Shown here: positions 1 to 64,000 of the stretch, one piece after another
Layout: the number at the start of each line of letters is the position of its first letter
How positions within the stretch are numbered: position 1 is the stretch's first letter
From: Micromonospora echinofusca
GTDB lineage: Bacteria; Actinomycetota; Actinomycetes; Mycobacteriales; Micromonosporaceae
NCBI RefSeq assembly: GCF_900091445.1
Contig: NZ_LT607733.1
Coordinates: 806,001 to 870,000 of the forward strand
Length of the DNA stretch: 64,000 nucleotides
Direction of reading: 5' to 3'
Notes under the pieces: generated by a model
What the model saw: only the letters and a program-made list of their open reading frames with translations
Told to the model about the DNA's origin: nothing
Database searches by the model: none
Position numbers and translations under genes: made by a program

Positions 1-2
1 GC

Positions 3-446
3 ACCTACGCCGGGGTGACCGCCGGCATCGCCGGCCTGGTCCGGGCGACCGGCCGACCGGTGCCCGACCGGCCCGCCCCGGCCGACGTGGTGCTGTTGAG
101 CATCGCCACCCACAAGCTGAGCCGGCTGCTGTCGAAGGACGCGGTGACGAGCCCGCTGCGGGCGCCCTTCACGCGATACGACAAGCCGATCGGCAGCGGC
201 GAGGTGATGGAGCAGGTCCGTGACCAGGGCAGCTCCACCCGGCACGCGATCGGGGAGCTGCTGAGCTGCCCGTTCTGCCTCGCGGTCTGGGTCGCCACGG
301 GGCTCACCGGCGGGCTGGTGCTCGCCCCCCGGCTGACCCGCCTGGTGGCGACCGCGCTGACCGCCGTGGCCGCCTCGGACTTCCTCCAGATGGCGTACGC
401 GGTGGCCCAGCAGGCCGCCGAGGGCGGCGAGCACGACGAGGACTGA
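3..446 (+). CDS. DUF1360-like membrane protein, 5' end outside window
   Basis: The reading frame is open from the first bases, so the true start probably lies before the window; an internal GTG at 15 is the first start visible. The C-terminal ~145 residues contain a polar N-terminal half, the motif SCPFCLAVW near the middle and a hydrophobic stretch just after it. The CPFC motif followed by a tryptophan and a membrane segment is what I associate with the DUF1360 family of small membrane proteins, whose function is unknown. It is followed by a strong hairpin terminator, so it is the last gene of its transcript. Confidence 0.7.
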   Translation, partial: TYAGVTAGIAGLVRATGRPVPDRPAPADVVLLSIATHKLSRLLSKDAVTSPLRAPFTRYDKPIGSGEVMEQVRDQGSSTRHAIGELLSCPFCLAVWVATGLTGGLVLAPRLTRLVATALTAVAASDFLQMAYAVAQQAAEGGEHDED

Positions 447-456
447 CGACGTACGA

Positions 457-489
457 CGAAGGGGGCCGGCTGCGCGCCGGCCCCCTTCG
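457..489. terminator. Strong hairpin terminator
   Basis: A perfect 14-bp inverted repeat (457-470 with 476-489) with a 5-nt loop follows the stop at 446 by ten bases. There is no long T run, which is normal in high-GC actinomycetes. It could also serve the minus-strand gene ending at 535. Confidence 0.75.
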
Positions 490-534
490 CACGTCGATCC
501 GTCCCACGTCCCCGGCCCCGCCGGGTCGCGCGGA

Positions 535-744
535 TCAGGTCGGGGTCGTGCCGTGGTCCTCGCCGGCCCAGCCGCGGGACGTCTCCGGCTCGCGCTCGTC
601 GGCGTCGGCTCCCGTGATGATGTCCCGGTCGACCGCCGTACGGTCGTGCTCGTTGGCGAAGTCGGGCTCCGGCAGGGTGTCCCGGCCGCCGGGGGGTTGG
701 CCGAGCGCCGGCAGCTTCTCGTGTTCTTCCTCGTGGTGGGACAT
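535..744 (-). CDS. Small acidic hypothetical protein
   Basis: A 69-residue, strongly hydrophilic protein rich in Glu, Asp and His (starts MSHHEEEHEK) with no membrane segment or recognisable domain. The codon pattern (G/C third positions) fits a real gene, and GAGAACGAG just upstream can serve as ribosome site. Small disordered acidic proteins of this kind are frequent in actinomycetes; no function can be assigned. It points toward the terminator at 457-489. Confidence 0.55.
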   Translation of the reverse strand: MSHHEEEHEKLPALGQPPGGRDTLPEPDFANEHDRTAVDRDIITGADADEREPETSRGWAGEDHGTTPT

Positions 745-875
745 CTCGTTCTCCTCACTGCTCGTCGGCCTCGGGTGCGCGAGGCCGTCCGCCCCAGGGG
801 GGCGGGTGGGCGGCGAGCCGCCCCACGGACGACGGCCGCCACGGCCCGGGCCGTGGCGGCCCGGACCGCCGGGCG

Positions 876-1115
876 TCAGGTGACCGAACCGCCGAGCAGG
901 TCGGCGACCTCGTCCACGGCGTACTCGCCCTCGGGCAGGGCGGCGATGCGGGTGAGGAGCTGCGCGGGCAGCTCCGCGGAGACGGCCCGGCGGTAGATGT
1001 CCGCCTGACTGATCCGCTCCTGGCCGTGGTAGAGATCCTCGAGCAGATCGTCGAGGCGCCGGATGTCCGGCTCCTCGACCACGGGCGCGTCCGTCACGGG
1101 TGCGTCGTCGGTCAC
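876..1115 (-). CDS. Small conserved-type hypothetical protein
   Basis: A 79-residue protein with an acidic N-terminus (about residues 1-25) and a mostly helical, amphipathic rest ending LPEGEYAVDEVADLLGG. The end resembles the helix found in small DUF2795-like actinomycete proteins, but I cannot confirm the family. It lies upstream of, and in the same direction as, the small acidic gene at 535-744, separated by 131 bases. Confidence 0.55.
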   Translation of the reverse strand: MTDDAPVTDAPVVEEPDIRRLDDLLEDLYHGQERISQADIYRRAVSAELPAQLLTRIAALPEGEYAVDEVADLLGGSVT

Positions 1116-1402
1116 GAGAGGTCAGCTACCCGCGACCGAATCGGCCAAACGTCACCGCGCCCCGGCGCCGTGCGTGAGCGTCCCTCGTGGCGTGGCCTCG
1201 TCGGAGCGGGGCCCGGGAAGCGCGGCCCCGGCTGTGACGGCGGTCATGGCGGAGGCCGGAACACCGGCGGCGGTTCGCCCGTTGAGTCAGGTGTCGGTGT
1301 GACCAGTGTCCCCGGGCCTCACCTAAATTGCCTTCGCGGAATACCGTCCGGCTGGAGCCGCGTCGCGCCACTCGCCGAGAGGCGACCTGCACACCGGCAC
1401 CA
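1116..1402. other. Intergenic stretch with no gene seen
   Basis: No frame here has convincing codon bias or a supported start. The segment should hold the promoter of the minus-strand gene starting at 1115. Around 1318-1332 the base composition drops to AT-richer sequence (CCTCACCTAAATTGCC), the most promoter-like patch, but no -35/-10 pair is clear. Confidence 0.5.
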
Positions 1403-1438
1403 GTGCCGCCCCCGAGCCTCAGGGCCCGGGGGCGGCAC
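1403..1438 (-). terminator. Terminator after aroG
   Basis: A perfect 12-bp inverted repeat (1403-1414 with 1427-1438) with a 12-nt loop lies 37 bases beyond the aroG stop on the minus strand. No T run. Confidence 0.7.
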
Positions 1439-1474
1439 CGTTCTCCCACCCCGACGCCGACCGGGCGAGGCCGG

Positions 1475-2563
1475 TCAGGCGGAGGTGGGTACGGCGGTGC
1501 GGCGGCGGGTGCGGACGGCGGCGGCCAGGTGGCTGAGGACCTCCTCGGTGGTGTCCCAGCCGATGCAGGCGTCCGTGACCGACTGGCCGTACGTCAGCTC
1601 GCGGGTCGGGTCGAGGTCCTGGCGGCCGGGGAGCAGGAAGCTCTCCAGCATGATCCCGACGATGCCGCGCTGCCCGGCGTCGAGCTGGGCCGCCACGTCG
1701 GCGGCCACCCTCGGCTGGTTGCGGTGGTCCTTGCCGCTGTTGGCGTGGCTCGCGTCGACCACCACGCGCTCGGGCAGGCCGGCCGCGCGCAGCAGCTCCA
1801 GGGCGCCGGCCACCGACTCCGCGTCGTAGTTCGGCCGGCCGCCCCCGCCGCGCAGCACCAGGTGCCCGTCGGCGTTGCCCCGGGTGTGCAGGATCGCGGG
1901 CGTGCCGGAGACGTCGATGCCGGGGAAGACGTGCGGTACGCCGGCCGCCCGGATGGCGTCGACGGCGGTGCCGATGCTGCCGTCCGGGCGGTTCTTCATG
2001 CCGATCGGCATCGACAGGCCGGAGGCGAGCTGCCGGTGCACCTGGCTCTCCACCGTCCGCGCGCCGATCGCTCCCCACGCCACCGTGTCGGCGATGTACT
2101 GCGGCGTGATCGGGTCGAGGAACTCGCAGCCGACGGGGAGCCCCAGGCGCAACACGTCGAGCAGGAGCGCGCGGGCCGTACGCAGGCCGGTGTTGACGTC
2201 GCCGGAGCCGTCCAGCCCGGGGTCGTTGATCAGGCCCTTCCAGCCCACCGTCGAGCGCGGCTTCTCGAAGTAGACCCGCATCACGACCAGCAGGTCGTCG
2301 GCCACCCGCGCGGCGGCTTCGCGCAGCAGGTGGGCGTACTCCAGCGCGGCGGCCGGGTCGTGCACCGAGCACGGGCCGACCACCACCAGCAGCCGGTCGT
2401 CGGCACCGTCCAGCACGCGACCGACCGCCCGTCGCCCGGCCAGTACGGCCGAGGCGAGCGTGTCGTCGAGGGGCAGCTCGTGGTGCAGCAGGGCCGGGGT
2501 GGTCAACGGCACGACGCGGTCGATCCGTTGGTCGCTGACCCGATCGGTCTCCGGGGTCGTCAC
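1475..2563 (-). CDS. aroG: 3-deoxy-7-phosphoheptulonate (DAHP) synthase, class I
   Basis: Condenses phosphoenolpyruvate and erythrose-4-phosphate, the first step of the shikimate pathway; cytoplasmic. The 362-residue length is normal for class I (AroFGH-type) enzymes. Visible family motifs are VGPCSVHDP (about residue 62), the metal/substrate motifs RVYFEKPRS and GMKNRPDGS, and HANSGKDHR near residue 270. This differs from the plant-like class II enzyme most actinomycetes rely on, so a second copy may exist elsewhere. Start is the GTG/ATG region at 2563 behind GGAAGGAC. It stands alone, preceded by a structured leader (2610-2718), and is followed by a terminator. Confidence 0.95.
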   Translation of the reverse strand: MTTPETDRVSDQRIDRVVPLTTPALLHHELPLDDTLASAVLAGRRAVGRVLDGADDRLLVVVGPCSVHDPAAALEYAHLLREAAARVADDLLVVMRVYFEKPRSTVGWKGLINDPGLDGSGDVNTGLRTARALLLDVLRLGLPVGCEFLDPITPQYIADTVAWGAIGARTVESQVHRQLASGLSMPIGMKNRPDGSIGTAVDAIRAAGVPHVFPGIDVSGTPAILHTRGNADGHLVLRGGGGRPNYDAESVAGALELLRAAGLPERVVVDASHANSGKDHRNQPRVAADVAAQLDAGQRGIVGIMLESFLLPGRQDLDPTRELTYGQSVTDACIGWDTTEEVLSHLAAAVRTRRRTAVPTSA

Positions 2564-2609
2564 GGTGGGAGTCCTTCCGCCGACCGTGCCCCGGGGCCGG
2601 TGCCCGGGT

Positions 2610-2718
2610 CGAGCCGGCTGCTCGTACGCAAAAGGGCAGGAACGGAAGCTCCTGCCCGGCCGGCTCGAATGTGGTGACGTCAGATCATGGTGAAGTCACC
2701 GGCGTGCGAGCCGGCTGC
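2610..2718 (-). promoter_or_regulatory. Structured leader / attenuator candidate of aroG
   Basis: Reading the minus strand toward aroG: segment A (2707-2718), a GGTGAC/GTCACC hairpin (2673-2700), segment B (2659-2667), an 8-bp hairpin GGGCAGGA/TCCTGCCC followed by TTTT (2630-2657), then segment C (2610-2621). A and C are identical 12-mers (cgagccggctgc on the plus strand) and B is complementary to nine bases of both. B can therefore pair with A or with C. The T-tailed hairpin looks like an intrinsic terminator ahead of the start codon. No Trp-, Phe- or Tyr-rich leader peptide is visible. Confidence 0.55.
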
Positions 2719-2875
2719 CTAAACCATCGATACGAACGCGTCACGCGGCCCAGCGTACCCGACCGTGCGGGAAGGTCCACCCGATCGTCGGGAAAGACTC
2801 GCTTCGCGTTCGCCTCCATCGATGTCTTCGACGGTAGTTTCATCGACACCGACCGCTGTTTCCCGGAGGTTCCCG

Positions 2876-4030
2876 ATGGACCGTCGTACCGTCCTGCGCG
2901 CCACCGTCCTCGGCGGCGCCGCCGCCTTCTCCGGCAGTCTCTGGGCCGGCGCCGCCCTGGCCGCCCCTGCTCAGCCCGGTGCCAGCCCGTACGGGCCGCT
3001 CGGCGCGGCCGACGCCAACGGCCTCCAACTGCCCGCCGGTTTCACCAGCCGGGTGATCGCCCGCTCCCGGCAGACGGTGCCGGGGACGTCGTACACCTGG
3101 CACGACGCGCCCGACGGCGGCGCCTGTTTCGTCGCCGGCACCGGATGGATCTACGTCTCGAACTCCGAGATCCTGACCACCGGCGGGGCCTCGGCGGTGC
3201 GCTTCGACGCCGACGGCAGCGTCGCCTCGGCGTACCGCATCCTGTCGAACACCAACCGCAACTGCGCGGGCGGCGCGACCCCGTGGGGGACCTGGCTCTC
3301 CGGCGAGGAGGTCAGCCGGGGATACGTGTACGAGACGTACCCGCAGGGCGGCCGGGCCGGGGTGCGGCGGGCCGCGATGGGCCGGTTCAACCACGAGGCG
3401 GCGGCCTGCGACCCGGAGCGACAGGTCGTCTACCTCACGGAGGACGAGACCAGCGGCTGCTTCTACCGGTTCCGGCCGACCACCTGGGGCGACCTCTCGG
3501 CCGGCACGCTGGAGGTGCTGGTCGCCGGCACGGGCACCAGCGGCCCGGTGAGCTGGGCGCGGGTGCCCGACCCGGACGGCTCGCCCACGCTCACCCGCAA
3601 CCAGGTCTCCGGGGCGAAGAGGTTCAACGGCGGCGAGGGCTGCTGGTACGCCGACGGCACCTGCTGGTTCACCACCAAGGGCGACAACCGGGTCTGGGCC
3701 TACGACGCGGTCGACCAGCGCATCGACCTGGCGTACGACGACTCGCTGGTCTCCGGGACGGCGCCGCTGACCGGGGTGGACAACATCACCGGGGCCCGCT
3801 CGGGCGACCTCTACGTCGCCGAGGACGGCGGCAACATGGAGATCAACGTGATCACGCCGGCGGGGGTGGTCGCCCCGTTCCTGCGGATCACCGGCCAGTC
3901 CTCGTCGGAGATCTGCGGGCCGGCGTTCTCGCCCGACGGCGGCCGGTTCTACTTCTCGTCGCAGCGCGGCACGTCCGGCTCCTCCTCCGGGGGCATCACC
4001 TACGAGGTACGCGGCCCGTTCCGCTCCTGA
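2876..4030 (+). CDS. Tat-exported DUF839/PhoX-like protein
   Basis: A 384-residue exported protein. The N-terminus MDRRTVLRAT, a hydrophobic Ala/Gly stretch and an ALAAP cleavage site (about residues 1-30) form a twin-arginine signal peptide. The mature part carries the PhoX/DUF839 propeller features: GGATPWGTWLSGEE, a glycine-rich FNHEAAACDP segment, TEDETSGCFYRF, and a C-terminal CGPAFSPDG. PhoX relatives are calcium/iron phosphatases; this is shorter than classical PhoX, so the catalytic activity is not certain. The start at 2876 is chosen over an upstream ATG because GGAGG lies nine bases before it and the signal peptide begins there. Confidence 0.85.
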   Translation: MDRRTVLRATVLGGAAAFSGSLWAGAALAAPAQPGASPYGPLGAADANGLQLPAGFTSRVIARSRQTVPGTSYTWHDAPDGGACFVAGTGWIYVSNSEILTTGGASAVRFDADGSVASAYRILSNTNRNCAGGATPWGTWLSGEEVSRGYVYETYPQGGRAGVRRAAMGRFNHEAAACDPERQVVYLTEDETSGCFYRFRPTTWGDLSAGTLEVLVAGTGTSGPVSWARVPDPDGSPTLTRNQVSGAKRFNGGEGCWYADGTCWFTTKGDNRVWAYDAVDQRIDLAYDDSLVSGTAPLTGVDNITGARSGDLYVAEDGGNMEINVITPAGVVAPFLRITGQSSSEICGPAFSPDGGRFYFSSQRGTSGSSSGGITYEVRGPFRS

Positions 4031-4090
4031 CCGCCCGCCGGGCGCGATCATGCGGCGTGCCGGAGGCGCCGGCGGGGTATGTGGGCGGTC

Positions 4091-4306
4091 ATGAGTCACG
4101 AGCAGAGCGACCAGGAACGGGTGGAGTCCCGCGCCCACCTGCTGCCCGAGGAGGCGGCGGCCGGCAGCGACGACCCCCACGCGCAGGCGGCGGCCATCCT
4201 CGCCGAGTCCGACCTCCGGGAGGAGGACCGCAACGCCGCCCCCGACACCGTGCTGGAGCGGCGTACCTCCGATCAGACGGTGACCCCCATCGAGCCCCCC
4301 GACTGA
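4091..4306 (+). CDS. Small hydrophilic hypothetical protein
   Basis: A 71-residue Glu/Asp/Ala-rich protein beginning MSHEQSDQERVE and ending EPPD; likely disordered, with no domain recognised. An ATG four codons upstream (4079) is an alternative start. Its 3' end overlaps the convergent gene at 4273-5013 by 34 bases, an arrangement without a terminator between the two. Confidence 0.55.
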   Translation: MSHEQSDQERVESRAHLLPEEAAAGSDDPHAQAAAILAESDLREEDRNAAPDTVLERRTSDQTVTPIEPPD

Positions 4307-5013
4307 GCCACGGCGCCCCGGGCCCGTCGCGAGCCCCGGTAGGTGTGCTCCCGCAGCCAGGCGATCGGGCCGACCGCCCGCAGCCCCGGCGGGAGATTGC
4401 CGATCGGGTCGAAGGCCAGCGCCGCGTCGTCGCGGGCGCTGAGCTGGGCACCGAGGCTGACCTGCCCGAACGGCCGCCACGGCCCGACGGCGGACGCGAC
4501 CGCGAGCACCAGGCGCGGCGCGTCCGCCCGGGCCGCGGCGGCGACCTCGGGCAGGCTGCGGCCCAGGTCGGGCGACTCCGGGTCGGCCAGCGCGGCCAGG
4601 AAGAGCCGCCGCCGGCCCGCGCGGAACGGCATGATCGTGCTGTACGTCCCCGCGAAGCGGCGCCGGGGCAGCGGCAGGTTCCGCAGCAGCGGCGCGGCCC
4701 CGCTGGAGCTGACCAGCAGGTCGAACGGCCGGCCCGCGTCGGAGTGCAGCCGCACGGCCAGCCCCAGCACGTCCGGCCAGGCGCCCGGGGTGGGCACGCC
4801 CTTGGAGAGCCGGACGGTCGCCGGGAAGCGTCCCGGATCGTCCAGCAGCGGCACCCCGGTCGGCGGTCCCGGCGTACCCCAGACGACGACCTCGCCCGTG
4901 AACGAGCGGCCCGCGGGATGCAGCAGGCGGGCCCGGCGTAGCCGGGTCAGGGCGGCGGTCGCGCGGTCGACTGCGACGGCGGCCCGGTCGGTCACGGTGG
5001 CGGCAGGCGGCAT
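4273..5013 (-). CDS. Catalase-fold-like protein, function unknown
   Basis: A 246-residue soluble protein. Blocks such as LHPAGRSFTGEVVVWG, a PATVRLSKGVPTP segment, PDVLGLAVRLH and DLLVSSSG recall the heme-catalase-like fold family that is often labelled phosphodiesterase in actinomycete genomes. I see no catalase active-site His/Asn pair, so peroxidase activity is not supported. The start at 5013 gives an Ala-rich N-terminus; GTG/ATG alternatives nearby cannot be excluded. It overlaps the end of the small plus-strand gene before it. Confidence 0.5.
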   Translation of the reverse strand: MPPAATVTDRAAVAVDRATAALTRLRRARLLHPAGRSFTGEVVVWGTPGPPTGVPLLDDPGRFPATVRLSKGVPTPGAWPDVLGLAVRLHSDAGRPFDLLVSSSGAAPLLRNLPLPRRRFAGTYSTIMPFRAGRRRLFLAALADPESPDLGRSLPEVAAAARADAPRLVLAVASAVGPWRPFGQVSLGAQLSARDDAALAFDPIGNLPPGLRAVGPIAWLREHTYRGSRRARGAVAQSGGSMGVTV

Positions 5014-5102
5014 GCCTCCCCGGTACCCGGCGGCCGGCGGTCGATGCCTCGCCGCGTGCGGCGCGTCCCGCTGCGCGTCCCCCGATCGGATAGCGTCGTG
5101 CC

Positions 5103-6395
5103 ATGCCCGACAGCGGTTACCCCTGGCCCATCGAGACCACCCGCCTGGACAACGGCCTGCGCGTGGTGGTGAGTGAGGACCGCACCGCCCCGGCGGTCGC
5201 GGTGAACCTCTGGTACGACGTCGGTTCCCGCCACGAGCCCGAGGGGCAGACCGGCTTCGCCCACCTCTTCGAGCACCTGATGTTCGAGGGCTCGGTCAAC
5301 GTGGCGAAGACCGAGCACATGAAGCTGGTGCAGGGCGCGGGCGGCTCGCTCAACGCCACCACCAACCCGGACCGCACCAACTACTTCGAGACCGTCCCCG
5401 CCGAGCACCTCGAACTGGCGCTGTGGCTGGAGGCCGACCGGATGGGCGGGCTGGTCCCCGCGCTGACCCAGGAGACGCTGGACAACCAGCGGGACGTGGT
5501 CAAGAACGAGCGGCGCCAGCGCTACGACAACGTGCCCTACGGCGACGCCTGGCTGCGGTTGCTGCCGCTGCTCTATCCGCCCGGACACCCCTACCACCAC
5601 GCCACGATCGGGTCGATGGCCGACCTCAACGCCGCCGACCTGGCCACCTTCCAGGCGTTCCACCGGACCTACTACGCGCCGAACAACGCGGTGCTCACCG
5701 TGGTGGGCGACGCCTCGGCCGCCGAGGTGTTCGCGCTGGCCGACAAGTACTTCGGCGCGATCCCGCCGCGCGCGCAGATCCCGCCCGCGCCGGACGGCCG
5801 GACCGTCGCGGCCACCGGCCGACCCGCCGTGGAGACGGTCACCGCCGACGTGCCGGCGCCGCGCGTCTACGTCGCGCACCGCACCCACCCCTTCGGCAGC
5901 CCGGGCTACGACGTGCTGACGGTGCTCGCCACCGTGCTGGGCAGCGGCCGGGGCAGCCGCCTCTACCAGCGCCTCGCCGACGGGGAGCGGATCGCCCAGC
6001 CCGACCTCGTCGGGGCGTACGGGGTGGACCTCGCGCACGCCCCCGCGCCGCTGATCGCCACCGCCACGGCCCGCCCCGGGGTCAGCGCCGAACGGCTGGG
6101 CGCCGGGCTGGCCGAGGTGGTCGACGAGTTGGCCACCGTGCCGGTCACCGCCACCGAGCTGGACCGGGCCAAGTCCCTGTTGAGCACCTCGTGGTGGCGG
6201 CAGATGTCCACGGTGGACGGCCGGGCGGACACGCTCGGGCGCTACGCCACCCAGTTCGGCGACCCGGCGAAGGCCGCGCAGCGGCTGCCGGCCTGGCTCG
6301 CGGTGACCGCCGAGCAGATCGCCGAGGCCGCCGCCGAGGTGCTCGCCGCCGACGACCGGGTGACCCTGACCTACCTGCCCGAGGAGAAGCACTGA
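5103..6395 (+). CDS. M16 family zinc metallopeptidase, catalytic subunit
   Basis: A 430-residue M16B-type peptidase. The inverted zinc motif HLFEHLMFEG (HxxEH, about residues 56-65) is intact, and the third ligand Glu lies in the downstream NERRQ segment (about residue 135). No signal peptide is seen, so it is probably cytoplasmic. M16B peptidases are clam-shell enzymes that degrade peptides and often act as a heterodimer with a non-catalytic partner. The next gene encodes exactly such a partner and starts within the stop codon of this one (TGATG), so the two are translationally coupled. Confidence 0.93.
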   Translation: MPDSGYPWPIETTRLDNGLRVVVSEDRTAPAVAVNLWYDVGSRHEPEGQTGFAHLFEHLMFEGSVNVAKTEHMKLVQGAGGSLNATTNPDRTNYFETVPAEHLELALWLEADRMGGLVPALTQETLDNQRDVVKNERRQRYDNVPYGDAWLRLLPLLYPPGHPYHHATIGSMADLNAADLATFQAFHRTYYAPNNAVLTVVGDASAAEVFALADKYFGAIPPRAQIPPAPDGRTVAATGRPAVETVTADVPAPRVYVAHRTHPFGSPGYDVLTVLATVLGSGRGSRLYQRLADGERIAQPDLVGAYGVDLAHAPAPLIATATARPGVSAERLGAGLAEVVDELATVPVTATELDRAKSLLSTSWWRQMSTVDGRADTLGRYATQFGDPAKAAQRLPAWLAVTAEQIAEAAAEVLAADDRVTLTYLPEEKH

Positions 6396-7741
6396 TGACG
6401 CTGATCGCTGACCGCCCCGGGCCGGGCGCCGCCCGCCCGTACCGGTTCCCGCAGGTGGTCCGGCGCACGGTCGCCGGTGGTCAGGTGGTCGCCGCGCACC
6501 TGCCCGGGCAGAACCTGGCCGTGGCGCTGCTGCTGCTCGACGCGGGCGCCGGGCGCGAACCGACCGGCAAGGAGGGGCTCGGCGCGGTGCTCGCCAAGGC
6601 ACTGGAGGAGGGGACCGCGCAGCGCGACGCGACAGCGTACGCGCTGGCGATCGAAGGGCTCGGCACCGAGCTGGTGATCGGCCTGGACTGGGACTCCTTC
6701 CAGGTCAGCGTGCAGGTGCCGGTGGAGCGGCTGAGCGCCGCCGTGGAGCTGCTCGCCGAGGCGGTACGCACCCCGAAGCTGGACCCGGACGACGTCCGGC
6801 GGGTGCGTGACGACGAGGCGACCGCGCTGCGGATGGACTGGGCCAACCCCGGCCCGCGGGCCGACGCGGCACTGCGCGCCGACCTGTTCGGCGCCGGCAA
6901 CCGCTGGGGCCGCCCCATGTACGGCGACCCGGAGTCGGTGGCGGCGCTGGACGTCGAGGACGTCACGGTCTTCCACTCCGAGTGGTTCATCCGCCCCGGC
7001 ACGCTGATCGTCGCGGGTGACCTGGAACGGCTGGACCTGGACGCGCTCGGCGCGACGGCCTTCGCCGGCACCGGCGGCGGGCCGGTCGAGCAGGGCGGCC
7101 CGATCGAGGTGCCGACCCGCTCCGGCCGACGGATCATCCTCGTGGACCGGCCCGGGTCGGTGCAGTCCACGCTGCGGCTGGGCCACCCGTCGCCGCACCG
7201 CGCCCACCCCGACCACGTGCCGATGACGCTCGCCGGCACGGTGCTCGGCGGGGCGTTCACCTCCCGGCTCAACCACCTGATCCGCGAGGTGCGCGGCTAC
7301 ACGTACGGCATCCGGGGCGACTTCGCCTCGTCCCGCCGGTTCGGCCGCTTCGGGGTCAGCTCCAGCGTGCAGACGGCCGTCACCGCGCCGGCCGTCGTCG
7401 AGGCCGTCGGGGAGATCACCCGTACCCGCGAGACCGGGGTGACCGAGGAGGAGCTGGCGGTCGCGCGTTCCTGGCGGGCCGGGCAGCTCTCGGTGGAGTT
7501 GCAGAGCCCCCGGGCCATCGCCGGCGCGCTGACCACCCTGGTCGTGTACGACCTGCCCGACGACTACCACGCCCGGCTGCGGGAGTCGCTGCTCGCCGCC
7601 GACGTGGCCCAGGTCTCCGCGGCGGCCGCCACGCACCTGCGCCCGGAGGAACTCACCCTCGTGGTGGAGGGCGACGCCGCCGTGATCCGCGACGAACTCG
7701 TCGCCACCGGCCTGGGCGAACTCGTCGAGGACGCCTCCTGA
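6395..7741 (+). CDS. M16 family peptidase, non-catalytic partner
   Basis: A 448-residue M16 homologue in which the HxxEH zinc motif is absent: the equivalent segment reads EGLGAVLAKALEEG. The substrate-binding Arg/Tyr region is kept (LNHLIREVRGYTYG, about residues 290-305). This is the usual division of labour in bacterial heterodimeric M16B peptidases, one subunit carrying zinc and the other the R/Y motif. Start ATG overlaps the stop of the catalytic gene (TGATG), arguing for equal expression of the two chains. Confidence 0.93.
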   Translation: MTLIADRPGPGAARPYRFPQVVRRTVAGGQVVAAHLPGQNLAVALLLLDAGAGREPTGKEGLGAVLAKALEEGTAQRDATAYALAIEGLGTELVIGLDWDSFQVSVQVPVERLSAAVELLAEAVRTPKLDPDDVRRVRDDEATALRMDWANPGPRADAALRADLFGAGNRWGRPMYGDPESVAALDVEDVTVFHSEWFIRPGTLIVAGDLERLDLDALGATAFAGTGGGPVEQGGPIEVPTRSGRRIILVDRPGSVQSTLRLGHPSPHRAHPDHVPMTLAGTVLGGAFTSRLNHLIREVRGYTYGIRGDFASSRRFGRFGVSSSVQTAVTAPAVVEAVGEITRTRETGVTEEELAVARSWRAGQLSVELQSPRAIAGALTTLVVYDLPDDYHARLRESLLAADVAQVSAAAATHLRPEELTLVVEGDAAVIRDELVATGLGELVEDAS

Positions 7742-7845
7742 CCGGCCGGGGCGGTGTGACGTGCGTCGCGCCGCCCCCGGCCGGCGCCGCGTCCCGTCCG
7801 GGGGCGGCCGGCGTGGATGCTGCGGCGGTCCGCCCCGCCGGCTGA

Positions 7846-9015
<1,170 letters not shown>

Positions 9016-9029
9016 CCGGCACGCCTCTC

Positions 9030-9053
9030 CGGGCCCCCGTCGGCGGGGGCCCG
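9030..9053 (+). terminator. Terminator after asd
   Basis: A perfect 10-bp stem (9030-9039 with 9044-9053) closed by a TCGG tetraloop lies 15 bases beyond the asd stop. Confidence 0.8.
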
Positions 9054-9153
9054 TCGCGTCCTCCGACGGGGCCCGGTCGCGCCGGCTACGTCGGGCGGGG
9101 CGTCCGCCGTGGTTCGATGGGACCGCCGTGACCGGTTTGAGCGGGAGGTTGCC

Positions 9154-9594
9154 GTGGCGGACGACGAGACCCAGCGGGCGTTGACGGAGCTGGTCGCCGG
9201 CCACCGGCTGGGGGTGCTGGCCACGCTCAAGCGGGACGGGCGCCCGCAGCTGTCCACCGTCATCTACGCCTTCGACGGCGCGTCGGCCCTGATCCGCGTC
9301 TCGGTGACCGACGGCCGGGCCAAGACCGCCAACCTGCGCCGGGACCCGCGCGCCTCCTTCCACGTCGGCAGTGCCGACGGCTGGGCGTACGCGGTCGCGG
9401 AGGCGCGCGCCGAGCTGACGCCGGTGGCCGCCGACCCGGACGACGCCACCGTGGCCGAGCTGGTCGACCTCTACCGGGCGATCCAGGGGGAACATCCGGA
9501 CTGGGCCGACTACCGGCGGGCGATGGTCGCCGAGGGGCGCCTCGTGCTCCGGCTGCACGTCGAACGCCTCTACGGCGTCCCACCGCGCGCCTGA
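9154..9594 (+). CDS. PPOX-class (F420/FMN) oxidoreductase-like protein
   Basis: A 146-residue split-beta-barrel flavin/deazaflavin protein. LAGHRLGVLATLKRDGRPQLS near residues 13-36 and the DGRAKTANLRRDPRASFHV segment are characteristic of the pyridoxamine-phosphate-oxidase-like family, of which many actinomycete members use coenzyme F420. The substrate is unknown. I prefer GTG 9154, preceded by GGGAGG at eight bases, over the upstream GTG at 9109 whose extra residues are charged and unlike the family. Confidence 0.88.
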   Translation: MADDETQRALTELVAGHRLGVLATLKRDGRPQLSTVIYAFDGASALIRVSVTDGRAKTANLRRDPRASFHVGSADGWAYAVAEARAELTPVAADPDDATVAELVDLYRAIQGEHPDWADYRRAMVAEGRLVLRLHVERLYGVPPRA

Positions 9595-9710
9595 CCCCTC
9601 CCGCCCGCCTGGCCCCTCCCGCCCGCGTGGCCTCCCTGCCCCGGGGCGCCTCGCGTTACCCCGTGCGGTCGGCGGGTAGACGGCGGTGCCGACACCGAGA
9701 GGGGAGCACC

Positions 9711-10127
9711 ATGACAACGGTCGGAGAGTTCATGACGACCCGGTTGGTGACGATGGACGGCAACGACACGCTGACCGCCGCCGCGCAGGAGATGCGCGAC
9801 AGCGCCATCGGCGACGTGGTGGTGACCGACGGTGACGATGTGATCGGCATCGTGACGGACCGGGACATCACGGTACGGGGCGTGGCCGAGAACATGGACC
9901 CGAACTCGACCCCGCTCAACCGGATCACCAGCAAGGACGTGATCACGGTCAGCCAGTACGACGACGCGGTGGCCGCCGCCGACCTGATGCGCACGTACGC
10001 CGTGCGCCGGCTGCCGGTCATCGACGACGGGCGGCTGGTCGGCCTGGTCTCGATGGGCGACCTCGCAGTGGAGCGGGAGCCGCAGTCGGTGCTCGCCGAC
10101 ATCAGCGCCGACGAACCGAACAACTGA
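9711..10127 (+). CDS. Two-CBS-domain protein
   Basis: A 138-residue protein made of two tandem CBS domains (about 1-60 and 65-130): VGEFMTTRLVTMDGNDTL opens the first and ITSKDVITVSQYDDAVAAA the second. CBS pairs bind adenine nucleotides and act as energy sensors; free-standing versions are common in actinomycetes with unknown targets. A good AGAGGGGAG ribosome site precedes ATG 9711. It stands alone and is followed by a terminator. Confidence 0.92.
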   Translation: MTTVGEFMTTRLVTMDGNDTLTAAAQEMRDSAIGDVVVTDGDDVIGIVTDRDITVRGVAENMDPNSTPLNRITSKDVITVSQYDDAVAAADLMRTYAVRRLPVIDDGRLVGLVSMGDLAVEREPQSVLADISADEPNN

Positions 10128-10143
10128 CCCGTCCGCCGCGGCG

Positions 10144-10171
10144 CGCCGGCTCCCCGAGACGGGAGCCGGCG
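10144..10171 (+). terminator. Terminator after CBS gene
   Basis: An 11-bp perfect stem (10144-10154 with 10161-10171), six-base loop, followed by TCGCGTCTT. Confidence 0.75.
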
Positions 10172-10359
10172 TCGCGTCTTCACCAGGGGCGTGGCGCGTC
10201 ACCCGGGGCGACATGCGGTCGATCACGACGGCGATGCTGGTGGTGCTGCTCGGTCTCGACGCACCGGACGGGAGCGACTCACCCCATCCGGGCGAGGTTG
10301 GCCCGGCGCCGGAGGGGGACCCCTGGTCGGAACTGACCGACGGGGGAGGAGAGGACCCG

Positions 10360-10737
10360 ATGGTGGACGCGACGACGAGGTTCTTCGAGGACCTCGACCG
10401 GCGGGGGTACGACCCCCTGCTGGCGAAGTCCTCCGGGACCCTGCGCCTGGACCTGCACGAGGGGGCGCAGACGACACACTGGCTGCTGCGGGTCGACCAG
10501 GGACGGCTCCAGGTGAGCCGGGAGGACCAGGAGGCCGACACGGTGGTCGGCATCAGCCCGGCACTCTTCGAGGAACTCGCCGCCGGCCGCGAGGACGGGG
10601 TGGCGGCGCTGCTGCGCGGGGACATGACGGTCAGCGGGGACCTGCGGCTGGTGTTGCAGTTGGAGCGGCTCTTCCCCAGCCACCCGGACGCCCGCGGACC
10701 CCGCCGGCGCTTCCACAGCTACATGGAGGTGCGGTGA
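10360..10737 (+). CDS. SCP2 sterol-binding-domain protein
   Basis: A 125-residue protein resembling a single SCP2 domain: GTLRLDLHEGAQTTHWLLRV, then DTVVGISPALFEELAAGR and a GDMTVSGDLRLVLQLERLF end. SCP2 domains bind hydrophobic ligands; the ligand is unknown. The ATG at 10360 is favoured by GGGGGAGGAG upstream; an in-frame ATG at 10213 would add a 49-residue unlike-family extension. Its stop overlaps the start of the glucosidase gene (TGATG), so it may modulate or accompany that enzyme. Confidence 0.8.
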   Translation: MVDATTRFFEDLDRRGYDPLLAKSSGTLRLDLHEGAQTTHWLLRVDQGRLQVSREDQEADTVVGISPALFEELAAGREDGVAALLRGDMTVSGDLRLVLQLERLFPSHPDARGPRRRFHSYMEVR

Positions 10738-12797
10738 TGGCGCAGAGCAACACGGTCCGGATCCTGGACGGCAGCACCTTCGTGGTGTCGGAGGACACCG
10801 GGGACATCGAGGCGACGCCGAGCGAACCGACGGGATTCTTCGCCCTGGACACCCGCTACCTGTCGACGTGGGTGCTGACGGTGAACGGGGAACGGCTCAC
10901 CCCTCTGTCGTACGACGACCTCCAGTACTACGAGGCCCGCTTCTTCCTGGTGCCGGGAATGGCCACGCACTACGTCGACGCCAAGCTGTCGATCATCCGG
11001 GAGCGCGCGGTGGGGGGCAGCTTCCGGGAGACGCTCACCATCCTCAACCACGACGAGAAGCCGGTCGACCTGGAGATCAGGATGGCGGCGGCGTCCGACT
11101 TCGCCGACCTGTTCCAGGTGAAGGACGAGATCCTCAACAAGAAGGGCGAGATCTACACGGAGGTCGACTCCGACCGGCTGCGCCTGGGCTACCGGCGGGG
11201 CAACTTCATCCGGGAGACGCTGATCTCCGCGTCTCCGTCGCCCAGGTACGACCGCAGGGGCTTCGCGTACTCGCTCCACCTCCAACCCAACGAACGGTGG
11301 GCAGCCGAGATCGACGTCAAGACCACGGCGGTCTCCCCGGGCGGGCGGGACCTGCGGATGGGGCTGCGGGCGCACACCACCGAGCGGCGCGCCCTCCAGC
11401 ACGACCTGGAGGAGTGGATCGCCAGGGCCCCCAAGGTCAACAGCCAGCACGACCTGGTCGCCTCCACGTACCGGCGCAGCCTCATCGACCTGGCCGCGCT
11501 GCGCTTCTCGCCACTCTCCCTCGGCGGGGCGACGCTACCCGCCGCCGGGCTGCCCTGGTTCATGACCATGTTCGGCCGCGACAGCATCCTGACCTGCCTC
11601 CAGACGCTGCCGTTCACGCCGGAGCTGTCGAAGACCACGCTGCGGATCCTGGCCTCCCTCCAGGGCACCCGGTTCGACGACTTCCGGGACGAGGACCCGG
11701 GCCGGATCCTGCACGAGATGCGCTACGGCGAGACCGCCGCCTTCGAGGAACAGCCGCACTCGCCGTACTACGGGTCGGTGGACGCGACCCCGCTGTTCCT
11801 GGTGCTGCTCGACGAGTACGAGAAGTGGAGCGGGGACGCCGAGTTGGTCATGGAGTTGGAGCGGGAGTGCCGGGCGGCGTTGAAGTGGATCGACGACTAC
11901 GCCGACCTGGTCGGCAACGGCTACATCTGGTACGAGCGCCGCAACACCGACACCGGCCTGGAGAACCAGTGCTGGAAGGACTCCTGGGACTCCATCTCCT
12001 ACCGCGACGGCACGCTGCCGCCGTTCCCCCGGGCCACCTGCGAGGTGCAGGGGTACGCGTACGACGCCAAGGTGCGCGCCGCCCGGCTGGCCCGTGAGTT
12101 CTGGGGCGATCCGGAGTTGGCCGACCGGTTGGAGCGGGAGGCTGCGGCGCTGAAGGAACGGTTCAACCGGGACTTCTGGGTGGACGACGGCGAGTACTAC
12201 GCCCTGGCCCTGGACCCGGACGGCCGCCAGTGCGACGTGCTGAGCTCCAACATCGGCCACCTGCTCTGGAGCGGCATCGTCGACCACGACCGGGCCGAGA
12301 AGGTCGCCCAGCACCTGGTGGGGCCCCGGCTCTTCACCGGCTGGGGCGTACGCACACTGGCCGAGGGCGAGGTGCGCTACAACCCGATCGGCTACCACAA
12401 CGGCACGATCTGGCCGTTCGACAACTCGTTCATCGCCTGGGGTCTGCGCCGGTACGGCTTCGCCGAGGAGGCGGCGGTCATCGCCAACGGCATCCTCGAC
12501 GCGGCCACCTACTTCGAGGGCCGGCTGCCGGAGGCGTTCGGCGGCTACCCGCGCGAGCTGACCAAGTTCCCCGTCGAGTACCCGACGGCGTGCAGCCCGC
12601 AGGCCTGGTCGACGGGCACGCCGCTGCTGCTGCTGCGCACGATGCTCGGCCTGGAGCCGCACGAGGGGCACCTCGCGGTGGAACCCCGGCTGCCGATCGG
12701 GATGGGCCGGATCGAGGTGCTGGACATCCCGGGGCGCTGGGGCCGCGTCGACGCGTTCGCCCGGGGCCGCCTCGACATGCACCGGCTGACCGACTAG
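10737..12797 (+). CDS. Amylo-alpha-1,6-glucosidase-type (glycogen-debranching-like) enzyme
   Basis: A 686-residue protein. Residues 1-215 form the N-terminal glycogen-debranching beta-domain (GFFALDTRYLSTWVL is typical), and the rest is an (alpha/alpha)6 barrel with WFMTMFGRDSILTCLQTLPF, GLENQCWKDSWDS and YNPIGYHNGTIWPFDN. These motifs are shared by bacterial MGH/GDE-type hydrolases that act on alpha-glucosides. Exact substrate is uncertain; glycogen or a glucosylated compatible solute are possible. Coupled to the SCP2 gene by TGATG overlap and closed by a terminator. Confidence 0.9.
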   Translation: MAQSNTVRILDGSTFVVSEDTGDIEATPSEPTGFFALDTRYLSTWVLTVNGERLTPLSYDDLQYYEARFFLVPGMATHYVDAKLSIIRERAVGGSFRETLTILNHDEKPVDLEIRMAAASDFADLFQVKDEILNKKGEIYTEVDSDRLRLGYRRGNFIRETLISASPSPRYDRRGFAYSLHLQPNERWAAEIDVKTTAVSPGGRDLRMGLRAHTTERRALQHDLEEWIARAPKVNSQHDLVASTYRRSLIDLAALRFSPLSLGGATLPAAGLPWFMTMFGRDSILTCLQTLPFTPELSKTTLRILASLQGTRFDDFRDEDPGRILHEMRYGETAAFEEQPHSPYYGSVDATPLFLVLLDEYEKWSGDAELVMELERECRAALKWIDDYADLVGNGYIWYERRNTDTGLENQCWKDSWDSISYRDGTLPPFPRATCEVQGYAYDAKVRAARLAREFWGDPELADRLEREAAALKERFNRDFWVDDGEYYALALDPDGRQCDVLSSNIGHLLWSGIVDHDRAEKVAQHLVGPRLFTGWGVRTLAEGEVRYNPIGYHNGTIWPFDNSFIAWGLRRYGFAEEAAVIANGILDAATYFEGRLPEAFGGYPRELTKFPVEYPTACSPQAWSTGTPLLLLRTMLGLEPHEGHLAVEPRLPIGMGRIEVLDIPGRWGRVDAFARGRLDMHRLTD

Positions 12798-12803
12798 CGC
12801 GAC

Positions 12804-12842
12804 CCGGCCGGCGGCGCGACCCGACCGCGCGCCGCCGGCCGG
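12804..12842 (+). terminator. Very stable GC terminator hairpin
   Basis: A perfect 15-bp all-GC inverted repeat (12804-12818 with 12828-12842), loop of nine, directly after the glucosidase stop. Confidence 0.75.
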
Positions 12843-12910
12843 CCGCCACCCGAGGCCGCCACCGCTGGCGGGCCGGCATGGCCTTCAGCCGGGCAGGGTA
12901 AGTTCGCGCC

Positions 12911-13669
12911 ATGCCGGAACTCGTGTACCCGCCCGTGATCGCTGCCGCCAAGACGATGTTCCGGGTCCTCGACCTGAAGATCACCATCGAGGGCGCACAC
13001 CACGTGCCGCGTACGGGCGGGGCGGTGCTGGCGAGCAACCACATCAGCTACCTCGACTTCATCTTCTGCGGCTTGGGCGCGAACCCCGCGAAGCGGCTGG
13101 TGCGGTTCATGGCCAAGAAGTCCGTCTTCACGCACAAGATCTCGGGCCCGTTGATGCGGGGCATGCGGCACATCCCGGTCGACCGGCGGGCGGGTGCCGG
13201 GTCGTACGCGACGGCGGTCAGCGCCCTGAGGCGCGGCGAGGTGGTGGGCGTCTTCCCCGAGGCCACGATCAGCCGGTCGTTCACGGTCAAGGAACTCAAG
13301 AGCGGGACCACCCGGATGGCGACCGAGGCCGGCGTGCCGGTGTTGCCGGTGGCGATCTGGGGCACGCAGCGGCTCTGGACCAAGGGTCGGCCGCGCACCC
13401 TCAACCGCCGGCACATCCCGATCACCATCCTGGTCGGCGAGCCGATGGACCCGGCCGACTACCCGGACGCCAACGCGATGACCGTCGACCTGAAGGCGCG
13501 GCTGACCGCGCTCGTCGACCGTGCCCAGCGGAACTACCCCGACAAGCCGGCCGGCCCCGACGACACCTGGTGGCTCCCGGTGCACCTGGGCGGCACCGCC
13601 CCCACCCTGGAGGAGGCCGCCGAGCTGGAGGTGCGCCGCCGGGCCGCCGCGGTCGACCCCGACGCCTGA
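12911..13669 (+). CDS. 1-acyl-glycerol-3-phosphate acyltransferase (PlsC family)
   Basis: A 252-residue membrane-associated acyltransferase that would add the second acyl chain in phospholipid synthesis. The catalytic HX4D motif is present in NHISYLDF (about residues 43-50), the substrate motif as FPEATISRSF (about 115-124) and a third block as PVLPVAIWGTQRLW. The final ~40 residues are a Pro/Glu-rich extension. Actinomycetes carry several PlsC paralogues, so the exact acceptor is unknown. Confidence 0.9.
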   Translation: MPELVYPPVIAAAKTMFRVLDLKITIEGAHHVPRTGGAVLASNHISYLDFIFCGLGANPAKRLVRFMAKKSVFTHKISGPLMRGMRHIPVDRRAGAGSYATAVSALRRGEVVGVFPEATISRSFTVKELKSGTTRMATEAGVPVLPVAIWGTQRLWTKGRPRTLNRRHIPITILVGEPMDPADYPDANAMTVDLKARLTALVDRAQRNYPDKPAGPDDTWWLPVHLGGTAPTLEEAAELEVRRRAAAVDPDA

Positions 13670-13738
13670 CATCCCCGCGGCGCTACGCCCCGGCGCACGT
13701 GGTCGTCGGCGCCGGGACTGCCGCCCGTACCGTCGGCC

Positions 13739-14491
13739 TCAGCGGTGCCCCGAGGCGGCGCCGGCGGCGGGCCCCTGCCAGCCACGGTCGACGCGTCCCG
13801 GCCGGTAGTAGTCCTCCCGGGACTGGAACTCGACAGGCAGCGACCCGGGCAGGGTGATCCGGGTCTCGCCGGCGCCCGGCCCGGCCCCGGCGCGCACCGC
13901 CAGCACGTCCCGCTCGGGCGGCGACAGGTCGACCAGCTCGGGGTGGGCCAGCCGGAAACCGGCCACCGCCCGGCGCACCAGGCGGGTCAGCTCGACGATC
14001 TCCCCGGCGGGCCCGGTGAATCCGAGAGTCGGCTGCTGGATGGTGCGCAGCGCGTCGCAGACCACCAGCAGGCGGGCGTGCTCCCCGGGCTCCGCCGCCA
14101 GCAGTTCCAGCCGGGACGGCCACTGCCAGCGGATCTGACCGCTGATCAGGCCCGGCAACCGCACGCCTCGGCGGTGCCGCGCGCCTGCACCGCCCCCGCC
14201 GACCAGGGCGAGCTGCGGCCCGGCGCCGGCGTACGCGATCCGCCGGTCGGTGACGGTGACCGCCACCGGCTCAGGCAACGTCCACCGCTGCCGCGCCTCC
14301 GTGGGGCCGAGCAGGTGCCCCGAGGCGTGCAGCCGGCGCCGGGCGAGCACCCGCTCGCCGGCCTCGACGACCAGTTCGTGCCGCCGGTCCAGCGCCGGGG
14401 TCACGTCGTCGTCCGCGTCGAAGCGGTGTGGGGCGATGAAGAAGGGGGACGCGTCATCGTGCATCGTCATGACCTCCGCTGCCGACGGCAT
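13739..14491 (-). CDS. Hypothetical protein
   Basis: A 250-residue soluble protein that I do not recognise. It has a central beta-rich part (WTLPEPVAVTVTDRRIAYAG, about residues 70-90, reminiscent of a PH-like or DUF domain used in actinomycete proteins), and an ELTRLVRRAVAGFRLAHPEL helix near residue 170. Other in-frame starts lie at 14470 and 14464. It lies just downstream of the response-regulator gene's end on the same strand orientation but 46 bases away and reads toward it being upstream, so it may be separately transcribed. Confidence 0.6.
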   Translation of the reverse strand: MPSAAEVMTMHDDASPFFIAPHRFDADDDVTPALDRRHELVVEAGERVLARRRLHASGHLLGPTEARQRWTLPEPVAVTVTDRRIAYAGAGPQLALVGGGGAGARHRRGVRLPGLISGQIRWQWPSRLELLAAEPGEHARLLVVCDALRTIQQPTLGFTGPAGEIVELTRLVRRAVAGFRLAHPELVDLSPPERDVLAVRAGAGPGAGETRITLPGSLPVEFQSREDYYRPGRVDRGWQGPAAGAASGHR

Positions 14492-14537
14492 CTCACCACG
14501 AGCGTCGCCGACCCCCGGCCGGCTGTCATGACGCCCG

Positions 14538-15251
14538 TTAGGGGGTCGGCCGGTCGTAGGAAGCCTGTGACCGGTAGATGCCGATCTCCTCCGGCCGGAC
14601 TAGGCCGTCCTCGATCGCCCGGGCGAGCAGCGCCGCCTTGGTGGCGGCCGGTCGCCCCGCTCGGGTGTACTTGATGCGCGCCCGGTCGACGTACTGCTTC
14701 ACGGTGTGCTCGCTGATCCGCATCCGACGGGCCACTGACGCCTTCGACATCGACTGGAACCACAGCAGCAGCGCCTCGCGCTCCTTGTCGGACAGGGCGG
14801 GCCGGTCAGGGCGGGGGTCACCCACGATCGCCCCGGCGAGCGCCGGCGGCACGTACGGGCGGTCGCTGGCGGCGGCCAGCACGGTGGCCACGCAGTGCTC
14901 CCGCCCCTCGTGCTTGGCCAGGAACGCGACCGCCCCGGCGTCCAGGGCGGCGAGCATCGTCTGCGGGTCGGTGTGCTCCGAGTAGACCACCACCCGCCGG
15001 CCGGCCGCGCTCAGCTCGGCGAGCTTGTCCAGGGCCATCCGCCCGTGCAGCCGCAGGTCGAGCAGGATCACGTCGGCGTCGGGCGCGGCCCGCAGCACGG
15101 CGTCGGGGTCGTCACCGGTCGCCAGGACCCGCAGCCGGGGCTCGGCGGCCAGCCAGACGCGTACGCCCTCGATGACGACCGGGTGGTCGTCCACGATCGC
15201 CACGCCCACCGACCGGCCACCGGTCAACCCCGCCACCGGGTCTGCGCCCAT
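14538..15251 (-). CDS. NarL/LuxR-family response regulator
   Basis: A 237-residue transcription factor. The receiver domain (about 15-130) has the acidic pair in VDDHP, phospho-acceptor Asp in LLDLRL and conserved Lys in FLAKHEG. The LuxR-type HTH covers about 170-225 (LSDKEREALLLWFQ ... ISEHTVKQYVDRARIKY). ATG 15251 overlaps the 3' end of the kinase-like gene by 28 bases, so it belongs to the same operon (16389-17567, 15224-16399, then this gene). The target genes are not evident. Confidence 0.93.
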   Translation of the reverse strand: MGADPVAGLTGGRSVGVAIVDDHPVVIEGVRVWLAAEPRLRVLATGDDPDAVLRAAPDADVILLDLRLHGRMALDKLAELSAAGRRVVVYSEHTDPQTMLAALDAGAVAFLAKHEGREHCVATVLAAASDRPYVPPALAGAIVGDPRPDRPALSDKEREALLLWFQSMSKASVARRMRISEHTVKQYVDRARIKYTRAGRPAATKAALLARAIEDGLVRPEEIGIYRSQASYDRPTP

Positions 15252-16399
15252 CTGATCTCCCCGTCCCGCTCGTAGAGGTACTCCACCCGCCCGTCGTCGC
15301 CCGGCGGTCCGGCGGTGTCGGGGCCGGCCCGGTCGGGCGTGACCAGGCCGACCACCACCTCGTCGGGACCGGCGACCACGGTCAGCCGGGCCCAGCCCCG
15401 GGCGTCGGCCAGGAGCGCGGTGAGCGGGTCGGCCAGCCGGCGACGCACCTGCACCGGCAGCGGCGGCGGGTCGCCGATCGTGACCAGGTCGATCGGCAGC
15501 CCGTTTCGCTCCGCCAGGTCGGCCGCGGCCCGCAGCTCGTGCAGCAGCGGGTCGGGCACGTCGTCGGACTCGGCGATGAGCCGGCGCAGCCGGGCGGCGG
15601 CCAGCACGGCCCGCCGCTGCACGTCCGGGTCGGCCGGGTCGGCCCGGCCGTCGGCCAGCTCCGCGAGCACCTCCTCGGCGGCGCCGCCGGCCAGCGTGAA
15701 GCGGGCGCGCCGCTCCCGCCGGGCCCGTTCGGCGGCGTCCCGCTCGGCCTCCGCCGCGTGGGCGGCGGCCGCCGCGCCGGCCCGCTGCCGGGCCAGCCTC
15801 GCGATCGCCGTACCGCCCACGAAGACCGCCACCTGGAGCGTCGACGTGGCGTAGACGGACATGGCGTACCGGGCCAGGTCGGCGGGGGCGGTCGCGCCGT
15901 GGCCGAGTACCCCGGCCAGCGCGATCAGCGCGTGTACGCCCAGCGCCGCGATCAGCCCGTAGACCCGCCGCCCCCACAGCACCATGACGAAGAACCAGCC
16001 GAGGGTGCCCCACACCCAGTTCGCGGCGGTGAAGAGCTGCCGTTCACCGGCCGCCGCGACGACCACCGCGTCGACCACCAGCAGCAGCGCGACCAACGGC
16101 CAGGCCAGCAGGCGCGCGCGGCGCAGCAGCCGGAGGCCGGTCAGCACCCCGACCGCCGCCATGAGCAGCCAGCCGGCGAGGACCACCGCCGGCGCGGCCA
16201 GCTCCGCCCACGCGCCCAGCACCGCGGGCAGCGCGATCGCCGTGTGCCAGGCCAGCGCGATGACCACCGCCACGACCCGGGCGCCACCGTCGGAGGCGGC
16301 GGCCACCGCCGCCGCCGGGTCCACCGGGGACCGGCCCTCGTCCGGCGTACGCGCCGTCGGCACCGCCGTCGCCGGAGCGGTCGTCGTCTCAGTCGACAT
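15224..16399 (-). CDS. Degenerate sensor-kinase-like membrane protein
   Basis: A 391-residue protein with about five membrane segments between residues 35 and 205, then an Ala/Arg-rich coiled-coil-like stretch and a C-terminal region that matches the layout of a sensor kinase but lacks its key residues. No phospho-accepting H-box like the DLHD of its neighbour is seen, and the place of the ATPase N-box reads LADPLTALLADAR without the Asn. I infer a non-catalytic kinase partner. It overlaps the true kinase by 11 bases and the response regulator by 28. Confidence 0.75.
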   Translation of the reverse strand: MSTETTTAPATAVPTARTPDEGRSPVDPAAAVAAASDGGARVVAVVIALAWHTAIALPAVLGAWAELAAPAVVLAGWLLMAAVGVLTGLRLLRRARLLAWPLVALLLVVDAVVVAAAGERQLFTAANWVWGTLGWFFVMVLWGRRVYGLIAALGVHALIALAGVLGHGATAPADLARYAMSVYATSTLQVAVFVGGTAIARLARQRAGAAAAAHAAEAERDAAERARRERRARFTLAGGAAEEVLAELADGRADPADPDVQRRAVLAAARLRRLIAESDDVPDPLLHELRAAADLAERNGLPIDLVTIGDPPPLPVQVRRRLADPLTALLADARGWARLTVVAGPDEVVVGLVTPDRAGPDTAGPPGDDGRVEYLYERDGEIRWAQTRWRG

Positions 16400-17567
16400 C
16401 GGACCACTCCAACCGGATCCGGGTACCGGCGCCGGGGCGCGAGTCGATCTCGGCGCGCCCGCCGACGGAGGACATCCGGCCGCGTACCGACTCACGCAGC
16501 CCGTACCGGTGCGCGGGAACGGCCGCCGGGTCGAAGCCCGGACCGTCGTCGGCGAGCTCGACCACGACGGTGTCGGCGACCCGGCTCAGCCGCAGCGCGG
16601 CGGACGCGCCCGGCGCGTGCCGGAGCACGTTGGACAGCGCCGCGTACGTGCTCTCCGCGAGCGCCTCCGCGACCGGGGCGGGCACGACGCACGGCGCCAG
16701 CTCGGTGGTGACCGGCAGCTCGGGCAGCCGGGCGCGCACCGCCCGCAGCCGCCCGTCCAGCGGCACCGGCCCCTCGTCGGGCGCGGACCGCGCGTCGGCC
16801 AGCGCGGTGAGGGTACGCAGGTCGGCGGCGCACCGTTCGCGCAGCGCGGCGGACGGGCCGGCGACCGCGCCCAGCCCGACCATCGTCAGGGTGGCCAGCA
16901 CCGTGTCGTGCAGATCCCGGTTCTGCCGCCGCTCCGCGTCCCGCGCGGTCCGGGCGACCAGCGACTCCCGGGTGAGCCGCTGGTGCGCCACGAAGGCGTC
17001 GTCGGCCCGACCGATCCGCCGCCGCATGATGGCGGTGATCAGCGCGCCGCAGGCCGTCTGCACCAGCAGCGTCACCGCGTGCGCGGCGGCCTCGTCGGGC
17101 TGGCCGGCGGCGTGCGCGCCGGTCGCGTACGCCGCCGTCACCAGCAGCCCCGCCGGAACCGACCACCCGATGGGGGCGTTGGCCTGCGCGTTGAGGACCG
17201 TGGTGCTGGCCAGCACCGCGATCCAGCTCACCTCGCCGGGCAGCACCTCCGGGGTGACCAGCACCGGCATCGCCAGGCAGGCGGCGGCGGTCAGCGCCAC
17301 GTCGCCGAGCACCATCGGGCGGCCGATGCCGTGGCGCAGCGCGCGGAACGCGTACCAGACCGACCAGGCGGTCAGGGCCGCGACGGCCGGAACCAGCAGC
17401 GCCGGCTCGACCGGCGGGGTACGCACCGACAGGGCGACCACCGCGCCGACCAGGCCGCAGGCCAGGCGCAGCAGCGCCGGCAGGCGGGTGAAGATGAGAG
17501 TGAACGCGCCACCGGCCGGGGTGTCCAGCGTGGTCGGCGACGTGGTCGGTGCGGCGACGGCCGGCAT
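16389..17567 (-). CDS. NarL-type sensor histidine kinase
   Basis: A 392-residue membrane kinase. Six hydrophobic segments span about residues 25-190. The dimerisation/phospho-acceptor helix has NRDLHDTVLATLTMVG (about residues 240-255), and the ATPase domain shows LSNVLRHA (N-box) and DDGPGFD (G1). ATG 17567 is chosen because AAGGACC lies upstream and the hydrophobic region follows; longer in-frame starts add an unlikely leader. It is the first gene of a three-gene signalling operon. Confidence 0.9.
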   Translation of the reverse strand: MPAVAAPTTSPTTLDTPAGGAFTLIFTRLPALLRLACGLVGAVVALSVRTPPVEPALLVPAVAALTAWSVWYAFRALRHGIGRPMVLGDVALTAAACLAMPVLVTPEVLPGEVSWIAVLASTTVLNAQANAPIGWSVPAGLLVTAAYATGAHAAGQPDEAAAHAVTLLVQTACGALITAIMRRRIGRADDAFVAHQRLTRESLVARTARDAERRQNRDLHDTVLATLTMVGLGAVAGPSAALRERCAADLRTLTALADARSAPDEGPVPLDGRLRAVRARLPELPVTTELAPCVVPAPVAEALAESTYAALSNVLRHAPGASAALRLSRVADTVVVELADDGPGFDPAAVPAHRYGLRESVRGRMSSVGGRAEIDSRPGAGTRIRLEWSDVD

Positions 17568-17763
17568 CGGGAAAGAGGGTCCTTCTGCGACAACGACCCG
17601 ATCCGGGCCAAAACGGGGGATCGACGCCGGAGAATAGCACGAGCATCCGCCCGCGATCACCCTCGGTGCGTGCCGTGTCGCCGGTCGGTCAGCCCCTCCC
17701 GGTGCGGATTTCGCACCACCGACAGGACGGTGACCTGCCCGCACCGCCCCCGCGGGCACCCGG

Positions 17764-18657
17764 TCAGTTGATCGGCAGCACCTTCGTGCCGCCGCCCGCG
17801 ATCGAGCGGGTCAGCTTCTTTCCGCTGGACCAGTACCAGCAGCGCACCCCCCGGTCGCCGCGCGCCCACGCCTGCTCCGACGGGAACCGGTACGTGCTGC
17901 CCGTGCGGTAGCGGAGCATGCCGTCGACCGGCACCTTCGCGTAGCGGGCGATGACCGGCCGGCACTTCGCGTGGACGGCGTCCTCGTCCTTCGTCGCGTC
18001 GTCGTAGGACACGTCGGGCGCGGTCCAGACGCCCACGTACTCGAAGCGGTGGAACTTCGTGCACGGGACCGCCAGCAGGTTGGACCAGTCGTCCTCCTCG
18101 GCGCAGCCGTACCGCAGCGGGGTGGCCGCCTTCAGCACGCCACGGAGGCTGCCCGCCCGGTTGACCGGCCGGTCGTTGTCGCCGTTGGCGCCGCTCACCG
18201 GGTCGAGTTCGAACAGGTCGCACCGGTACCACCGGCTGCCGCCCGTCCAGCCCGCCGGCGACGTGGGCGCCACCTGCACCGACAGCCGGGCGTCGCGCCA
18301 CTCGCCGCCGACGTACTCCTTGGCCTTGGCGTCGCACTCGGCGAACGCGGACCGCATCGCCGCCGACCCGACGCGGGGCGGGACCGGGCGGGCGGCCAGG
18401 TCGCCGGTGAACGTGCCGATGTGGAACGTCTCGACGAGGTGCGCCTTCGCGCAGTCCACCGGCTGGTGGCTGGTGAGGTAGGCGGTCGGCTCGGCGACGA
18501 CGTGGCACTCGCCGGCCTGCGGCGTGAACTGGCGGGCCTCGGCCACCGGCCGCCAGTCGTCGGTCAGGTCCCCGTCCGTGCCGGCCGGCGTGCCGCACCC
18601 GCTCACCGCCGCCGCGACCAGCGCGGCCGAAGCCGTGACGCCCAGCCAGCGTCGCAT
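17764..18657 (-). CDS. Septum-formation-family lipoprotein
   Basis: A 297-residue exported lipoprotein. MRRWLGVTASAALVAAAVSGC is a lipoprotein signal with the lipid-anchored Cys at about residue 21 (lipobox VSGC). The mature part has many conserved cysteines and tryptophans (GECHVV, HQPVDCAKAHLVETFHIG, KCRPVI, RCWYW), matching the actinobacterial 'septum formation' family, two of whose repeats seem present. Role in division is known only by name. The start at 18657 is set by the signal peptide; an ATG 15 codons earlier adds nothing signal-like. Confidence 0.85.
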   Translation of the reverse strand: MRRWLGVTASAALVAAAVSGCGTPAGTDGDLTDDWRPVAEARQFTPQAGECHVVAEPTAYLTSHQPVDCAKAHLVETFHIGTFTGDLAARPVPPRVGSAAMRSAFAECDAKAKEYVGGEWRDARLSVQVAPTSPAGWTGGSRWYRCDLFELDPVSGANGDNDRPVNRAGSLRGVLKAATPLRYGCAEEDDWSNLLAVPCTKFHRFEYVGVWTAPDVSYDDATKDEDAVHAKCRPVIARYAKVPVDGMLRYRTGSTYRFPSEQAWARGDRGVRCWYWSSGKKLTRSIAGGGTKVLPIN

Positions 18658-18742
18658 GTGTTCCTCCCCGTGCCCCGTCACAACCGGCGCAGCATATGGC
18701 ACCCGGGGCCGGACCGGATGCCCGCGGGGCGTACCGCCGAGG

Positions 18743-19300
18743 TCAGCCGAGCCGCAGGTGCAGGTCGCGCAGCAACGCGATCTCGGCGAGGTGGTGGATG
18801 GCCTCCCGGTTTATGTGCAGCACGAGCGTCGCCAGCGACCGGTCCGCGTAGGGTCCCTCCGCCGGACCGCACGGCCGGGCCAGGCCCTCGCGGCCCAGGC
18901 CGCGAACCCCGGCCATCCACCGGTCGTACGCCTCGTCGAGCTGCGCCAGCGCCGTGTCGGCGGTGCCGGCGTACGCGAAGGAGCCGTAGTCCACCGGGGG
19001 ACCACCGAAGTGGGCGGCGACGCGTGCGCCGAACACCCCCACGACGAGGTGCCCGATCCGCCAGGCGATCGTGGTGACGGGCGCGGGATCGGGCTGCGGC
19101 ATCGCGAACTCGATCAGATGATCGCCCTGCCCGACCGCCATCGGGGCGGTGCTGCGCCCGCGCGGCCGTACGCCCCAGGTGTCGGGGACGGGCTCCCAGT
19201 GGTATTCGGCGTCGGTCATCCCGTCGAGGCGCGGGCGGGCCTGCCGCTGCCAGTGCCAGTCGAGCTGTTCGAGCAGCTCACCGTTCCAGTCGAGCTCCAT
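18743..19300 (-). CDS. DinB-family protein
   Basis: A 185-residue four-helix-bundle protein of the DinB/YfiT type. Metal-binding histidines are seen in WRIGHLV (about residue 82) and in the C-terminal REAIHHLAEIALLRDL. Actinomycete members include mycothiol-dependent transferases; without the MDMPI signature no substrate can be stated. It is transcribed toward the septum-formation gene with 85 bases between. Confidence 0.85.
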   Translation of the reverse strand: MELDWNGELLEQLDWHWQRQARPRLDGMTDAEYHWEPVPDTWGVRPRGRSTAPMAVGQGDHLIEFAMPQPDPAPVTTIAWRIGHLVVGVFGARVAAHFGGPPVDYGSFAYAGTADTALAQLDEAYDRWMAGVRGLGREGLARPCGPAEGPYADRSLATLVLHINREAIHHLAEIALLRDLHLRLG

Positions 19301-19397
19301 GCCCCGACGCTACGCCCCACCACCGACGAGCCGCCGACTTTGGACGGTGGTGCTACCTTCGCGCCGTCGCCGTTCTCACCGCCGTCGGGAGCCCACC

Positions 19398-19994
19398 GTG
19401 ACGAAAAGGTACGTCGGCCTGCTCACTGTCGTCGCCGTGACGGCGTGCCTCGCCGTGGTCGGCACCCTCGGCGGCTGGTACCTGGCCGACCGCGGCGGAT
19501 CCGGGCGGGCCGACCCGACGCCGTCCGCGCGGGTCGCCGTCACCACCGGCGCCGTCGGCGGCCCGTCGACGGGATCCCCGGGTTCTCCAGCTGCCGGCGC
19601 GTCGCCGGGCTCCCCGGCTGCGGGTCGGACGTACCAGCTCGACCAGTTGGTTTACAGCCAGTCGGGCCTGACGGTCACGCTGGTCAGCGCGCAGACCACC
19701 GGCGGCAAGCTGCGGCTGAACCTGACGTACCGCAACGGCTCGCCGGTGCCGTGGCCGGTGAGCTGCCCGACCGCCGAGGTCGACCGGACGTCCTCGGAGA
19801 TCGTCCTGGCGGACGGCCGTACGGTGCGTCCCGACTCCACCTGGTGCACCACCACGCGGCCCGACGAGTCCTTCGCCATCGCGCCGGGGGAGCGGGTGGA
19901 GAGCTGGGGCGTGTTCCCGGTGGTGCCGGAGAGCGGCTCGTCCTTCGAGCTGACCTGGTACGACTTCCCGACCCTCGACGTCCGGCTCCGCTGA
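19398..19994 (+). CDS. Exported hypothetical protein
   Basis: A 198-residue protein with an N-terminal membrane/signal segment (KRYVGLLTVVAVTACLAVVG, residues 3-22), a Pro/Ser/Gly/Thr-rich linker to about residue 75 and a C-terminal beta-sandwich-like domain (TVTLVSAQTTGGKLRLNLTYRNGS), similar to DUF4352-like extracellular domains. Start GTG 19398 sits right before the signal segment. Convergent with the next gene, only seven bases between stops. Function unknown. Confidence 0.7.
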   Translation: MTKRYVGLLTVVAVTACLAVVGTLGGWYLADRGGSGRADPTPSARVAVTTGAVGGPSTGSPGSPAAGASPGSPAAGRTYQLDQLVYSQSGLTVTLVSAQTTGGKLRLNLTYRNGSPVPWPVSCPTAEVDRTSSEIVLADGRTVRPDSTWCTTTRPDESFAIAPGERVESWGVFPVVPESGSSFELTWYDFPTLDVRLR

Positions 19995-20001
19995 CGGCCT
20001 C

Positions 20002-20712
20002 CTACAGCACCACCGGGAGAGGCTCGACCCAGCAGCTCGCGACGTGGGGCTCGACCAGTCGCCTCGCCTCCTCGGCGTCCGCCTCGGTGAGGAAGACGCC
20101 CAGGTTGTCCCGGCGTCGGCGGCCGTCCTGCTCGGTCACCGCCGTGAGCAGGTGCACGCTGCGGTACCGCTCCCGTCGTACGCCCTCCGGCAGGCCCGTG
20201 AGGAACGCCTCCGCCACCTCCTGTGGCGAGGCCATGTCGAGCTCACCGCCGACTCCCAGGAGCGGCTTGACCGGCCACATCGGCAGGTACGGGCTGAACG
20301 TGTTGAAGAGCGAGGGTCGCAGGTCCGACAGTTCGCCCTCGCACCACCCCACGTTGACCGTGACCACGTAGCCCGTCGCCCCCTCGCCCTCCAGCACGAG
20401 CACCCGGGAGTTCCCGGAGCGGTGTTCGTCGTCCGAGAGGCCGCCGCGGATCCGCGCGGCCTCCTCCTCGGTTGCGCATCGGATCAGCAGACCGCGGTAC
20501 GCCGCCTCGATCCGTACCGCGTCGACCGGGTTGAACAGGACCTCGACCGTCGTCGGCAGGCGGCCGCCACCACCGGGCGACTGGTCCGCCCGCAGCAGCA
20601 ACTGCCCGTAGGTAGCCGAGTACGACCACAGCACGAACAGCCGGTCGCTGCGGAAGAGCTCGGCGCCTGGGCGGAAGTCCTCATCACGGGTGAGCCAGAC
20701 CTTCGACGTCAT
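20002..20712 (-). CDS. Hypothetical protein
   Basis: A 236-residue soluble protein with no motif I recognise. It begins MTSKVWLTRDEDFRPGAELF and contains SYSATYGQLLLRA and NVGWCEGELSDLRPSLFN; the pattern suggests a small alpha/beta immunity- or ligand-type domain, which I cannot name. ATG 20712 is preferred over a GTG 12 codons upstream. It ends seven bases from the convergent exported gene. Confidence 0.65.
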   Translation of the reverse strand: MTSKVWLTRDEDFRPGAELFRSDRLFVLWSYSATYGQLLLRADQSPGGGGRLPTTVEVLFNPVDAVRIEAAYRGLLIRCATEEEAARIRGGLSDDEHRSGNSRVLVLEGEGATGYVVTVNVGWCEGELSDLRPSLFNTFSPYLPMWPVKPLLGVGGELDMASPQEVAEAFLTGLPEGVRRERYRSVHLLTAVTEQDGRRRRDNLGVFLTEADAEEARRLVEPHVASCWVEPLPVVL

Positions 20713-20880
20713 CCGGTCACCTTCGGGCGCGGCGACGGCAGCCGTCAAGATCAGAAGTGTCCGGGCCCTTGCTCTCCGGCCTCACCGTGCGGAACCGGCC
20801 GATGGTGCGGGGCCGTCGGTCCGCGCCGTCGCCGAGCCGGCAGCGGCGCGGACCGACAGCCCGCTCGTCCACGGTGGCGG

Positions 20881-22113
20881 TCAGCCCGGCAGGGCCACCT
20901 GTGCCGGGGTCGACCGTTGGGTGGTCGTGCCGTCGCCGAGCTGCCCGAACGAGTTGTCGCCCCAGCACCACAGGCTGCCATCGGTGCGCATCGCGCAGGC
21001 GTGGTACGACGCGGCGAGGCTGTTCGCCCAGGTCGTGGCGCTACCGACCCGGGTCGGGGTCGACCGGTGGGTGGTGGTGCCGTCGCCGAGCTGCCCGGAC
21101 GCGTTGTTGCCCCAGCACCACAGACTGCCGTCGGTGCGCGTCGCGCACGACGAGTCGATGCCCGTCTCGACCCTCGCCCAGGTGGTGGCCGTGCCGACCT
21201 GCAGTGGGGTGGTCTGGAAGCCGACGCCCCCACCCACCTGGCCGTACCCGTTCTCGCCCCAGCACCACAGCGTCCCGTCGGCGCGAACCGCGCAGGTGTG
21301 CACGTACCCGGCCGTCACGCCGGTCCACGTGGTCGCGGTGCCCACCTGCGTCGGTGTCGCCCGGTAGTCCCGGATGCCGAGACCGAGCTGCCCGTCCGAA
21401 CTGCTGCCCCAGCACCACAGGGTCCCGTCGGCGCGGGTGGCGCAGGTGTGCGCGTACCCGGTCGTGACGCTCGCCCAGGTGGTCGCCGTGCCGACCTGCA
21501 CCGGGGCGGTCGCCAGATAGGGGGTCACGCCGGTGCCGAGCTGCCCGTGGCGGTTCGAGCCCCAGCACCACAGGGTGCCGGTGGTCTGGACCGCACAGGT
21601 GTGGTTGGCGGCGGTGCTGACGCTGGCCCAGGAGGTGCCGTCGCCGATCCGTACGGGGCTGGTCCGCTTCGTGGTCGTGCCGTCGCCGAGCTGCCCGTTG
21701 TGGTTGCTGCCCCAGCACCACAGCGTTCCGTCCGCGCGTACCCCGCAGGTGGTGCTCATGCTGGCGTCGATACGCGCCCAGGTGGCGGCGTCGCCGATCC
21801 GGACCGGAGCGGTCCGTTGCGTGGTGGTGCCGTCGCCGAGCTGGCCGTAGAAGTTGTTGCCCCAGCACCAGAGCGCGTCATCCGCGCGGATCGCACAGGT
21901 GTGCAGATCGCCTGCGGCGACCCGGGACACCGGCCCGGCGGCGAGCGATGCGTTCGGCGTGCCCCGGTCGGCAGAGCCGGCGCTCGCCGTGGCCGCACCC
22001 GCCGTGAGCCCGATGGCGAGCACGGTGATCCCCACAGAGGCCGCTGCCGCGGCGGCAGTTCGGGCTGCCCGCCGCCATCGCGTCCGTAGCCGCCCCTCCC
22101 GATGTTCGTTCAT
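20881..22113 (-). CDS. Secreted seven-repeat RCC1-like beta-propeller protein
   Basis: A 410-residue protein. Residues about 14-45 form a signal peptide ([22 protein letters not shown]). The remainder consists of seven repeats of about 48-50 residues, each with [22 protein letters not shown], then a TxRxxPxxVG and TTW segment. Seven RCC1 repeats make a closed propeller. Each repeat carries a conserved cysteine pair (TC ... WCWG), suggesting a disulfide per blade, consistent with secretion. Bacterial RCC1 proteins usually bind partners or polymers; no catalytic site is evident. Confidence 0.9.
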
Positions 22114-22359
22114 GGTCTGTCCTCCTCGACATCGTCGTTTCGTACGGTGGAGGCGGCGCTGCCCCGACAGGTCGCCCAGCGACCCGTCACTTCACATCGA
22201 TGAAACGCTACATTGACGTACGTCAGTTCTGCTGAGGTCTCTGCCGATCGACCACTCCTTGGACGCCCGGCGCCCGGTGGGGCAGTGGCGGAGGGCGTCG
22301 AGCGGGTGCCGGAGCCGGTCGAGCGGATCGTCGGTCCCCTGGCTGACAGGCGCTGGGTC
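22114..22359. other. Intergenic stretch next to element, no gene seen
   Basis: Between the RCC1 start and the transposase remnant. An open plus-strand frame from 22213 leads into the transposase end, but its first ~49 codons do not look like transposase. The AT-richer patch 22195-22230 may be the promoter region of the RCC1 gene. Confidence 0.4.
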
Positions 22360-22449
22360 CGCGGCGTCGAGTCCTCACGCCGACTCGGGCGGCACCGGTG
22401 GGTGATCGAGCGGCCCTTCGCCTGGTTCACCGGCGACCGCCGCTGGTAA
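22360..22449 (+). pseudogene. IS5-type transposase C-terminal remnant
   Basis: About 30 codons encode RGVESSRRLGRHRWVIERPF and AWFTGDRRW before a stop. This is the C-terminal signature of IS5-group DDE transposases (the final catalytic Glu lies in the WVIER motif). The catalytic Asp residues and the rest of the gene are missing and the end is cut short after the GDRRW residues, so it cannot be active. It abuts the left end of the integrated element by 30 bases, on the side that originally lay downstream of tRNA-Arg. Confidence 0.7.
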
Positions 22450-22479
22450 GAAGTAGCAGGTCAAGCCTGCTGTGTGAGA

Positions 22480-22522
22480 GTGCGCCCGGCAGGATTCGAA
22501 CCTGCGGCCTTGGGATTAGAAG
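22480..22522. repeat. Left attachment core (43-bp direct repeat)
   Basis: Identical to 33344-33386. Contains the 3' half of tRNA-Arg from the anticodon loop to the discriminator base on the minus strand. Outside the repeat the sequence reads GAG, so this displaced copy has no encoded CCA. Confidence 0.93.
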
Positions 22523-22606
22523 AAGATCGCGGATGGCTGGTCGGGTGGCTGCGCACCTGGTCAGCCCGTCCGTCGTTGTCGGGTGGCGTCGGCGTCAGTC
22601 GGTGGT

Positions 22607-22629
22607 CTTGGCTGTACGGATGGCTGTAC
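22607..22629. promoter_or_regulatory. Candidate integrase arm-type site, left
   Basis: Two copies of TGGCTGTAC spaced 12 bases apart, in a 23-bp segment matching 33262-33284 at 22 of 23 positions and in the same orientation. It lies 85 bases inside the left core. A second half-palindrome GGCTGTACAGCC overlaps its right end. Confidence 0.55.
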
Positions 22630-22662
22630 AGCCAGAGTCGTTGCAAGCGTCTGCCAGTCTCG

Positions 22663-23139
22663 ATGGCTATGGAAGCGACCGCCATCCTCGCCGGCCTCGG
22701 TCTCGTCACCACCATGGCCGCTCCACTGCTGGCATCCTGGTTTACGCACCGTCGAGGGCGTGAAGCGCGGTTGCGTGACCTACGCATCCAGCTCTTCATC
22801 GACGTTGGAGAGTATCTGGAGGAGTCGTCACGTCGACTGGAGGCGGTGACAGAGTTCTACCCAACGTCCGGATCGTCAGGGCCAAAGAACTTGGTGCACC
22901 CGACACTCCTGACTGCAAGGGTGGATCTATTGGCGTCTGGATCGGTACGCGAGGCTTGGCGAGACTTCGTGAAGACTGAGGACCATCTCTCCTGGGAGTG
23001 GCAAGAGAATCCCGACGTCAACTCGGAGGGCCACCCTTACATACCGGATTCGAGACCTGTGGTCGCCACGTCGCGGGAATCGGTGGAGGCGCTGAGGAAG
23101 GCACTACGCGACGCCATGAAGAACCCGGACAAGCGCTGA
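22663..23139 (+). CDS. AICE cargo: membrane-anchored hypothetical protein
   Basis: A 158-residue protein with one N-terminal membrane segment (AILAGLGLVTTMAAPLLASW, about residues 6-25) followed by RRGREARLRDLRIQLFIDVG, a cytoplasmic helical, charged domain. This layout occurs in unknown actinomycete proteins carried on mobile elements. The open frame extends upstream to 22474 but that part is a translation of the att core, so I start at ATG 22663 (22669 is equally possible; neither has a clear ribosome site). Lower GC than the chromosome. Function unknown. Confidence 0.6.
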   Translation: MAMEATAILAGLGLVTTMAAPLLASWFTHRRGREARLRDLRIQLFIDVGEYLEESSRRLEAVTEFYPTSGSSGPKNLVHPTLLTARVDLLASGSVREAWRDFVKTEDHLSWEWQENPDVNSEGHPYIPDSRPVVATSRESVEALRKALRDAMKNPDKR

Positions 23140-23219
23140 GGCTCTTTCATGCAGATGCCTGCGGAACGTCTGTCCGGTGCTGCCTTACTCCGTAGCGCCA
23201 CGAGATCGGTGCCGACATC

Positions 23220-23789
23220 ATGGGCCCTATGAGCGATCTGTACGTCGTGCGGTTCGGTGATGAGCCGGAGAGTGGCCCCCCGCCTGAGGACGATGAGGAC
23301 GGCACCGATGTCAAGACCACCTTTGCGCACTTCGGCCTGACCTACTACCGAGCCTGCGTGCTGGAACACCAGGTGGTCAACATGCTGGCCTTCTCACGGC
23401 TTCTGGAAGCTGAGGCCGAAGCGAGGAGGCTCCTCAACGATCCTTGGGATGAGCACTTCAAGGAGACCTTGGGGCGGCTGGTTCGTCGCTTCACACAGCA
23501 GGCGCAGGGCAACCCGCAGCTTGTAGACGACCTGGCTGAGGCAGTGCGGTTGCGGAACCACCTCGCCCATGCCTTCTGGAGGGAACGCGCAGAGGACTTC
23601 TGTTCCGACGCGGGGCGAGCTGACATGATCGCCTTCCTCAAAGAGGCCCGGGATCTCTTCATCTCGGTTGATGAACGACTCACCGAGCTGGCGGAAGCGC
23701 AGCGGAGGCGTGCGGGCATCACCCAGGAGCTAATGGAGCAGCACTACCAGACGATGCTGGCGCGAGCTGAGGCAAGGGACCAAAGCTGA
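23220..23789 (+). CDS. AICE cargo: HEPN-motif protein, putative RNase
   Basis: A 189-residue helical protein. The segment LAEAVRLRNHLAHAFWRERA (about residues 108-127) contains RNHLAH, an exact match to the HEPN catalytic motif RNxxxH that marks many toxin, abortive-infection and Cas-type RNases. It is embedded in long amphipathic helices as expected for the fold. A charged acidic N-terminus (residues 10-30) precedes it. No ribosome site is clear at ATG 23220 or 23229. No antitoxin is adjacent; instead a highly foldable non-coding segment starts 42 bases after the stop. RNase or defence function is inference from the motif. Confidence 0.6.
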   Translation: MGPMSDLYVVRFGDEPESGPPPEDDEDGTDVKTTFAHFGLTYYRACVLEHQVVNMLAFSRLLEAEAEARRLLNDPWDEHFKETLGRLVRRFTQQAQGNPQLVDDLAEAVRLRNHLAHAFWRERAEDFCSDAGRADMIAFLKEARDLFISVDERLTELAEAQRRRAGITQELMEQHYQTMLARAEARDQS

Positions 23790-23830
23790 GCGGGCAGCCG
23801 CCCTGACGGAACGGTGGTCGCCACTCTGCC

Positions 23831-23966
23831 CCCATCCCCCGGATAGGTGCCAAGGACTGCGTCGCCTGGTCGGGGTCAAGGGTGGCCGTAGGCCATCGGC
23901 GTGCCGACGCATAGCGCCCTTGACGCCGGGCAGGTGGCGTAGAGAATCGGGCATCCGGGGGATGGG
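23831..23966 (+). ncRNA. Candidate structured RNA or replication/transfer structure
   Basis: This 136-base segment folds almost completely. Outer stem: 14 perfect pairs (23831-23844 with 23953-23966). Middle stem: 23857-23868 pairs with 23931-23942 through 12 pairs including three G-U wobbles, extended by 23870-23873 with 23926-23929. Inner stem: GTCAAGGG (23875-23882) with CCCTTGAC (23917-23924). It encloses three contiguous hairpins with no unpaired bases between them: TGGCC-GTA-GGCCA, TCGGC-GT-GCCGA, CGC-ATA-GCG. The wobbles pair only in plus-strand RNA. No coding frame fits. It may alternatively be a single-strand or transfer origin structure. Confidence 0.5.
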
Positions 23967-24277
23967 TCACGCCCTGGTCCTCGTCGTCATCGAACCGCGG
24001 GCGGTACCCGAGAGACTTCGGAGGCAAGCAGCTCCGCTGCGCGGCAGCCGATCGCCCCAACCTCGACGGGCGTAACCCCGACGGCGATCGTCCCGCCTTA
24101 GCCCTTCATGCCCTTGCTGGTTCCGTCAGCGTGGCCGGCCGGCCCGGCCGATGCCGGCCGAAGGTCGCCAGCAGGCCGGGGCCGGGCCGGCGCGGCCCGC
24201 TTGCGGGCCGCCTTGATCTAATAGAGCGCAATTCGGCAGTGTTGTGAGGCGTCGCTGTGTCCCGTCGCCGTGCAGCG
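23967..24277. other. Non-coding stretch with further inverted repeats
   Basis: Between the structured segment and the PP2C gene end. It holds an 8-bp repeat CGATCGCC/GGCGATCG around 24049-24088 and dense GGCCGG-rich palindromes from 24130 to 24211. No convincing gene. A minus-strand open frame at 23719-24060 overlaps the HEPN gene and is rejected. Confidence 0.45.
24192..24211 (-). terminator. Hairpin downstream of PP2C gene
   Basis: Perfect 8-bp stem GCGGCCCG/CGGGCCGC with CTTG loop, 67 bases beyond the PP2C stop on the minus strand, inside a run of GC palindromes. No T run. Confidence 0.5.
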
Positions 24278-25105
24278 TTATCGGCGGTTGAACTCGATGA
24301 CTGCTAGGGCCTTGTCGTCGTGGCGTTTGCTTCGCGGCCATTGGTTGCCGTTCGGGTCTTCGGCTTCGGTGTCGTGGACCAGGTCGACGAGTAGGGCGGG
24401 GTCAGCTAGTGCCATGTCGACGGCGGTTCTCCATTCGGCAGGCTGCCCGTAGCGGTCCACGCCCGCTGAAACGCCGTCGGTCATCATCAGGATGGCAGTC
24501 AGGTCCTGGATGTCCCAGCGGTCCCGCATGGCGTGGGCGGCTGCTTCGGGTGTGGCCTCGGCAATCCAGTAGCCACCTGGCTGGTTGCGCTGGGTGCGTT
24601 CGGCGTTGGTGAGGTTGCGCCACTGGTCGGCGTCATCGAATCCGAAGCCTGGGCCTGCTCGGTTCAGTTGTTGGCGCTGGTAACGGGCGACTTGCCGTAG
24701 CCGGTCGTCGCGTACCTGGCGTAGTTCACCGTCGTGAGTTAGCGCGATGACGGGGCTGTCGCCGAGTACCAGGATGTCGATGCTGTCGCTGTCCCACCGA
24801 GCGATGCTGACGGTGGTCGACGGGGCGGCGCCCGCTCGTAGGTCATGGCGCTTCATTACCGACGTGATGGCGTCCGTCAGAAGCTGGTCTAGGTCGTCGC
24901 CGGATTGGTGGAGTCGTTCAGCAATTTCACGGCCCAGGGTGTCGGCCAGCCAACCGCCGTCGCGGTCGCTTGCGTCTGGTTGTGATGCGCCGTCGAGCAC
25001 AACGGCGGCGTTGTCGGTGGTGAAAATGCGGTCTTCGCTGGGGCGGTCGGGGCCGCGTCGTTGTGCAGTTCGGATGGTGGCTAGTCGTGGACTCTTGGGG
25101 CGCAC
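24278..25105 (-). CDS. PP2C-like protein phosphatase
   Basis: A 275-residue protein with the metal-dependent Ser/Thr phosphatase pattern: SEDR (about residue 23), VVLDGAS (about 36-42), a central VLGDSPVIAL, MMTDGVSAG (about 208-216) and HDDKALAVIEF at the C-terminus. These supply the metal-binding acidic residues. No membrane or regulatory domain. The GTG start at 25105 overlaps the end of the HTH gene by 25 bases, so the pair is one transcript. Phosphatases of this kind with a dedicated regulator suggest a signalling module carried by the element; substrate unknown. Confidence 0.8.
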   Translation of the reverse strand: MRPKSPRLATIRTAQRRGPDRPSEDRIFTTDNAAVVLDGASQPDASDRDGGWLADTLGREIAERLHQSGDDLDQLLTDAITSVMKRHDLRAGAAPSTTVSIARWDSDSIDILVLGDSPVIALTHDGELRQVRDDRLRQVARYQRQQLNRAGPGFGFDDADQWRNLTNAERTQRNQPGGYWIAEATPEAAAHAMRDRWDIQDLTAILMMTDGVSAGVDRYGQPAEWRTAVDMALADPALLVDLVHDTEAEDPNGNQWPRSKRHDDKALAVIEFNRR

Positions 25106-25923
25106 AGTGGTTCGCTCCTTGTCACCGTTTCGCCGTCGTGGTCGCTGGCGACGACCATCGAGAACGGGCGCGTACCGACTTGGGCGTAAAGGTCTGGGAG
25201 GTTGCGCGCGAGGTAGTCGACCGCGCCGACGGAGCCCAGTGCGTGAACCCCGGCGATCACGACGAACGTTGGTCCGTTGCCTGGCAGCGAGAGCCGCGCG
25301 ACGTAGGCCACGTCAGACCATCGCTGCGTGGTCTTGTCGTCCATGGGTGACTCGTACACCCGGCTGCCGTCACGCTCACGGATAGTCCACTTCCCCGACT
25401 GATCAGGCTCGAACATGAGATAGGGATCGGTACTGATGGCCTCAGCGGTCACCGGTGAGGACTTGGGGCCGCAGATGGCGGCAGCATCGTTCCGTGGCTG
25501 CCACCGGCCGTCCGGTGGGATCCGGAACTGCTCAACGTGAAAGGACAGGTCGGTCAACAGCTTGGAAAGTCGCTCGGCGGCGCGGGTGTCCTCGGATGAG
25601 ATGACAGGAAGGGCGCGGCCGGGCAGCTGCCGCAGTGGCACCGCGACGGTTACCGGTCCGACGCCGAAGAAGGCTCGCTCTGCCGGCGGTGCGGTTTGGC
25701 GGATCTGGGTGATGCGGCCCCGCGTGAGGCCCAGCTCGGCCGCGATCCTGCTGTAGGAGATGCCTCGCTCTGCGGCCGCGCGGTTGATCGCCTCCTTGCG
25801 GAGCCTCGCGAGTTCAACGGACCGCTGTTGATACAGGGCGATCAGCTCGCTGGCGAGCTTCGCCTGACGCAACGGGTCGGGCTCGCTGCGCACGTGTTCG
25901 AACTGGTCAACGGGCTCGCTCAC
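25081..25923 (-). CDS. HTH regulator with unrecognised C-terminal sensor-like domain
   Basis: A 280-residue protein. An N-terminal helical part leads to a sigma-70-region-4/Xre-like HTH, ISYSRIAAELGLTRGRITQI (about residues 55-74). The C-terminal ~190 residues are an alpha/beta domain with AAICGPKSSPVTAEAI, SDVAYVARLSLPGNGPTFVVI and a GVHALGSVGAVDYLA segment, which I recognise as a recurring domain but cannot name. A TAAACT hexamer lies exactly at -12 to -7 of the GTG start and no ribosome site stands apart from it, so a leaderless transcript is likely. Divergent from pra; candidate repressor of the operator pair between them. Confidence 0.7.
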   Translation of the reverse strand: MSEPVDQFEHVRSEPDPLRQAKLASELIALYQQRSVELARLRKEAINRAAAERGISYSRIAAELGLTRGRITQIRQTAPPAERAFFGVGPVTVAVPLRQLPGRALPVISSEDTRAAERLSKLLTDLSFHVEQFRIPPDGRWQPRNDAAAICGPKSSPVTAEAISTDPYLMFEPDQSGKWTIRERDGSRVYESPMDDKTTQRWSDVAYVARLSLPGNGPTFVVIAGVHALGSVGAVDYLARNLPDLYAQVGTRPFSMVVASDHDGETVTRSEPLCAPRVHD

Positions 25924-25929
25924 TCCCGC

Positions 25930-25935
25930 AGTTTA
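25930..25935 (-). promoter_or_regulatory. -10 box of a likely leaderless promoter
   Basis: TAAACT on the minus strand, six bases before the GTG of the HTH gene, the spacing expected if transcription starts on the start codon. No good -35 box is visible. Confidence 0.45.
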
Positions 25936-25942
25936 GAGCCCC

Positions 25943-25970
25943 TTGACAGTCGCGGCGCGGATGCTAATCT
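25943..25970 (+). promoter_or_regulatory. Promoter of the pra-led AICE operon
   Basis: TTGACA (25943-25948), 16-base spacer, TAATCT (25965-25970) with an extended TG two bases before. This is the best sigma-70-type match in the window. Transcription should start near 25977, about 100 bases before the pra start. Confidence 0.7.
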
Positions 25971-25977
25971 GCTTACA

Positions 25978-26026
25978 CCCCCTAAACACATCGAACGGAT
26001 CTCGTCGAAGGTAGGTGTTTAGGGGG
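25978..26026. promoter_or_regulatory. Paired operator: CCCCCTAAACAC inverted repeat
   Basis: CCCCCTAAACAC (25978-25989) and its exact inverse GTGTTTAGGGGG (26015-26026), centres 37 bases apart. The first half covers the expected start of the pra transcript. Typical of a repressor bound at two half-sites or two separate operators between divergent genes. Confidence 0.6.
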
Positions 26027-26075
26027 GATAAGCAGCGCCGCCGGCGATGTGGCGGCAGAGACGAGAGGCAAGGGC

Positions 26076-26501
26076 ATGGTCCCGAACACGATCAAGGTTC
26101 CGGTTCCGTTCGAGTACGTCTTCCCGCACGGGGCGCTGTGCCTGGGTGTGGAGCCGGTGACGGACTTCGACAAGCGCGGCCAGGGCGACGACCAGGCGCG
26201 GGACAAGGACACGGGCGAGCGCCTGTGGGTGGTCAAGGTCCTCGACTTGGACCCGGAGGCCGGGAAGTTCGGTGGGTCGAAGGAAGTGAAGGTGAAGATC
26301 GCGGCTGCGGTGCAGCCGGTGCCGCCGGCGTCGAAGATCCCGGGTTATCCGCCGGCGGTGGAGTTCGCCGACGTGACGTTGACGCCGTACGTGGACAGCC
26401 AGCGCTGCAAGGGCAACGCGCACAAGTGCCGGGCGCGTCAGGCGTGGTCGATCCGGGCCAGCGCGGTGACCGAGCCCGCCGCGGTGAAGCAGGCGGCCTG
26501 A
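26076..26501 (+). CDS. pra: Pra-like activator of AICE replication, integration and excision
   Basis: A 141-residue protein that matches the layout of the pSAM2 Pra family: VPVPFEYVFPHGALCLGVEPVTDFD at the start, LWVVKVLDLDPEA (about 53-65), VKVKIAAAVQPVPP and a LTPYVDS segment. In pSAM2 Pra switches on rep, xis and int; here it is the first gene of the core operon behind the strongest promoter. The C-terminus contains an unusual CKGNAHKCRARQAW stretch. ATG 26076 is preferred because of AGGCAAGGG upstream; an in-frame ATG at 26049 has none. Confidence 0.82.
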   Translation: MVPNTIKVPVPFEYVFPHGALCLGVEPVTDFDKRGQGDDQARDKDTGERLWVVKVLDLDPEAGKFGGSKEVKVKIAAAVQPVPPASKIPGYPPAVEFADVTLTPYVDSQRCKGNAHKCRARQAWSIRASAVTEPAAVKQAA

Positions 26502-26513
26502 CCAGTTGTGGAT

Positions 26514-26557
26514 GCGCGGGGCGGGCCTCTTCCGCCAAGTCGATTCCCGCCCCGCGC
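26514..26557 (+). promoter_or_regulatory. Conserved-loop hairpin 1
   Basis: A perfect 12-bp stem (26514-26525 with 26546-26557) around a 20-base loop CCTCTTCCGCCAAGTCGATT, followed by TTT. The loop recurs with one change at 27516-27536. It sits between pra and the membrane gene; terminator/attenuator or RNA-binding site. Confidence 0.6.
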
Positions 26558-26586
26558 TTTCACCCGAACCCCTTGGAGGTGGGTAG

Positions 26587-27036
26587 GTGTTCAACGTATC
26601 CGATGGCGTCCCCGCTGGCGGTGAGCCGGTGGCGGTCACGTTCGCGGCGGTGTTCGTGGCGTTGTTCGTGGCTCATCAGGTCGGTGACCACTGGATTCAG
26701 ACGCAGCATCAGGCATCGCACAAGGGTGATGCCGGATGGTCGGGTCGGTGGGCGTGCGTCAAGCATGTGCTGACGTACTGCGCTACGGCGATGGTTTCCC
26801 TGGCTGGTCTGGCTGCGGTGACGGGCTGGTGCCCTGATGGGGTGCCGGCGGTGGTGGGCATGGCTGTCTCCGGTGTGTCGCACTTCGTCATTGACCGGCG
26901 GTGGCCTTTGCGGTGGCTCGCGGATCGGCTGGGCAAGTGCCCGGACTGGTTGGAGCGTGGTGGAGGGCTGTACGCGCTGGACCAGTCGGCGCACATCGGG
27001 TTTCTGTTCATCGCGGCGCTGGTGATGGCGTCATGA
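26587..27036 (+). CDS. AICE membrane protein, DUF3307-like
   Basis: A 149-residue protein with about three to four membrane segments (residues 15-33, 60-80, 85-105, 130-148). HQVGDHWIQTQHQASHKGD after the first segment, and the histidines near the last one (SAHIGFL), resemble the DUF3307 family found in phages and mobile elements. Function unknown. GTG 26587 has a good GGAGG seven bases upstream. The stop overlaps the next gene (ATGA), indicating coupled translation. Confidence 0.65.
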   Translation: MFNVSDGVPAGGEPVAVTFAAVFVALFVAHQVGDHWIQTQHQASHKGDAGWSGRWACVKHVLTYCATAMVSLAGLAAVTGWCPDGVPAVVGMAVSGVSHFVIDRRWPLRWLADRLGKCPDWLERGGGLYALDQSAHIGFLFIAALVMAS

Positions 27037-27440
27037 CCAGTCTCGATACTCACCCGCTGATGCGGATGATGCGCGCGTTGGACCTGCCCGCTACGGAGTA
27101 TGTGGTGTTCGGGTCGGGTCCGCTGCTGGCTCACGGGTTGCGCAGGGACATCGGGGACCTGGACGTGGTCGCCCGGGGTCGTGCCTGGGACGTCCTGTCG
27201 GCCGCTGCCCGGCCGGTCGTGCCGCCCTCTGGTCGTGGCCAGATGGTGCGGCTTCAGATCGAGGCCGTCACGCAGTGGCTACCCGGATTCGACACCGACG
27301 CGCTGATCAGCTCCGCCGAGCACCACGCTGGAATTCCGTTCGCTCCGCTGGCGCAGGTGCGCCGGTCGAAGCAACTCACCGGCCGTCCGAAGGACCGCCG
27401 GGACCTCGCCCTCATCGACAGCCTGTCGCACACCTTCTGA
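27033..27440 (+). CDS. MNT-fold nucleotidyltransferase-like protein
   Basis: A 135-residue protein. EYVVFGSGPLLAHGLRRDIG followed by DLDVVARG (about residues 22-49) keeps the polymerase-beta-type motif: GS helix, then two Asp separated by one residue. The C-terminus LTGRPKDRRDLALIDSL is also typical of minimal nucleotidyltransferases of the DUF6036/AbiEii group. Such proteins act as antitoxins or toxins by adding nucleotides to partner proteins or tRNA. Coupled to the membrane gene by ATGA overlap. Whether it acts with the HEPN protein 3 kb away is open. Confidence 0.65.
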   Translation: MTSLDTHPLMRMMRALDLPATEYVVFGSGPLLAHGLRRDIGDLDVVARGRAWDVLSAAARPVVPPSGRGQMVRLQIEAVTQWLPGFDTDALISSAEHHAGIPFAPLAQVRRSKQLTGRPKDRRDLALIDSLSHTF

Positions 27441-27505
27441 ACATCGCCGCCCTCGCCGGAGCACTTCGGTCTGACAGGGCGAGCGGACACCGTTTTCCGT
27501 AACGC

Positions 27506-27546
27506 GCGGGTGGCCTCTTCCGCCACGTCGATTCCCACCCGCGCTC
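27506..27546 (+). promoter_or_regulatory. Conserved-loop hairpin 2
   Basis: A 10-bp stem (27506-27515 with 27537-27546) around nearly the same loop as hairpin 1 (one A-to-C change). Relative to hairpin 1 one stem pair is C-G there and T-A here. A CCCCTTGGAAGG ribosome site follows, similar to the CCCCTTGGAGG behind hairpin 1. Confidence 0.6.
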
Positions 27547-27578
27547 TACCTCACATCTCCCCTTGGAAGGAGTGGACT

Positions 27579-28037
27579 GTGTCCACCGCATCGAACGCTG
27601 CTCGCATCGTCGGGAACCCGCGCCCCGCCCCGAACCGCAAGACCCATCGCCGCACCGTGATGCGCCTCGCCGGCCCCGGTATCCGGGCCGCCCGCGAGGT
27701 CTACACCACCATTCCCGCCGACGCCGTCCGCGTCGCCGCCCTGGTGGAGATCGCCGCCGCCGCTGCCGCCCTCGCCCGGACGGTGGTAAAGCTGCGGCAC
27801 CTCGACCCGGACCTGATCGCCTCGCACGTCTCCGACCGGGTCGACCTGCGGGCGGTGTTGGGTCGGGGCCGGTGGCTGCCGACCATGACGCGTCACGTCC
27901 CCGCCCCGGACTCCGGCCCGGTCGACCTGGCCGCGCTGATGCCGGCTCGCCCGGTTGCGCGTCGTCGGGTGGTGCGTCGCCGTCCGGGTCAGCCGGGGCA
28001 GGGCTCCCTGTTCACCGCCGCGAAGGTGGAGGGCTGA
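27579..28037 (+). CDS. AICE hypothetical protein
   Basis: A 152-residue basic protein with no motif I recognise. An Ala-rich amphipathic helix (VRVAALVEIAAAAAALARTV) lies at about residues 48-67, and Arg-rich stretches at both ends (NRKTHRRTVMRL, ARRRVVRRRPGQ) suggest nucleic-acid contact. GTG 27579 is preceded by GGAAGGAG. It ends three bases before the translocase gene, and so probably belongs to the transfer operon. Confidence 0.6.
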   Translation: MSTASNAARIVGNPRPAPNRKTHRRTVMRLAGPGIRAAREVYTTIPADAVRVAALVEIAAAAAALARTVVKLRHLDPDLIASHVSDRVDLRAVLGRGRWLPTMTRHVPAPDSGPVDLAALMPARPVARRRVVRRRPGQPGQGSLFTAAKVEG

Positions 28038-28040
28038 GCG

Positions 28041-29471
28041 GTGCCGCTGGTCAACGTGATCCGGGGTGACCGGATCGAGGAAGCCCCCCTGAACCTGCGA
28101 ACCCCGATCATCCGTATCCCGCTGTGGCTGGCCATCTCCTGGTGGGGCGCGAAAGCGGTCGGCCGGATGGCGGTGTTGGCGGGCCGATACTGGTACGTCA
28201 CCGCCCCGACCGCCGGCCTCACCTGGCTCTACCTGCGCTACGGCTGGGCCGGTCCCGCTGTGACCGTGGGCGGGATCGGGTCGGCTGCCGCCGGCTGGTG
28301 GTACGGACACCGCCCGTCGTTCCTGCGGTTCGGCTGGTACCCGACCCTGGCCCGCTTCCGGCGGTGGTCGTACCGGCGCAACTGGCACGCCGCGATGGTC
28401 ACCGCCCGCTTGGCGGTCGCCTTCGACTCCCACACCGTCCTGCCCGTCCTGCGCCGGGTCCGCTGCGGTGCGGGGGTGGATGTGGTGACGGTGCGGATGG
28501 TCACCGGCCAGATCCCCGACGACTTCGCGAAGGTCGCCGAACGCCTCGCCCACACGTTCGGTGTCCGGCAGGTCAAGGCCGTCCCCGGCACGCGGCCGGA
28601 TGTGGTGCTGCTGCACCTGTACCGCGGCGACCCCCTCGCCAAGCTCGTCCGTCCGCTGCCGGTGCCGGCAGTACCGGAGTTCACCGCCCTGCCGGTGGGT
28701 CGGCAGGAAGACGGCGAGGTGTATCCGCTGCGCCTTTTCGGCACTCAGGTGCTGGTCGTGGGTGCGACGGGTGCGGGGAAGGGCTCGGTCATCTGGTCCA
28801 TCGTCCGCTCGCTCGCCGCCGGGGTCACCTCAGGTCTGGTGCAGGTCTGGGGCCTCGACCCGAAGGGCGGCATGGAACTCGGCATCGGTGCGCCGATGTT
28901 CGCCCGCTTCGCCTGCAAGGACTACGCGGCCATGTGCGAGCTGATCGAGGAAGCCGCGTCGGTGGCGCGCGAGCGGGCGGGGAAGCTGCGGGGTCGGACC
29001 CGCCAGCACACCCCCACCGTCGATGAGCCGCTGATCGTCCTCGTCATTGACGAGCTGGCGAACCTCACCGCGTACCTGACCGACCGGCAGCTCAAGGACC
29101 GCATCAAGGCCGCTCTCTCGATCCTGCTGTCCCAAGGTCGGGCGGTGGGTGTGCATGTGGTGGCGGCGATTCAGGACCCCCGCAAGGAAGTGCTCCCGTT
29201 CCGGGACCTGTTCCCGACCCGTATCGGTCTGCGTCTGACCGAGCCGGCTCAGGTCGACCTGGTCCTTGGTGAAGGGATGCGCGACCGGGGCGCGTTGTGT
29301 GACCGCATCCCCAAGTCCCTGCCCGGCGTCGGATTCGTGGTCCTCGACGGGGACCCGACCCCGATGCGGGTCCGGTTCTCCTACCTCAGCGATGACGAGA
29401 TCCGCGACATGGCCCACACGTACGGGCGGCTGCGCGTGATCGACGGCGAGATTCTGGACGGTGCCGCATGA
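28041..29471 (+). CDS. FtsK/SpoIIIE-type conjugal DNA translocase (TraB/TraSA family)
   Basis: A 476-residue membrane ATPase that moves double-stranded element DNA between mycelia. Two or more membrane segments lie in residues 20-85. The motor domain has Walker A GATGAGKGS (about 235-243) and Walker B IVLVIDELA (about 330-338), and a later QGRAVGVHVVAAIQDP segment. The C-terminal DNA-recognition winged helix of large TraB proteins is not obvious. The stop overlaps the next gene (ATGA). No tandem GACCCGGA transfer site is seen nearby. Confidence 0.9.
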   Translation: MPLVNVIRGDRIEEAPLNLRTPIIRIPLWLAISWWGAKAVGRMAVLAGRYWYVTAPTAGLTWLYLRYGWAGPAVTVGGIGSAAAGWWYGHRPSFLRFGWYPTLARFRRWSYRRNWHAAMVTARLAVAFDSHTVLPVLRRVRCGAGVDVVTVRMVTGQIPDDFAKVAERLAHTFGVRQVKAVPGTRPDVVLLHLYRGDPLAKLVRPLPVPAVPEFTALPVGRQEDGEVYPLRLFGTQVLVVGATGAGKGSVIWSIVRSLAAGVTSGLVQVWGLDPKGGMELGIGAPMFARFACKDYAAMCELIEEAASVARERAGKLRGRTRQHTPTVDEPLIVLVIDELANLTAYLTDRQLKDRIKAALSILLSQGRAVGVHVVAAIQDPRKEVLPFRDLFPTRIGLRLTEPAQVDLVLGEGMRDRGALCDRIPKSLPGVGFVVLDGDPTPMRVRFSYLSDDEIRDMAHTYGRLRVIDGEILDGAA

Positions 29472-30217
29472 GCGCTAACCCTGGACCGGGCACGGTGACC
29501 GAGCAGTTCGCCGCCGAGTACGCCCGCAACGCCGTGCCGACCATGCTCAAGGCCATTGGCTCGATCAAGCGCTACAACCGGTTCGTTCTGCTCGGTGCGC
29601 TGCTGACCAGCTACCTGCACCAAGCCCACTACCTGTGGACCCAGAACGCCGGCTACTTCGCCTACCTCGTGCCGCTGATCTTCGACGCGGCCATGGTGTC
29701 GATGCTGACCGTCGTCCGCACCTCCGGCATCGCGAAAGATGCCAAACGCGGCGCGATGGTCGTCTTCGCCGCCGCCGCACTGCTGTCGGCCACCATCAAC
29801 TTCGCGTCCCCGGGCAGCCTCGGCCTACGGCTGGTCTTCGCCCTGGTCGTCGTCCTCGTCATCGGCGTCGAACTCGTCGCCGGCCGCATCCGACCCGACT
29901 TCGCCGCCATCGAAGCCGAAGCCGCCGCCCTTCTCGCCGCCGCCAACGACCTAGCCACCAAGAACCAACCCCCCACCATCGAGCAGCCCAACCCCGCCCA
30001 GGCAACCGAACAGGTCACCACCGCGCCCGCCCCGCCGGTCGAGCCGCCGACCCCAACGGTTGACGAACCGGCCCCGATCGTTCCGGCCCCGATCGACCCG
30101 AACCCTGCCCCTGTCCTTGAACCCGTGCCGGCGCGCACGGTTCCGCTTGCCCCGGTACCGCCGGCCGCGTTCGTCCGCCGCAACGGCACCCCTGTCATCG
30201 GGGAGGTGACCCGTTGA
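29468..30217 (+). CDS. DUF2637-like membrane protein (Spd-like)
   Basis: A 249-residue protein. Four membrane segments lie at about residues 38-140 (RFVLLGALLTSYLHQAHYLW is the first), followed by a long Pro/Ala/Thr-rich tail. A membrane protein of this type between the translocase and replication genes is a regular AICE feature and may help spreading or anchor the transfer machinery. Starts inside the translocase stop and ends inside the rep start, both ATGA or TTGA-type overlaps. Confidence 0.75.
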   Translation: MSANPGPGTVTEQFAAEYARNAVPTMLKAIGSIKRYNRFVLLGALLTSYLHQAHYLWTQNAGYFAYLVPLIFDAAMVSMLTVVRTSGIAKDAKRGAMVVFAAAALLSATINFASPGSLGLRLVFALVVVLVIGVELVAGRIRPDFAAIEAEAAALLAAANDLATKNQPPTIEQPNPAQATEQVTTAPAPPVEPPTPTVDEPAPIVPAPIDPNPAPVLEPVPARTVPLAPVPPAAFVRRNGTPVIGEVTR

Positions 30218-31926
30218 CCACCACCCCGACGCTGCCCGGCCTCACCCCCACCCCCGATGCCTCGGCGGGTCCGAGGCCGGGCTCTCGGGCCGCCCGCATG
30301 CTCATGCCCCGCTCCGTCGACGTCGTGGCCGATCTCGCCGCCGACTACGGCGTCTGCACCCGACCCGTGTCCCTGCGCCGCACTGACCTCGACAGCGGAC
30401 AGACCGAAGTCGTGGACATGCCGTGCGGCGCCACCCAGGAAGCCAAGTGCCCCGCCTGCGCGAAACGAGCTCGCCGGCTGCGGCAGCAGCAGATCCGGGA
30501 GGGCTGGCACCGTAGCGACGAACCCGACCCCGGACCCGAACCCGCCACCGACGCCCAACGCGGCCTGATCGTCGTCCGCGCTCACCTGGAGTTCGCCCGC
30601 GACGAGGCCGCTCGCGCCTCGCAGTGGGACCAGGTCGCCGACCTGGACGAAGCAATCAGCGAACTGGAAGGCCAGATCACCACCGAAGGGCTCCGCGGTC
30701 GACCCGCACCCCCACACCACAGCGACGACCAGGAGGACGGCGACGGCAAGCGGCGGGTGCGCTCCACCAAGCGGCGGCAGGACGCCCCCGACCTTCCCCG
30801 CCTCCCCGTGGAGAACCGGACCGTAGGCCGCACGTACGAGGGTCGGGCCGGCATGGTGTTCCGGCCGTCGATGTTCCTAACCCTCACGCTCGGCTCCTAC
30901 GGCCGCGTCCACTCCGACGGCACCCCGGTCAACCCGGACGCCTACGACTACCGGCGGGCCGCTTGGGATGCCGTGCACTTCCCTCGGCTGCTTGATCGGT
31001 TCTGGCAGAACCTTCGCCGCGCGGTCGGCTGGAACGTCCAATACGCCGGTGCCGTCGAACCGCAGCGCCGGCTGGCCCCGCACGCGCACTTCGCCATCCG
31101 GGGCACCATTCCCCGGGCGCTGGTGCGGCAGGTCGCCGCCGCCACCTACCACCAGGTGTGGTGGCCCCCCGTCGACGTGCGCGTCTACGAACCGGGCAAC
31201 GCGCCGCAGTGGAACCCGGACGCGGGCGGCTACACCGACCCGGACAGCGGGGAACTGCTGCCGTCGTGGGATGACGCCCTGGACCTCCTCGACGCCGACC
31301 CCGACGCCGAACCCGTACACGTCGTGCGGTTCGGCGTGCAGGTCGACGCCAAGGGCGTCCTCGCCGGCACCAAGGACGCCGACCGGTGCGTCGGCTACAT
31401 CACCAAGTACCTGACCAAGCAGGCCGCCGACTGCCACCAGGTGACCACCGGCCGGCAGCGGGCACACCTCGAACGACTCTGGCAAGAACTGCGGCACACG
31501 CCCTGTTCCGAGCGGTGCGCCAACTGGCTGCTCTACGGCATCCAGCCGAAGAAGGCGCGGCCCGGGTTGAAGCCGGGTAACTGCAAGAACAAGGTGCACA
31601 AGCGGGACACCCTCGGCATCGGCGGCCGGCGTGTCCTGATCTCCCGGCAGTGGTCGGGAAAGACCCTCTCCGACCACCGCGCCGACCGGAAGGACTGGGT
31701 CAAGGCCCTGCTCGGCGTCACCACCGACGCCACCACCGCCCCGCCCGGCGGGGAACAACGCCACGCCTGGGAACTCGCCCGGCCAACCGACCCGGACGTC
31801 GCGCCGCTGGGCCACCGCGTCCTGCGCGCGATCTCCGAGCGGATCCAATGGCGCGCCCAGCTCGACGCCGCAAGACGCGCCGCCGACCCGCCCAGTGCTT
31901 CGGCAGTACCTCACTTCATTCGCTAG
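30214..31926 (+). CDS. repSA: RepSA-type rolling-circle replication initiator
   Basis: A 570-residue initiator. A Cys-rich zinc-like segment CGATQEAKCPAC (about residues 72-83) precedes a HUH nickase core: MFLTLTLGSYG, then RRLAPHAHFAIRG (about 285-297, the His-hydrophobic-His metal motif) and CVGYITKYLTKQ (about 391-402), which supplies the likely nicking Tyr. This arrangement is typical of RepSA of pSAM2-like AICEs, which replicate by rolling circle after excision. TTG/GTG start at 30214 overlaps the preceding stop. No frameshift. Confidence 0.9.
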   Translation: MTTTPTLPGLTPTPDASAGPRPGSRAARMLMPRSVDVVADLAADYGVCTRPVSLRRTDLDSGQTEVVDMPCGATQEAKCPACAKRARRLRQQQIREGWHRSDEPDPGPEPATDAQRGLIVVRAHLEFARDEAARASQWDQVADLDEAISELEGQITTEGLRGRPAPPHHSDDQEDGDGKRRVRSTKRRQDAPDLPRLPVENRTVGRTYEGRAGMVFRPSMFLTLTLGSYGRVHSDGTPVNPDAYDYRRAAWDAVHFPRLLDRFWQNLRRAVGWNVQYAGAVEPQRRLAPHAHFAIRGTIPRALVRQVAAATYHQVWWPPVDVRVYEPGNAPQWNPDAGGYTDPDSGELLPSWDDALDLLDADPDAEPVHVVRFGVQVDAKGVLAGTKDADRCVGYITKYLTKQAADCHQVTTGRQRAHLERLWQELRHTPCSERCANWLLYGIQPKKARPGLKPGNCKNKVHKRDTLGIGGRRVLISRQWSGKTLSDHRADRKDWVKALLGVTTDATTAPPGGEQRHAWELARPTDPDVAPLGHRVLRAISERIQWRAQLDAARRAADPPSASAVPHFIR

Positions 31927-31945
31927 AGCAGGAAGGGGCCAGAGC

Positions 31946-32128
31946 ATGAGCGAGAAGAAGAGCGTCCGGCCGGCTGAGGCTGCAGCCCTGCTCGGCGTCT
32001 GTCGGGACACCGTCTACGTCCTGATGCGCTCGGGTCGGCTGCGGTCGGTGAAGCTCGGGCGGGCTCGCCTGATTCCGGTCGCCGCGATCGAGGAGCTTCT
32101 TTCGGCAACCGAGGAGTTCGCGGCATGA
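31946..32128 (+). CDS. xis: Excisionase
   Basis: A 60-residue winged-helix protein: SVRPAEAAALLGVCRDTVYV and MRSGRLRSVKLGRARLIPVA are the standard MerR-like excisionase layout. It should bend attachment-site DNA and steer integrase toward excision. ATG 31946 follows GGAAGGGG. Stop overlaps the int start (ATGA), so xis and int are co-translated. Confidence 0.9.
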   Translation: MSEKKSVRPAEAAALLGVCRDTVYVLMRSGRLRSVKLGRARLIPVAAIEELLSATEEFAA

Positions 32129-33261
32129 GCGGCAAGCGGCGTCGGTCCCACGGGGAGGGATCGGTCTTCAAGTATCGGGACGGCTTCGCGGCTGTGCTCG
32201 AAGTGGGCTGGGGTGAGGGCAAGCGGTCTCGCAAGTGGGTCTACGGCAAGACGGAGCGGGAGGTGCTCGGCAAGTTGGCCGACCTTCGCCGCCGCCAGGA
32301 GCAGGGGCAGAACCTCGCTGCTGCGCCCCGCACCGTGGGGGAGTGGCTGGACGAGTGGCTGCGGATGAAGGAGCGCGACGGAACCCGACCGTCAACTTTG
32401 CAGGGCTATCGGAAGCTCATCGAGAACCATGTCCGTCCGGCCCTTGGCCGGCTGGCGCTCGACAAGCTGACTCCGACCGTCATCCGCCGGCTGTTGGCTG
32501 AGAAGACAGACTCCGGTCTCTCGGCAACGACGGTCCGCCACATCCACGGCTTGATCCGGAATTCGCTCGGTGACGCGGAGCGGGAGGAGCTGGTGCACCG
32601 CAACGCCGCGAAGTCGGTCCGTCCGCCCGCGATGCGTCAGGTCGAGCGGCGCGCCCTGGGCGTGGATGAGGCCAAGCGCCTGCTCGATGTACTGAAGGGT
32701 CACCGACTAGAAGCGCTGTACGTCTGTGCCCTAACGGTCGGGCTCCGTCGCGGGGAACTGCTCGGGCTTGCCTGGTCGGACATCGACTTCGACGCCGGCA
32801 CCCTGACCGTTCGGCAAACCGTTCAGCGTGCCGATGGCCGGTTGCAACTCGTGGCACCCAAGACGGAGCGGTCCCGGCGGACGGTTCCGGTGCCGGCGCA
32901 GACCGTCGCCCTCTTCCGCGCGCATCGCCGGCAGCAAGCCGCGGATCGGTTGGCGGTGGGGGAGCGGTGGCAGGATCACGGCCTGGTCTTCCCGTCCAAG
33001 GTCGGTACGCCGATGGACCCGGACCACATCGACCGGACGTGGCACAAGATCCGGGCGGCGGCAGGCCTCGACTGGCTGCGTCTGCACGACCTGCGGCACG
33101 CCTGCGCGACGTTCCTGCTCGTCTCCGGTGCCTCGCCCCGAACCGTGATGAAGGTGCTCGGGCACAGCCAGATCGGGCTGACGATGAACACCTACGCTCA
33201 TGTCCTGCCGGAGATCGAGCGGGCAGCCGTGGACGAGGCCGCGAAGCACCTCTTCGGCTGA
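32125..33261 (+). CDS. int: Tyrosine site-specific integrase
   Basis: A 378-residue phage-type integrase acting on the tRNA-Arg site. An N-terminal arm-binding AP2-like domain (about 8-60) is followed by the SAM-like core-binding domain (about 70-165). The catalytic residues are all present: Arg in TVGLRRGELLGL, Lys in APKTERSRR, HDLRH, LGHSQ and the nucleophile Tyr in MNTYAHV (about residue 355). It appears intact. The gene ends 84 bases from the tRNA 3' end, inside the right attachment region. Confidence 0.96.
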   Translation: MSGKRRRSHGEGSVFKYRDGFAAVLEVGWGEGKRSRKWVYGKTEREVLGKLADLRRRQEQGQNLAAAPRTVGEWLDEWLRMKERDGTRPSTLQGYRKLIENHVRPALGRLALDKLTPTVIRRLLAEKTDSGLSATTVRHIHGLIRNSLGDAEREELVHRNAAKSVRPPAMRQVERRALGVDEAKRLLDVLKGHRLEALYVCALTVGLRRGELLGLAWSDIDFDAGTLTVRQTVQRADGRLQLVAPKTERSRRTVPVPAQTVALFRAHRRQQAADRLAVGERWQDHGLVFPSKVGTPMDPDHIDRTWHKIRAAAGLDWLRLHDLRHACATFLLVSGASPRTVMKVLGHSQIGLTMNTYAHVLPEIERAAVDEAAKHLFG

Positions 33262-33284
33262 CTTGGCTGTACGAATGGCTGTAC
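33262..33284. promoter_or_regulatory. Candidate integrase arm-type site, right
   Basis: Two TGGCTGTAC copies 12 bases apart, matching the left site 22607-22629 at 22 of 23 positions; 60 bases inside the right core, immediately after the int stop. Confidence 0.55.
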
Positions 33285-33343
33285 GGGGGCCGTGGTGATC
33301 GTCCCGACCGGGAGCGGGAAGCCGCTGACTTGCTGCGATGGTG

Positions 33344-33386
33344 GTGCGCCCGGCAGGATTCGAACCTGCGGCCTTGGGATTAGAAG
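33344..33386. repeat. Right attachment core (43-bp direct repeat)
   Basis: Identical to 22480-22522 and forms the 3' part of the functional tRNA-Arg. The three bases before it read TGG, giving an encoded CCA on the tRNA strand, which the left copy lacks. Confidence 0.93.
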
Positions 33387-33417
33387 TCCCCTGCTCTATC
33401 CGCTGAGCTACGGGCGC
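33345..33417 (-). tRNA. tRNA-Arg (TCT anticodon)
   Basis: A 73-nt cloverleaf on the minus strand: acceptor GCGCCCG/CGGGCGC, D arm GCTC/GAGC, anticodon loop CTTCTAA giving TCT, T arm GCAGG-TTCGAAT-CCTGC, discriminator A. The outermost anticodon-stem position appears to be a G-A mismatch. CCA is encoded at 33344-33342. Its 3' 43 bases were supplied by the integrated element. Confidence 0.95.
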
Positions 33418-33582
33418 GCGCGTGCGTGTCGCGCGAGAAGGGTACCGCCGCCCACCGGGTGACCGGTGGAACGGGTGGTCGCGTTCCACGTCGCGGACCA
33501 GGGTCGCACGCGGTCCCGGCGTCGGTCACGCGGGTTCCGCCGTCCGCGCGGCCCGTGGTGCGTCGGCCCGTACCCTCGGCTG

Positions 33583-34281
33583 GTGCTGCTTGACCCGGAG
33601 ACCGAGAACGACGTCGCCTACGAGCTGTGCCAGCTCCTCGGCCGCGCGATCCTACCCATCCGCCGGACCGACGCCGGGCCGGCGGACGACCGGGGCGAGG
33701 GCACCGCGTTCCTCTACACCGGGCAGGGGCGGGAACACCTGCTGACCGCCGACGCGCTCACCCGCGCCGGGGCGGGGGAGATCGGGCTGCGGGCGAGCGT
33801 GACCGAGCCGGCCGGGGTGGCTGCCCACGCCGTGGCCCTGCCCGACCTCGCCGACCGGTGGCGGCACCACGGGGATCTCGGCGTCGCCGTCCTGCCCACC
33901 GTCGCGTTGCACGAGCACGCGGCCGGGGAGGGCTGGCGGTGGCGTACCCAACAGGTGCCGGACGCGATCGCGGCCGATCGGGACGCGATCGCCCGGATCG
34001 GCGCGGAGCCTGGATCGGCGGTCGTGCTGGCCCACGGCGTCGGCGCGGGGGGCGCCCGGCCGCTGGAGGTGGCGATCGAGCGGGTGGCGCGCGTGGGTGG
34101 CGTCGTGCGGCTCATGGCGGAGCTGCCGGCCGGCTACCTGGGCGCGCCGGTGTTCGGCGTGCAGGCCGGCGGCGACGGCGAGGTGGGGCTGCGGTGCCTG
34201 GGCCTGGTGCTGCCGGCGCGCGACGGCGGCCACCCGCTGGCCACCTTCGACCGCATCCGGGCGGCCGTCGACGCGTCGTGA
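33583..34281 (+). CDS. Hypothetical protein, degenerate trypsin-like fold possible
   Basis: A 232-residue soluble protein. GEGTAFLYTGQGREHLLTAD near residue 35 parallels the GTGF...LLTxxH start of trypsin-like domains, DLGVAVLP (about 100) the DLAVL strand, and GYLGAPVFGVQ (about 185) the GxSGxPV loop. However, the catalytic His and Ser are replaced (TADAL and YLGA), so if the fold is right it is a pseudo-protease. This assignment is inference. GTG 33583 is the best start; the longer frame covers the tRNA-proximal non-coding region. Confidence 0.55.
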   Translation: MLLDPETENDVAYELCQLLGRAILPIRRTDAGPADDRGEGTAFLYTGQGREHLLTADALTRAGAGEIGLRASVTEPAGVAAHAVALPDLADRWRHHGDLGVAVLPTVALHEHAAGEGWRWRTQQVPDAIAADRDAIARIGAEPGSAVVLAHGVGAGGARPLEVAIERVARVGGVVRLMAELPAGYLGAPVFGVQAGGDGEVGLRCLGLVLPARDGGHPLATFDRIRAAVDAS

Positions 34282-34327
34282 GGCCGGTGGACCGTCGGCG
34301 AGGGCGTGATCGGCGGGCGGGCGGCGC

Positions 34328-35365
34328 TCAGCCGCCCTGCGCGGGGGCGTCCGCCGGGTCGGCCTCGTCCGCCGGCTGCCGGCTCGCCGGTGGGCGCTCC
34401 CCGGCGCGGGCCGTCGGCCCAGCGTCGAAGAACGCGTCGGCCCAGCGTCCGACCTCCTGGAAGACCTTTTCCCGTACGGCGGTGCCGGAGAGCGTGAGGT
34501 CGTGCATCCCGCCGTCGAAGCGCGCCACGGTGACGTGCCGGCCGAGGCGGGGAGCCCAGCGGACCATGTGCTCGACGTCCAGGACGGCGTCGGCGAGCGC
34601 GGCCGACTCGTGCCACTTCTTTCCCCGGAACGAGCGGGTCGAGCAGGCGAGCAGCACCGGCACCTGGATGTCCAGGCCGGCGCGGAGCTGCCGCTGGGCG
34701 CTGCGGATGGCGTTCAGCCAGCCGGCCCGCACGGGGAATCCGGCGAGCGGCTTCCAGGTCAGGTCGTAGTTCCACTCGCCGTGGTGCTCGGCGTGGATGC
34801 TCTCGCTGTAGACCGTGCCCAGCCCGAACGGCAGCACCCGGCGCGGTGCCCGACGGCCCAGCCGGCTAACGGCGGCGGCGAGCGGTCGGCGTACCAGCCA
34901 GGGGGCGTTGATGTCGAAGAAGGGGCTGTTCAGGAAGAGCCCGTCGATGATCCCGGCGTCGCGGCGGGCGTGCGCCCACAGCGGCAGGATCAGCCCACCG
35001 GTGGAGTGGCCCATCGCGAGCAGCGTGTCGTGACCGTCGTCCTCACGGATGATCCGCGCGGCGGCGTCCAGCTCGGGGAAGTAGTCGCTGAGGTCGCGAC
35101 AGAAGTTCGCCGTCTGGTGGGGCCGCAGGCTGCGTCCGTACTTGCGCAGGTCGAGGGCGTAGAAGTCCCATCCGCGCTCGGCGAAGAAGTCACCGAGGTG
35201 GCCCTGGAAGAAGTAGTCGGTGAAGCCGTGCACGTAGAGCACGGCCCGCCCCGTCGGGCGGTCGGCCCGGCGACGGACCAGGGTGGCGACCACCGGTCCC
35301 TCGTCGTCGGTGCCCAGGTCGATCGTCTGCCGCTCGTACGGCGGGCCCAGCACGTCCGGTTCCAC
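34328..35365 (-). CDS. Alpha/beta hydrolase
   Basis: A 345-residue serine hydrolase of the monoacylglycerol-lipase/lysophospholipase-like type. AVLYVHGFTDYFFQGHLGDF supplies the oxyanion strand, GHSTGG (about residue 122) the nucleophile elbow, and DGGMHDLTLSG (about 305) the catalytic His. A Pro/Ala-rich tail of about 35 residues follows. GTG 35365 gives the family-like start VEPDVLGPPYE; longer frames extend into low-similarity sequence. No signal peptide. Confidence 0.85.
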   Translation of the reverse strand: MEPDVLGPPYERQTIDLGTDDEGPVVATLVRRRADRPTGRAVLYVHGFTDYFFQGHLGDFFAERGWDFYALDLRKYGRSLRPHQTANFCRDLSDYFPELDAAARIIREDDGHDTLLAMGHSTGGLILPLWAHARRDAGIIDGLFLNSPFFDINAPWLVRRPLAAAVSRLGRRAPRRVLPFGLGTVYSESIHAEHHGEWNYDLTWKPLAGFPVRAGWLNAIRSAQRQLRAGLDIQVPVLLACSTRSFRGKKWHESAALADAVLDVEHMVRWAPRLGRHVTVARFDGGMHDLTLSGTAVREKVFQEVGRWADAFFDAGPTARAGERPPASRQPADEADPADAPAQGG

Positions 35366-35463
35366 GACCGCGACGGTACGCCGGGAAGCTACCGGGCGGT
35401 AGCCCCGGGTGCCGTCCGGCCCCGCCCGCCCGCACCCGGCGGACGGGGCCTCAGGCGTACGTC

Positions 35464-35880
35464 TCAGACGGTCTCGGCCTCGGCGCGGGCCGGGTCGGTG
35501 TCGGGCTCGGCCTCGACGACCGGCGGGGGTACGTCGCGCAGGTGCTTGTTGTGCCGCGGCTCCTGCTTGGTCTTCGCGTCGTTGAGCCGCCGCCGCAGGT
35601 CGTCCCGGACGTCGTTCAGCGCGGCGTGCAGGTCCTCCTCGCCGGAGGTGGTGACGATCTTCTGGCGGCCGGCGATCCAGCACTCCAGGGTGACCTTCTG
35701 ACCCTTGGCCTCCCGATCCTTGACCGACACCTCCAGCTCGGTGGCGTCGGCGTGGAACCCGGCCAGCCGCGAGTCGAGCGTGGCGAACTGCTCCGCGATC
35801 CAGTTCCGGTCGCCCTGGGAGAACCCCGCGCCGACCCGCAGGCATTCCGCCACGGTGGCCGGGTTCGCGACGGCGCTCAT
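35464..35880 (-). CDS. Ribosome-hibernation-factor-like protein (HPF/RaiA family)
   Basis: A 138-residue protein whose central part, ADATELEVSVKDREAKGQ with VTLECWIAGRQKIVTTSGEE and DLHAALNDVRDDLRRRLNDA, follows the beta-alpha-beta-beta-beta-alpha pattern of the HPF/RaiA family. These bind the 30S decoding region and silence or pair ribosomes in stationary phase. It lacks the long C-terminal dimerisation domain, so it would be a short form. The acidic tail is variable. Its ATG overlaps the stop of a 17-codon upstream frame. Confidence 0.72.
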   Translation of the reverse strand: MSAVANPATVAECLRVGAGFSQGDRNWIAEQFATLDSRLAGFHADATELEVSVKDREAKGQKVTLECWIAGRQKIVTTSGEEDLHAALNDVRDDLRRRLNDAKTKQEPRHNKHLRDVPPPVVEAEPDTDPARAEAETV

Positions 35881-35930
35881 CGCCGCACCTCGCCCGAGAC
35901 GGTGGCGGCTGCGGTGCTGGTCATCTTCAT
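35877..35930 (-). CDS. Possible 17-residue leader peptide coupled to HPF-like gene
   Basis: ATG 35930 with GAGAGGTC seven bases upstream opens a 17-codon frame (MKMTSTAAATVSGEVRR) whose TGA overlaps the ATG of the HPF-like gene (ATGA). Start, ribosome site and overlap all fit; only its small size and unknown conservation argue against it. Confidence 0.45.
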   Translation of the reverse strand: MKMTSTAAATVSGEVRR

Positions 35931-36174
35931 GATCGCTGACCTCTCGTTCGTCGTGCTGTCGGCGGTGCGGTTGATCGGCTCCATACCCCGTCACGCTCCG
36001 TCCGGAACGTGACGCCTCACCCCGGGCGCGGCGCCCGGCTGCGCTCCCGCCGGACGGCGGGGCCTGGTGCTGCGGCCGTCGCCGGCGGGGCGGCTCGCCT
36101 CCAGATCATCGGACCGATCGCGCGGGCTCCCCAGGGCCGACCGGCTCTAGCACACCGGGACCTTGATCAGGTTC

Positions 36175-36202
36175 TTGTCCACAGGCGGTCCCGTTGTCCA
36201 CA
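36175..36202 (+). promoter_or_regulatory. Two tandem DnaA boxes upstream of ssb paralogue
   Basis: TTGTCCACA occurs exactly at 36175-36183 and 36194-36202, same orientation, 19 bases centre to centre. This is the perfect high-GC actinomycete DnaA box. They lie about 100 bases before the ssb start in the otherwise gene-free 35931-36299 region, which shows no other feature I can name. Confidence 0.7.
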
Positions 36203-36299
36203 GGTCGACGCGCGGTGCTGGCGCGTCCCCGCGTCGAGGGCCCAGGCTCGGCACCGAGTCGACTCGCCATGGCAAGCCCGATCTCCCCCTGGAGGGACG

Positions 36300-37094
36300 A
36301 TGTTCGACACCTACGTCACGATCGTGGGCAACGTGTTGACCGCGCCGGAATGGCGTCGCACCACCCAGAGCAACACCCTGGTGGCCAACTTCAAGGTCGC
36401 CTCGACCGCCCGCCGCCTCGACCGCGACAGCGGGCGCTGGGTCGACGGCAACAGCCTGCGCGTCCGGGTCAACTGCTGGCGCAAGCTCGCCGAGGGGGTG
36501 GCCGCCTCCGTGATGGTCGGCGACCCGGTGGTGGTCTGCGGCCGGCTCTACACCCGCGACTGGACCGACGACGCCGGCAACCACCGCTCGCTCTACGAGC
36601 TGGAGGCCGTCGCCGTCGGTCACGACCTGTCCCGGGGCCGCAGCCGGTTCCAGCGCAACCGGCCGACGATGACGACCAGCACCGTCGAGGACGCCGAGGC
36701 AGAGCACCGGGTGCACGGCGAGGCGACCGAGCCGGTGCCGGACGAGGAGGCCCCCGTCCTGCCCGACCGCCGGCCGCTCGACGACGACTTCGACCCCGAC
36801 TTCGGCGCGTTCGCCGGTCACGGCCGGCCGGCCGGCGCCACCGGCGACGGCCCCCTCGACCCCTTCGACGACCCGGCGGACGACCCCCACGGCGGGGAGC
36901 CCGACGGGCCGGCGCCGGAGGCCGACGGCCCGGCGCCGGTGACCGACCCGCCGGAGGACGCCCCGGATACCCGGAGTGGTCTAAGCGACGTGGCCCTGGG
37001 GGAGTCGGGCCCGTCGTCCGAGGAGGCCGAGGCGGGCGTCTCCCCGACCGGCCGTGGCCGCCGGGGCCGGGGGCGGGTGCCGCAGCCCGTGTGA
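36300..37094 (+). CDS. ssb: Single-stranded DNA-binding protein paralogue
   Basis: A 264-residue protein with an N-terminal OB fold (residues 1-110): MFDTYVTIVGNVLTAPEWRR, VANFKVAST, LRVRVNCWRKLAEGVAAS and VVVCGRLYTRDW are canonical SSB strands. The remaining 150 residues are Pro/Asp/Gly-rich and disordered, ending GRGRVPQPV; the acidic DDxPF partner-binding tip of housekeeping SSB is missing. That suggests a secondary SSB, such as those tied to competence or sporulation in actinomycetes. ATG 36300 follows GGAGGGACG. Two DnaA boxes lie upstream. Confidence 0.9.
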   Translation: MFDTYVTIVGNVLTAPEWRRTTQSNTLVANFKVASTARRLDRDSGRWVDGNSLRVRVNCWRKLAEGVAASVMVGDPVVVCGRLYTRDWTDDAGNHRSLYELEAVAVGHDLSRGRSRFQRNRPTMTTSTVEDAEAEHRVHGEATEPVPDEEAPVLPDRRPLDDDFDPDFGAFAGHGRPAGATGDGPLDPFDDPADDPHGGEPDGPAPEADGPAPVTDPPEDAPDTRSGLSDVALGESGPSSEEAEAGVSPTGRGRRGRGRVPQPV

Positions 37095-37515
37095 CCGCCC
37101 GCGCCCGGGTGGCACGACGGGGGCGGGGTGGCGCCGGCGATGCCGTCGTCACCCCGCGTGTCCCCCGGGCGCTCCGGTGAGTCGCGGTGCTGTCGCGGCG
37201 GGCGGTCTTCTGGGTGCTGGCCGATCGCGGCCGGGTCATGCGTGATCGTTCGCGCGGCAGCCGGGCGTCCACCGTCGTTCCGCCCGGGGCGACGTCAAAC
37301 GATCACGGGCGTCGCGCTCGACGCGCGCCCTTCCGCTGGACCCTCGCCCGACCAGCCCCGAGCGGGCAGGCGGTCGACCGGACCGTCGGGGAGGCGGAGT
37401 GTCCGGTGGGGTCCGGGCGATCGGGGACGACGACCGCCGGGGCACGGGTGGTCGGGTGTTCGGCCGGGGACGGGGTGGGCGCTCGGCTAGGCTGGCCGGC
37501 CGGAGGTGGTGGCGG
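37095..37515. other. Intergenic stretch before cobD
   Basis: No gene seen. A long-range inverted repeat GTGATCGTT (about 37242) / AACGATCAC (about 37299) is present. No cobalamin riboswitch B12 box is recognised. GC-rich with a few GGGGAGG-like runs. Confidence 0.4.
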
Positions 37516-38631
37516 GTGCGACAGGCGACGCCGGTGGCGACCGCGGCGGGACTGGTCGCGGGGTACGCCCTCGACGCGCTCCTGGGCGACCCCCGTCGGT
37601 ACCACCCCGTGGCCGGCTTCGGCCGCACCGCCGGGGCCCTGGAACGGCGGATGTACCGTCCGGACCGGCTGGCCGGAACGGCGTTCACCGCGCTGGCCGT
37701 CGGCGCGCCGGTGCTGCTCGGGGTGGCCGCGACGGTCGCCACCCGCCGCCGGCCGGTGGCCCGGGCCGCGCTGGTCGCCGCCGGCACCTGGACCGTGCTC
37801 GGCGGGCGTACGCTGCGGCACGAGGCCACCGTCATGGGCCGTGCGCTGCGCGCGGGCGACCTCCCGGCCGCCCGGCAGCGGCTCGGCCACCTCTGCGGCC
37901 GGGACCCGTCCGCGCTCGACGAGCCCGAGCTGGCCCGCGCCACCGTCGAGTCGCTCGCCGAGAACACCTCGGACGCGGTCGTCGCCCCGCTGCTGTGGGG
38001 CGCCGTCGCGGGGCTGCCCGGCCTGCTCGGCTACCGCGCTGCGAACACGCTCGACGCGATGGTGGGTCACCGCTCGCCTCGGTACGCCCGGTTCGGCACC
38101 CCCGCCGCCCGCCTCGACGACCTGCTCAACCTGGTGCCCGCACGGCTGACGGGCCTGCTCACCATCGCGGTCGCGCCCACCGCGCACGGCGACCGGGACC
38201 GCGCGCTGCACGTGTGGCGTCGGGACCGCAACGACCATCCCAGCCCGAACGCCGGGCAGTGCGAGGCGGCGATGGCCGGCGCCCTCGGCGTACGGCTGGG
38301 CGGGCGCAACGTCTACTTCGGCCGCTCCGAGGTGCGCCCGTTCCTCGGCGACGGGCCCCGGCCCGAGGCGCGGCACCTCAAGCGGGCCGCCCGGATCTCC
38401 GGCGCCGTCGGGCTTGCCGCGCTCGGGCTGGCCGCCGCCTACCCGCTCACGCTCGGGCGGCTGACGGGCGCCCTCGGCCGCCGAGCCCTGCACCCCAACG
38501 TCTTCGGCCGCGGCGTTTCCGGCCGCGTCCCCGGGCGGGCCGTCGTTGCGGGCCGCGTCGTCGCCGGCCGCACCATCCTCGGGCGGGGCGGGGGCGGCGC
38601 GGGCGCGGCCGGGCTCGGGAGCCACCGGTGA
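37516..38631 (+). CDS. cobD: Adenosylcobinamide-phosphate synthase (CobD/CbiB)
   Basis: Attaches the aminopropanol linker to adenosylcobyric acid; integral membrane enzyme. The 371-residue protein has [20 protein letters not shown] at the start, [20 protein letters not shown] and [20 protein letters not shown] in the middle, and [20 protein letters not shown] near residue 250, all family hallmarks. The C-terminal ~50 residues are a Gly/Arg-rich extension not needed for the fold. GTG 37516; the frame upstream is not family-like. Overlaps cobQ by GTGA. Confidence 0.93.
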
Positions 38632-40172
38632 GCGGCGGCCTGCTGGTCGCCGGCACCACCTCCGACGCGGGCAAGAGCGTGCTCACCGCCGGCATCTGCC
38701 GCTGGCTGCACCGCCGGGGCGTGAAGGTGGCGCCGTTCAAGGCGCAGAACATGTCCAACAACTCGGCCGTCGTCGTCGGCCCGGACGGCCGGGGCGGCGA
38801 GATCGGGCGGGCCCAGGCGATGCAGGCCGCCGCCTGCGGCCTCGCCCCCGACCTGCGGTTCAACCCGGTGCTGCTCAAGCCCGGCAGCGATCTGGCCAGT
38901 CAGGTCGTGCTGCTCGGCGAGGCGGTCGACACGGTCACCGCCGGCAACTTCCGCGAGCTGCGGCCCCGGCTCGCCGAGACGGCGTACGCGGCGCTCGCCG
39001 AGTTGCGGGCCGCGTACGACGTGGTGATCTGCGAGGGGGCCGGCAGCCCGGCGGAGATCAACCTGCGGGCCGGCGACTACGTCAACATGGGCCTGGCCCG
39101 GCACGCCAACCTGCCCACGATCGTGGTCGGCGACATCGACCGGGGCGGGGTCTTCGCCTCGATGTTCGGCACCCTCGCACTGCTGGACCCGGCCGACCAG
39201 GCGCTGATCGCCGGCTTCGTGATCAACAAGTTCCGGGGCGACCTCGGACTCCTCCAGCCGGGGCTGGACATGCTGCGCCAGGTCACCGGTCGCCCCACGT
39301 ACGGGGTGCTGCCCTGGGCGCTCGACCTCTGGCTCGACGCGGAGGACTCGCTCGCGTACGGCCGCGTGCTCGGCCGACCGGCCGCCCCGCGCGGCACCGA
39401 CTGGCTGGACGTGGCCGTGGTCCGGCTGCCCCGGATCAGCAACGCCACCGACGTCGAGGCGCTCGCCACCGAGCCGGGCGTACGGGTCCGGTTGACCGTC
39501 GAGCCCGCCGAACTGGCCGCCGCCGACCTGGTCGTACTGCCCGGCTCGAAGTCGACCGTGGCCGACCTGGCCTGGCTGCGGCAGACCGGGCTGGCCGACG
39601 CCGTACTGGCGCACGTGGCGGCGGGCAGGCCGCTGCTCGGCATCTGCGGCGGCTTCCAGATGCTGGCCCGGGCGATCCACGACCCCGTGGAGAGCCGGCA
39701 GGGGAGCGTACCGGGGCTGGGCCTGCTGCCGATCGAGATCACCTTCGACCCGCGCAAGACCGTCCGCCAGTCGACCGGCACCGCCGGCGGCGACGTCCCC
39801 GTGCGGGGCTACGAGATCCACCACGGGTACGTGTCCCACGCCGACCCGGCGCTGACCCCGCTGCTGACCTGCGCGGACGGCAGCGGCGAGGGGGCTGTGC
39901 TGGGCGCCGTGCACGGCACCCACTGGCACGGCGCCTTCGAGTCCGACGGGTTCCGCCGCCGCTTCCTGACCGAGGTGGCCCGACTAGCCGGTCGGACCGG
40001 CTTCACGGTGGCCCCCGACACGACCTTCGCCGCCGTCCGCGAGCGTTCCCTGGACCTGCTCGGCGACCTGGTGGAGGAGCACCTCGACACCGACGCCCTC
40101 TGGCACCTCGTCGAGTCCGGCCCGCCCGCCACCCTCCCCTTCATCCCACCCGGAGCCCCAGGAACCCCCTGA
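38628..40172 (+). CDS. cobQ: Cobyric acid synthase (CobQ)
   Basis: Amidates the b, d, e and g side chains of adenosylcobyrinic a,c-diamide using glutamine and ATP. The 514-residue protein has an N-terminal dethiobiotin-synthetase-like domain ([45 protein letters not shown]) and a C-terminal triad-type glutaminase with the nucleophile Cys in GICGGFQML (about residue 345) and His in [11 protein letters not shown]. All expected catalytic residues are present, unlike CobB in this window. GTG start overlaps the cobD stop. Confidence 0.95.
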
Positions 40173-40261
40173 CCCACCCCGCCCTGCCGTCCACCGGCAC
40201 CCCGCGCTCTCGCACCCCCGGCACCCCCGGTGCGCCCCGTATGCCGCATGCCGCGTCTCGG

Positions 40262-40322
40262 AATGATCAAGAGGTTTGCGTCCTGTGGAAACCCGGATCA
40301 GGGCGCAAACCTCTTGATCATT
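40262..40322. repeat. Perfect 19-bp inverted repeat
   Basis: AATGATCAAGAGGTTTGCG (40262-40280) and its exact inverse (40304-40322) with a 23-base spacer. AT-rich for this genome. Either the cobQ terminator or a dispersed palindromic (REP-like) element. Confidence 0.75.
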
Positions 40323-40323
40323 G

Positions 40324-40365
40324 GCTGCGGGCTGCGGGCTGCGGGCTGCGAGGTGCGGGCTGCGC
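40324..40365. repeat. 7-bp tandem repeat array
   Basis: Six units of about GCTGCGG, the first three perfect, starting one base after the inverted repeat. Non-coding. Confidence 0.7.
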
Positions 40366-40396
40366 GGGTGCGGGGCGAGAGGGCGGGACGGTGGGC

Positions 40397-40798
40397 TCAG
40401 GGGCGGATGTCGGCGGGGCGGTCGGACATGGGCAGTCCCGCCTCGCGCCACGCCTGTACGCCGCCGATCATGTCGGTCGCGCGGTGCAGCCCGAGCGCCC
40501 GCAGGCTCGCCACGGCGAGGCTGGAGCTGTAGCCCTGGCGGCACACCACCACGATGCGCTGGTCGTACCCGGTGGCCTCGGGGATCCGCCAGGCGCTGGC
40601 CGGATCGAGCCGCCATTCCAGCACCGTCCGGTCGATCACGATGGCGCCGGGGAGGTCGCCCTGCTCCCGCCGCTGCGCGTCGGTGCGGGTGTCGACCAGC
40701 AACGCGCCGGTACGGACCGCCTCGACGGTCTGGTGCGGGGTCAGCCGGCGTACCCCGGCGCGGGCCTGTTCCAGGAGGGCGTCGACGCCCGGACTCAT
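40397..40798 (-). CDS. Rhodanese-like protein
   Basis: A 133-residue single-domain rhodanese. LLVDTRTDAQRREQGDLPGA near residues 33-52 and the active-site loop VVVCRQGYSSSL (Cys about residue 85) are conserved, followed by GGVQAWREAGLP at the end. Such proteins carry persulfide sulfur; the acceptor is unknown. ATG 40798 is chosen; the frame extends farther upstream without family resemblance. Confidence 0.88.
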   Translation of the reverse strand: MSPGVDALLEQARAGVRRLTPHQTVEAVRTGALLVDTRTDAQRREQGDLPGAIVIDRTVLEWRLDPASAWRIPEATGYDQRIVVVCRQGYSSSLAVASLRALGLHRATDMIGGVQAWREAGLPMSDRPADIRP

Positions 40799-41012
40799 CA
40801 CGCTGTGGGACACCAGCAGATCATCCCGCTCCGTTCCGGGCTCCGCCCGACGAACGCCCCGGCCCAGCCGACGACCGCTCGTTCGGGCGACCCCCGATCG
40901 GAGCGCTTTGACGGGCACGCAGGGCCGCCCACGTCAGCGGACCGGCGGCTGCGCCGACGCGCTTGCGACCCGCGCGCTGGTCGGGCATCCGGGGCTGGCT
41001 ACCGTCGGCCAC

Positions 41013-41636
41013 GTGGCGGTGGCGGTGATCGAGGCGTACGACCGGCTGGCCCGGCGGGTGCTCGCCGGGCCGGCGCGGTTGGGACGGACCCGGCTGGTGG
41101 CGGTGGACGGGCCGAGCGGCGCGGGCAAGAGCGCGTTCGCGGCGCGGCTCGCGGACGCCCTCGCCGCCCTGCCCGGCGGTGGTCCGGTGCCGGTGGTGCA
41201 CACCGACGACCTGCTGGACGGCTGGGACGACCAGCTCACCTTCTGGCCCCGGCTGGAGGAGTGGGTGCTCGGGCCGCTGCGCGCCGGGCGGCCGGGGGCG
41301 TACCGCCGGTACAGCTGGGTGCGCCGGAGTTTCCTGCCGCGCCCGGTGCCGGTCCCGGTCGCGCCGGTGCTCCTCGTCGAGGGCGTGAGCGCGGCGCGGG
41401 CAGCGGTCGCCGCGGACCTCACCCTGGCCGTCTTCGTCACCGCCCCGGCGCCGCTGCGGCTGGCCCGGGCGCTGGAGCGCGACGGCCGGGCGATCCTGCC
41501 GGAGCTGCGCCGCTGGCACCTCGGGGAGCGGGCGCACTTCGCCGTTGACGGCACCGAGGCGCGCGCGGACCTGCTGGTCGACGGCGCCCCGGGCCTGCCG
41601 CACGACGCCGCCCGCTACTACGTCCGCCGCCGCTGA
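41013..41636 (+). CDS. Uridine-kinase-like P-loop kinase
   Basis: A 207-residue P-loop protein. LVAVDGPSGAGKSAFAARLA (about residues 23-42) is the Walker A loop, VVHTDDLLDGWDDQ the substrate-binding Asp segment, and VLLVEGVSA the Walker B-like strand. Layout matches the uridine kinase/phosphoribulokinase superfamily, but the substrate cannot be fixed from sequence. GTG at 41013, 41019 or 41025 could be the start. Confidence 0.8.
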   Translation: MAVAVIEAYDRLARRVLAGPARLGRTRLVAVDGPSGAGKSAFAARLADALAALPGGGPVPVVHTDDLLDGWDDQLTFWPRLEEWVLGPLRAGRPGAYRRYSWVRRSFLPRPVPVPVAPVLLVEGVSAARAAVAADLTLAVFVTAPAPLRLARALERDGRAILPELRRWHLGERAHFAVDGTEARADLLVDGAPGLPHDAARYYVRRR

Positions 41637-41701
41637 GGCCCTCTCCGGAGGTGAGCGGTCGCGGCGGGCTCGGGCGGTGCGGTCGGTAAGGCCGGCATAC
41701 G

Positions 41702-43078
41702 ATGCCGGTCATGACCACACCGATCATGTCCGAGTCCGAGGTCCGGGCCGCCGTCGAGCGGGAGATGCCCGGCGTCCGCGCCGACCTGGAACGTCTCGTC
41801 CGCATCCCCGGCATCGCGTTCGAGGGCTTCGACCACTCGCACGTGGAGCGCTCCGCCGAGGCGGTGGCCGAACTGCTGCGTGGCTGCGGTCTCGACGTCG
41901 AGATCGTGCGCTCCGGTGGCCAGCCGGCGGTCATCGGCAAGAAGGCGGCTCCGCCCGGGGCGCCGACGGTGCTGCTCTACGCCCACCACGACGTGCAGCC
42001 GGTCGGCGACCTGACGTTGTGGGAGTCGGACCCGTTCGAGCCGGTGGAGCGCGAGGGGCGGCTCTACGGTCGGGGCGCCGCCGACGACAAGGCCGGCATC
42101 ATGGCGCACGTGGCGGCGCTGCGCGCGTACGGTGACGCGCTGCCGGTCGGCGTGGTGCTCTTCATCGAGGGCGAGGAGGAGTACGGCTCCGACTCGCTGG
42201 AGCGGCTGCTCGCCGAGCACCGCGACGAGATCGCCTCGGACGTGATCGTCATCGCCGACTCCGCGAACTGGGACATCGGCGTACCGGCGCTGACCACCTC
42301 CCTGCGCGGCATCGTCAACTGCTTCGTGGAGGTGCGCACCCTCGACCACGCCGTGCACAGCGGCATGTACGGCGGCGCCGTGCCGGACGCGTTGACCGCC
42401 CTGGCGCGGCTGTTGGCGACCCTGCACACCGACGCCGGCGACGTGGCGGTCGACGGGCTGGCCGCCCGGGAGGGCGCGAGCGTCGACTACCCCGAGGACC
42501 GGTTCCGCGTCGAGGCCGGGCTGGCCGAGGGCGTGAGCCTCATCGGCACCGGGCGGATCACCGACCGGCTCTGGACCAAGCCCGCGCTGGCGGTGCTCGG
42601 CATCGACGCCCCGGCCACCGGGGAGGCGCCGAACGCGCTGGTGCCGACCGCCAAGGCCAAGCTGAGCGTACGGCTGGCGCCGGGAGACGACCCGAAGCGG
42701 GCGTACGCGGCCCTGCGCGCGCACCTGGAGAAGCACGCCCCCTGGGGTGCCCAGGTGACGCTCACCTTCGAACACGACGGCGACCCGTGCGTCATCGACG
42801 CGTCCGGCCCGATGTTCGACGCGGCCCGCTCGGCGTTCCGGACCGCGTGGGACGGCATCGACCCGGTGGACCTCGGCATCGGCGGCTCGATCCCGTTCAT
42901 CGCCACCTTCCAGGAGATGTTCCCCCGCGCGGCGATCCTGGTGACCGGCGTGGAGGACCCGCACGCCCGGGCGCACGGTCCGAACGAGAGCCTGCACCTC
43001 GGGGAGTTCGCCCGGGTCTGCCTGGCCGAGGCCCTGCTGCTCAGGAACGTGGCCGAGGCGGGCGTCGACGGGCGGTAG
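41702..43078 (+). CDS. M20 family metallopeptidase (dipeptidase-type)
   Basis: A 458-residue di-zinc peptidase. Metal ligands are seen in YAHHDVQP (about residue 92), GAADDKAG (about 125), the catalytic/ligand Glu pair in EGEEEYGS (about 160), ADSANW (about 190) and the C-terminal His in ARAHGPNESLH (about 430). The dimerisation domain between about 205 and 320 is complete. Related proteins split small peptides and may recycle cell-wall peptides. ATG at 41702 or 41711. Confidence 0.92.
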   Translation: MPVMTTPIMSESEVRAAVEREMPGVRADLERLVRIPGIAFEGFDHSHVERSAEAVAELLRGCGLDVEIVRSGGQPAVIGKKAAPPGAPTVLLYAHHDVQPVGDLTLWESDPFEPVEREGRLYGRGAADDKAGIMAHVAALRAYGDALPVGVVLFIEGEEEYGSDSLERLLAEHRDEIASDVIVIADSANWDIGVPALTTSLRGIVNCFVEVRTLDHAVHSGMYGGAVPDALTALARLLATLHTDAGDVAVDGLAAREGASVDYPEDRFRVEAGLAEGVSLIGTGRITDRLWTKPALAVLGIDAPATGEAPNALVPTAKAKLSVRLAPGDDPKRAYAALRAHLEKHAPWGAQVTLTFEHDGDPCVIDASGPMFDAARSAFRTAWDGIDPVDLGIGGSIPFIATFQEMFPRAAILVTGVEDPHARAHGPNESLHLGEFARVCLAEALLLRNVAEAGVDGR

Positions 43079-43155
43079 GTGTCGGAACCGTAACTTCCGG
43101 GTCGATGTGGGAGTTTGCGGTGTGTCGCCCGTGGGGTTGTTATAGCCTCTCGAAC

Positions 43156-43362
43156 ATGCGTACGAACGAGGTGATGGGCCGGCTCGAGGCCGCCGTCAGC
43201 GCACTGGGGGACGTCGACGTCTCCGCGTGGCCCGAGGACACGCTCAAGGAACAGCTCGATGACCTGTCGGCGGCGCTGGTCGCGCTCGACACGGTGCTCT
43301 CCCGGGTCGCCGAGGAGATCCGCGCCCGCGGCCTGCGCATCGAGGAGCCCGTCTCGGCCTGA
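43156..43362 (+). CDS. Small hypothetical protein
   Basis: A 68-residue protein, mostly two amphipathic helices (EVMGRLEAAVSALGDVDVSA and EQLDDLSAALVALDTVLSRV) able to form a coiled coil. No domain name can be given. The upstream ~75 bases are AT-richer than average and end in GGTTGTTATAGCC, a plausible -10 region 15 bases before the ATG, but the -35 spacing is poor. Confidence 0.6.
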   Translation: MRTNEVMGRLEAAVSALGDVDVSAWPEDTLKEQLDDLSAALVALDTVLSRVAEEIRARGLRIEEPVSA

Positions 43363-43474
43363 CCCGCCCGCTGCGTGACGGGCCGAAGTTCTCGGCGCGT
43401 CGCTGGCGGCGGGGCGGGCCGGTGGGATACCCGGGCACGGCAATGCCGGGGTCGTGTCGGGGGTGGCTGGCAGG

Positions 43475-45067
43475 ATGGAGCCCGTGCGGTTCCTCGACCT
43501 GGCAGCCACCTCCGCCGCCGTCGGCGCCACCCGGGCCCGGAGGGCCAAGGTGGAGCTGCTCGCTGCCGCGCTGCGGGCGCTCGACCCGCCCGAGGTGCCG
43601 GCGGGCGCCGGCTGGCTGGCTGGTGAGCTGCGCCAGCGGCAGACCGGGGTGGGCTGGGCGAGCCTGCGTGACCTGCCGCCGCCGGCCGCCGAGTCGACCC
43701 TGACCGTGGCCGCCGTCGACGCGGCCATCGACGAGATCGCGTCCGTGCACGGGCCGGGCTCGCAGGCCCGCCGCCGGGAGCTGCTCGGCGCGCTCTTCGC
43801 CGCCGCCACCGCCGAGGAACAGCGGCTGCTCACCGGGCTGTTCAGCGGCGAGCTGCGCCAGGGCGCGCAGGCGGGGCTGCTCGCCGACGCGGTGGCCCGG
43901 GCCGCCGAGGTGCCGGTCGCCGCCGTACGCCGGGCGTTGCTGCTCGCCGGCGACCTGCGCGCGGTCGCGGTCGCCGCGCTCGACGGGGGCGCGGCGGCGC
44001 TGGCCGCCTTCGGCCTCCAGGTCGGCCGTCCGCTCGCGCCGATGCTGGCGCAGAGCGCGCCCTCGGTCGACGAGGCGCTCACGGCCACCGGCACCCCCGC
44101 CGTGGTCGACGTCAAGCTCGACGGCATCCGGATCCAGGTCCACCGCTCGGGCGACGACATCGCCGTGTTCACCCGCAGCCTGGACGACATCACCGCCCGC
44201 GTGCCGGAGGTGGTCGCCGCCGTGCGGGCGCTGCCCGCCCGCGAGCTGGTGCTCGACGGGGAGGCGATCGGGCTCGACCAGACGGGCCGGCCGCTGCCCT
44301 TCCAGCAGACGTCGAGCCGGGCGGCGCGGCGCACCACGTCGGGCGGCACCGGCCGCGCCCCGGTCGCCCCGGCGGTGCGCGCGGCCGCCGAGACCACCGG
44401 CGAGACGGTGCTGACGCCGTACTTCTTCGACCTGCTGCACCTCGACGGCGACGACCTCGTCGACCGGCCCGGCCGGGACCGCTGGGCCGCGCTCGACGCC
44501 GCCGTCGACGCCTCGCTGCTGGTGGGCCGGGTGGAGGTCGACGGCCCCGGGCCGGCCGGCGAGGCGTTCGCCGCCGCCGTCGACGCCGGCCAGGAGGGGG
44601 TCGTCGTGAAGGCGCCCGACGCCCCCTACGACGCGGGCCGGCGCGGCGCGGCCTGGGTGAAGGTGAAGCCCCGGCACACCCTCGACCTGGTGGTGCTGGC
44701 GGTGGAGTGGGGCAGCGGGCGGCGTCAGGGCTGGCTGTCCAACCTGCATCTCGGCGCCCGCGACCCGCGCACCGGCGACTTCGTCATGCTCGGCAAGACG
44801 TTCAAGGGCCTCACCGACGAGCTGCTGCGCTGGCAGACCGAGCGCTTCCTCGGCCTCGCCGTCGAGCGCGGCGACTGGGTGGTGCGGGTCCGCCCCGAGC
44901 AGGTGGTCGAGATCGCCTTCGACGGGGTGCAGACCAGCACCCGCTACCCGGGCGGGATGGCGCTGCGCTTCGCCCGGGTGCTGCGCTACCGCGACGACAA
45001 GACGGCGGCGGAGGCCGACACCATCGACGCCGTACGCGCCATCCACGCCGGCCGCGTCACCGGCTGA
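43475..45067 (+). CDS. ATP-dependent DNA ligase (LigB type)
   Basis: A 530-residue ligase. The N-terminal DNA-binding domain covers about 1-190. The adenylation Lys is in VDVKLDGIRI (about residue 213), then the ELVLDGEAIG, GQEGVVVKAPDAPYDAGR and WVKVKP motifs follow, and a C-terminal OB domain ends near residue 525. It resembles mycobacterial LigB rather than the LigD of end joining, as no polymerase or Ku gene is nearby. ATG 43475 or GTG 43484 may be the start; both are close to the family start RFLDLAATS. Confidence 0.92.
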   Translation: MEPVRFLDLAATSAAVGATRARRAKVELLAAALRALDPPEVPAGAGWLAGELRQRQTGVGWASLRDLPPPAAESTLTVAAVDAAIDEIASVHGPGSQARRRELLGALFAAATAEEQRLLTGLFSGELRQGAQAGLLADAVARAAEVPVAAVRRALLLAGDLRAVAVAALDGGAAALAAFGLQVGRPLAPMLAQSAPSVDEALTATGTPAVVDVKLDGIRIQVHRSGDDIAVFTRSLDDITARVPEVVAAVRALPARELVLDGEAIGLDQTGRPLPFQQTSSRAARRTTSGGTGRAPVAPAVRAAAETTGETVLTPYFFDLLHLDGDDLVDRPGRDRWAALDAAVDASLLVGRVEVDGPGPAGEAFAAAVDAGQEGVVVKAPDAPYDAGRRGAAWVKVKPRHTLDLVVLAVEWGSGRRQGWLSNLHLGARDPRTGDFVMLGKTFKGLTDELLRWQTERFLGLAVERGDWVVRVRPEQVVEIAFDGVQTSTRYPGGMALRFARVLRYRDDKTAAEADTIDAVRAIHAGRVTG

Positions 45068-45145
45068 GCCGGCGGGCCGCCCGACACCGGAGCCGGGTGG
45101 TGCGGTGCGTACCCGTGGGGAGCCTGCCGTGTCCCGTGGGACCGG

Positions 45146-45967
45146 TCAGGCGGCGCCCTGCGGCGCGGGCTCGGCGGCCCGGTCGACGGGCCGCTTCGGC
45201 TCCACGCCCGCCAGCCGGCGGGCCTCCCGGCGGGCCACCCAGCCGTAGCCGAAGAGGGTCATCACGGCGAAGATCCACCACTGCACGACGTAGCCGAAGT
45301 TCTGCCAGTTGTTGGTGTATCCGACCGGCACGTCCTTGAAGACCGGGTCGGCCGCCGGGGACTGCTCGTCGAGCAGCAGGTACGCCCCGTGCACCGGGTA
45401 GGGCAGTTCGCGGGCGAGTCGGGGCACGCCGACGCGCCGGGTCTCCAGCTTGCCGTCGCGCCGGGTGACGGCGACCGAACCGCTCTCGCTCAGGTGCACC
45501 CGCCCCGTCACGGTCACCTCGCCGGGCGGCAGGGCCGGCACGTCCGGCTGGACGGTCGCGTCGCCGCCCCGGGCCGGCGGGATCCAGCCCCGGTCCACCA
45601 GCACGGCGGTGCCGTCGGCCAGCACCAGCGGCGTGACCACCTCGAAGCCGACGGTGCGGTCCACCGAGCGACCCCGGACCAGGACCACGTTCGCCGGGTC
45701 GTAGCGGCCGGTCACGGTGACCTTGGTCCACGCCTTCTCCGCGGCGGGGGCGGGGCCGGCCGTGCCGCTGCCGCCGGTCGGGGCGGGCAGCACGTCGCGC
45801 AGCGGCACCGGGTCCATCCGCAGGCCGGCGTCGATCCGTTCGTTGATCTCCGTACGGCTTTGGTAGCGGTCCAGCTGCCAGTTGCCGAGCAGCACCATCA
45901 CGGCGGCGGCGACCAGGGTCAGCACGAGAATGCCCAGCCAGCGAGGCGTCAGCAGGAACCGGTACAC
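45146..45967 (-). CDS. SURF1-family protein (cytochrome oxidase biogenesis)
   Basis: A 273-residue membrane protein with one TM at each end: RFLLTPRWLGILVLTLVAAA (residues 3-22) and the segment after TNNWQNFGYVVQWWIFAVMT (about 215-240). Between them VTVTGRYDPANVVLVRGRSV and VLVDRGWIPPAR are SURF1 motifs. SURF1 helps insert heme into aa3 oxidase. GTG 45967 fits the usual VYRFLLTPRW start; a GTG two codons earlier is possible. Confidence 0.9.
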   Translation of the reverse strand: MYRFLLTPRWLGILVLTLVAAAVMVLLGNWQLDRYQSRTEINERIDAGLRMDPVPLRDVLPAPTGGSGTAGPAPAAEKAWTKVTVTGRYDPANVVLVRGRSVDRTVGFEVVTPLVLADGTAVLVDRGWIPPARGGDATVQPDVPALPPGEVTVTGRVHLSESGSVAVTRRDGKLETRRVGVPRLARELPYPVHGAYLLLDEQSPAADPVFKDVPVGYTNNWQNFGYVVQWWIFAVMTLFGYGWVARREARRLAGVEPKRPVDRAAEPAPQGAA

Positions 45968-46198
45968 GCACACGAGGCTACCCCTGTGACCGGAGGCACT
46001 CGCCGCGACAGCCCCCTCCGGGCCCAACCTCGGCGCCCGCCCCCGCCCGAACGCCACGGACGGTCCGCCCGGCGGCGGCGCGACACCGCCGGCACGCCCG
46101 TTCGGCGGCGGCCACCCGACGGTCGGTTGGGCTATCGTCACGCGGGCGGACCGCGCCGTCGGCCCGTCGCAGGTCCCCCGCCGCCCCGCAGGGAGTCG

Positions 46199-47599
46199 AT
46201 GATGACCGTCGTGCCGCGCCTGGTGCTCAGCGCACCGTCCTCCGGCCACGGCAAGAACGCGCTGGCGATCGGGCTGCTCGCCGCCTTCGCCGACCGGGGC
46301 GTCGACGTCGCCGGATTCAAGGTCGGCCCCGACCGCGTCGACGCCGCTTACCTCGGGCTGGCCGCCGGTCGCCCCGGGCGGACCCTCGACCCCCGGCTGG
46401 TCGGCGCCGACCGGGTCGTCCCGCTCGTCGGCCACGGCGCGGCCGGCGCCGGGCTCGCCGTGGTGCAGGGCAGCATGGGCCTGTACGACAGTCTCGCCGG
46501 CAGCCCGGAGCGCGAGTCGACCGCCGCCGTGGCCGTCGCGCTGCGCAGCCCGGTCGTGCTGGTGGTCGACGTCGCCGCCACGGGGCAGTCGGTGGCCGCC
46601 CTGGTGCACGGCTTCCGGTCGTACGACGAGCAGCTCTGGTTGGGCGGGGTGATCCTCAACCGGGTGGCCTCCTCCCGGCACGAGGAGCTGCTGCGCGAGG
46701 CGCTCGACGACATCGGCGTACCGGTCTACGGCGCGCTGCGCCGCCAGGACCTGCCGTCCGTGCTGCCCGCCCGCCGCTACGGGGCGGTGCCCGCGCTCGC
46801 CCGCACCGACGATGCCACCCGGGCGGTCCGCCGGCTCGGCGAGGCGGTCGCCGCCACCGTCGAGCTGGACCGGCTGCTGGGCCTGGCCCGCTCCGCCCCG
46901 CCGCTGCCCGCGCCACCCTGGACGCCGGAGGCCGGGCGCGAGGGTGCCGCGCCGGCGCCGTCCGGGCCGCGCCCCGTCGTCGCGGTCGCCGGGACGCCGG
47001 GCGGCAGCTACAGCCATCCCGAGACCGTCGAGCTGCTGCGGGCGGCCGGCGCCGAGGTGGTGACGGTCGACCCGCTGCACGACGAGGCGCTGCCCGCCGG
47101 CACCGGCGCGCTGGTCGTCGGCGGCGGGCTGCCCGAGTCGTACGCGGGGCAGCTCTCCGCCAACCGTCGGCTCTGCATCGCGGTCGCCGAGCTGGCCCGC
47201 ACCGGGCGGCCCGTCGTCGCCGAGGGGGCCGGCCTGCTCTGGCTGGCCCGGGAACTGGACGGGCTGCCCATGTGCGGCGTGCTCGCCGCGGTGGGCACCC
47301 GCCGTGACGGCCTGGTGCTGGGCTACCGGGAGGCGACCGCGCTGACGGACAGCCTCGTGGGCCCGGCGGGCACGGTGGTGACCGGGCACAAGGAGCACAG
47401 CGGGGTGCTCACCCCGCGTGCCGGGGCACGGCCGGCGTGGAGCTGGGACGGCGGGGCGCCCGAGGGCTTCGTCTGGCGGGGCGTGCACGCCTCGCAGCTC
47501 ACCCTGCACTGGGCGGCGCACCCGCGGCTGGCGGCGCGGCTCGTGGACGCGGCGGCGGCCGAGCCCGTGGCCGCCCGGCCCGGCGGGGTGCCCGCGTGA
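46199..47599 (+). CDS. cobB: Cobyrinic acid a,c-diamide synthase-like (CobB), active-site residues altered
   Basis: A 466-residue CobB homologue. The N-terminal ATPase-like domain starts VPRLVLSAPSSGHGKNALAI, where the P-loop Thr after GK is Asn, and continues with KVGPDRVDAAYLGLAAGRPG. The C-terminal glutaminase-like domain has VVAEGAGLLWL (about residue 338-348), where CobB enzymes normally have a Cys nucleophile (AECxGL). Overall alignment across both domains is otherwise complete. It may use free ammonia, depend on another subunit, or have changed function. ATG 46199 (or 46202) follows GCAGGGAG. GTGA overlap with the next gene. Confidence 0.85.
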   Translation: MMTVVPRLVLSAPSSGHGKNALAIGLLAAFADRGVDVAGFKVGPDRVDAAYLGLAAGRPGRTLDPRLVGADRVVPLVGHGAAGAGLAVVQGSMGLYDSLAGSPERESTAAVAVALRSPVVLVVDVAATGQSVAALVHGFRSYDEQLWLGGVILNRVASSRHEELLREALDDIGVPVYGALRRQDLPSVLPARRYGAVPALARTDDATRAVRRLGEAVAATVELDRLLGLARSAPPLPAPPWTPEAGREGAAPAPSGPRPVVAVAGTPGGSYSHPETVELLRAAGAEVVTVDPLHDEALPAGTGALVVGGGLPESYAGQLSANRRLCIAVAELARTGRPVVAEGAGLLWLARELDGLPMCGVLAAVGTRRDGLVLGYREATALTDSLVGPAGTVVTGHKEHSGVLTPRAGARPAWSWDGGAPEGFVWRGVHASQLTLHWAAHPRLAARLVDAAAAEPVAARPGGVPA

Positions 47600-48165
47600 T
47601 CGGTCAGGTGGCCGTGCGGCGCTTCCCGGCGCTGACGGTCTCCACGCCCCGCACCGAGGTACGCGCGCTGACCGCCGCCGACGCGGCGGCGGCCGACGAG
47701 GTCTTCGGCGACCGGCAGACCCAGCGGTGGCTGCCGCTGGCCGACACCTCCGGCCAGATCGACGGGCTGGCCTGGTGCACCGACCTGGCCCGGCAACGAC
47801 GCGACAGCGGCGACGGCGACCACTACGCGGTGGTACGCCGGGAGGACGACCGGGTGGTGGGCTGCCTGTGGACGCGGCGCACCGACTGGGGCGCCCGGTG
47901 CACGGAGGTCTCCTACGCGATGGCGGCACACGCCCGGGGCTTCGGCCTCGCGGTCGAGGCGGTCGACGCGCTCGCCATCGCGCTGATCCTCGAACACGGC
48001 TTCCAGCGCGTCGAGCTGCGGGTCGCCCCCGGCAACCTGGCCTCCCGCCGGGTCGCCGAGAAGGGCGGCTTCAGCTACGAGGGCCTGCTCCGCAACGCCG
48101 GCTTCGTCCGGGGCGGCCGGGTCGACCTGGAGGTCTGGTCCCTCGTCTCCGCCGACCTCCGCTGA
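47596..48165 (+). CDS. GNAT-family N-acetyltransferase (RimJ-like)
   Basis: A 189-residue acetyltransferase. STPRTEVRALTAADAAAADE opens the fold, and SYAMAAHARGFGLAVEAVDA (about 108-127) plus HGFQRVELRVAPGNLASRRV with the following AEKGGFSYEGLLRN (about 135-165) are the acetyl-CoA-binding motifs of RimJ/RimL-like proteins. Substrate unknown. Its GTG overlaps the cobB stop, so it is co-translated with cobB, an odd pairing. Confidence 0.88.
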   Translation: MIGQVAVRRFPALTVSTPRTEVRALTAADAAAADEVFGDRQTQRWLPLADTSGQIDGLAWCTDLARQRRDSGDGDHYAVVRREDDRVVGCLWTRRTDWGARCTEVSYAMAAHARGFGLAVEAVDALAIALILEHGFQRVELRVAPGNLASRRVAEKGGFSYEGLLRNAGFVRGGRVDLEVWSLVSADLR

Positions 48166-48200
48166 CGCCCCCCGGCCCGCCCGACCGTGGTCGGCGCGGC

Positions 48201-50333
48201 TCAGCGGACCATGCGGTCCGAGGGTGGGGTGAACTGGCGGGTGGGCTGGCCCTTGAGGCCGTCGCGGAGGGTCTGCGCCACCGCCTTGATCGGGATCTGC
48301 GACTGGCCGTCGCCGACCGCGTTGAACGGGTTGTCCGGGTCGGAGATGAAGCTGGCCGCCGCGAGTTCCGGGGTGTAGCCGACGAACCAGGCGGACCGGG
48401 TGCTGTCGGTGGTGCCCGTCTTGCCCGCCACCGGGCGCCCGACGGTGCCCCGCACGCTGTCCGCGGTCGACCAGCCGCCGCAGCTTCCCCGGGCCGGGGT
48501 GTCGCCGGTCGGGCAGCGCGCGGCGTCGGTGGCGGCGCGGGCCGCGTCGGCGTTCACCACCTGCCGGCAGCGCGGCTTGGCGACCTCGCGTTCGATCCCG
48601 GAGGTCGTCTTCCAGGTGGTCGGCGTGCCGTCGCGGTTGTAGATCGCCTGCACCGGGATCGCCTCGCAGTAGCGGCCGTCGGCGGCGATGGCGGCGTACG
48701 CGTTGGCCATCTCCAGGGGCGTGGCGTCGGAGACGCCCAGGGTGAACGCACCCCACTTCTTCACCTTCGCCGGGGACGCCTGCTCCCGGTCGACGTCGGT
48801 GCGCCAGCGCAGCCCGAGCTGCTCGGCGAGGTGGACCGCCTTGTCCGCGCCGACCTGCTCCTCCAGCCACACGAAGTACGTGTTCACCGACTTGCCGAAG
48901 CCGGACCACATGGTCTGGTTGCCGCTCATCGCGCCGCTGGCGTTGGAGGGCGCCCAGCCGTCGTAGACCTCGGAGCGGTAGCGGTGCGGGGCGTTGAACG
49001 AGGTGGACAGCGGCATGCCCGCGTTCAGCGCGGCCAGCATCGGGAACATCTTGAACGTCGAGCCGGCCTGGTAGCCCGGCAGGTCTCCGCCGCCGAGCAG
49101 GGGCGCCACGGTGTTCGGGTAGTTCGCCTTGACGTTCGGCCCGGCCTCGGGGTTGGAGCTCTGCCCGTTCTCGCTCAGGTCCAGCGAGTACGTCCGGTTC
49201 ACCGCCATCGCCTTGACCCGCCCGGTGCCGGGCTCGGAGACCACGATGCCGTTGGCGAAGGGGCTGCCGGTGTTCTCCTTGGTGCCGACGTTCTTCTCCG
49301 CCGCCTCCTGGATCTTGGGATCCATGCTGAGCACGATCCGGTAGCCGCCCCGGCGCAGCTTGTCCATCCGTTCCAGCCGGTTCTCGCCGAACGCGGGCTG
49401 CGCGCTCCACCAGTTCTTCAGGTAGTCGCAGGCGAAGCCCCAGCTGTTCCACTTGTCGGGCACGGCGGCGCAGTCGTTCGGCGGGTACGTCAGCTTGAGC
49501 CGGATCGGCTCGGACTTCGCCTGCGTGACGGCGTCCGGCGAGAGGTAGCCGAGCTGGGCCATCCGGTCGAGCACGTAGTTGCGCCGGCCGGTGGCATCCT
49601 TCTGGTCGGAGCTGGCCGGGTCGTACTCGGAAGGGGACTTGACCAGGCCGGCGAGGGTGGCCGCCTCGACGGGGCTGAGGTCCTTGGGGGCCTTGGAGAA
49701 GAAGATCTCGCTGGCCGCGTAGATGCCGTACGCGCGGTGCCCGAAGTACGCGGAGTTGAGGTAGCGCTCCAGGATCTGGTCCTTGCTCAGCTCCTTCTCC
49801 AGGTCCATCGCCATCCGCATCTCGCGGACCTTGCGCAGGCTGGTCTGCTGGGTGGCCTCCTGCACCTCCTTCGGCGTCTTCGCGCTGTCCCGCAGCGCCA
49901 TCCGCACGTACTGCATCGTGAGTGTGGAGGCGCCCTGGGAGACACCGCTGGAGCGGGCGTTCGCCACGAAGGCGCGGGCGACGCCCTTCGGGTCGACGCC
50001 CCGGTGCTGGTAGAAGCGGTTGTCCTCGGCGGCGACGATCGCCTGCTGCATGTTCGGCGAGATGTCGGCCAGCTTCGTGTACTGCCGGTACTCCTCGTAG
50101 AACATCGTCAGCACCGTCTTGCCGTCCGGCGCGTAGACGTACGACGTCTCGGCCGGCAGCGCGGTGGTGAGGATCTTGGTCTTGTGTTCCATGGCGTGCG
50201 CCGTGACCTTGGCGCCGAGGCCGGTGGCGGCGGCCACCGGGTACGCCACGGCGGCGACCACGATGCCGGCGATCAGTCCGGCGCGGAGGAGGGGAACGAG
50301 ACGACCAGCGGCAGCAAGGGGTCGGTTGCTCAC
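48201..50333 (-). CDS. Class A penicillin-binding protein
   Basis: A 710-residue bifunctional peptidoglycan synthase. A TM anchor at residues 13-35 is followed by the glycosyltransferase domain (EDNRFYQHRGVDPKGVARAF at about 95-114; STLTMQYVR; LERYLNSAYFG) and the transpeptidase domain with SxxK in GSTFKMF (about residue 425), SVN (about 490) and KTGTTD (about 640). All catalytic motifs are intact. The gene interrupts the cob genes and is divergent from cobC, with the upstream 120 bases containing AT-richer promoter-like sequence (TTATGACATTTCC). Confidence 0.95.
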   Translation of the reverse strand: MSNRPLAAAGRLVPLLRAGLIAGIVVAAVAYPVAAATGLGAKVTAHAMEHKTKILTTALPAETSYVYAPDGKTVLTMFYEEYRQYTKLADISPNMQQAIVAAEDNRFYQHRGVDPKGVARAFVANARSSGVSQGASTLTMQYVRMALRDSAKTPKEVQEATQQTSLRKVREMRMAMDLEKELSKDQILERYLNSAYFGHRAYGIYAASEIFFSKAPKDLSPVEAATLAGLVKSPSEYDPASSDQKDATGRRNYVLDRMAQLGYLSPDAVTQAKSEPIRLKLTYPPNDCAAVPDKWNSWGFACDYLKNWWSAQPAFGENRLERMDKLRRGGYRIVLSMDPKIQEAAEKNVGTKENTGSPFANGIVVSEPGTGRVKAMAVNRTYSLDLSENGQSSNPEAGPNVKANYPNTVAPLLGGGDLPGYQAGSTFKMFPMLAALNAGMPLSTSFNAPHRYRSEVYDGWAPSNASGAMSGNQTMWSGFGKSVNTYFVWLEEQVGADKAVHLAEQLGLRWRTDVDREQASPAKVKKWGAFTLGVSDATPLEMANAYAAIAADGRYCEAIPVQAIYNRDGTPTTWKTTSGIEREVAKPRCRQVVNADAARAATDAARCPTGDTPARGSCGGWSTADSVRGTVGRPVAGKTGTTDSTRSAWFVGYTPELAAASFISDPDNPFNAVGDGQSQIPIKAVAQTLRDGLKGQPTRQFTPPSDRMVR

Positions 50334-50454
50334 ACGCCCAAGTTATGACATTTCCGATTCGTACCTGAGAAATATTCATGAACGCCCGTGTGGTGATGCG
50401 GCCCACGCCGGGATGCGCTGTCCCGCGCGCCACCTTCCCGGCAGGATCGCGGAC

Positions 50455-51615
50455 ATGCGTGGTCAGCCGACCGATACCCTCCCCGGAAGCGGATCCGAAG
50501 CCGGGGCCGGAGCCGGGCCCGGGCCCGGAGCCGAAGCCGGGCCCGGAGCCGAAGCCATCCGTCCCGAGGCCGGGCCCGACCTCGCCCATCACGGGGACGC
50601 CGAGGTGGGGCCGGGGCTGGTCGACCTCGCCGTCAACGTGCGGCGCGACGCGATGCCGGACTGGCTGGCCGACCCGATCACCGCCGCGCTCGGCGACCTC
50701 GCCGCGTACCCCGACCCGGGGCCGGCCCGCGCGGCCGTCGCGGCCCGGCACGGCCGCCCGCCCGCCGAGGTGCTGCTCACCGCCGGCGCCGCCGAGGGCT
50801 TCGTGCTGCTCGCCCGGGCGCTGACCGGCGTGCGCCGGCCGGTGGTGGTGCATCCGCAGTTCACCGAGCCCGAGGCCGCGCTGCGCGCCGCCGGGCACCG
50901 GGTGGAGCGGGTGCTGCTCGACGCGGACGACGACTTCCGGCTCGACCCGGCCCGGGTGCCCGCCGACGCCGACCTCGTGATGATCGGCAACCCGACCAAT
51001 CCCACGTCGGTGCTGCACCCGGCCGCCGACCTGGCCGCCCTGGCCCGGCCCGGCCGGGTGCTGGTCGTCGACGAGGCGTTCGCCGACACCACCGTCGCCC
51101 CCGGCGTGAGCGGGGAACCGGAGTCGCTGGCCGCGCGGCGGGACCTGCCCGGCCTGCTGGTGGTCCGCAGCCTCACCAAGACCTGGGGACTGGCCGGCCT
51201 GCGGATCGGCTACCTGCTCGGCGAGGCCGCGCTGCTGGAGCGGTTGGCCGCCGCCCAGCCGCTCTGGGCCGTCTCCACCCCGGCCCTGGCGGCCGCGTCG
51301 GCCTGCGCCACGCCCGTCGCGGTCGAGGCCGAGCGCGCCATCGCCGTCCGGCTCGCCGCCGACCGCGACCACCTGGTCGCCCGCCTGTCGGCCCTGCCCG
51401 GCGTACGCGTCGCCGGCCGACCCGCCAGCGCGTTCGTGCTGGTGCACGTGCCCGGGGCCGCCGACGTGCGGCTCGCCCTGCGGCGGCGCGGCTGGGCGGT
51501 GCGCCGGGGCGACACCTTCCCCGGTCTCGGCCCGGACTGGCTGCGCGTCGCCGTACGCGACCGGGCCACCACCGACGCGTTCACCGAGGTACTGGCAGAG
51601 ATCCTGGAGGCGTGA
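50455..51615 (+). CDS. cobC: CobC-like PLP-dependent threonine-phosphate decarboxylase/aminotransferase
   Basis: A 386-residue class I/II PLP enzyme. The cofactor Lys is in SLTKTWGLAGLRIGYLLG (about residue 243), with NPTNPTSVL and VVDEAFADT giving the pyridine-binding Asn and Asp. HisC-like sequences next to cobT usually make (R)-1-amino-2-propanol phosphate for the cobalamin loop; histidinol-phosphate aminotransferase is the alternative. The first ~45 residues are a low-complexity Gly/Ala/Glu/Pro stretch from a tandem DNA repeat. Stop overlaps cobT start. Confidence 0.82.
   Translation: MRGQPTDTLPGSGSEAGAGAGPGPGAEAGPGAEAIRPEAGPDLAHHGDAEVGPGLVDLAVNVRRDAMPDWLADPITAALGDLAAYPDPGPARAAVAARHGRPPAEVLLTAGAAEGFVLLARALTGVRRPVVVHPQFTEPEAALRAAGHRVERVLLDADDDFRLDPARVPADADLVMIGNPTNPTSVLHPAADLAALARPGRVLVVDEAFADTTVAPGVSGEPESLAARRDLPGLLVVRSLTKTWGLAGLRIGYLLGEAALLERLAAAQPLWAVSTPALAAASACATPVAVEAERAIAVRLAADRDHLVARLSALPGVRVAGRPASAFVLVHVPGAADVRLALRRRGWAVRRGDTFPGLGPDWLRVAVRDRATTDAFTEVLAEILEA
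50521..50556. repeat. Perfect 18-bp tandem duplication in cobC
   Basis: The unit gggcccggagccgaagcc occurs twice head to tail inside the low-complexity 5' part of cobC (degenerate copies extend back to about 50497). In frame, so it lengthens the protein by six residues per unit. Confidence 0.8.
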
Positions 51616-52706
51616 TGCTGGAGACCACGATCGCGGCGATCCGGCCGCCCGACGAGCCGGCCATGGCCGCCGCCCGGGAGTTGCAGGGGCGGCTGACGAA
51701 GCCCGCCGGCTCCCTCGGCGCCCTGGAGGAGCTCTCCGTACGCCTGGCCGGCCTGGCGGGGCACTGCCCGCCGCCGCTGCCCGAGCCGGCCGCCGTCGCG
51801 ATCTTCGCCGGTGACCACGGCGTGCACGCCCAGGGGGTGACGCCCTGGCCGCAGGAGGTCACCGCCCAGATGATCGGCAACTTCCTCGCCGGCGGCGCGG
51901 TGGTCAACGCGTTCGCCCGGCAGGCCGGCGCCTCGGTCACCGTGGTCGACGTCGGCGTGGCCACCGCGCTGCCGGTCGCCGCGCCGGGCGGGCACGCCGG
52001 AGACCGGCCGGCCCGCGACGAGCCCCGGCTGGTCGCGGCGAACGTCCGCGCCGGCACCCGGGACCTGGCGGTGACCGCCGCGCTGACCCGCGACGAGGCC
52101 CGCGCGGCCGCCGAGACCGGCATCCGGGTGGCCGGCGAGCTGATCGACGCCGGCGCGGGCATCCTGCTCACCGGCGACATGGGCATCGGCAACACCACGC
52201 CCGCCGCCGCCCTGATCGCCGCGTTCGCCGGCATCGACCCGGCGGAGACGACCGGCCGGGGCACCGGGGTCGACGACCCGACGTACGCCCGCAAGGTGGC
52301 CGTCGTGCGGGCCGCGCTGCGCCGGCACGCCCCCGACCCGGCCGACCCGCTGGGCGTGCTGGCCGCCGTCGGCGGCCTGGAGCACGCCGCGCTGGCCGGG
52401 CTGATCCTGGGCGCCGCCGCCCGCCGCACGCCGGTGCTGCTGGACGGGGTGATCGCGGTCTCCGCGGCGCTCGCCGCGGCGGCGTTCGCCCCGCACGCCG
52501 TGGCCGCCATGGTGGCCGGGCACCGCTCCGCCGAGCCGGGCGCCACGGTCGCGCTGCGCCGGCTGGGCCTGGAGCCGCTGATCGACCTCGGGCTGCGCCT
52601 GGGTGAGGGCACCGGCGCGCTGCTCGCGCTGCCGGTGGTCACCGGCGCGGTCCGGGTGCTGCACGAGGTCGCCACCTTCGACTCGGCGGGGGTGGCCGAG
52701 AAGTGA
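51615..52706 (+). CDS. cobT: Nicotinate-nucleotide-dimethylbenzimidazole phosphoribosyltransferase
   Basis: Activates the lower ligand of cobalamin. At 363 residues it has the normal length. LTKPAGSLGALEELSVRLAG, IFAGDHGVHAQGVTPWPQEV, LLTGDMGIGNTTPAAALIAA and the catalytic Glu in LRLGEGTGALLALP (about residue 332) are all present. ATG 51615 overlaps the cobC stop (TGATG), placing it firmly in the cobC-cobT-cysG operon. Confidence 0.96.
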   Translation: MLETTIAAIRPPDEPAMAAARELQGRLTKPAGSLGALEELSVRLAGLAGHCPPPLPEPAAVAIFAGDHGVHAQGVTPWPQEVTAQMIGNFLAGGAVVNAFARQAGASVTVVDVGVATALPVAAPGGHAGDRPARDEPRLVAANVRAGTRDLAVTAALTRDEARAAAETGIRVAGELIDAGAGILLTGDMGIGNTTPAAALIAAFAGIDPAETTGRGTGVDDPTYARKVAVVRAALRRHAPDPADPLGVLAAVGGLEHAALAGLILGAAARRTPVLLDGVIAVSAALAAAAFAPHAVAAMVAGHRSAEPGATVALRRLGLEPLIDLGLRLGEGTGALLALPVVTGAVRVLHEVATFDSAGVAEK

Positions 52707-52743
52707 GCGGGCGAACCAGCGCACCCGGCGGCGGGAGGGCGGC

Positions 52744-54039
52744 GTGAGCGGCAACCCGTACCCGCTGGGCCTGCGCCTCGCCGGCCGGCGGGTGGTCGTG
52801 GTGGGCGGGGGAGCGGTGGCCACCCGGCGGGTGCCGGCCCTGCTCGACGCCGGCGCGGACGTCCTGCTCGTCGCGCCGGAGCTGACCCCGGCGCTGCGCG
52901 CGCACGTCGACGCGGGACGGCTGCACTGGGCGCCGCGCCGGTTCGCCCCCGACGACCTGGACGGCGCGTGGCTGGTGCAGGCCGCGATCGACGACCCGCT
53001 CGCCGCCGCGTCGGTCAGCGCCGCCGCCGCCGAGCGCCGCATCTTCTGCGTACGCGCCGACGACCGTGCCGCCGCCACCGCCTGGACCCCGGCGGTGACC
53101 CGGCACGGGCCGGTGACCGTGGCGGTGCTCGGCGGGGGGGACCCGCGCCGGGCGATGGCCGTCCGCGACGCCGTGCGCGCCCTGCTGGAGGTGCGCGAGG
53201 GCACCCTGTCGGCGCCCACGGCGTTGGAGGGGACGACGTCGGGCACCCGGCCCGGGCGGGTGGCGCTCGTCGGCGCCGGCCCCGGGGACCCGGAGCTGAT
53301 CACCGTCCGGGGCTGGCGGCTGCTCACCGAGGCCGACGTGGTGGTCGCCGACCGGCTCGTCCCCGGCCTGCTCCTCGACGAGCTGCGCGCCGACGTCGAA
53401 CTGGTCGACGCCTCCAAGATCCCCTACGGCCCGTCCCGCGCCCAGGAGGAGATCAACCGGATCCTGGTGGACCGGGCCCTCGCCGGCCGGTCCGTGGTGC
53501 GGCTCAAGGGCGGCGACCCGTACGTCTTCGGCCGTGGCGGCGAGGAGCTGCTGGCCTGCGCGTCGGCCGGCGTGCCGGTGACCGTGGTCCCCGGCGTGAC
53601 CAGCTCGATCGCCGCCCCGGCGGCGGCGGGCATCCCGGTGACCCACCGGGGGGTGGCCCACGAGTTCACCGTGGTCTCCGGGCACGTCGCGCCCGACTCG
53701 CCGGCCTCCCTGGTCCGCTGGGACGCGCTGGCCGGACTGCGCGGCACGCTGGTCGTCCTGATGGGGCTGAAGAACCTCGCGGCGATCACCGCGACGCTCG
53801 TCGCGCACGGCCGGCCGGCGCGGACGCCGGCCGCCGTGGTGCAGGAGGCGACCACCGGGGCCCAGCGGGTACTGCGCTCCACGCTCGGCGCGGTGGCCGC
53901 CGACGTGGTCGCCGCGGGGCTGCGCCCGCCCGCGGTGGTGGTGCTGGGAGACGTGGTCGACGCCCTCGGCGGGGCTGGTGCTGCGGGACTTCCGGGGAGC
54001 CCGCTCGCTCCGGGCGGTCAGGCTGACCCCGTGGAATGA
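52744..54039 (+). CDS. cysG: Siroheme synthase-type fusion (precorrin-2 dehydrogenase / uroporphyrinogen-III methyltransferase)
   Basis: A 431-residue bifunctional enzyme. Residues 1-150 form the NAD-dependent dehydrogenase/chelatase part (RRVVVVGGGAVATRRVPALL, TPAVTRHGPVTVAVLGGGDP). The methyltransferase follows from about residue 175 with VALVGAGPGDPELITVRG, VVRLKGGDPYVFGRGGEEL and VVPGVTSSIAAPAAAGIPVT. Makes precorrin-2, the entry to both siroheme and cobalamin, consistent with its place behind cobT. GTG 52744 follows GGGAGG. Convergent with the trehalose genes over a shared terminator. Confidence 0.95.
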   Translation: MSGNPYPLGLRLAGRRVVVVGGGAVATRRVPALLDAGADVLLVAPELTPALRAHVDAGRLHWAPRRFAPDDLDGAWLVQAAIDDPLAAASVSAAAAERRIFCVRADDRAAATAWTPAVTRHGPVTVAVLGGGDPRRAMAVRDAVRALLEVREGTLSAPTALEGTTSGTRPGRVALVGAGPGDPELITVRGWRLLTEADVVVADRLVPGLLLDELRADVELVDASKIPYGPSRAQEEINRILVDRALAGRSVVRLKGGDPYVFGRGGEELLACASAGVPVTVVPGVTSSIAAPAAAGIPVTHRGVAHEFTVVSGHVAPDSPASLVRWDALAGLRGTLVVLMGLKNLAAITATLVAHGRPARTPAAVVQEATTGAQRVLRSTLGAVAADVVAAGLRPPAVVVLGDVVDALGGAGAAGLPGSPLAPGGQADPVE

Positions 54040-54084
54040 GCGACGACGGCCGGAGAGAGGTGTCTCTCCGGCCGCCGTCGTCGC
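54040..54084. terminator. Bidirectional terminator
   Basis: A 19-bp arm (54040-54058) pairs with 54063-54084 with a single three-base bulge and a tetraloop. It separates the converging cysG and trehalose-phosphatase genes. Confidence 0.8.
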
Positions 54085-54092
54085 TGGTCAGG

Positions 54093-56696
54093 TCACTGCT
54101 TGAGCATGTTGTCCAGCAGCAGCGCGCAGCGGATCAGGCCGAGGTGGCTGTACGCCTGCGGGTGGTTGCCCAGCCCGCGCTCGGCCAGCGGGTCGTACTG
54201 CTCGGGCAGCAGGCCCGTCGGGCCGGCGGTGTCCACCATCTGCGAGAACAGCTCCTCGGCGTCGGTACGCCGCCCGGTGCGCAGGTACGCCTCGATGAGC
54301 CACGCCGTGCAGATGTGGAAGCCGCCCTCGCGCCCGGGCAGGCCGTCGTCCCAGTGGTAGCGGTAGACGACCGGGCCGCTGCGCAGGTCCGCCTCGATCC
54401 GCAGGACGGTGGAGAGGAAGCGCGGGTCGTCGCCGGGGAGCAGACCCGACAGCCCGATCCACAGCGACGAGGCGTCCATGTCCTCGTCCCCGTACGCCAC
54501 GCTGTATGCCTCGACGGTCTCGTGCCAGCCGTACTCCAGCACGTTGGCGCCGATGCGGTCGCGCAGCTCCACCCACTCCGGGCGGTCCTCGCCGCCGTGC
54601 TGGCGCATGACGTGCAGCGCCCGGTCGACGGTCATCCAGCACATCACCTTCGAGAAGATGTGGTGCCGCGGGGGGAGGCGGGCCTCCCAGATGCCGTGGT
54701 CGGGCTCGTGCCAGCGGCGGCGGACCGCCTCGACCATGTTGTCGAGCACCCGCCACTCGTCCTCGCGTACGGAGCCGCGGGCGTCGGCGACGGCCGCGAT
54801 CAGGTCCGCGATGGGGCCGAACACGTCGAGCTGGAGCTGGTGGTTGGCGAGGTTGCCGACCCGCACCGGCCGGGAGCCGGCGTAGCCGGGCAGGGTGTCG
54901 ATGACCGCCTCGGCGCCCAGCTCGTAGCCGTCGACCGTGTAGAGCGGGTGCAGCCGCTCCGGGTGCCCGCCGGTGCGCTCGATGCACCCGTCGACCCAGC
55001 GCAGCAGCGCCTCGGCCTCCTCGATCGAGCCCAGGTCGACCAGGGACCGCGCGGTCATCGCCGCGTCCCGCAGCCAGCAGTAGCGGTAGTCCCAGTTGCG
55101 GACGCCGCCCAGCTCCTCGGGCAGCGACGTGGTCGCGGCGGCCAGGATCGAACCGGTGGCCTCGTGGCAGAGCCCGCGCAGGGTGAGCGCGCTGCGCACC
55201 ACCAGGTCCCGGGCGGTGCTCGGCAGCCGCAGGGTGGCCACCCAGTCCTTCCACGGTTGCTCGGCCAGGGTCTGCCGCTCGTGCACCGGCAGCCGGTGGT
55301 GTTCCAGGCTGTGCGTGCCGAACCGCAGCTCCAGCACGACCTGCCCGCCGGCGGCGGAGAGGTCGACGACCGCCTTGGCCGTCTCGTAGCCGCCGTCGTT
55401 GGTGACCTGCCACTCGACCCCGGGGGAGTAGAGCGCGACCGGCTCGTTGGAGCCGAGCACCAGCAGGCCGTCGCCGATCGGCTGCAACTGCACCGCGACC
55501 TGGCCGAACTCGGGCCGGGGCGCGAACTCCAGCCGGGCCCGGCCCGAGCCGGTCAGCACCCGGACCAGGGTCGAGTCGCCGCTGACGACGGCCGGGCCGT
55601 CGGGCGTGGTCTCCCTGGCCGGCTTGTCGAGCCAGTCGGTGACGGTCAGGCCCGACCACCGGGTCTCGACGGTCATCGTGCCCGAGCGGTAGCGCTGGCC
55701 GAGCGGGATGCCGCCGCGCTCCGGGGCGACGCTGAAGTGCCCGGCCGGGCTGCCGCCGACCAGGTCGGCGAAGATCGCCGCCGAGTCCGGCTTGGGGTGG
55801 CAGAGCCAGGTGACCTTGGCTTCGGGGGTGAGCAGGGCCACCGTCCGGCCGTTGGCCAGCATCGAGTGCCGCTCGATGGGGACCGCCCGCTCGCCGAAGA
55901 GCCAGTGCCGCCGGGTCTCCAGCAGCAGGCCGAGGGCGCGGGCGGCCTCGATCGGCTCGGCGACCCGGTAGCCGGCCTTGGTGTCGCCGGGACCGATCTT
56001 GATGCCGACGTCCGGCCCGTGCAGGTTGCCGAACGCGTTCTCGTCGGTGACGTCGTCGCCGATGAAGAGCACCGCGCTGGCGGAGAGCTGGGTGCGCAGC
56101 TGGTCGACGGCCGTGCCCTTGTGGGTGGCGACCACCGACAGCTCGATGACCTCCTTGCCCTGGGTGACCGTGACGTCGTCCCAGGTGGCGGGGCCACTGC
56201 GGACCGCCTCGATGGCGGCCGCCGCGACCTCCGGGGCCACCCCGCGGGTGTGCACGGCGACGCTCGCCGGCTTGCGCTCCAGCCGGATGCCCGGGTGCGC
56301 CGAGGCGATCTCGCGCAGGGCGTCGCGCAGCCGGGTACGGACCGCGATCAGCTCGGGGGAGAGCCGCTCGACGAACCCGATGTCGAACTCGGAGCCGTGG
56401 CTGCCGACCAGGTGGACCTCGCTGGGCAGCCGGGAGAGCGCGGCGAGGTCGCGCAGGGCCCGCCCGGAGACCACCGCCACGGTGGTCTGGGGCAGGGCGG
56501 CCAGGGCCCGGACGGCCGCCACCGACTCCGGCAGCGGCACGGCCTTGCTCGGGTCCTCCACGATCGGCGCCAGGGTGCCGTCGTAGTCGCAGGCGATCAG
56601 AAGCTGGGGCACCCGGGCGATGCGGCCGATGGCGGCGCGCAGCTCCGGGTCCATCGTGCCGGCCGCCGGGGTGATGATCTCGCTGGCGGCGTTCAC
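54093..56696 (-). CDS. Trehalose-6-phosphate phosphatase fused to GH15 domain
   Basis: A 867-residue fusion. Residues 1-260 are a HAD-type trehalose-phosphatase: nucleophile in [11 protein letters not shown] (about residue 36), [16 protein letters not shown] and [10 protein letters not shown] (about 195). Residues about 275-867 are a glycoside hydrolase 15 domain ([33 protein letters not shown]). The pair suggests both making and breaking of alpha-glucosides, perhaps trehalose turnover. It is co-translated with otsA (GTGA overlap). Which GH15 substrate is used cannot be told. Confidence 0.9.
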
Positions 56697-58093
56697 GCGA
56701 CCTCCGATTGAGGCACACCGAGCTCGGTGAGGAACGACTTCGCCCAGTGCCCCACGTCGTGGGTGCGTAGGTGGCGTTGCATTGTCCGCATTCTGCGGCG
56801 GGCCTCCGGCTTCTCGACATGCACGGCCCTCAGCAGGGCGTCCTTGACCGCGTCTGGGTCGTGCGGGTTACACAGGAACGCCTGACGCAGCTCGGTTGCG
56901 GCGCCGGCGAACTCGCTGAGCACGAGTGCACCGCCCTGGTCGGCGCGCGATGCGACGTACTCCTTGGCTACCAGATTCATTCCGTCTCGCAGCGGGGTCA
57001 CCATCATCACGTCCGCGGCGGCGTACATCGCGGCCAGTTCAGTGCGACTGTACGACTGATGCAGATAATGCACCGCCGGCACGCCGACCCTGCCGAATTC
57101 GCCATTAATCCGGCCGACCTCGCGCTCCACCTTCACGCGTAGTGCCTGGTAGTGCTCCACGCGCTCGCGGCTGGGCGTGGCGACCTGCACCATGACCGCG
57201 TCGGGAACTGTCAACTTTCCGTCAGCCAGCAGTTCGCGGAAGGCCTTCAGGCGCAACTCGATGCCCTTGGTGTAATCCAGCCGGTCGACGCCCAGGATGA
57301 TCGTCTTCGGGTTGCCCAGCTCCTCGCGGATCTCCTTCGCCCGGGCCTGGATCGCCGGGTCGGTGGCCAGCCGCTCCATCTCCCTGGTGTCGATGGAGAT
57401 CGGGAACGCGCCGGCCTTCACCTGGCGGCCGTCGACCTGGATCATCTGCCCCTCGTAGCGCAGCCCGAGCAGGTGCCGGGCCAGCCGGACGAAGTTCTGC
57501 GCGGCGAGGCGCTGCTGGAACCCGACCAGGTCGGCGCCGAGCAGGCCGCGCAGGATCTCGGTGCGGAACGGCATCTGCATGAACAGCTCGATGGGCGGGA
57601 ACGGGATGTGCAGGAAGAAGCCGATCCGCAGGTCGGGCCGCAGCTCGCGGAGCATCGCCGGGACGAGCTGGAGCTGGTAGTCCTGCACCCAGACCGTCGC
57701 CCCCTCGGCCGCGACCTCCGCCGCGGCCTCCGCGAAGCGGGCGTTGACCAGGCGGTACGCCTCGCGCCAGCGGCGCTTGTAGGCCGGCGTCTCCACCGCG
57801 TCGTGGTAGAGCGGCCAGATCGTCGCGTTGGACTGGCCCTCGTAGTAGCGCTCCAGTTCCTCCGCGCTCAGCGGTACCGGGTGCAGCCGGATGCCCTCCA
57901 GGTCGAAGGGCTCGGGGGCGGCGCCGGTGCCGCCGGCCCAGCCGACCCAGGTGCCCTGGTGCTCGGCGAGGACGGGGTGCAGTGCGGTCACCAGCCCTCC
58001 GGGGCTGCGACGCCACTGCCGTCCTTCGGGGGTGCTCACCTCGTCGACGGGTAGCCGGTTCGCCACTACGACAAAGGAGCTGCGGACGGTCAC
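56693..58093 (-). CDS. otsA: Trehalose-6-phosphate synthase
   Basis: Makes trehalose-6-phosphate from UDP- or ADP-glucose and glucose-6-phosphate. The 466-residue GT20 protein shows [11 protein letters not shown] and [13 protein letters not shown] at the start, [44 protein letters not shown] and a donor-binding [14 protein letters not shown] near residue 375. The last codons overlap the start of the phosphatase-GH15 fusion, so product passes straight to the next enzyme. Its start is 334 bases from ettA, which is divergent. Confidence 0.95.
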
Positions 58094-58426
58094 GTTCGGC
58101 CACCTCCGGGTGCTGACGGGTCAACCGCGAATGAGCGTACTGAGCGTAGCTGCGGCTTCTGGGGCCCCGTGCCGGAGTCACCTACCCTTCCCACGATGGT
58201 CCAACCCCTGGCGTGATCTTGTCGATACCCCTGTCCGGAAGCAGGGGTGGCGCGCCGCGCCCGGAGCGTCGGGGGGCGGGGTGATGTGGGCGCGGCGCCG
58301 CGTACCTGTCAGGATTGAGGATGGCGTGCGTGCGGCCGGCCATCGGCCGGTGGCGGCGGGCGGAGGTCGAAGCCCGCGCCCGCGCCCGCCAGCCCCAGTC
58401 GCAACCCTACGGAGGTAGCCCACACC
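58094..58426. other. Divergent control region between otsA and ettA
   Basis: No gene. Contains a 7-bp hairpin ACCCCTG/CAGGGGT at 58228-58249 and a GGAGG ribosome site (58411-58415) for ettA. Promoters for both genes must lie here but no confident pair of boxes is seen. Confidence 0.5.
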
Positions 58427-60103
<1,677 letters not shown>

Positions 60104-60124
60104 GTGCGCGGAGCGCTGCCGACC

Positions 60125-60571
60125 ATGAGTGATCGTTTCGTGTACCACTGCACCCTGCGGTGGTCCGACCTGGACGCGTACGGCCACATCAACAACTCGC
60201 GCTTCCTCACCCTCTACGAGGAGGCGCGGGTGGCGTTGATGTTCGCCGGCGGCCGGGCGTGGGGGGTGGGCTCGTTCGCCGACGGTGTCGTGATCAGCCG
60301 GCACGAGATCGACTACCTGCGCCCGGTCGAGTACGCCCTCGGCCGGGCCACCGCCGAGGCCGCCCCCACGGTGCGCATCGAGCTGTGGGTGGAGGAGATC
60401 CGGGGCGCGTCCTTCACCGTCGCCTACGAGCTCTTCGACGGTGACGTGCTGGCCAGCCGCGCCCGCTCGGTGCTGGTGCCGTTCGACCTGACCCGGCAGC
60501 GGCCCCGGCGGATCACGCCGGAGGAGCGGACGTTCCTGCTCACGTACGCGCCGCAGGAGCCGGCGGCGTGA
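60125..60571 (+). CDS. Hotdog-fold acyl-CoA thioesterase
   Basis: A 148-residue 4HBT-type thioesterase. WSDLDAYGHINNSRFLTLYE (about residues 12-31) carries the catalytic Asp and the HxNN pattern, followed by a long hotdog helix. Acts on an acyl-CoA or aryl-CoA not determinable here. I use ATG 60125; a GTG at 60104 directly after the ettA stop is alternative. The stop overlaps the next gene. Confidence 0.9.
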   Translation: MSDRFVYHCTLRWSDLDAYGHINNSRFLTLYEEARVALMFAGGRAWGVGSFADGVVISRHEIDYLRPVEYALGRATAEAAPTVRIELWVEEIRGASFTVAYELFDGDVLASRARSVLVPFDLTRQRPRRITPEERTFLLTYAPQEPAA

Positions 60572-61293
60572 CGGCGACCGACGGGCCGGCCGCCCCCGCG
60601 CGGTCCGGTGGCGGCGGTCCGGTCGGCGGCGGGCACGGGATCGCGGACGCCGCCGACGCCGGGGCCTTCCTGGCCCGCCTCGTCCGGCTGGACCGCGACG
60701 CGCCGGTCCGGCTGCGGTCGGGCGGTGTGCGGGGCCGTACGGCCCTCTGGGGGCGTCTGCCGTGGGGCGTGCTGGTCGTCCGGACGGTGGCCGGCGACGG
60801 CCCCGGCGACGCCACGGTCTCGGCCGGGGAACTGCTGGCCGAGTTGGCGGCGGGCGGTGCGGCCCTGCCGACGCGGCGGGACGAGCGGTGGCGCTGGCCG
60901 CTGCCGCCCGCGGCGAGCCGCCGGGTGGAGACGCTGCCGGGCGGCGAGCTGCGGCGGGTCGCGGCGGCGGCGGCCGACGCGCTGCGCGAGGCGGGCACCC
61001 ACGGCGTCGGCGGCCGTGCCGTCGGGCAACGGGCGCTGCGCGACGCGCTGCTCGACCACGTGCCGGTGGTCGTCACCCCGGACGACCCACCCGGCGAGCC
61101 GGTGGAGGTGACCCAGCGGATGGTCCAGGGGTTGGTCCGGATGGGCTTCCTGGGGGCGTCCCAGGGGTCGGCCGAGACGGGGGACGGGGGCGACGTCCAG
61201 GTGCGGACGGTCGGCCGTTGGGTCGGACTGGTGGGACCGTACGGAGCGATCTGGTCGCAGAAGGCCACGGAACTTGCCGTGCGGCCGCTCTGA
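60568..61293 (+). CDS. Hypothetical protein
   Basis: A 241-residue soluble protein, unrecognised. It starts with a Gly/Ala/Pro-rich 30 residues, then an Arg/Leu/Val-rich alpha/beta region (RGRTALWGRLPWGVLVVRTV) and an ADALREAGTHGVGGRAVGQR helix pair. The GTG overlaps the thioesterase stop (GTGA) and the pair follow ettA by 22 bases, so all three may share one mRNA. Such proteins recur after ettA in related actinomycetes, as far as I recall. Confidence 0.6.
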   Translation: MTATDGPAAPARSGGGGPVGGGHGIADAADAGAFLARLVRLDRDAPVRLRSGGVRGRTALWGRLPWGVLVVRTVAGDGPGDATVSAGELLAELAAGGAALPTRRDERWRWPLPPAASRRVETLPGGELRRVAAAAADALREAGTHGVGGRAVGQRALRDALLDHVPVVVTPDDPPGEPVEVTQRMVQGLVRMGFLGASQGSAETGDGGDVQVRTVGRWVGLVGPYGAIWSQKATELAVRPL

Positions 61294-61295
61294 GT

Positions 61296-61311
61296 TCATC
61301 CGTTCGGATGA
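61296..61311 (+). terminator. Short hairpin after ettA operon
   Basis: TCATCCG-TT-CGGATGA, 7-bp stem with a two-base loop two bases after the stop, followed by T-rich CCCGTATTCATTCTTCTG. Best T-rich tail of any terminator in the window. Confidence 0.6.
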
Positions 61312-61514
61312 CCCGTATTCATTCTTCTGTCCTGGGGCTGCCGTTGGGGGGGTGCCTCAACCCGGCTGTCCGGGTACCGCCCATCCTCGGATCCAACGCA
61401 CCGTAGGCGAGTGGATCCGCTGGGGAGTGAGGTGCGCGAGCGATGCCGTGGTGGTCATGGCGCCCCGGTCCCGCCAATGGCGGCGGCGACCCGGAAAGGC
61501 GGAGCGGGGTCACA

Positions 61515-62030
61515 GTGGAGAGCACCGTCCGGGTCGGACCACCGACCCCGCGTCAGCCGGGAGACGACTGCCCACCGACGGAGCGAGCCGTGATCGCGGA
61601 CATGCCCGCGACGGTCGAGCCGGTCACCCTGCGCCGCGTCTGCGACGCACTCGACATGCTCGACGTGCGCTACCTGGCCGACGGCGACGGCAACCTGCTG
61701 GCCATGTGGGAGCGGCACGCCGTGCTGGTCACCCTGGAGGGCCCCGAGGACGAGATCCTGGTGATGCGGGCCCGTCCACACGCGACGGTGCCGCCGGACT
61801 GGGCCGACCGCGCCTACCGGGTGGTCAACGAGTGGAACCACACCCGCCGCTTCTGCAAGGCCTACATCGGCGACCCGACCGAGCGCGGCCAGCTGCCGAT
61901 CTACGCGGAGTTGCAGGTGCCGTTCGGCGCCGGTGCGCACGACGCGCTGCTGGTCGAGATGCTCGACTGCGGCGCGGCGGTCGCCACCAGCTTCGTGGAC
62001 TGGCTGCACGACGAGGGCGCCCTGCTCTGA
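61515..62030 (+). CDS. YbjN-domain protein
   Basis: A 171-residue protein. From about residue 45 it has the YbjN/type-III-chaperone-like fold: RRVCDALDMLDVRYLADGDG, then a strand AVLVTLEGPEDEILVMRARP, WADRAYRVVNEWNHTRRFCK and a final DCGAAVATSFVDWLHDEGAL. YbjN proteins are sensory or chaperone-like, of unknown partner. GTG 61515 with GAGCGGGG upstream is preferred; GTG 61590 would drop a low-complexity 25-residue leader. The 220 bases before it hold no gene. Confidence 0.8.
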   Translation: MESTVRVGPPTPRQPGDDCPPTERAVIADMPATVEPVTLRRVCDALDMLDVRYLADGDGNLLAMWERHAVLVTLEGPEDEILVMRARPHATVPPDWADRAYRVVNEWNHTRRFCKAYIGDPTERGQLPIYAELQVPFGAGAHDALLVEMLDCGAAVATSFVDWLHDEGALL

Positions 62031-62091
62031 GCCGTCGTCCCGGCGGTGCCGGGCGCGGATCGGCGCACGACCCGGGTCGGGCCGACCGGGG

Positions 62092-62520
62092 TCAGGCCGG
62101 GCCCGCCGGGTTTTCCATCGCGTTGACCATGAAGAAGGCGGCCCGCTCCAGGTAGTCCCAGAGCGCGGTGGCGATCTCCGGCGGCAGGTCGAGACGGTCG
62201 ACGGCGCGGCGCATGTGCAGCAGCCACGCATCCCGCTCGGCGGCACCGATCCGGTACGGCGCGTGGCGCATCCGCAGCCGCGGGTGCCCGCGCTGCGCCG
62301 AGTACGTGTTGGGGCCGCCCCAGTACTGCATGAGGAACAGGGCCAGCCGGTCCGCAGCCGGGCCCAGATCCTCCTCGGGATACATGGGGCGCAGCAGCGG
62401 GTCGGTGGCGACCCCGGCGTAGAACTCGTCCACCAGCTTGCGGAAGGTGGGCTCGCCGCCGACCGCTTCGAAGAGGGTCATCGACGCACCGGGCCGGTCG
62501 GACTCACCTGCGGCATTCAC
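62092..62520 (-). CDS. Truncated hemoglobin, group II (trHbO-like)
   Basis: A 142-residue 2-over-2 globin. FRKLVDEFYAGVATDPLLRP (about 26-45), YWGGPNTYSAQRGHPRLRMR (about 66-85, heme-pocket Tyr/Trp region) and proximal His region RHAPYRIGAAERDAWLLHM match group II truncated hemoglobins. They bind O2/NO and may protect respiration. GTG 62520 is chosen; ATG 62481 is a shorter alternative. Confidence 0.92.
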   Translation of the reverse strand: MNAAGESDRPGASMTLFEAVGGEPTFRKLVDEFYAGVATDPLLRPMYPEEDLGPAADRLALFLMQYWGGPNTYSAQRGHPRLRMRHAPYRIGAAERDAWLLHMRRAVDRLDLPPEIATALWDYLERAAFFMVNAMENPAGPA

Positions 62521-62578
62521 CGTTCCATCCTGCCAGGTGCCGCGCCGGCCGACCGGGGGGTGCCGGCTGTGGGCCGGG

Positions 62579-63976
62579 TCACCGTGTGCCGCTGCCGTCC
62601 CGCCGTGCCGGGGCGACCGCCCAGCGACCCGCCGGCCCGCCGGCCGATTCCTCCCCGTGCCGGCCCGGCGTGCCAGGGCCCGCCTGCCGGGGGGCGGACG
62701 CGCCCGGCTGCTGGGCCGCCTCGATGGCCGCGTCGATCGTCGAGCGGCTCGGCCAGTGCAGGGCGGCGAGCGTCATCAGCAGCACCCCGACCGCGCTCCA
62801 CACCCCGACCACGACCGGGATGGAGAACCGCTCGGCCAGCAACCCGGTCACCAGGACGGCCAGGCCCTGGATGACCTGGACGCCGGTCGCCATCACGCCG
62901 AAGGCGCGGGCCCGGAAACCGTCGGGCAGGGCCCGGACGAAGAGCCCGTTGGCCACCGGCAGCATGCCGGCGACGGCGAACCCGCAGGCGGCGGCGAGCA
63001 GCGCCACCACCAGCGGCGGCGGGTCGAGCAGGGCGGGCACCAGGGCCAGCGGCGAGAGCACCGCCAACGGCCGCATCAGACTCAGCCGGCGGTCCGGCCC
63101 GAACGCCCGGCTGACGATCAGCCCGCCGAGGATGAAGCCGACGGGGTTCGCGGCCATGATGATGGCCTGGGCGGCCCCGGCGTCCAACCGGCCGGCGTGC
63201 TCGCTCGCCCAGGCGGCGGCGAGGCCCTCCGGCACGACGGAGAAGAGCATGGCCGCGAAGACCAGCACGGCGATGGCCCGCAGCACCGGGGTGCCGAACA
63301 CGATCTGGAAGCCCTGCGCGGTCTCCCGCAGCAGGTGGCTGCGGTGCGCGGCGGTCATCGCCGTCGGCCTGTCGGTCACGCCGAAGCGCACCAGCGCGGC
63401 CGACAGGGCGAAGGTCGCCGCGTTCACCAGGAGCGCGGCGGTCGGATCGAACGCGGCGATGGCCGCGCCCGCCAGGTAGCCGACGACCTGCGCGGCCTGG
63501 CCGACGCTGCTGATCATCGACAGGCCGACCACCAGGCGGTCCCCGGTGAGGATCAGCGGGATCAGCGCCGACTTGGCGGCCTGGCTCGGTGGATTGGCCA
63601 GGGTCGTGGCGAAGAGCAGGGCCAGGATCATCGCGACGGGCATGCCGGGGATGGCGATGCACACCATCAGCAGCATCCGGACGAGATCGCAGATCACCAT
63701 GACCTGCCGGTAGCGGTGCCGCTCCGCGAGCGTGGCGAGCAGGGGGCCGCCGACCAGCCAGGGCAGGTAGCTCACCGCGAAGGCGGCGGCGGAGAGCGCG
63801 ACGGACCGGGTCTCCTCGTAGACCAGCAGGGTGACCGCGGCCTTGGCGATGTAGTCGCCGATCCAGGAGAGAGCGCTCGCTGTGAAGACGGCGCCGTACT
63901 CGCGATTGGCGAACACCTCGCGGAAGGTAGCCGGACCTTCCGGGGATGGTCGCTCGTCAGGCACCGTCGCCTCCAT
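62579..63976 (-). CDS. MFS transporter
   Basis: A 465-residue integral membrane protein with 12 predicted membrane segments in two halves. The cytoplasmic loop LATLAERHRYRQVMVICDLV (about 80-99) is a version of the MFS A-motif. The fold resembles the macrolide-efflux/MdfA-like or DHA3-type exporters (TASALSWIGDYIAKAAVTLL near the start). Substrate unknown. The C-terminal 55 residues are a charged, Gly/Pro-rich tail. ATG 63976 lies 24 bases before the window end, so promoter lies outside. Confidence 0.9.
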   Translation of the reverse strand: MEATVPDERPSPEGPATFREVFANREYGAVFTASALSWIGDYIAKAAVTLLVYEETRSVALSAAAFAVSYLPWLVGGPLLATLAERHRYRQVMVICDLVRMLLMVCIAIPGMPVAMILALLFATTLANPPSQAAKSALIPLILTGDRLVVGLSMISSVGQAAQVVGYLAGAAIAAFDPTAALLVNAATFALSAALVRFGVTDRPTAMTAAHRSHLLRETAQGFQIVFGTPVLRAIAVLVFAAMLFSVVPEGLAAAWASEHAGRLDAGAAQAIIMAANPVGFILGGLIVSRAFGPDRRLSLMRPLAVLSPLALVPALLDPPPLVVALLAAACGFAVAGMLPVANGLFVRALPDGFRARAFGVMATGVQVIQGLAVLVTGLLAERFSIPVVVGVWSAVGVLLMTLAALHWPSRSTIDAAIEAAQQPGASAPRQAGPGTPGRHGEESAGGPAGRWAVAPARRDGSGTR

Positions 63977-64000
63977 CGTTCCCCTGGGCGGGCCACTCGT

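Follow-up and report, generated by a model that had tools for sequence, protein, structure and literature searches.

A hairpin in a Micromonospora AICE: more probably a folded DNA start signal or a mobile repeat than an RNA partner of the gene beside it

Near the left end of an AICE in Micromonospora echinofusca, just behind a short gene, lies a 136-base sequence that folds into a large hairpin. What is this structure for, and does the element use it at all? The original prediction, drawn from the letters of the window (the whole 64,000-nucleotide stretch analysed here), offered three answers: an RNA partner or guide of the neighbouring protein, a regulatory RNA of the element, or a replication or transfer origin structure. 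That interpretation is partly supported by our analysis. In our reading a folded DNA start signal or a mobile repeat suits the hairpin better than a role as RNA partner of the adjacent gene, and the hairpin belongs to a unit that runs to about 24241, beyond the 136 bases first described.

The hairpin and its host element

The AICE lies between attL (22480–22522), where 43 bp of the tRNA-Arg gene are repeated directly as an exact copy of 33344–33386, and attR, those same positions 33344–33386 inside tRNA-Arg (33342–33417, minus strand). Its plus strand encodes an FtsK/SpoIIIE-type, TraSA-like transfer protein (28041–29471; PF01580, E 7.6e-10), the replication initiator RepSA (30214–31926; PF20199, E 1.3e-103), an excisionase with an HTH_17 domain found by Pfam scan (31895–32128) and a tyrosine integrase (32125–33261; PF00589). 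A scan of 19 window proteins revealed neither a relaxase nor MobC. Rolling-circle motifs are present in RepSA-like proteins, according to passages of a published report (PMC3218068).

The hairpin at 23831–23966 (plus strand) is real and far more stable than chance. Its arms, 23831–23844 and 23953–23966, form the perfect 14-bp inverted repeat that had been predicted. Folded as RNA, the plus strand reaches −93.3 kcal/mol against a mean of −61.5 for shuffled sequence (z −7.98), and none of 200 shuffles did as well; the excess stability that the original prediction asked to have checked is thus confirmed. The minus strand folds less well as RNA (−73.1; z −5.8), and DNA parameters give the same ranking (−51.5 for the plus strand versus −40.7 for the minus). 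With DNA parameters the plus strand adopts the predicted outer, middle and inner stems enclosing three back-to-back hairpins, but the RNA minimum fuses part of those inner hairpins. To call the element almost fully paired was generous: the RNA fold has 51 pairs, six of them G-U, which account for 102 of the 136 bases and leave about a quarter unpaired, and it is interrupted by one 4-nt bulge and one 5 × 7 internal loop.

Wobble pairs had been taken to favour a transcribed RNA. Among 1002 cells from 20 copies of the hairpin we counted 109 G-T pairs and 30 A-C mismatches, a count biased by a structure derived from the window itself; like the pair count for the core given below, it leans on structures from the same sequences, with copies counted individually and without tree weighting. 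The excess of G-T over A-C indicates that the plus strand is the folding strand, but it does not tell RNA from single-stranded DNA.

These properties, the strong plus-strand fold and the G-T bias among copies, could suit a transcribed structured RNA, either a regulatory RNA of the element or a substrate or guide of a HEPN protein. The gene in question, a 189-aa ORF at 23220–23789 (plus strand, from the ORF list), was called HEPN in the original prediction and does contain RNHLAH, an R-x4-H motif, and the hairpin does adjoin it, with 41 bases between them instead of the 42 noted. Pfam, however, reports no HEPN domain in the ORF. A tblastn search with its protein (E ≤ 1e-4) matched nothing in 60 loci of 16–20 kb, 40 of which carry the hairpin unit or part of it (modules A+B or B, defined below), so that a partnership with a HEPN protein, for want of any linked homologue in these loci, is unsupported and was set aside. 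Nor did anything speak positively for a regulatory RNA: Rfam reported only tRNA-Arg in the window, and its best sub-threshold match over the element had an E-value of 0.34. Further, the genes beside the conserved core of the hairpin, and their strand, vary from locus to locus. We regard an RNA function of either sort as very improbable.

A dispersed unit and its conserved core

Sequence alignment places the hairpin as the left part, hereafter module A, of a non-coding repeat of about 420 bases that recurs in related bacteria. When the segment 23150–25130 was compared with 160 genomes of the genus, 131 had some match to any part of the query (E ≤ 1e-5), and at about 20 places the match ran from about 23810 to 24150–24241 with 82–91% identity. 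In an alignment with 19 further copies (two of which, both from genome G158, are near-identical, flanks included), the inside of the unit aligns and the flanks mostly do not. On this basis the whole dispersed unit spans about 23819–24241 on the plus strand. Its left end is the less certain, several copies sharing a short TAGACCGTCCAG-like stretch further to the left. Behind module A come a less conserved middle, module M (23967–24121); module B (24122–24217), a set of GC-rich hairpins ending GCGGGCCGCCTTGA, delimited by alignments and by a match to plasmid pIJ101; and a tail ending AATTCGGCA (24218–24241). In six of the 19 A+B copies the similarity stops at about CCTTG(A), position 24217; otherwise the tail continues to 24241. 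Module B is also dispersed without A, and in at least 17 of 21 such loci another hairpin-rich part, C, precedes it. Module A itself occurs once in its own genome (G000), which disposes of the idea that it is a multicopy repeat there; B does recur, at G000:C1:1276297. The notion that B ends a protein-coding insertion sequence was likewise dropped, as four loci read upstream of B held no long conserved frame.

The most conserved part of module A is a core at 23876–23923 (plus strand), reading TCAAGGG..AGCGCCCTTGA with internal hairpins. It was defined by pair changes and by an alignment, A1, of 17 sequences (the window and 16 plasmid loci), in which 24 columns are invariant. RNAalifold assigns 23 pairs to the core alignment, and nine of these 23 keep pairing through two-sided changes in one sequence or more. 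The CAAGGG stem, of eight pairs, shows too little variation to speak for or against the fold.

The core is widely distributed. On plasmids it occupies sites that have no annotated gene, in Micromonospora, Verrucosispora, Streptomyces, Curtobacterium, Mycobacterium, Nocardia, Cutibacterium, Gulosibacter, Streptosporangium, Kocuria, Rothia, Xylanimonas and Glutamicibacter. A model of the core, R1, matched 124 of 354 family genomes at E ≤ 1e-3 and, at E ≤ 1e-6, 49 of 246 sampled genomes of the class, representing 20 of 103 genera. As a DNA pattern the core was found in at least 120 genome stretches, Caulobacter MAGs among them. The same pattern had no match in viral contigs, phage records gave no match either, and an origin in viruses was set aside on that ground.

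What accompanies the core differs between loci, in gene content and in strand. Among 164 core loci clustered by nearby ORFs, a set that includes duplicates (L006 and L023, for example, look like one plasmid), a MobC family occurs near the core in 10 and a tyrosine integrase family in 11; in mainly Streptomyces loci of this set a HATPase family occurs in 15, partly spuriously, since some of the ORFs overlap the repeat, and a DUF5753 family in 14. One of the core-locus analyses took 96 of 150 loci from the family-genome and DNA-pattern matches. A resolvase gene family stands directly before the core in four of the 164 loci, and the idea of a resolvase res site was abandoned.

Some individual occurrences deserve mention. 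The core is carried by a 1579-bp plasmid with a single annotated RHH gene (L002:773-819) and by a 3459-bp plasmid with three annotated hypothetical or HTH genes (L016:1644-1694). Glutamicibacter plasmid pR912A has two direct copies 1.2 kb apart (L017:2801-2848 and 4002-4049).

The unit could simply be a mobile palindromic repeat, MITE-like or HUH-mobilised (a REP/REPIN or IS91-type derivative), that lies idle in the AICE and moves as A+B, C+B or the core only with the help of an enzyme acting in trans. The mostly unalignable flanks of the 19 copies fit such a repeat, as does the different part, C, ahead of B in most B-only loci. The Streptomyces copies of the core fit it as well: two cores were present in 19 loci, of which 16 come from Streptomyces, and all 16 hold divergent pairs. 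In the family labelled f19, genome G495 has as many as 18 core copies and G485 has eight, along with foldback copies of about 770 bp at four loci; among the genes enclosed by core pairs in G495 are an APH-like gene, an NmrA-like gene and one for a GntR regulator. IS-type transposase genes also lie near some copies, those of the HTH_32/IS-like family in four loci, of the rve family in six of 40 and of the DDE_Tnp_4 family in four of 40, yet the last also in one of 20 control loci.

Other observations sit poorly with an idle repeat. None of the transposase families accompanies the copies regularly or lies regularly within the unit, and a target duplication could not be established. The strand of module B, constant in nine of nine loci, is not expected of random insertion, and the 24 invariant columns of the core extend over distant genera. 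At a candidate empty site beside rnpB the flanks are not conserved, and the comparison there speaks for neither side. The unit resembles MITE, REP and REPIN repeats in being dispersed, palindromic, non-coding and multicopy in some genomes, but, by the familiar sizes of REPs, it is larger, and it is more structured than they are. We judge a mobile repeat to be possible though on the unlikely side; given the dispersed Streptomyces repeats, the f19 copies and the transposase genes near some copies, a repeat without function for the AICE keeps a substantial share of the probability. If that is what it is, the unit would represent a widespread structured repeat family, over whose copy in the window no Rfam model matches.

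In f19 the core stands divergently at both ends of stretches of 0.5–3.7 kb (loci L186-L191 in G495 and L182-L185 in G485). The cargo genes of G495 differ by locus, and no transposase was found among the proteins scanned there.

Relaxase plasmids and the transfer-origin reading

The core of module A contains GCGCCCTT, which resembles the presumed nick region of the RSF1010 and rhizobial oriT. The reading favoured at first was an oriT for a MOBP or MOBQ relaxase, by which the relaxase-less AICE could be mobilised in trans. Of 16 fetched plasmids, each with an intergenic core, six have mobC and a relaxase gene no more than 4 kb away from it; the six are from Micromonospora, Verrucosispora (whose relaxase is of PF03432), Curtobacterium, Gulosibacter, Cutibacterium and Xylanimonas. 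The combination of hairpin and GCGCCCTTG resembles the rhizobial oriT, and in eight sequences at most two of 2000 dinucleotide shuffles did as well, in a test that was not blind to the choice of query. The host genome also has a mobC-relaxase operon elsewhere, at 1.92 Mb, with a relaxase 38% identical to that of L006. Relaxase counts by PF03432 scan under-report, since the scan returned none for G000 although a relaxase is present, and missed G248.

The family as a whole does not bear this reading out, for the core is not found beside its own relaxase gene throughout. Among nine held-out plasmids chosen by relaxase similarity, the core was clear in one (L173), weak in one (L178) and absent in seven, two of which have relaxases about 61% identical. 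Conversely, the core is common to two relaxase groups that are only 16–18% identical. Where it lies with respect to mobC differs between plasmids, and no copy of the core could be recognised at the mobC-relaxase locus of the host genome itself. Model R1 ranks the rhizobial oriT just ninth of 31 in its own locus. Although both have a hairpin followed by GCGCCCTT, and the rhizobial oriT has CAAGGG..CCCTT arms, module A differs in its extra hairpin, in the 130-base palindrome around it, in its location on an AICE without a relaxase and in the failure of R1 on the rhizobial site. The held-out plasmids, the two relaxase groups and the R1 ranking lowered oriT from main reading to an unlikely one. 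A large Mycolicibacterium survey that screened its plasmids with known oriT sequences is reported to have detected none (PMC8190616).

The mobC-relaxase operon of the host genome (G000:C1:1920018-1921765, L171) has an integrase gene about 3 kb upstream and may be part of an integrative mobilisable element; a 19-bp hairpin lies about 380 bases upstream of its mobC. In an Aeromicrobium plasmid (L178:3273-3341), a simpler palindrome, GTCAAGGGC..GCCCTTGACGG, some 350 bases ahead of mobC, is possibly a stripped-down relative of the core.

Module B and the start of the second strand

Module B connects the unit to rolling-circle plasmids. It matches pIJ101 with 93% identity over 44 bases (E 4e-7), at a non-coding site near 7287–7330, and five other Streptomyces plasmids match too. 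A longer alignment takes in about 95 bases, ending GCGGGCCGCCTTGAT, in both pIJ101 and an S. silaceus plasmid of 7.2 kb that carries an FtsK-domain gene. Within loci of 16–20 kb, a RepSA homologue was found in five of 20 B-only loci, two of 20 A+B loci and none of 20 controls (taken from 20 of the genomes by shifting coordinates); for an integrase-like homologue the corresponding numbers were 11, five and one. In all nine loci examined (the window, L287, L291, L309, L310, L315, L320, L324 and L325), B lies on the strand of the RepSA or FtsK homologues, a count in which L309 contributes only a 35-aa RepSA piece and from which L313, with a 28% FtsK match, was left out. Module A is present in three of the nine, on the same strand, and absent from six; C precedes B in five of these six, and L310 has neither A nor C.

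Conjugation and rolling-circle replication each take DNA through a single-stranded stage, and rolling-circle AICEs, rolling-circle plasmids and relaxase plasmids all need a start for the second strand. Such signals have precedents. Excerpts of published work describe an sso (sti) in pIJ101, with spdA between rep and sso (PMC4170104), and a role for the ICEBs1 sso in maintenance and stable acquisition (PMC4595007). Given the passage of these elements through single strands, and these precedents, we tentatively read A+M+B as a cis-acting module active in folded, single-stranded form, a second-strand signal of the sso/ssi type, while putting this at somewhat below an even chance. RepSA replication, together with conjugation in the A-bearing plasmids, would yield single-stranded DNA. 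In the strand that has the sense of rep and tra, modules A and B would then fold, and from these folds a host polymerase or primase could begin the complementary strand. In this inferred scheme both modules would function as single strands, the displaced strand folding and priming second-strand synthesis. What the analysis shows is the fold, its conservation together with paired changes at some positions, roughly where the unit ends, on which strand B lies relative to rep and tra in the nine loci, and the pIJ101 match. Like an sso, the hairpin is non-coding and strongly folded on one strand, B keeps a fixed orientation, and RepSA is encoded on the same AICE.

Against the second-strand reading stands the lack of a RepSA homologue in 18 of the 20 A+B loci, RepSA being the one Rep type sought within their 16–20 kb. 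Module A is also missing from six of the nine loci with constant strand, the aligned pIJ101 stretch around the B match shows no module A, and the core is dispersed in Streptomyces, often as divergent pairs, and brackets unrelated genes there as it does in f19. Of the three functions originally proposed, an origin structure fits best, with a core that is intergenic on plasmids (some of them with mobC and relaxase) and a B that matches a pIJ101 site, but the scarcity of RepSA among A+B loci counts against it.

Among known systems the unit resembles the sso/sti region of pIJ101: that region too is non-coding and hairpin-rich, it belongs to a rolling-circle element with FtsK-type transfer, and B aligns to this plasmid near 7287–7330, at a site that may be the mapped sti or may lie at clt. 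The pIJ101 stretch compared differs in showing no module A. The sso1 of ICEBs1 is likewise the second-strand origin of a rolling-circle integrative element, according to its description (PMC4595007), but it comes from a different phylum and is likened here by description, not by sequence.

The B match in pIJ101 could instead be clt, which lies close to korB in that plasmid (passages of PMC3583192). Module B would then be a clt-type site for the FtsK-like protein, which transfers double-stranded DNA, with A as an accessory structure. Consistent with this, B lies upstream of the FtsK gene and on its strand in the seven of the nine loci where FtsK was found, as well as in the S. silaceus plasmid; in pIJ101 the match is upstream of the gene at 3897–5843, presumably tra. 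The clt of pIJ101 is described, in those same passages (PMC3583192), as an imperfect inverted repeat of about 54 bp with three 5-bp direct repeats. Module B is longer than this and GC-rich, and our repeat search in the window, which took repeats of at least 12 bases, is blind to 5-bp repeats of clt size. A clt-type site strikes us as improbable.

If module A does act in single-stranded DNA as a second-strand signal, it would be a candidate second-strand origin for AICEs and would offer a sequence by which to recognise mobile DNA in Actinobacteria. Sites of this kind are already known, whether as folded cis sites of rolling-circle elements or as palindromic repeats; this particular repeat family was not described in the open-access literature that we searched. 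More speculatively, and with considerable doubt, A may represent an Actinobacteria-wide class of single-stranded DNA hairpin signals that start the second strand once DNA has been replicated or transferred, regardless of the transfer machinery. Such a signal would be a cassette shared among rolling-circle AICEs, relaxase conjugative plasmids and tiny plasmids, and would later have spread as cargo-bracketing repeats in Streptomyces chromosomes.

Close to rnpB, the host genome carries another AICE (L325, G000:C1:1266300-1286299), with module B at G000:C1:1276297-1276410. Its RepSA and FtsK proteins are 95% and 97% identical to those of the window AICE and its integrase only 32%, and it has the hairpin part C where the window has A.
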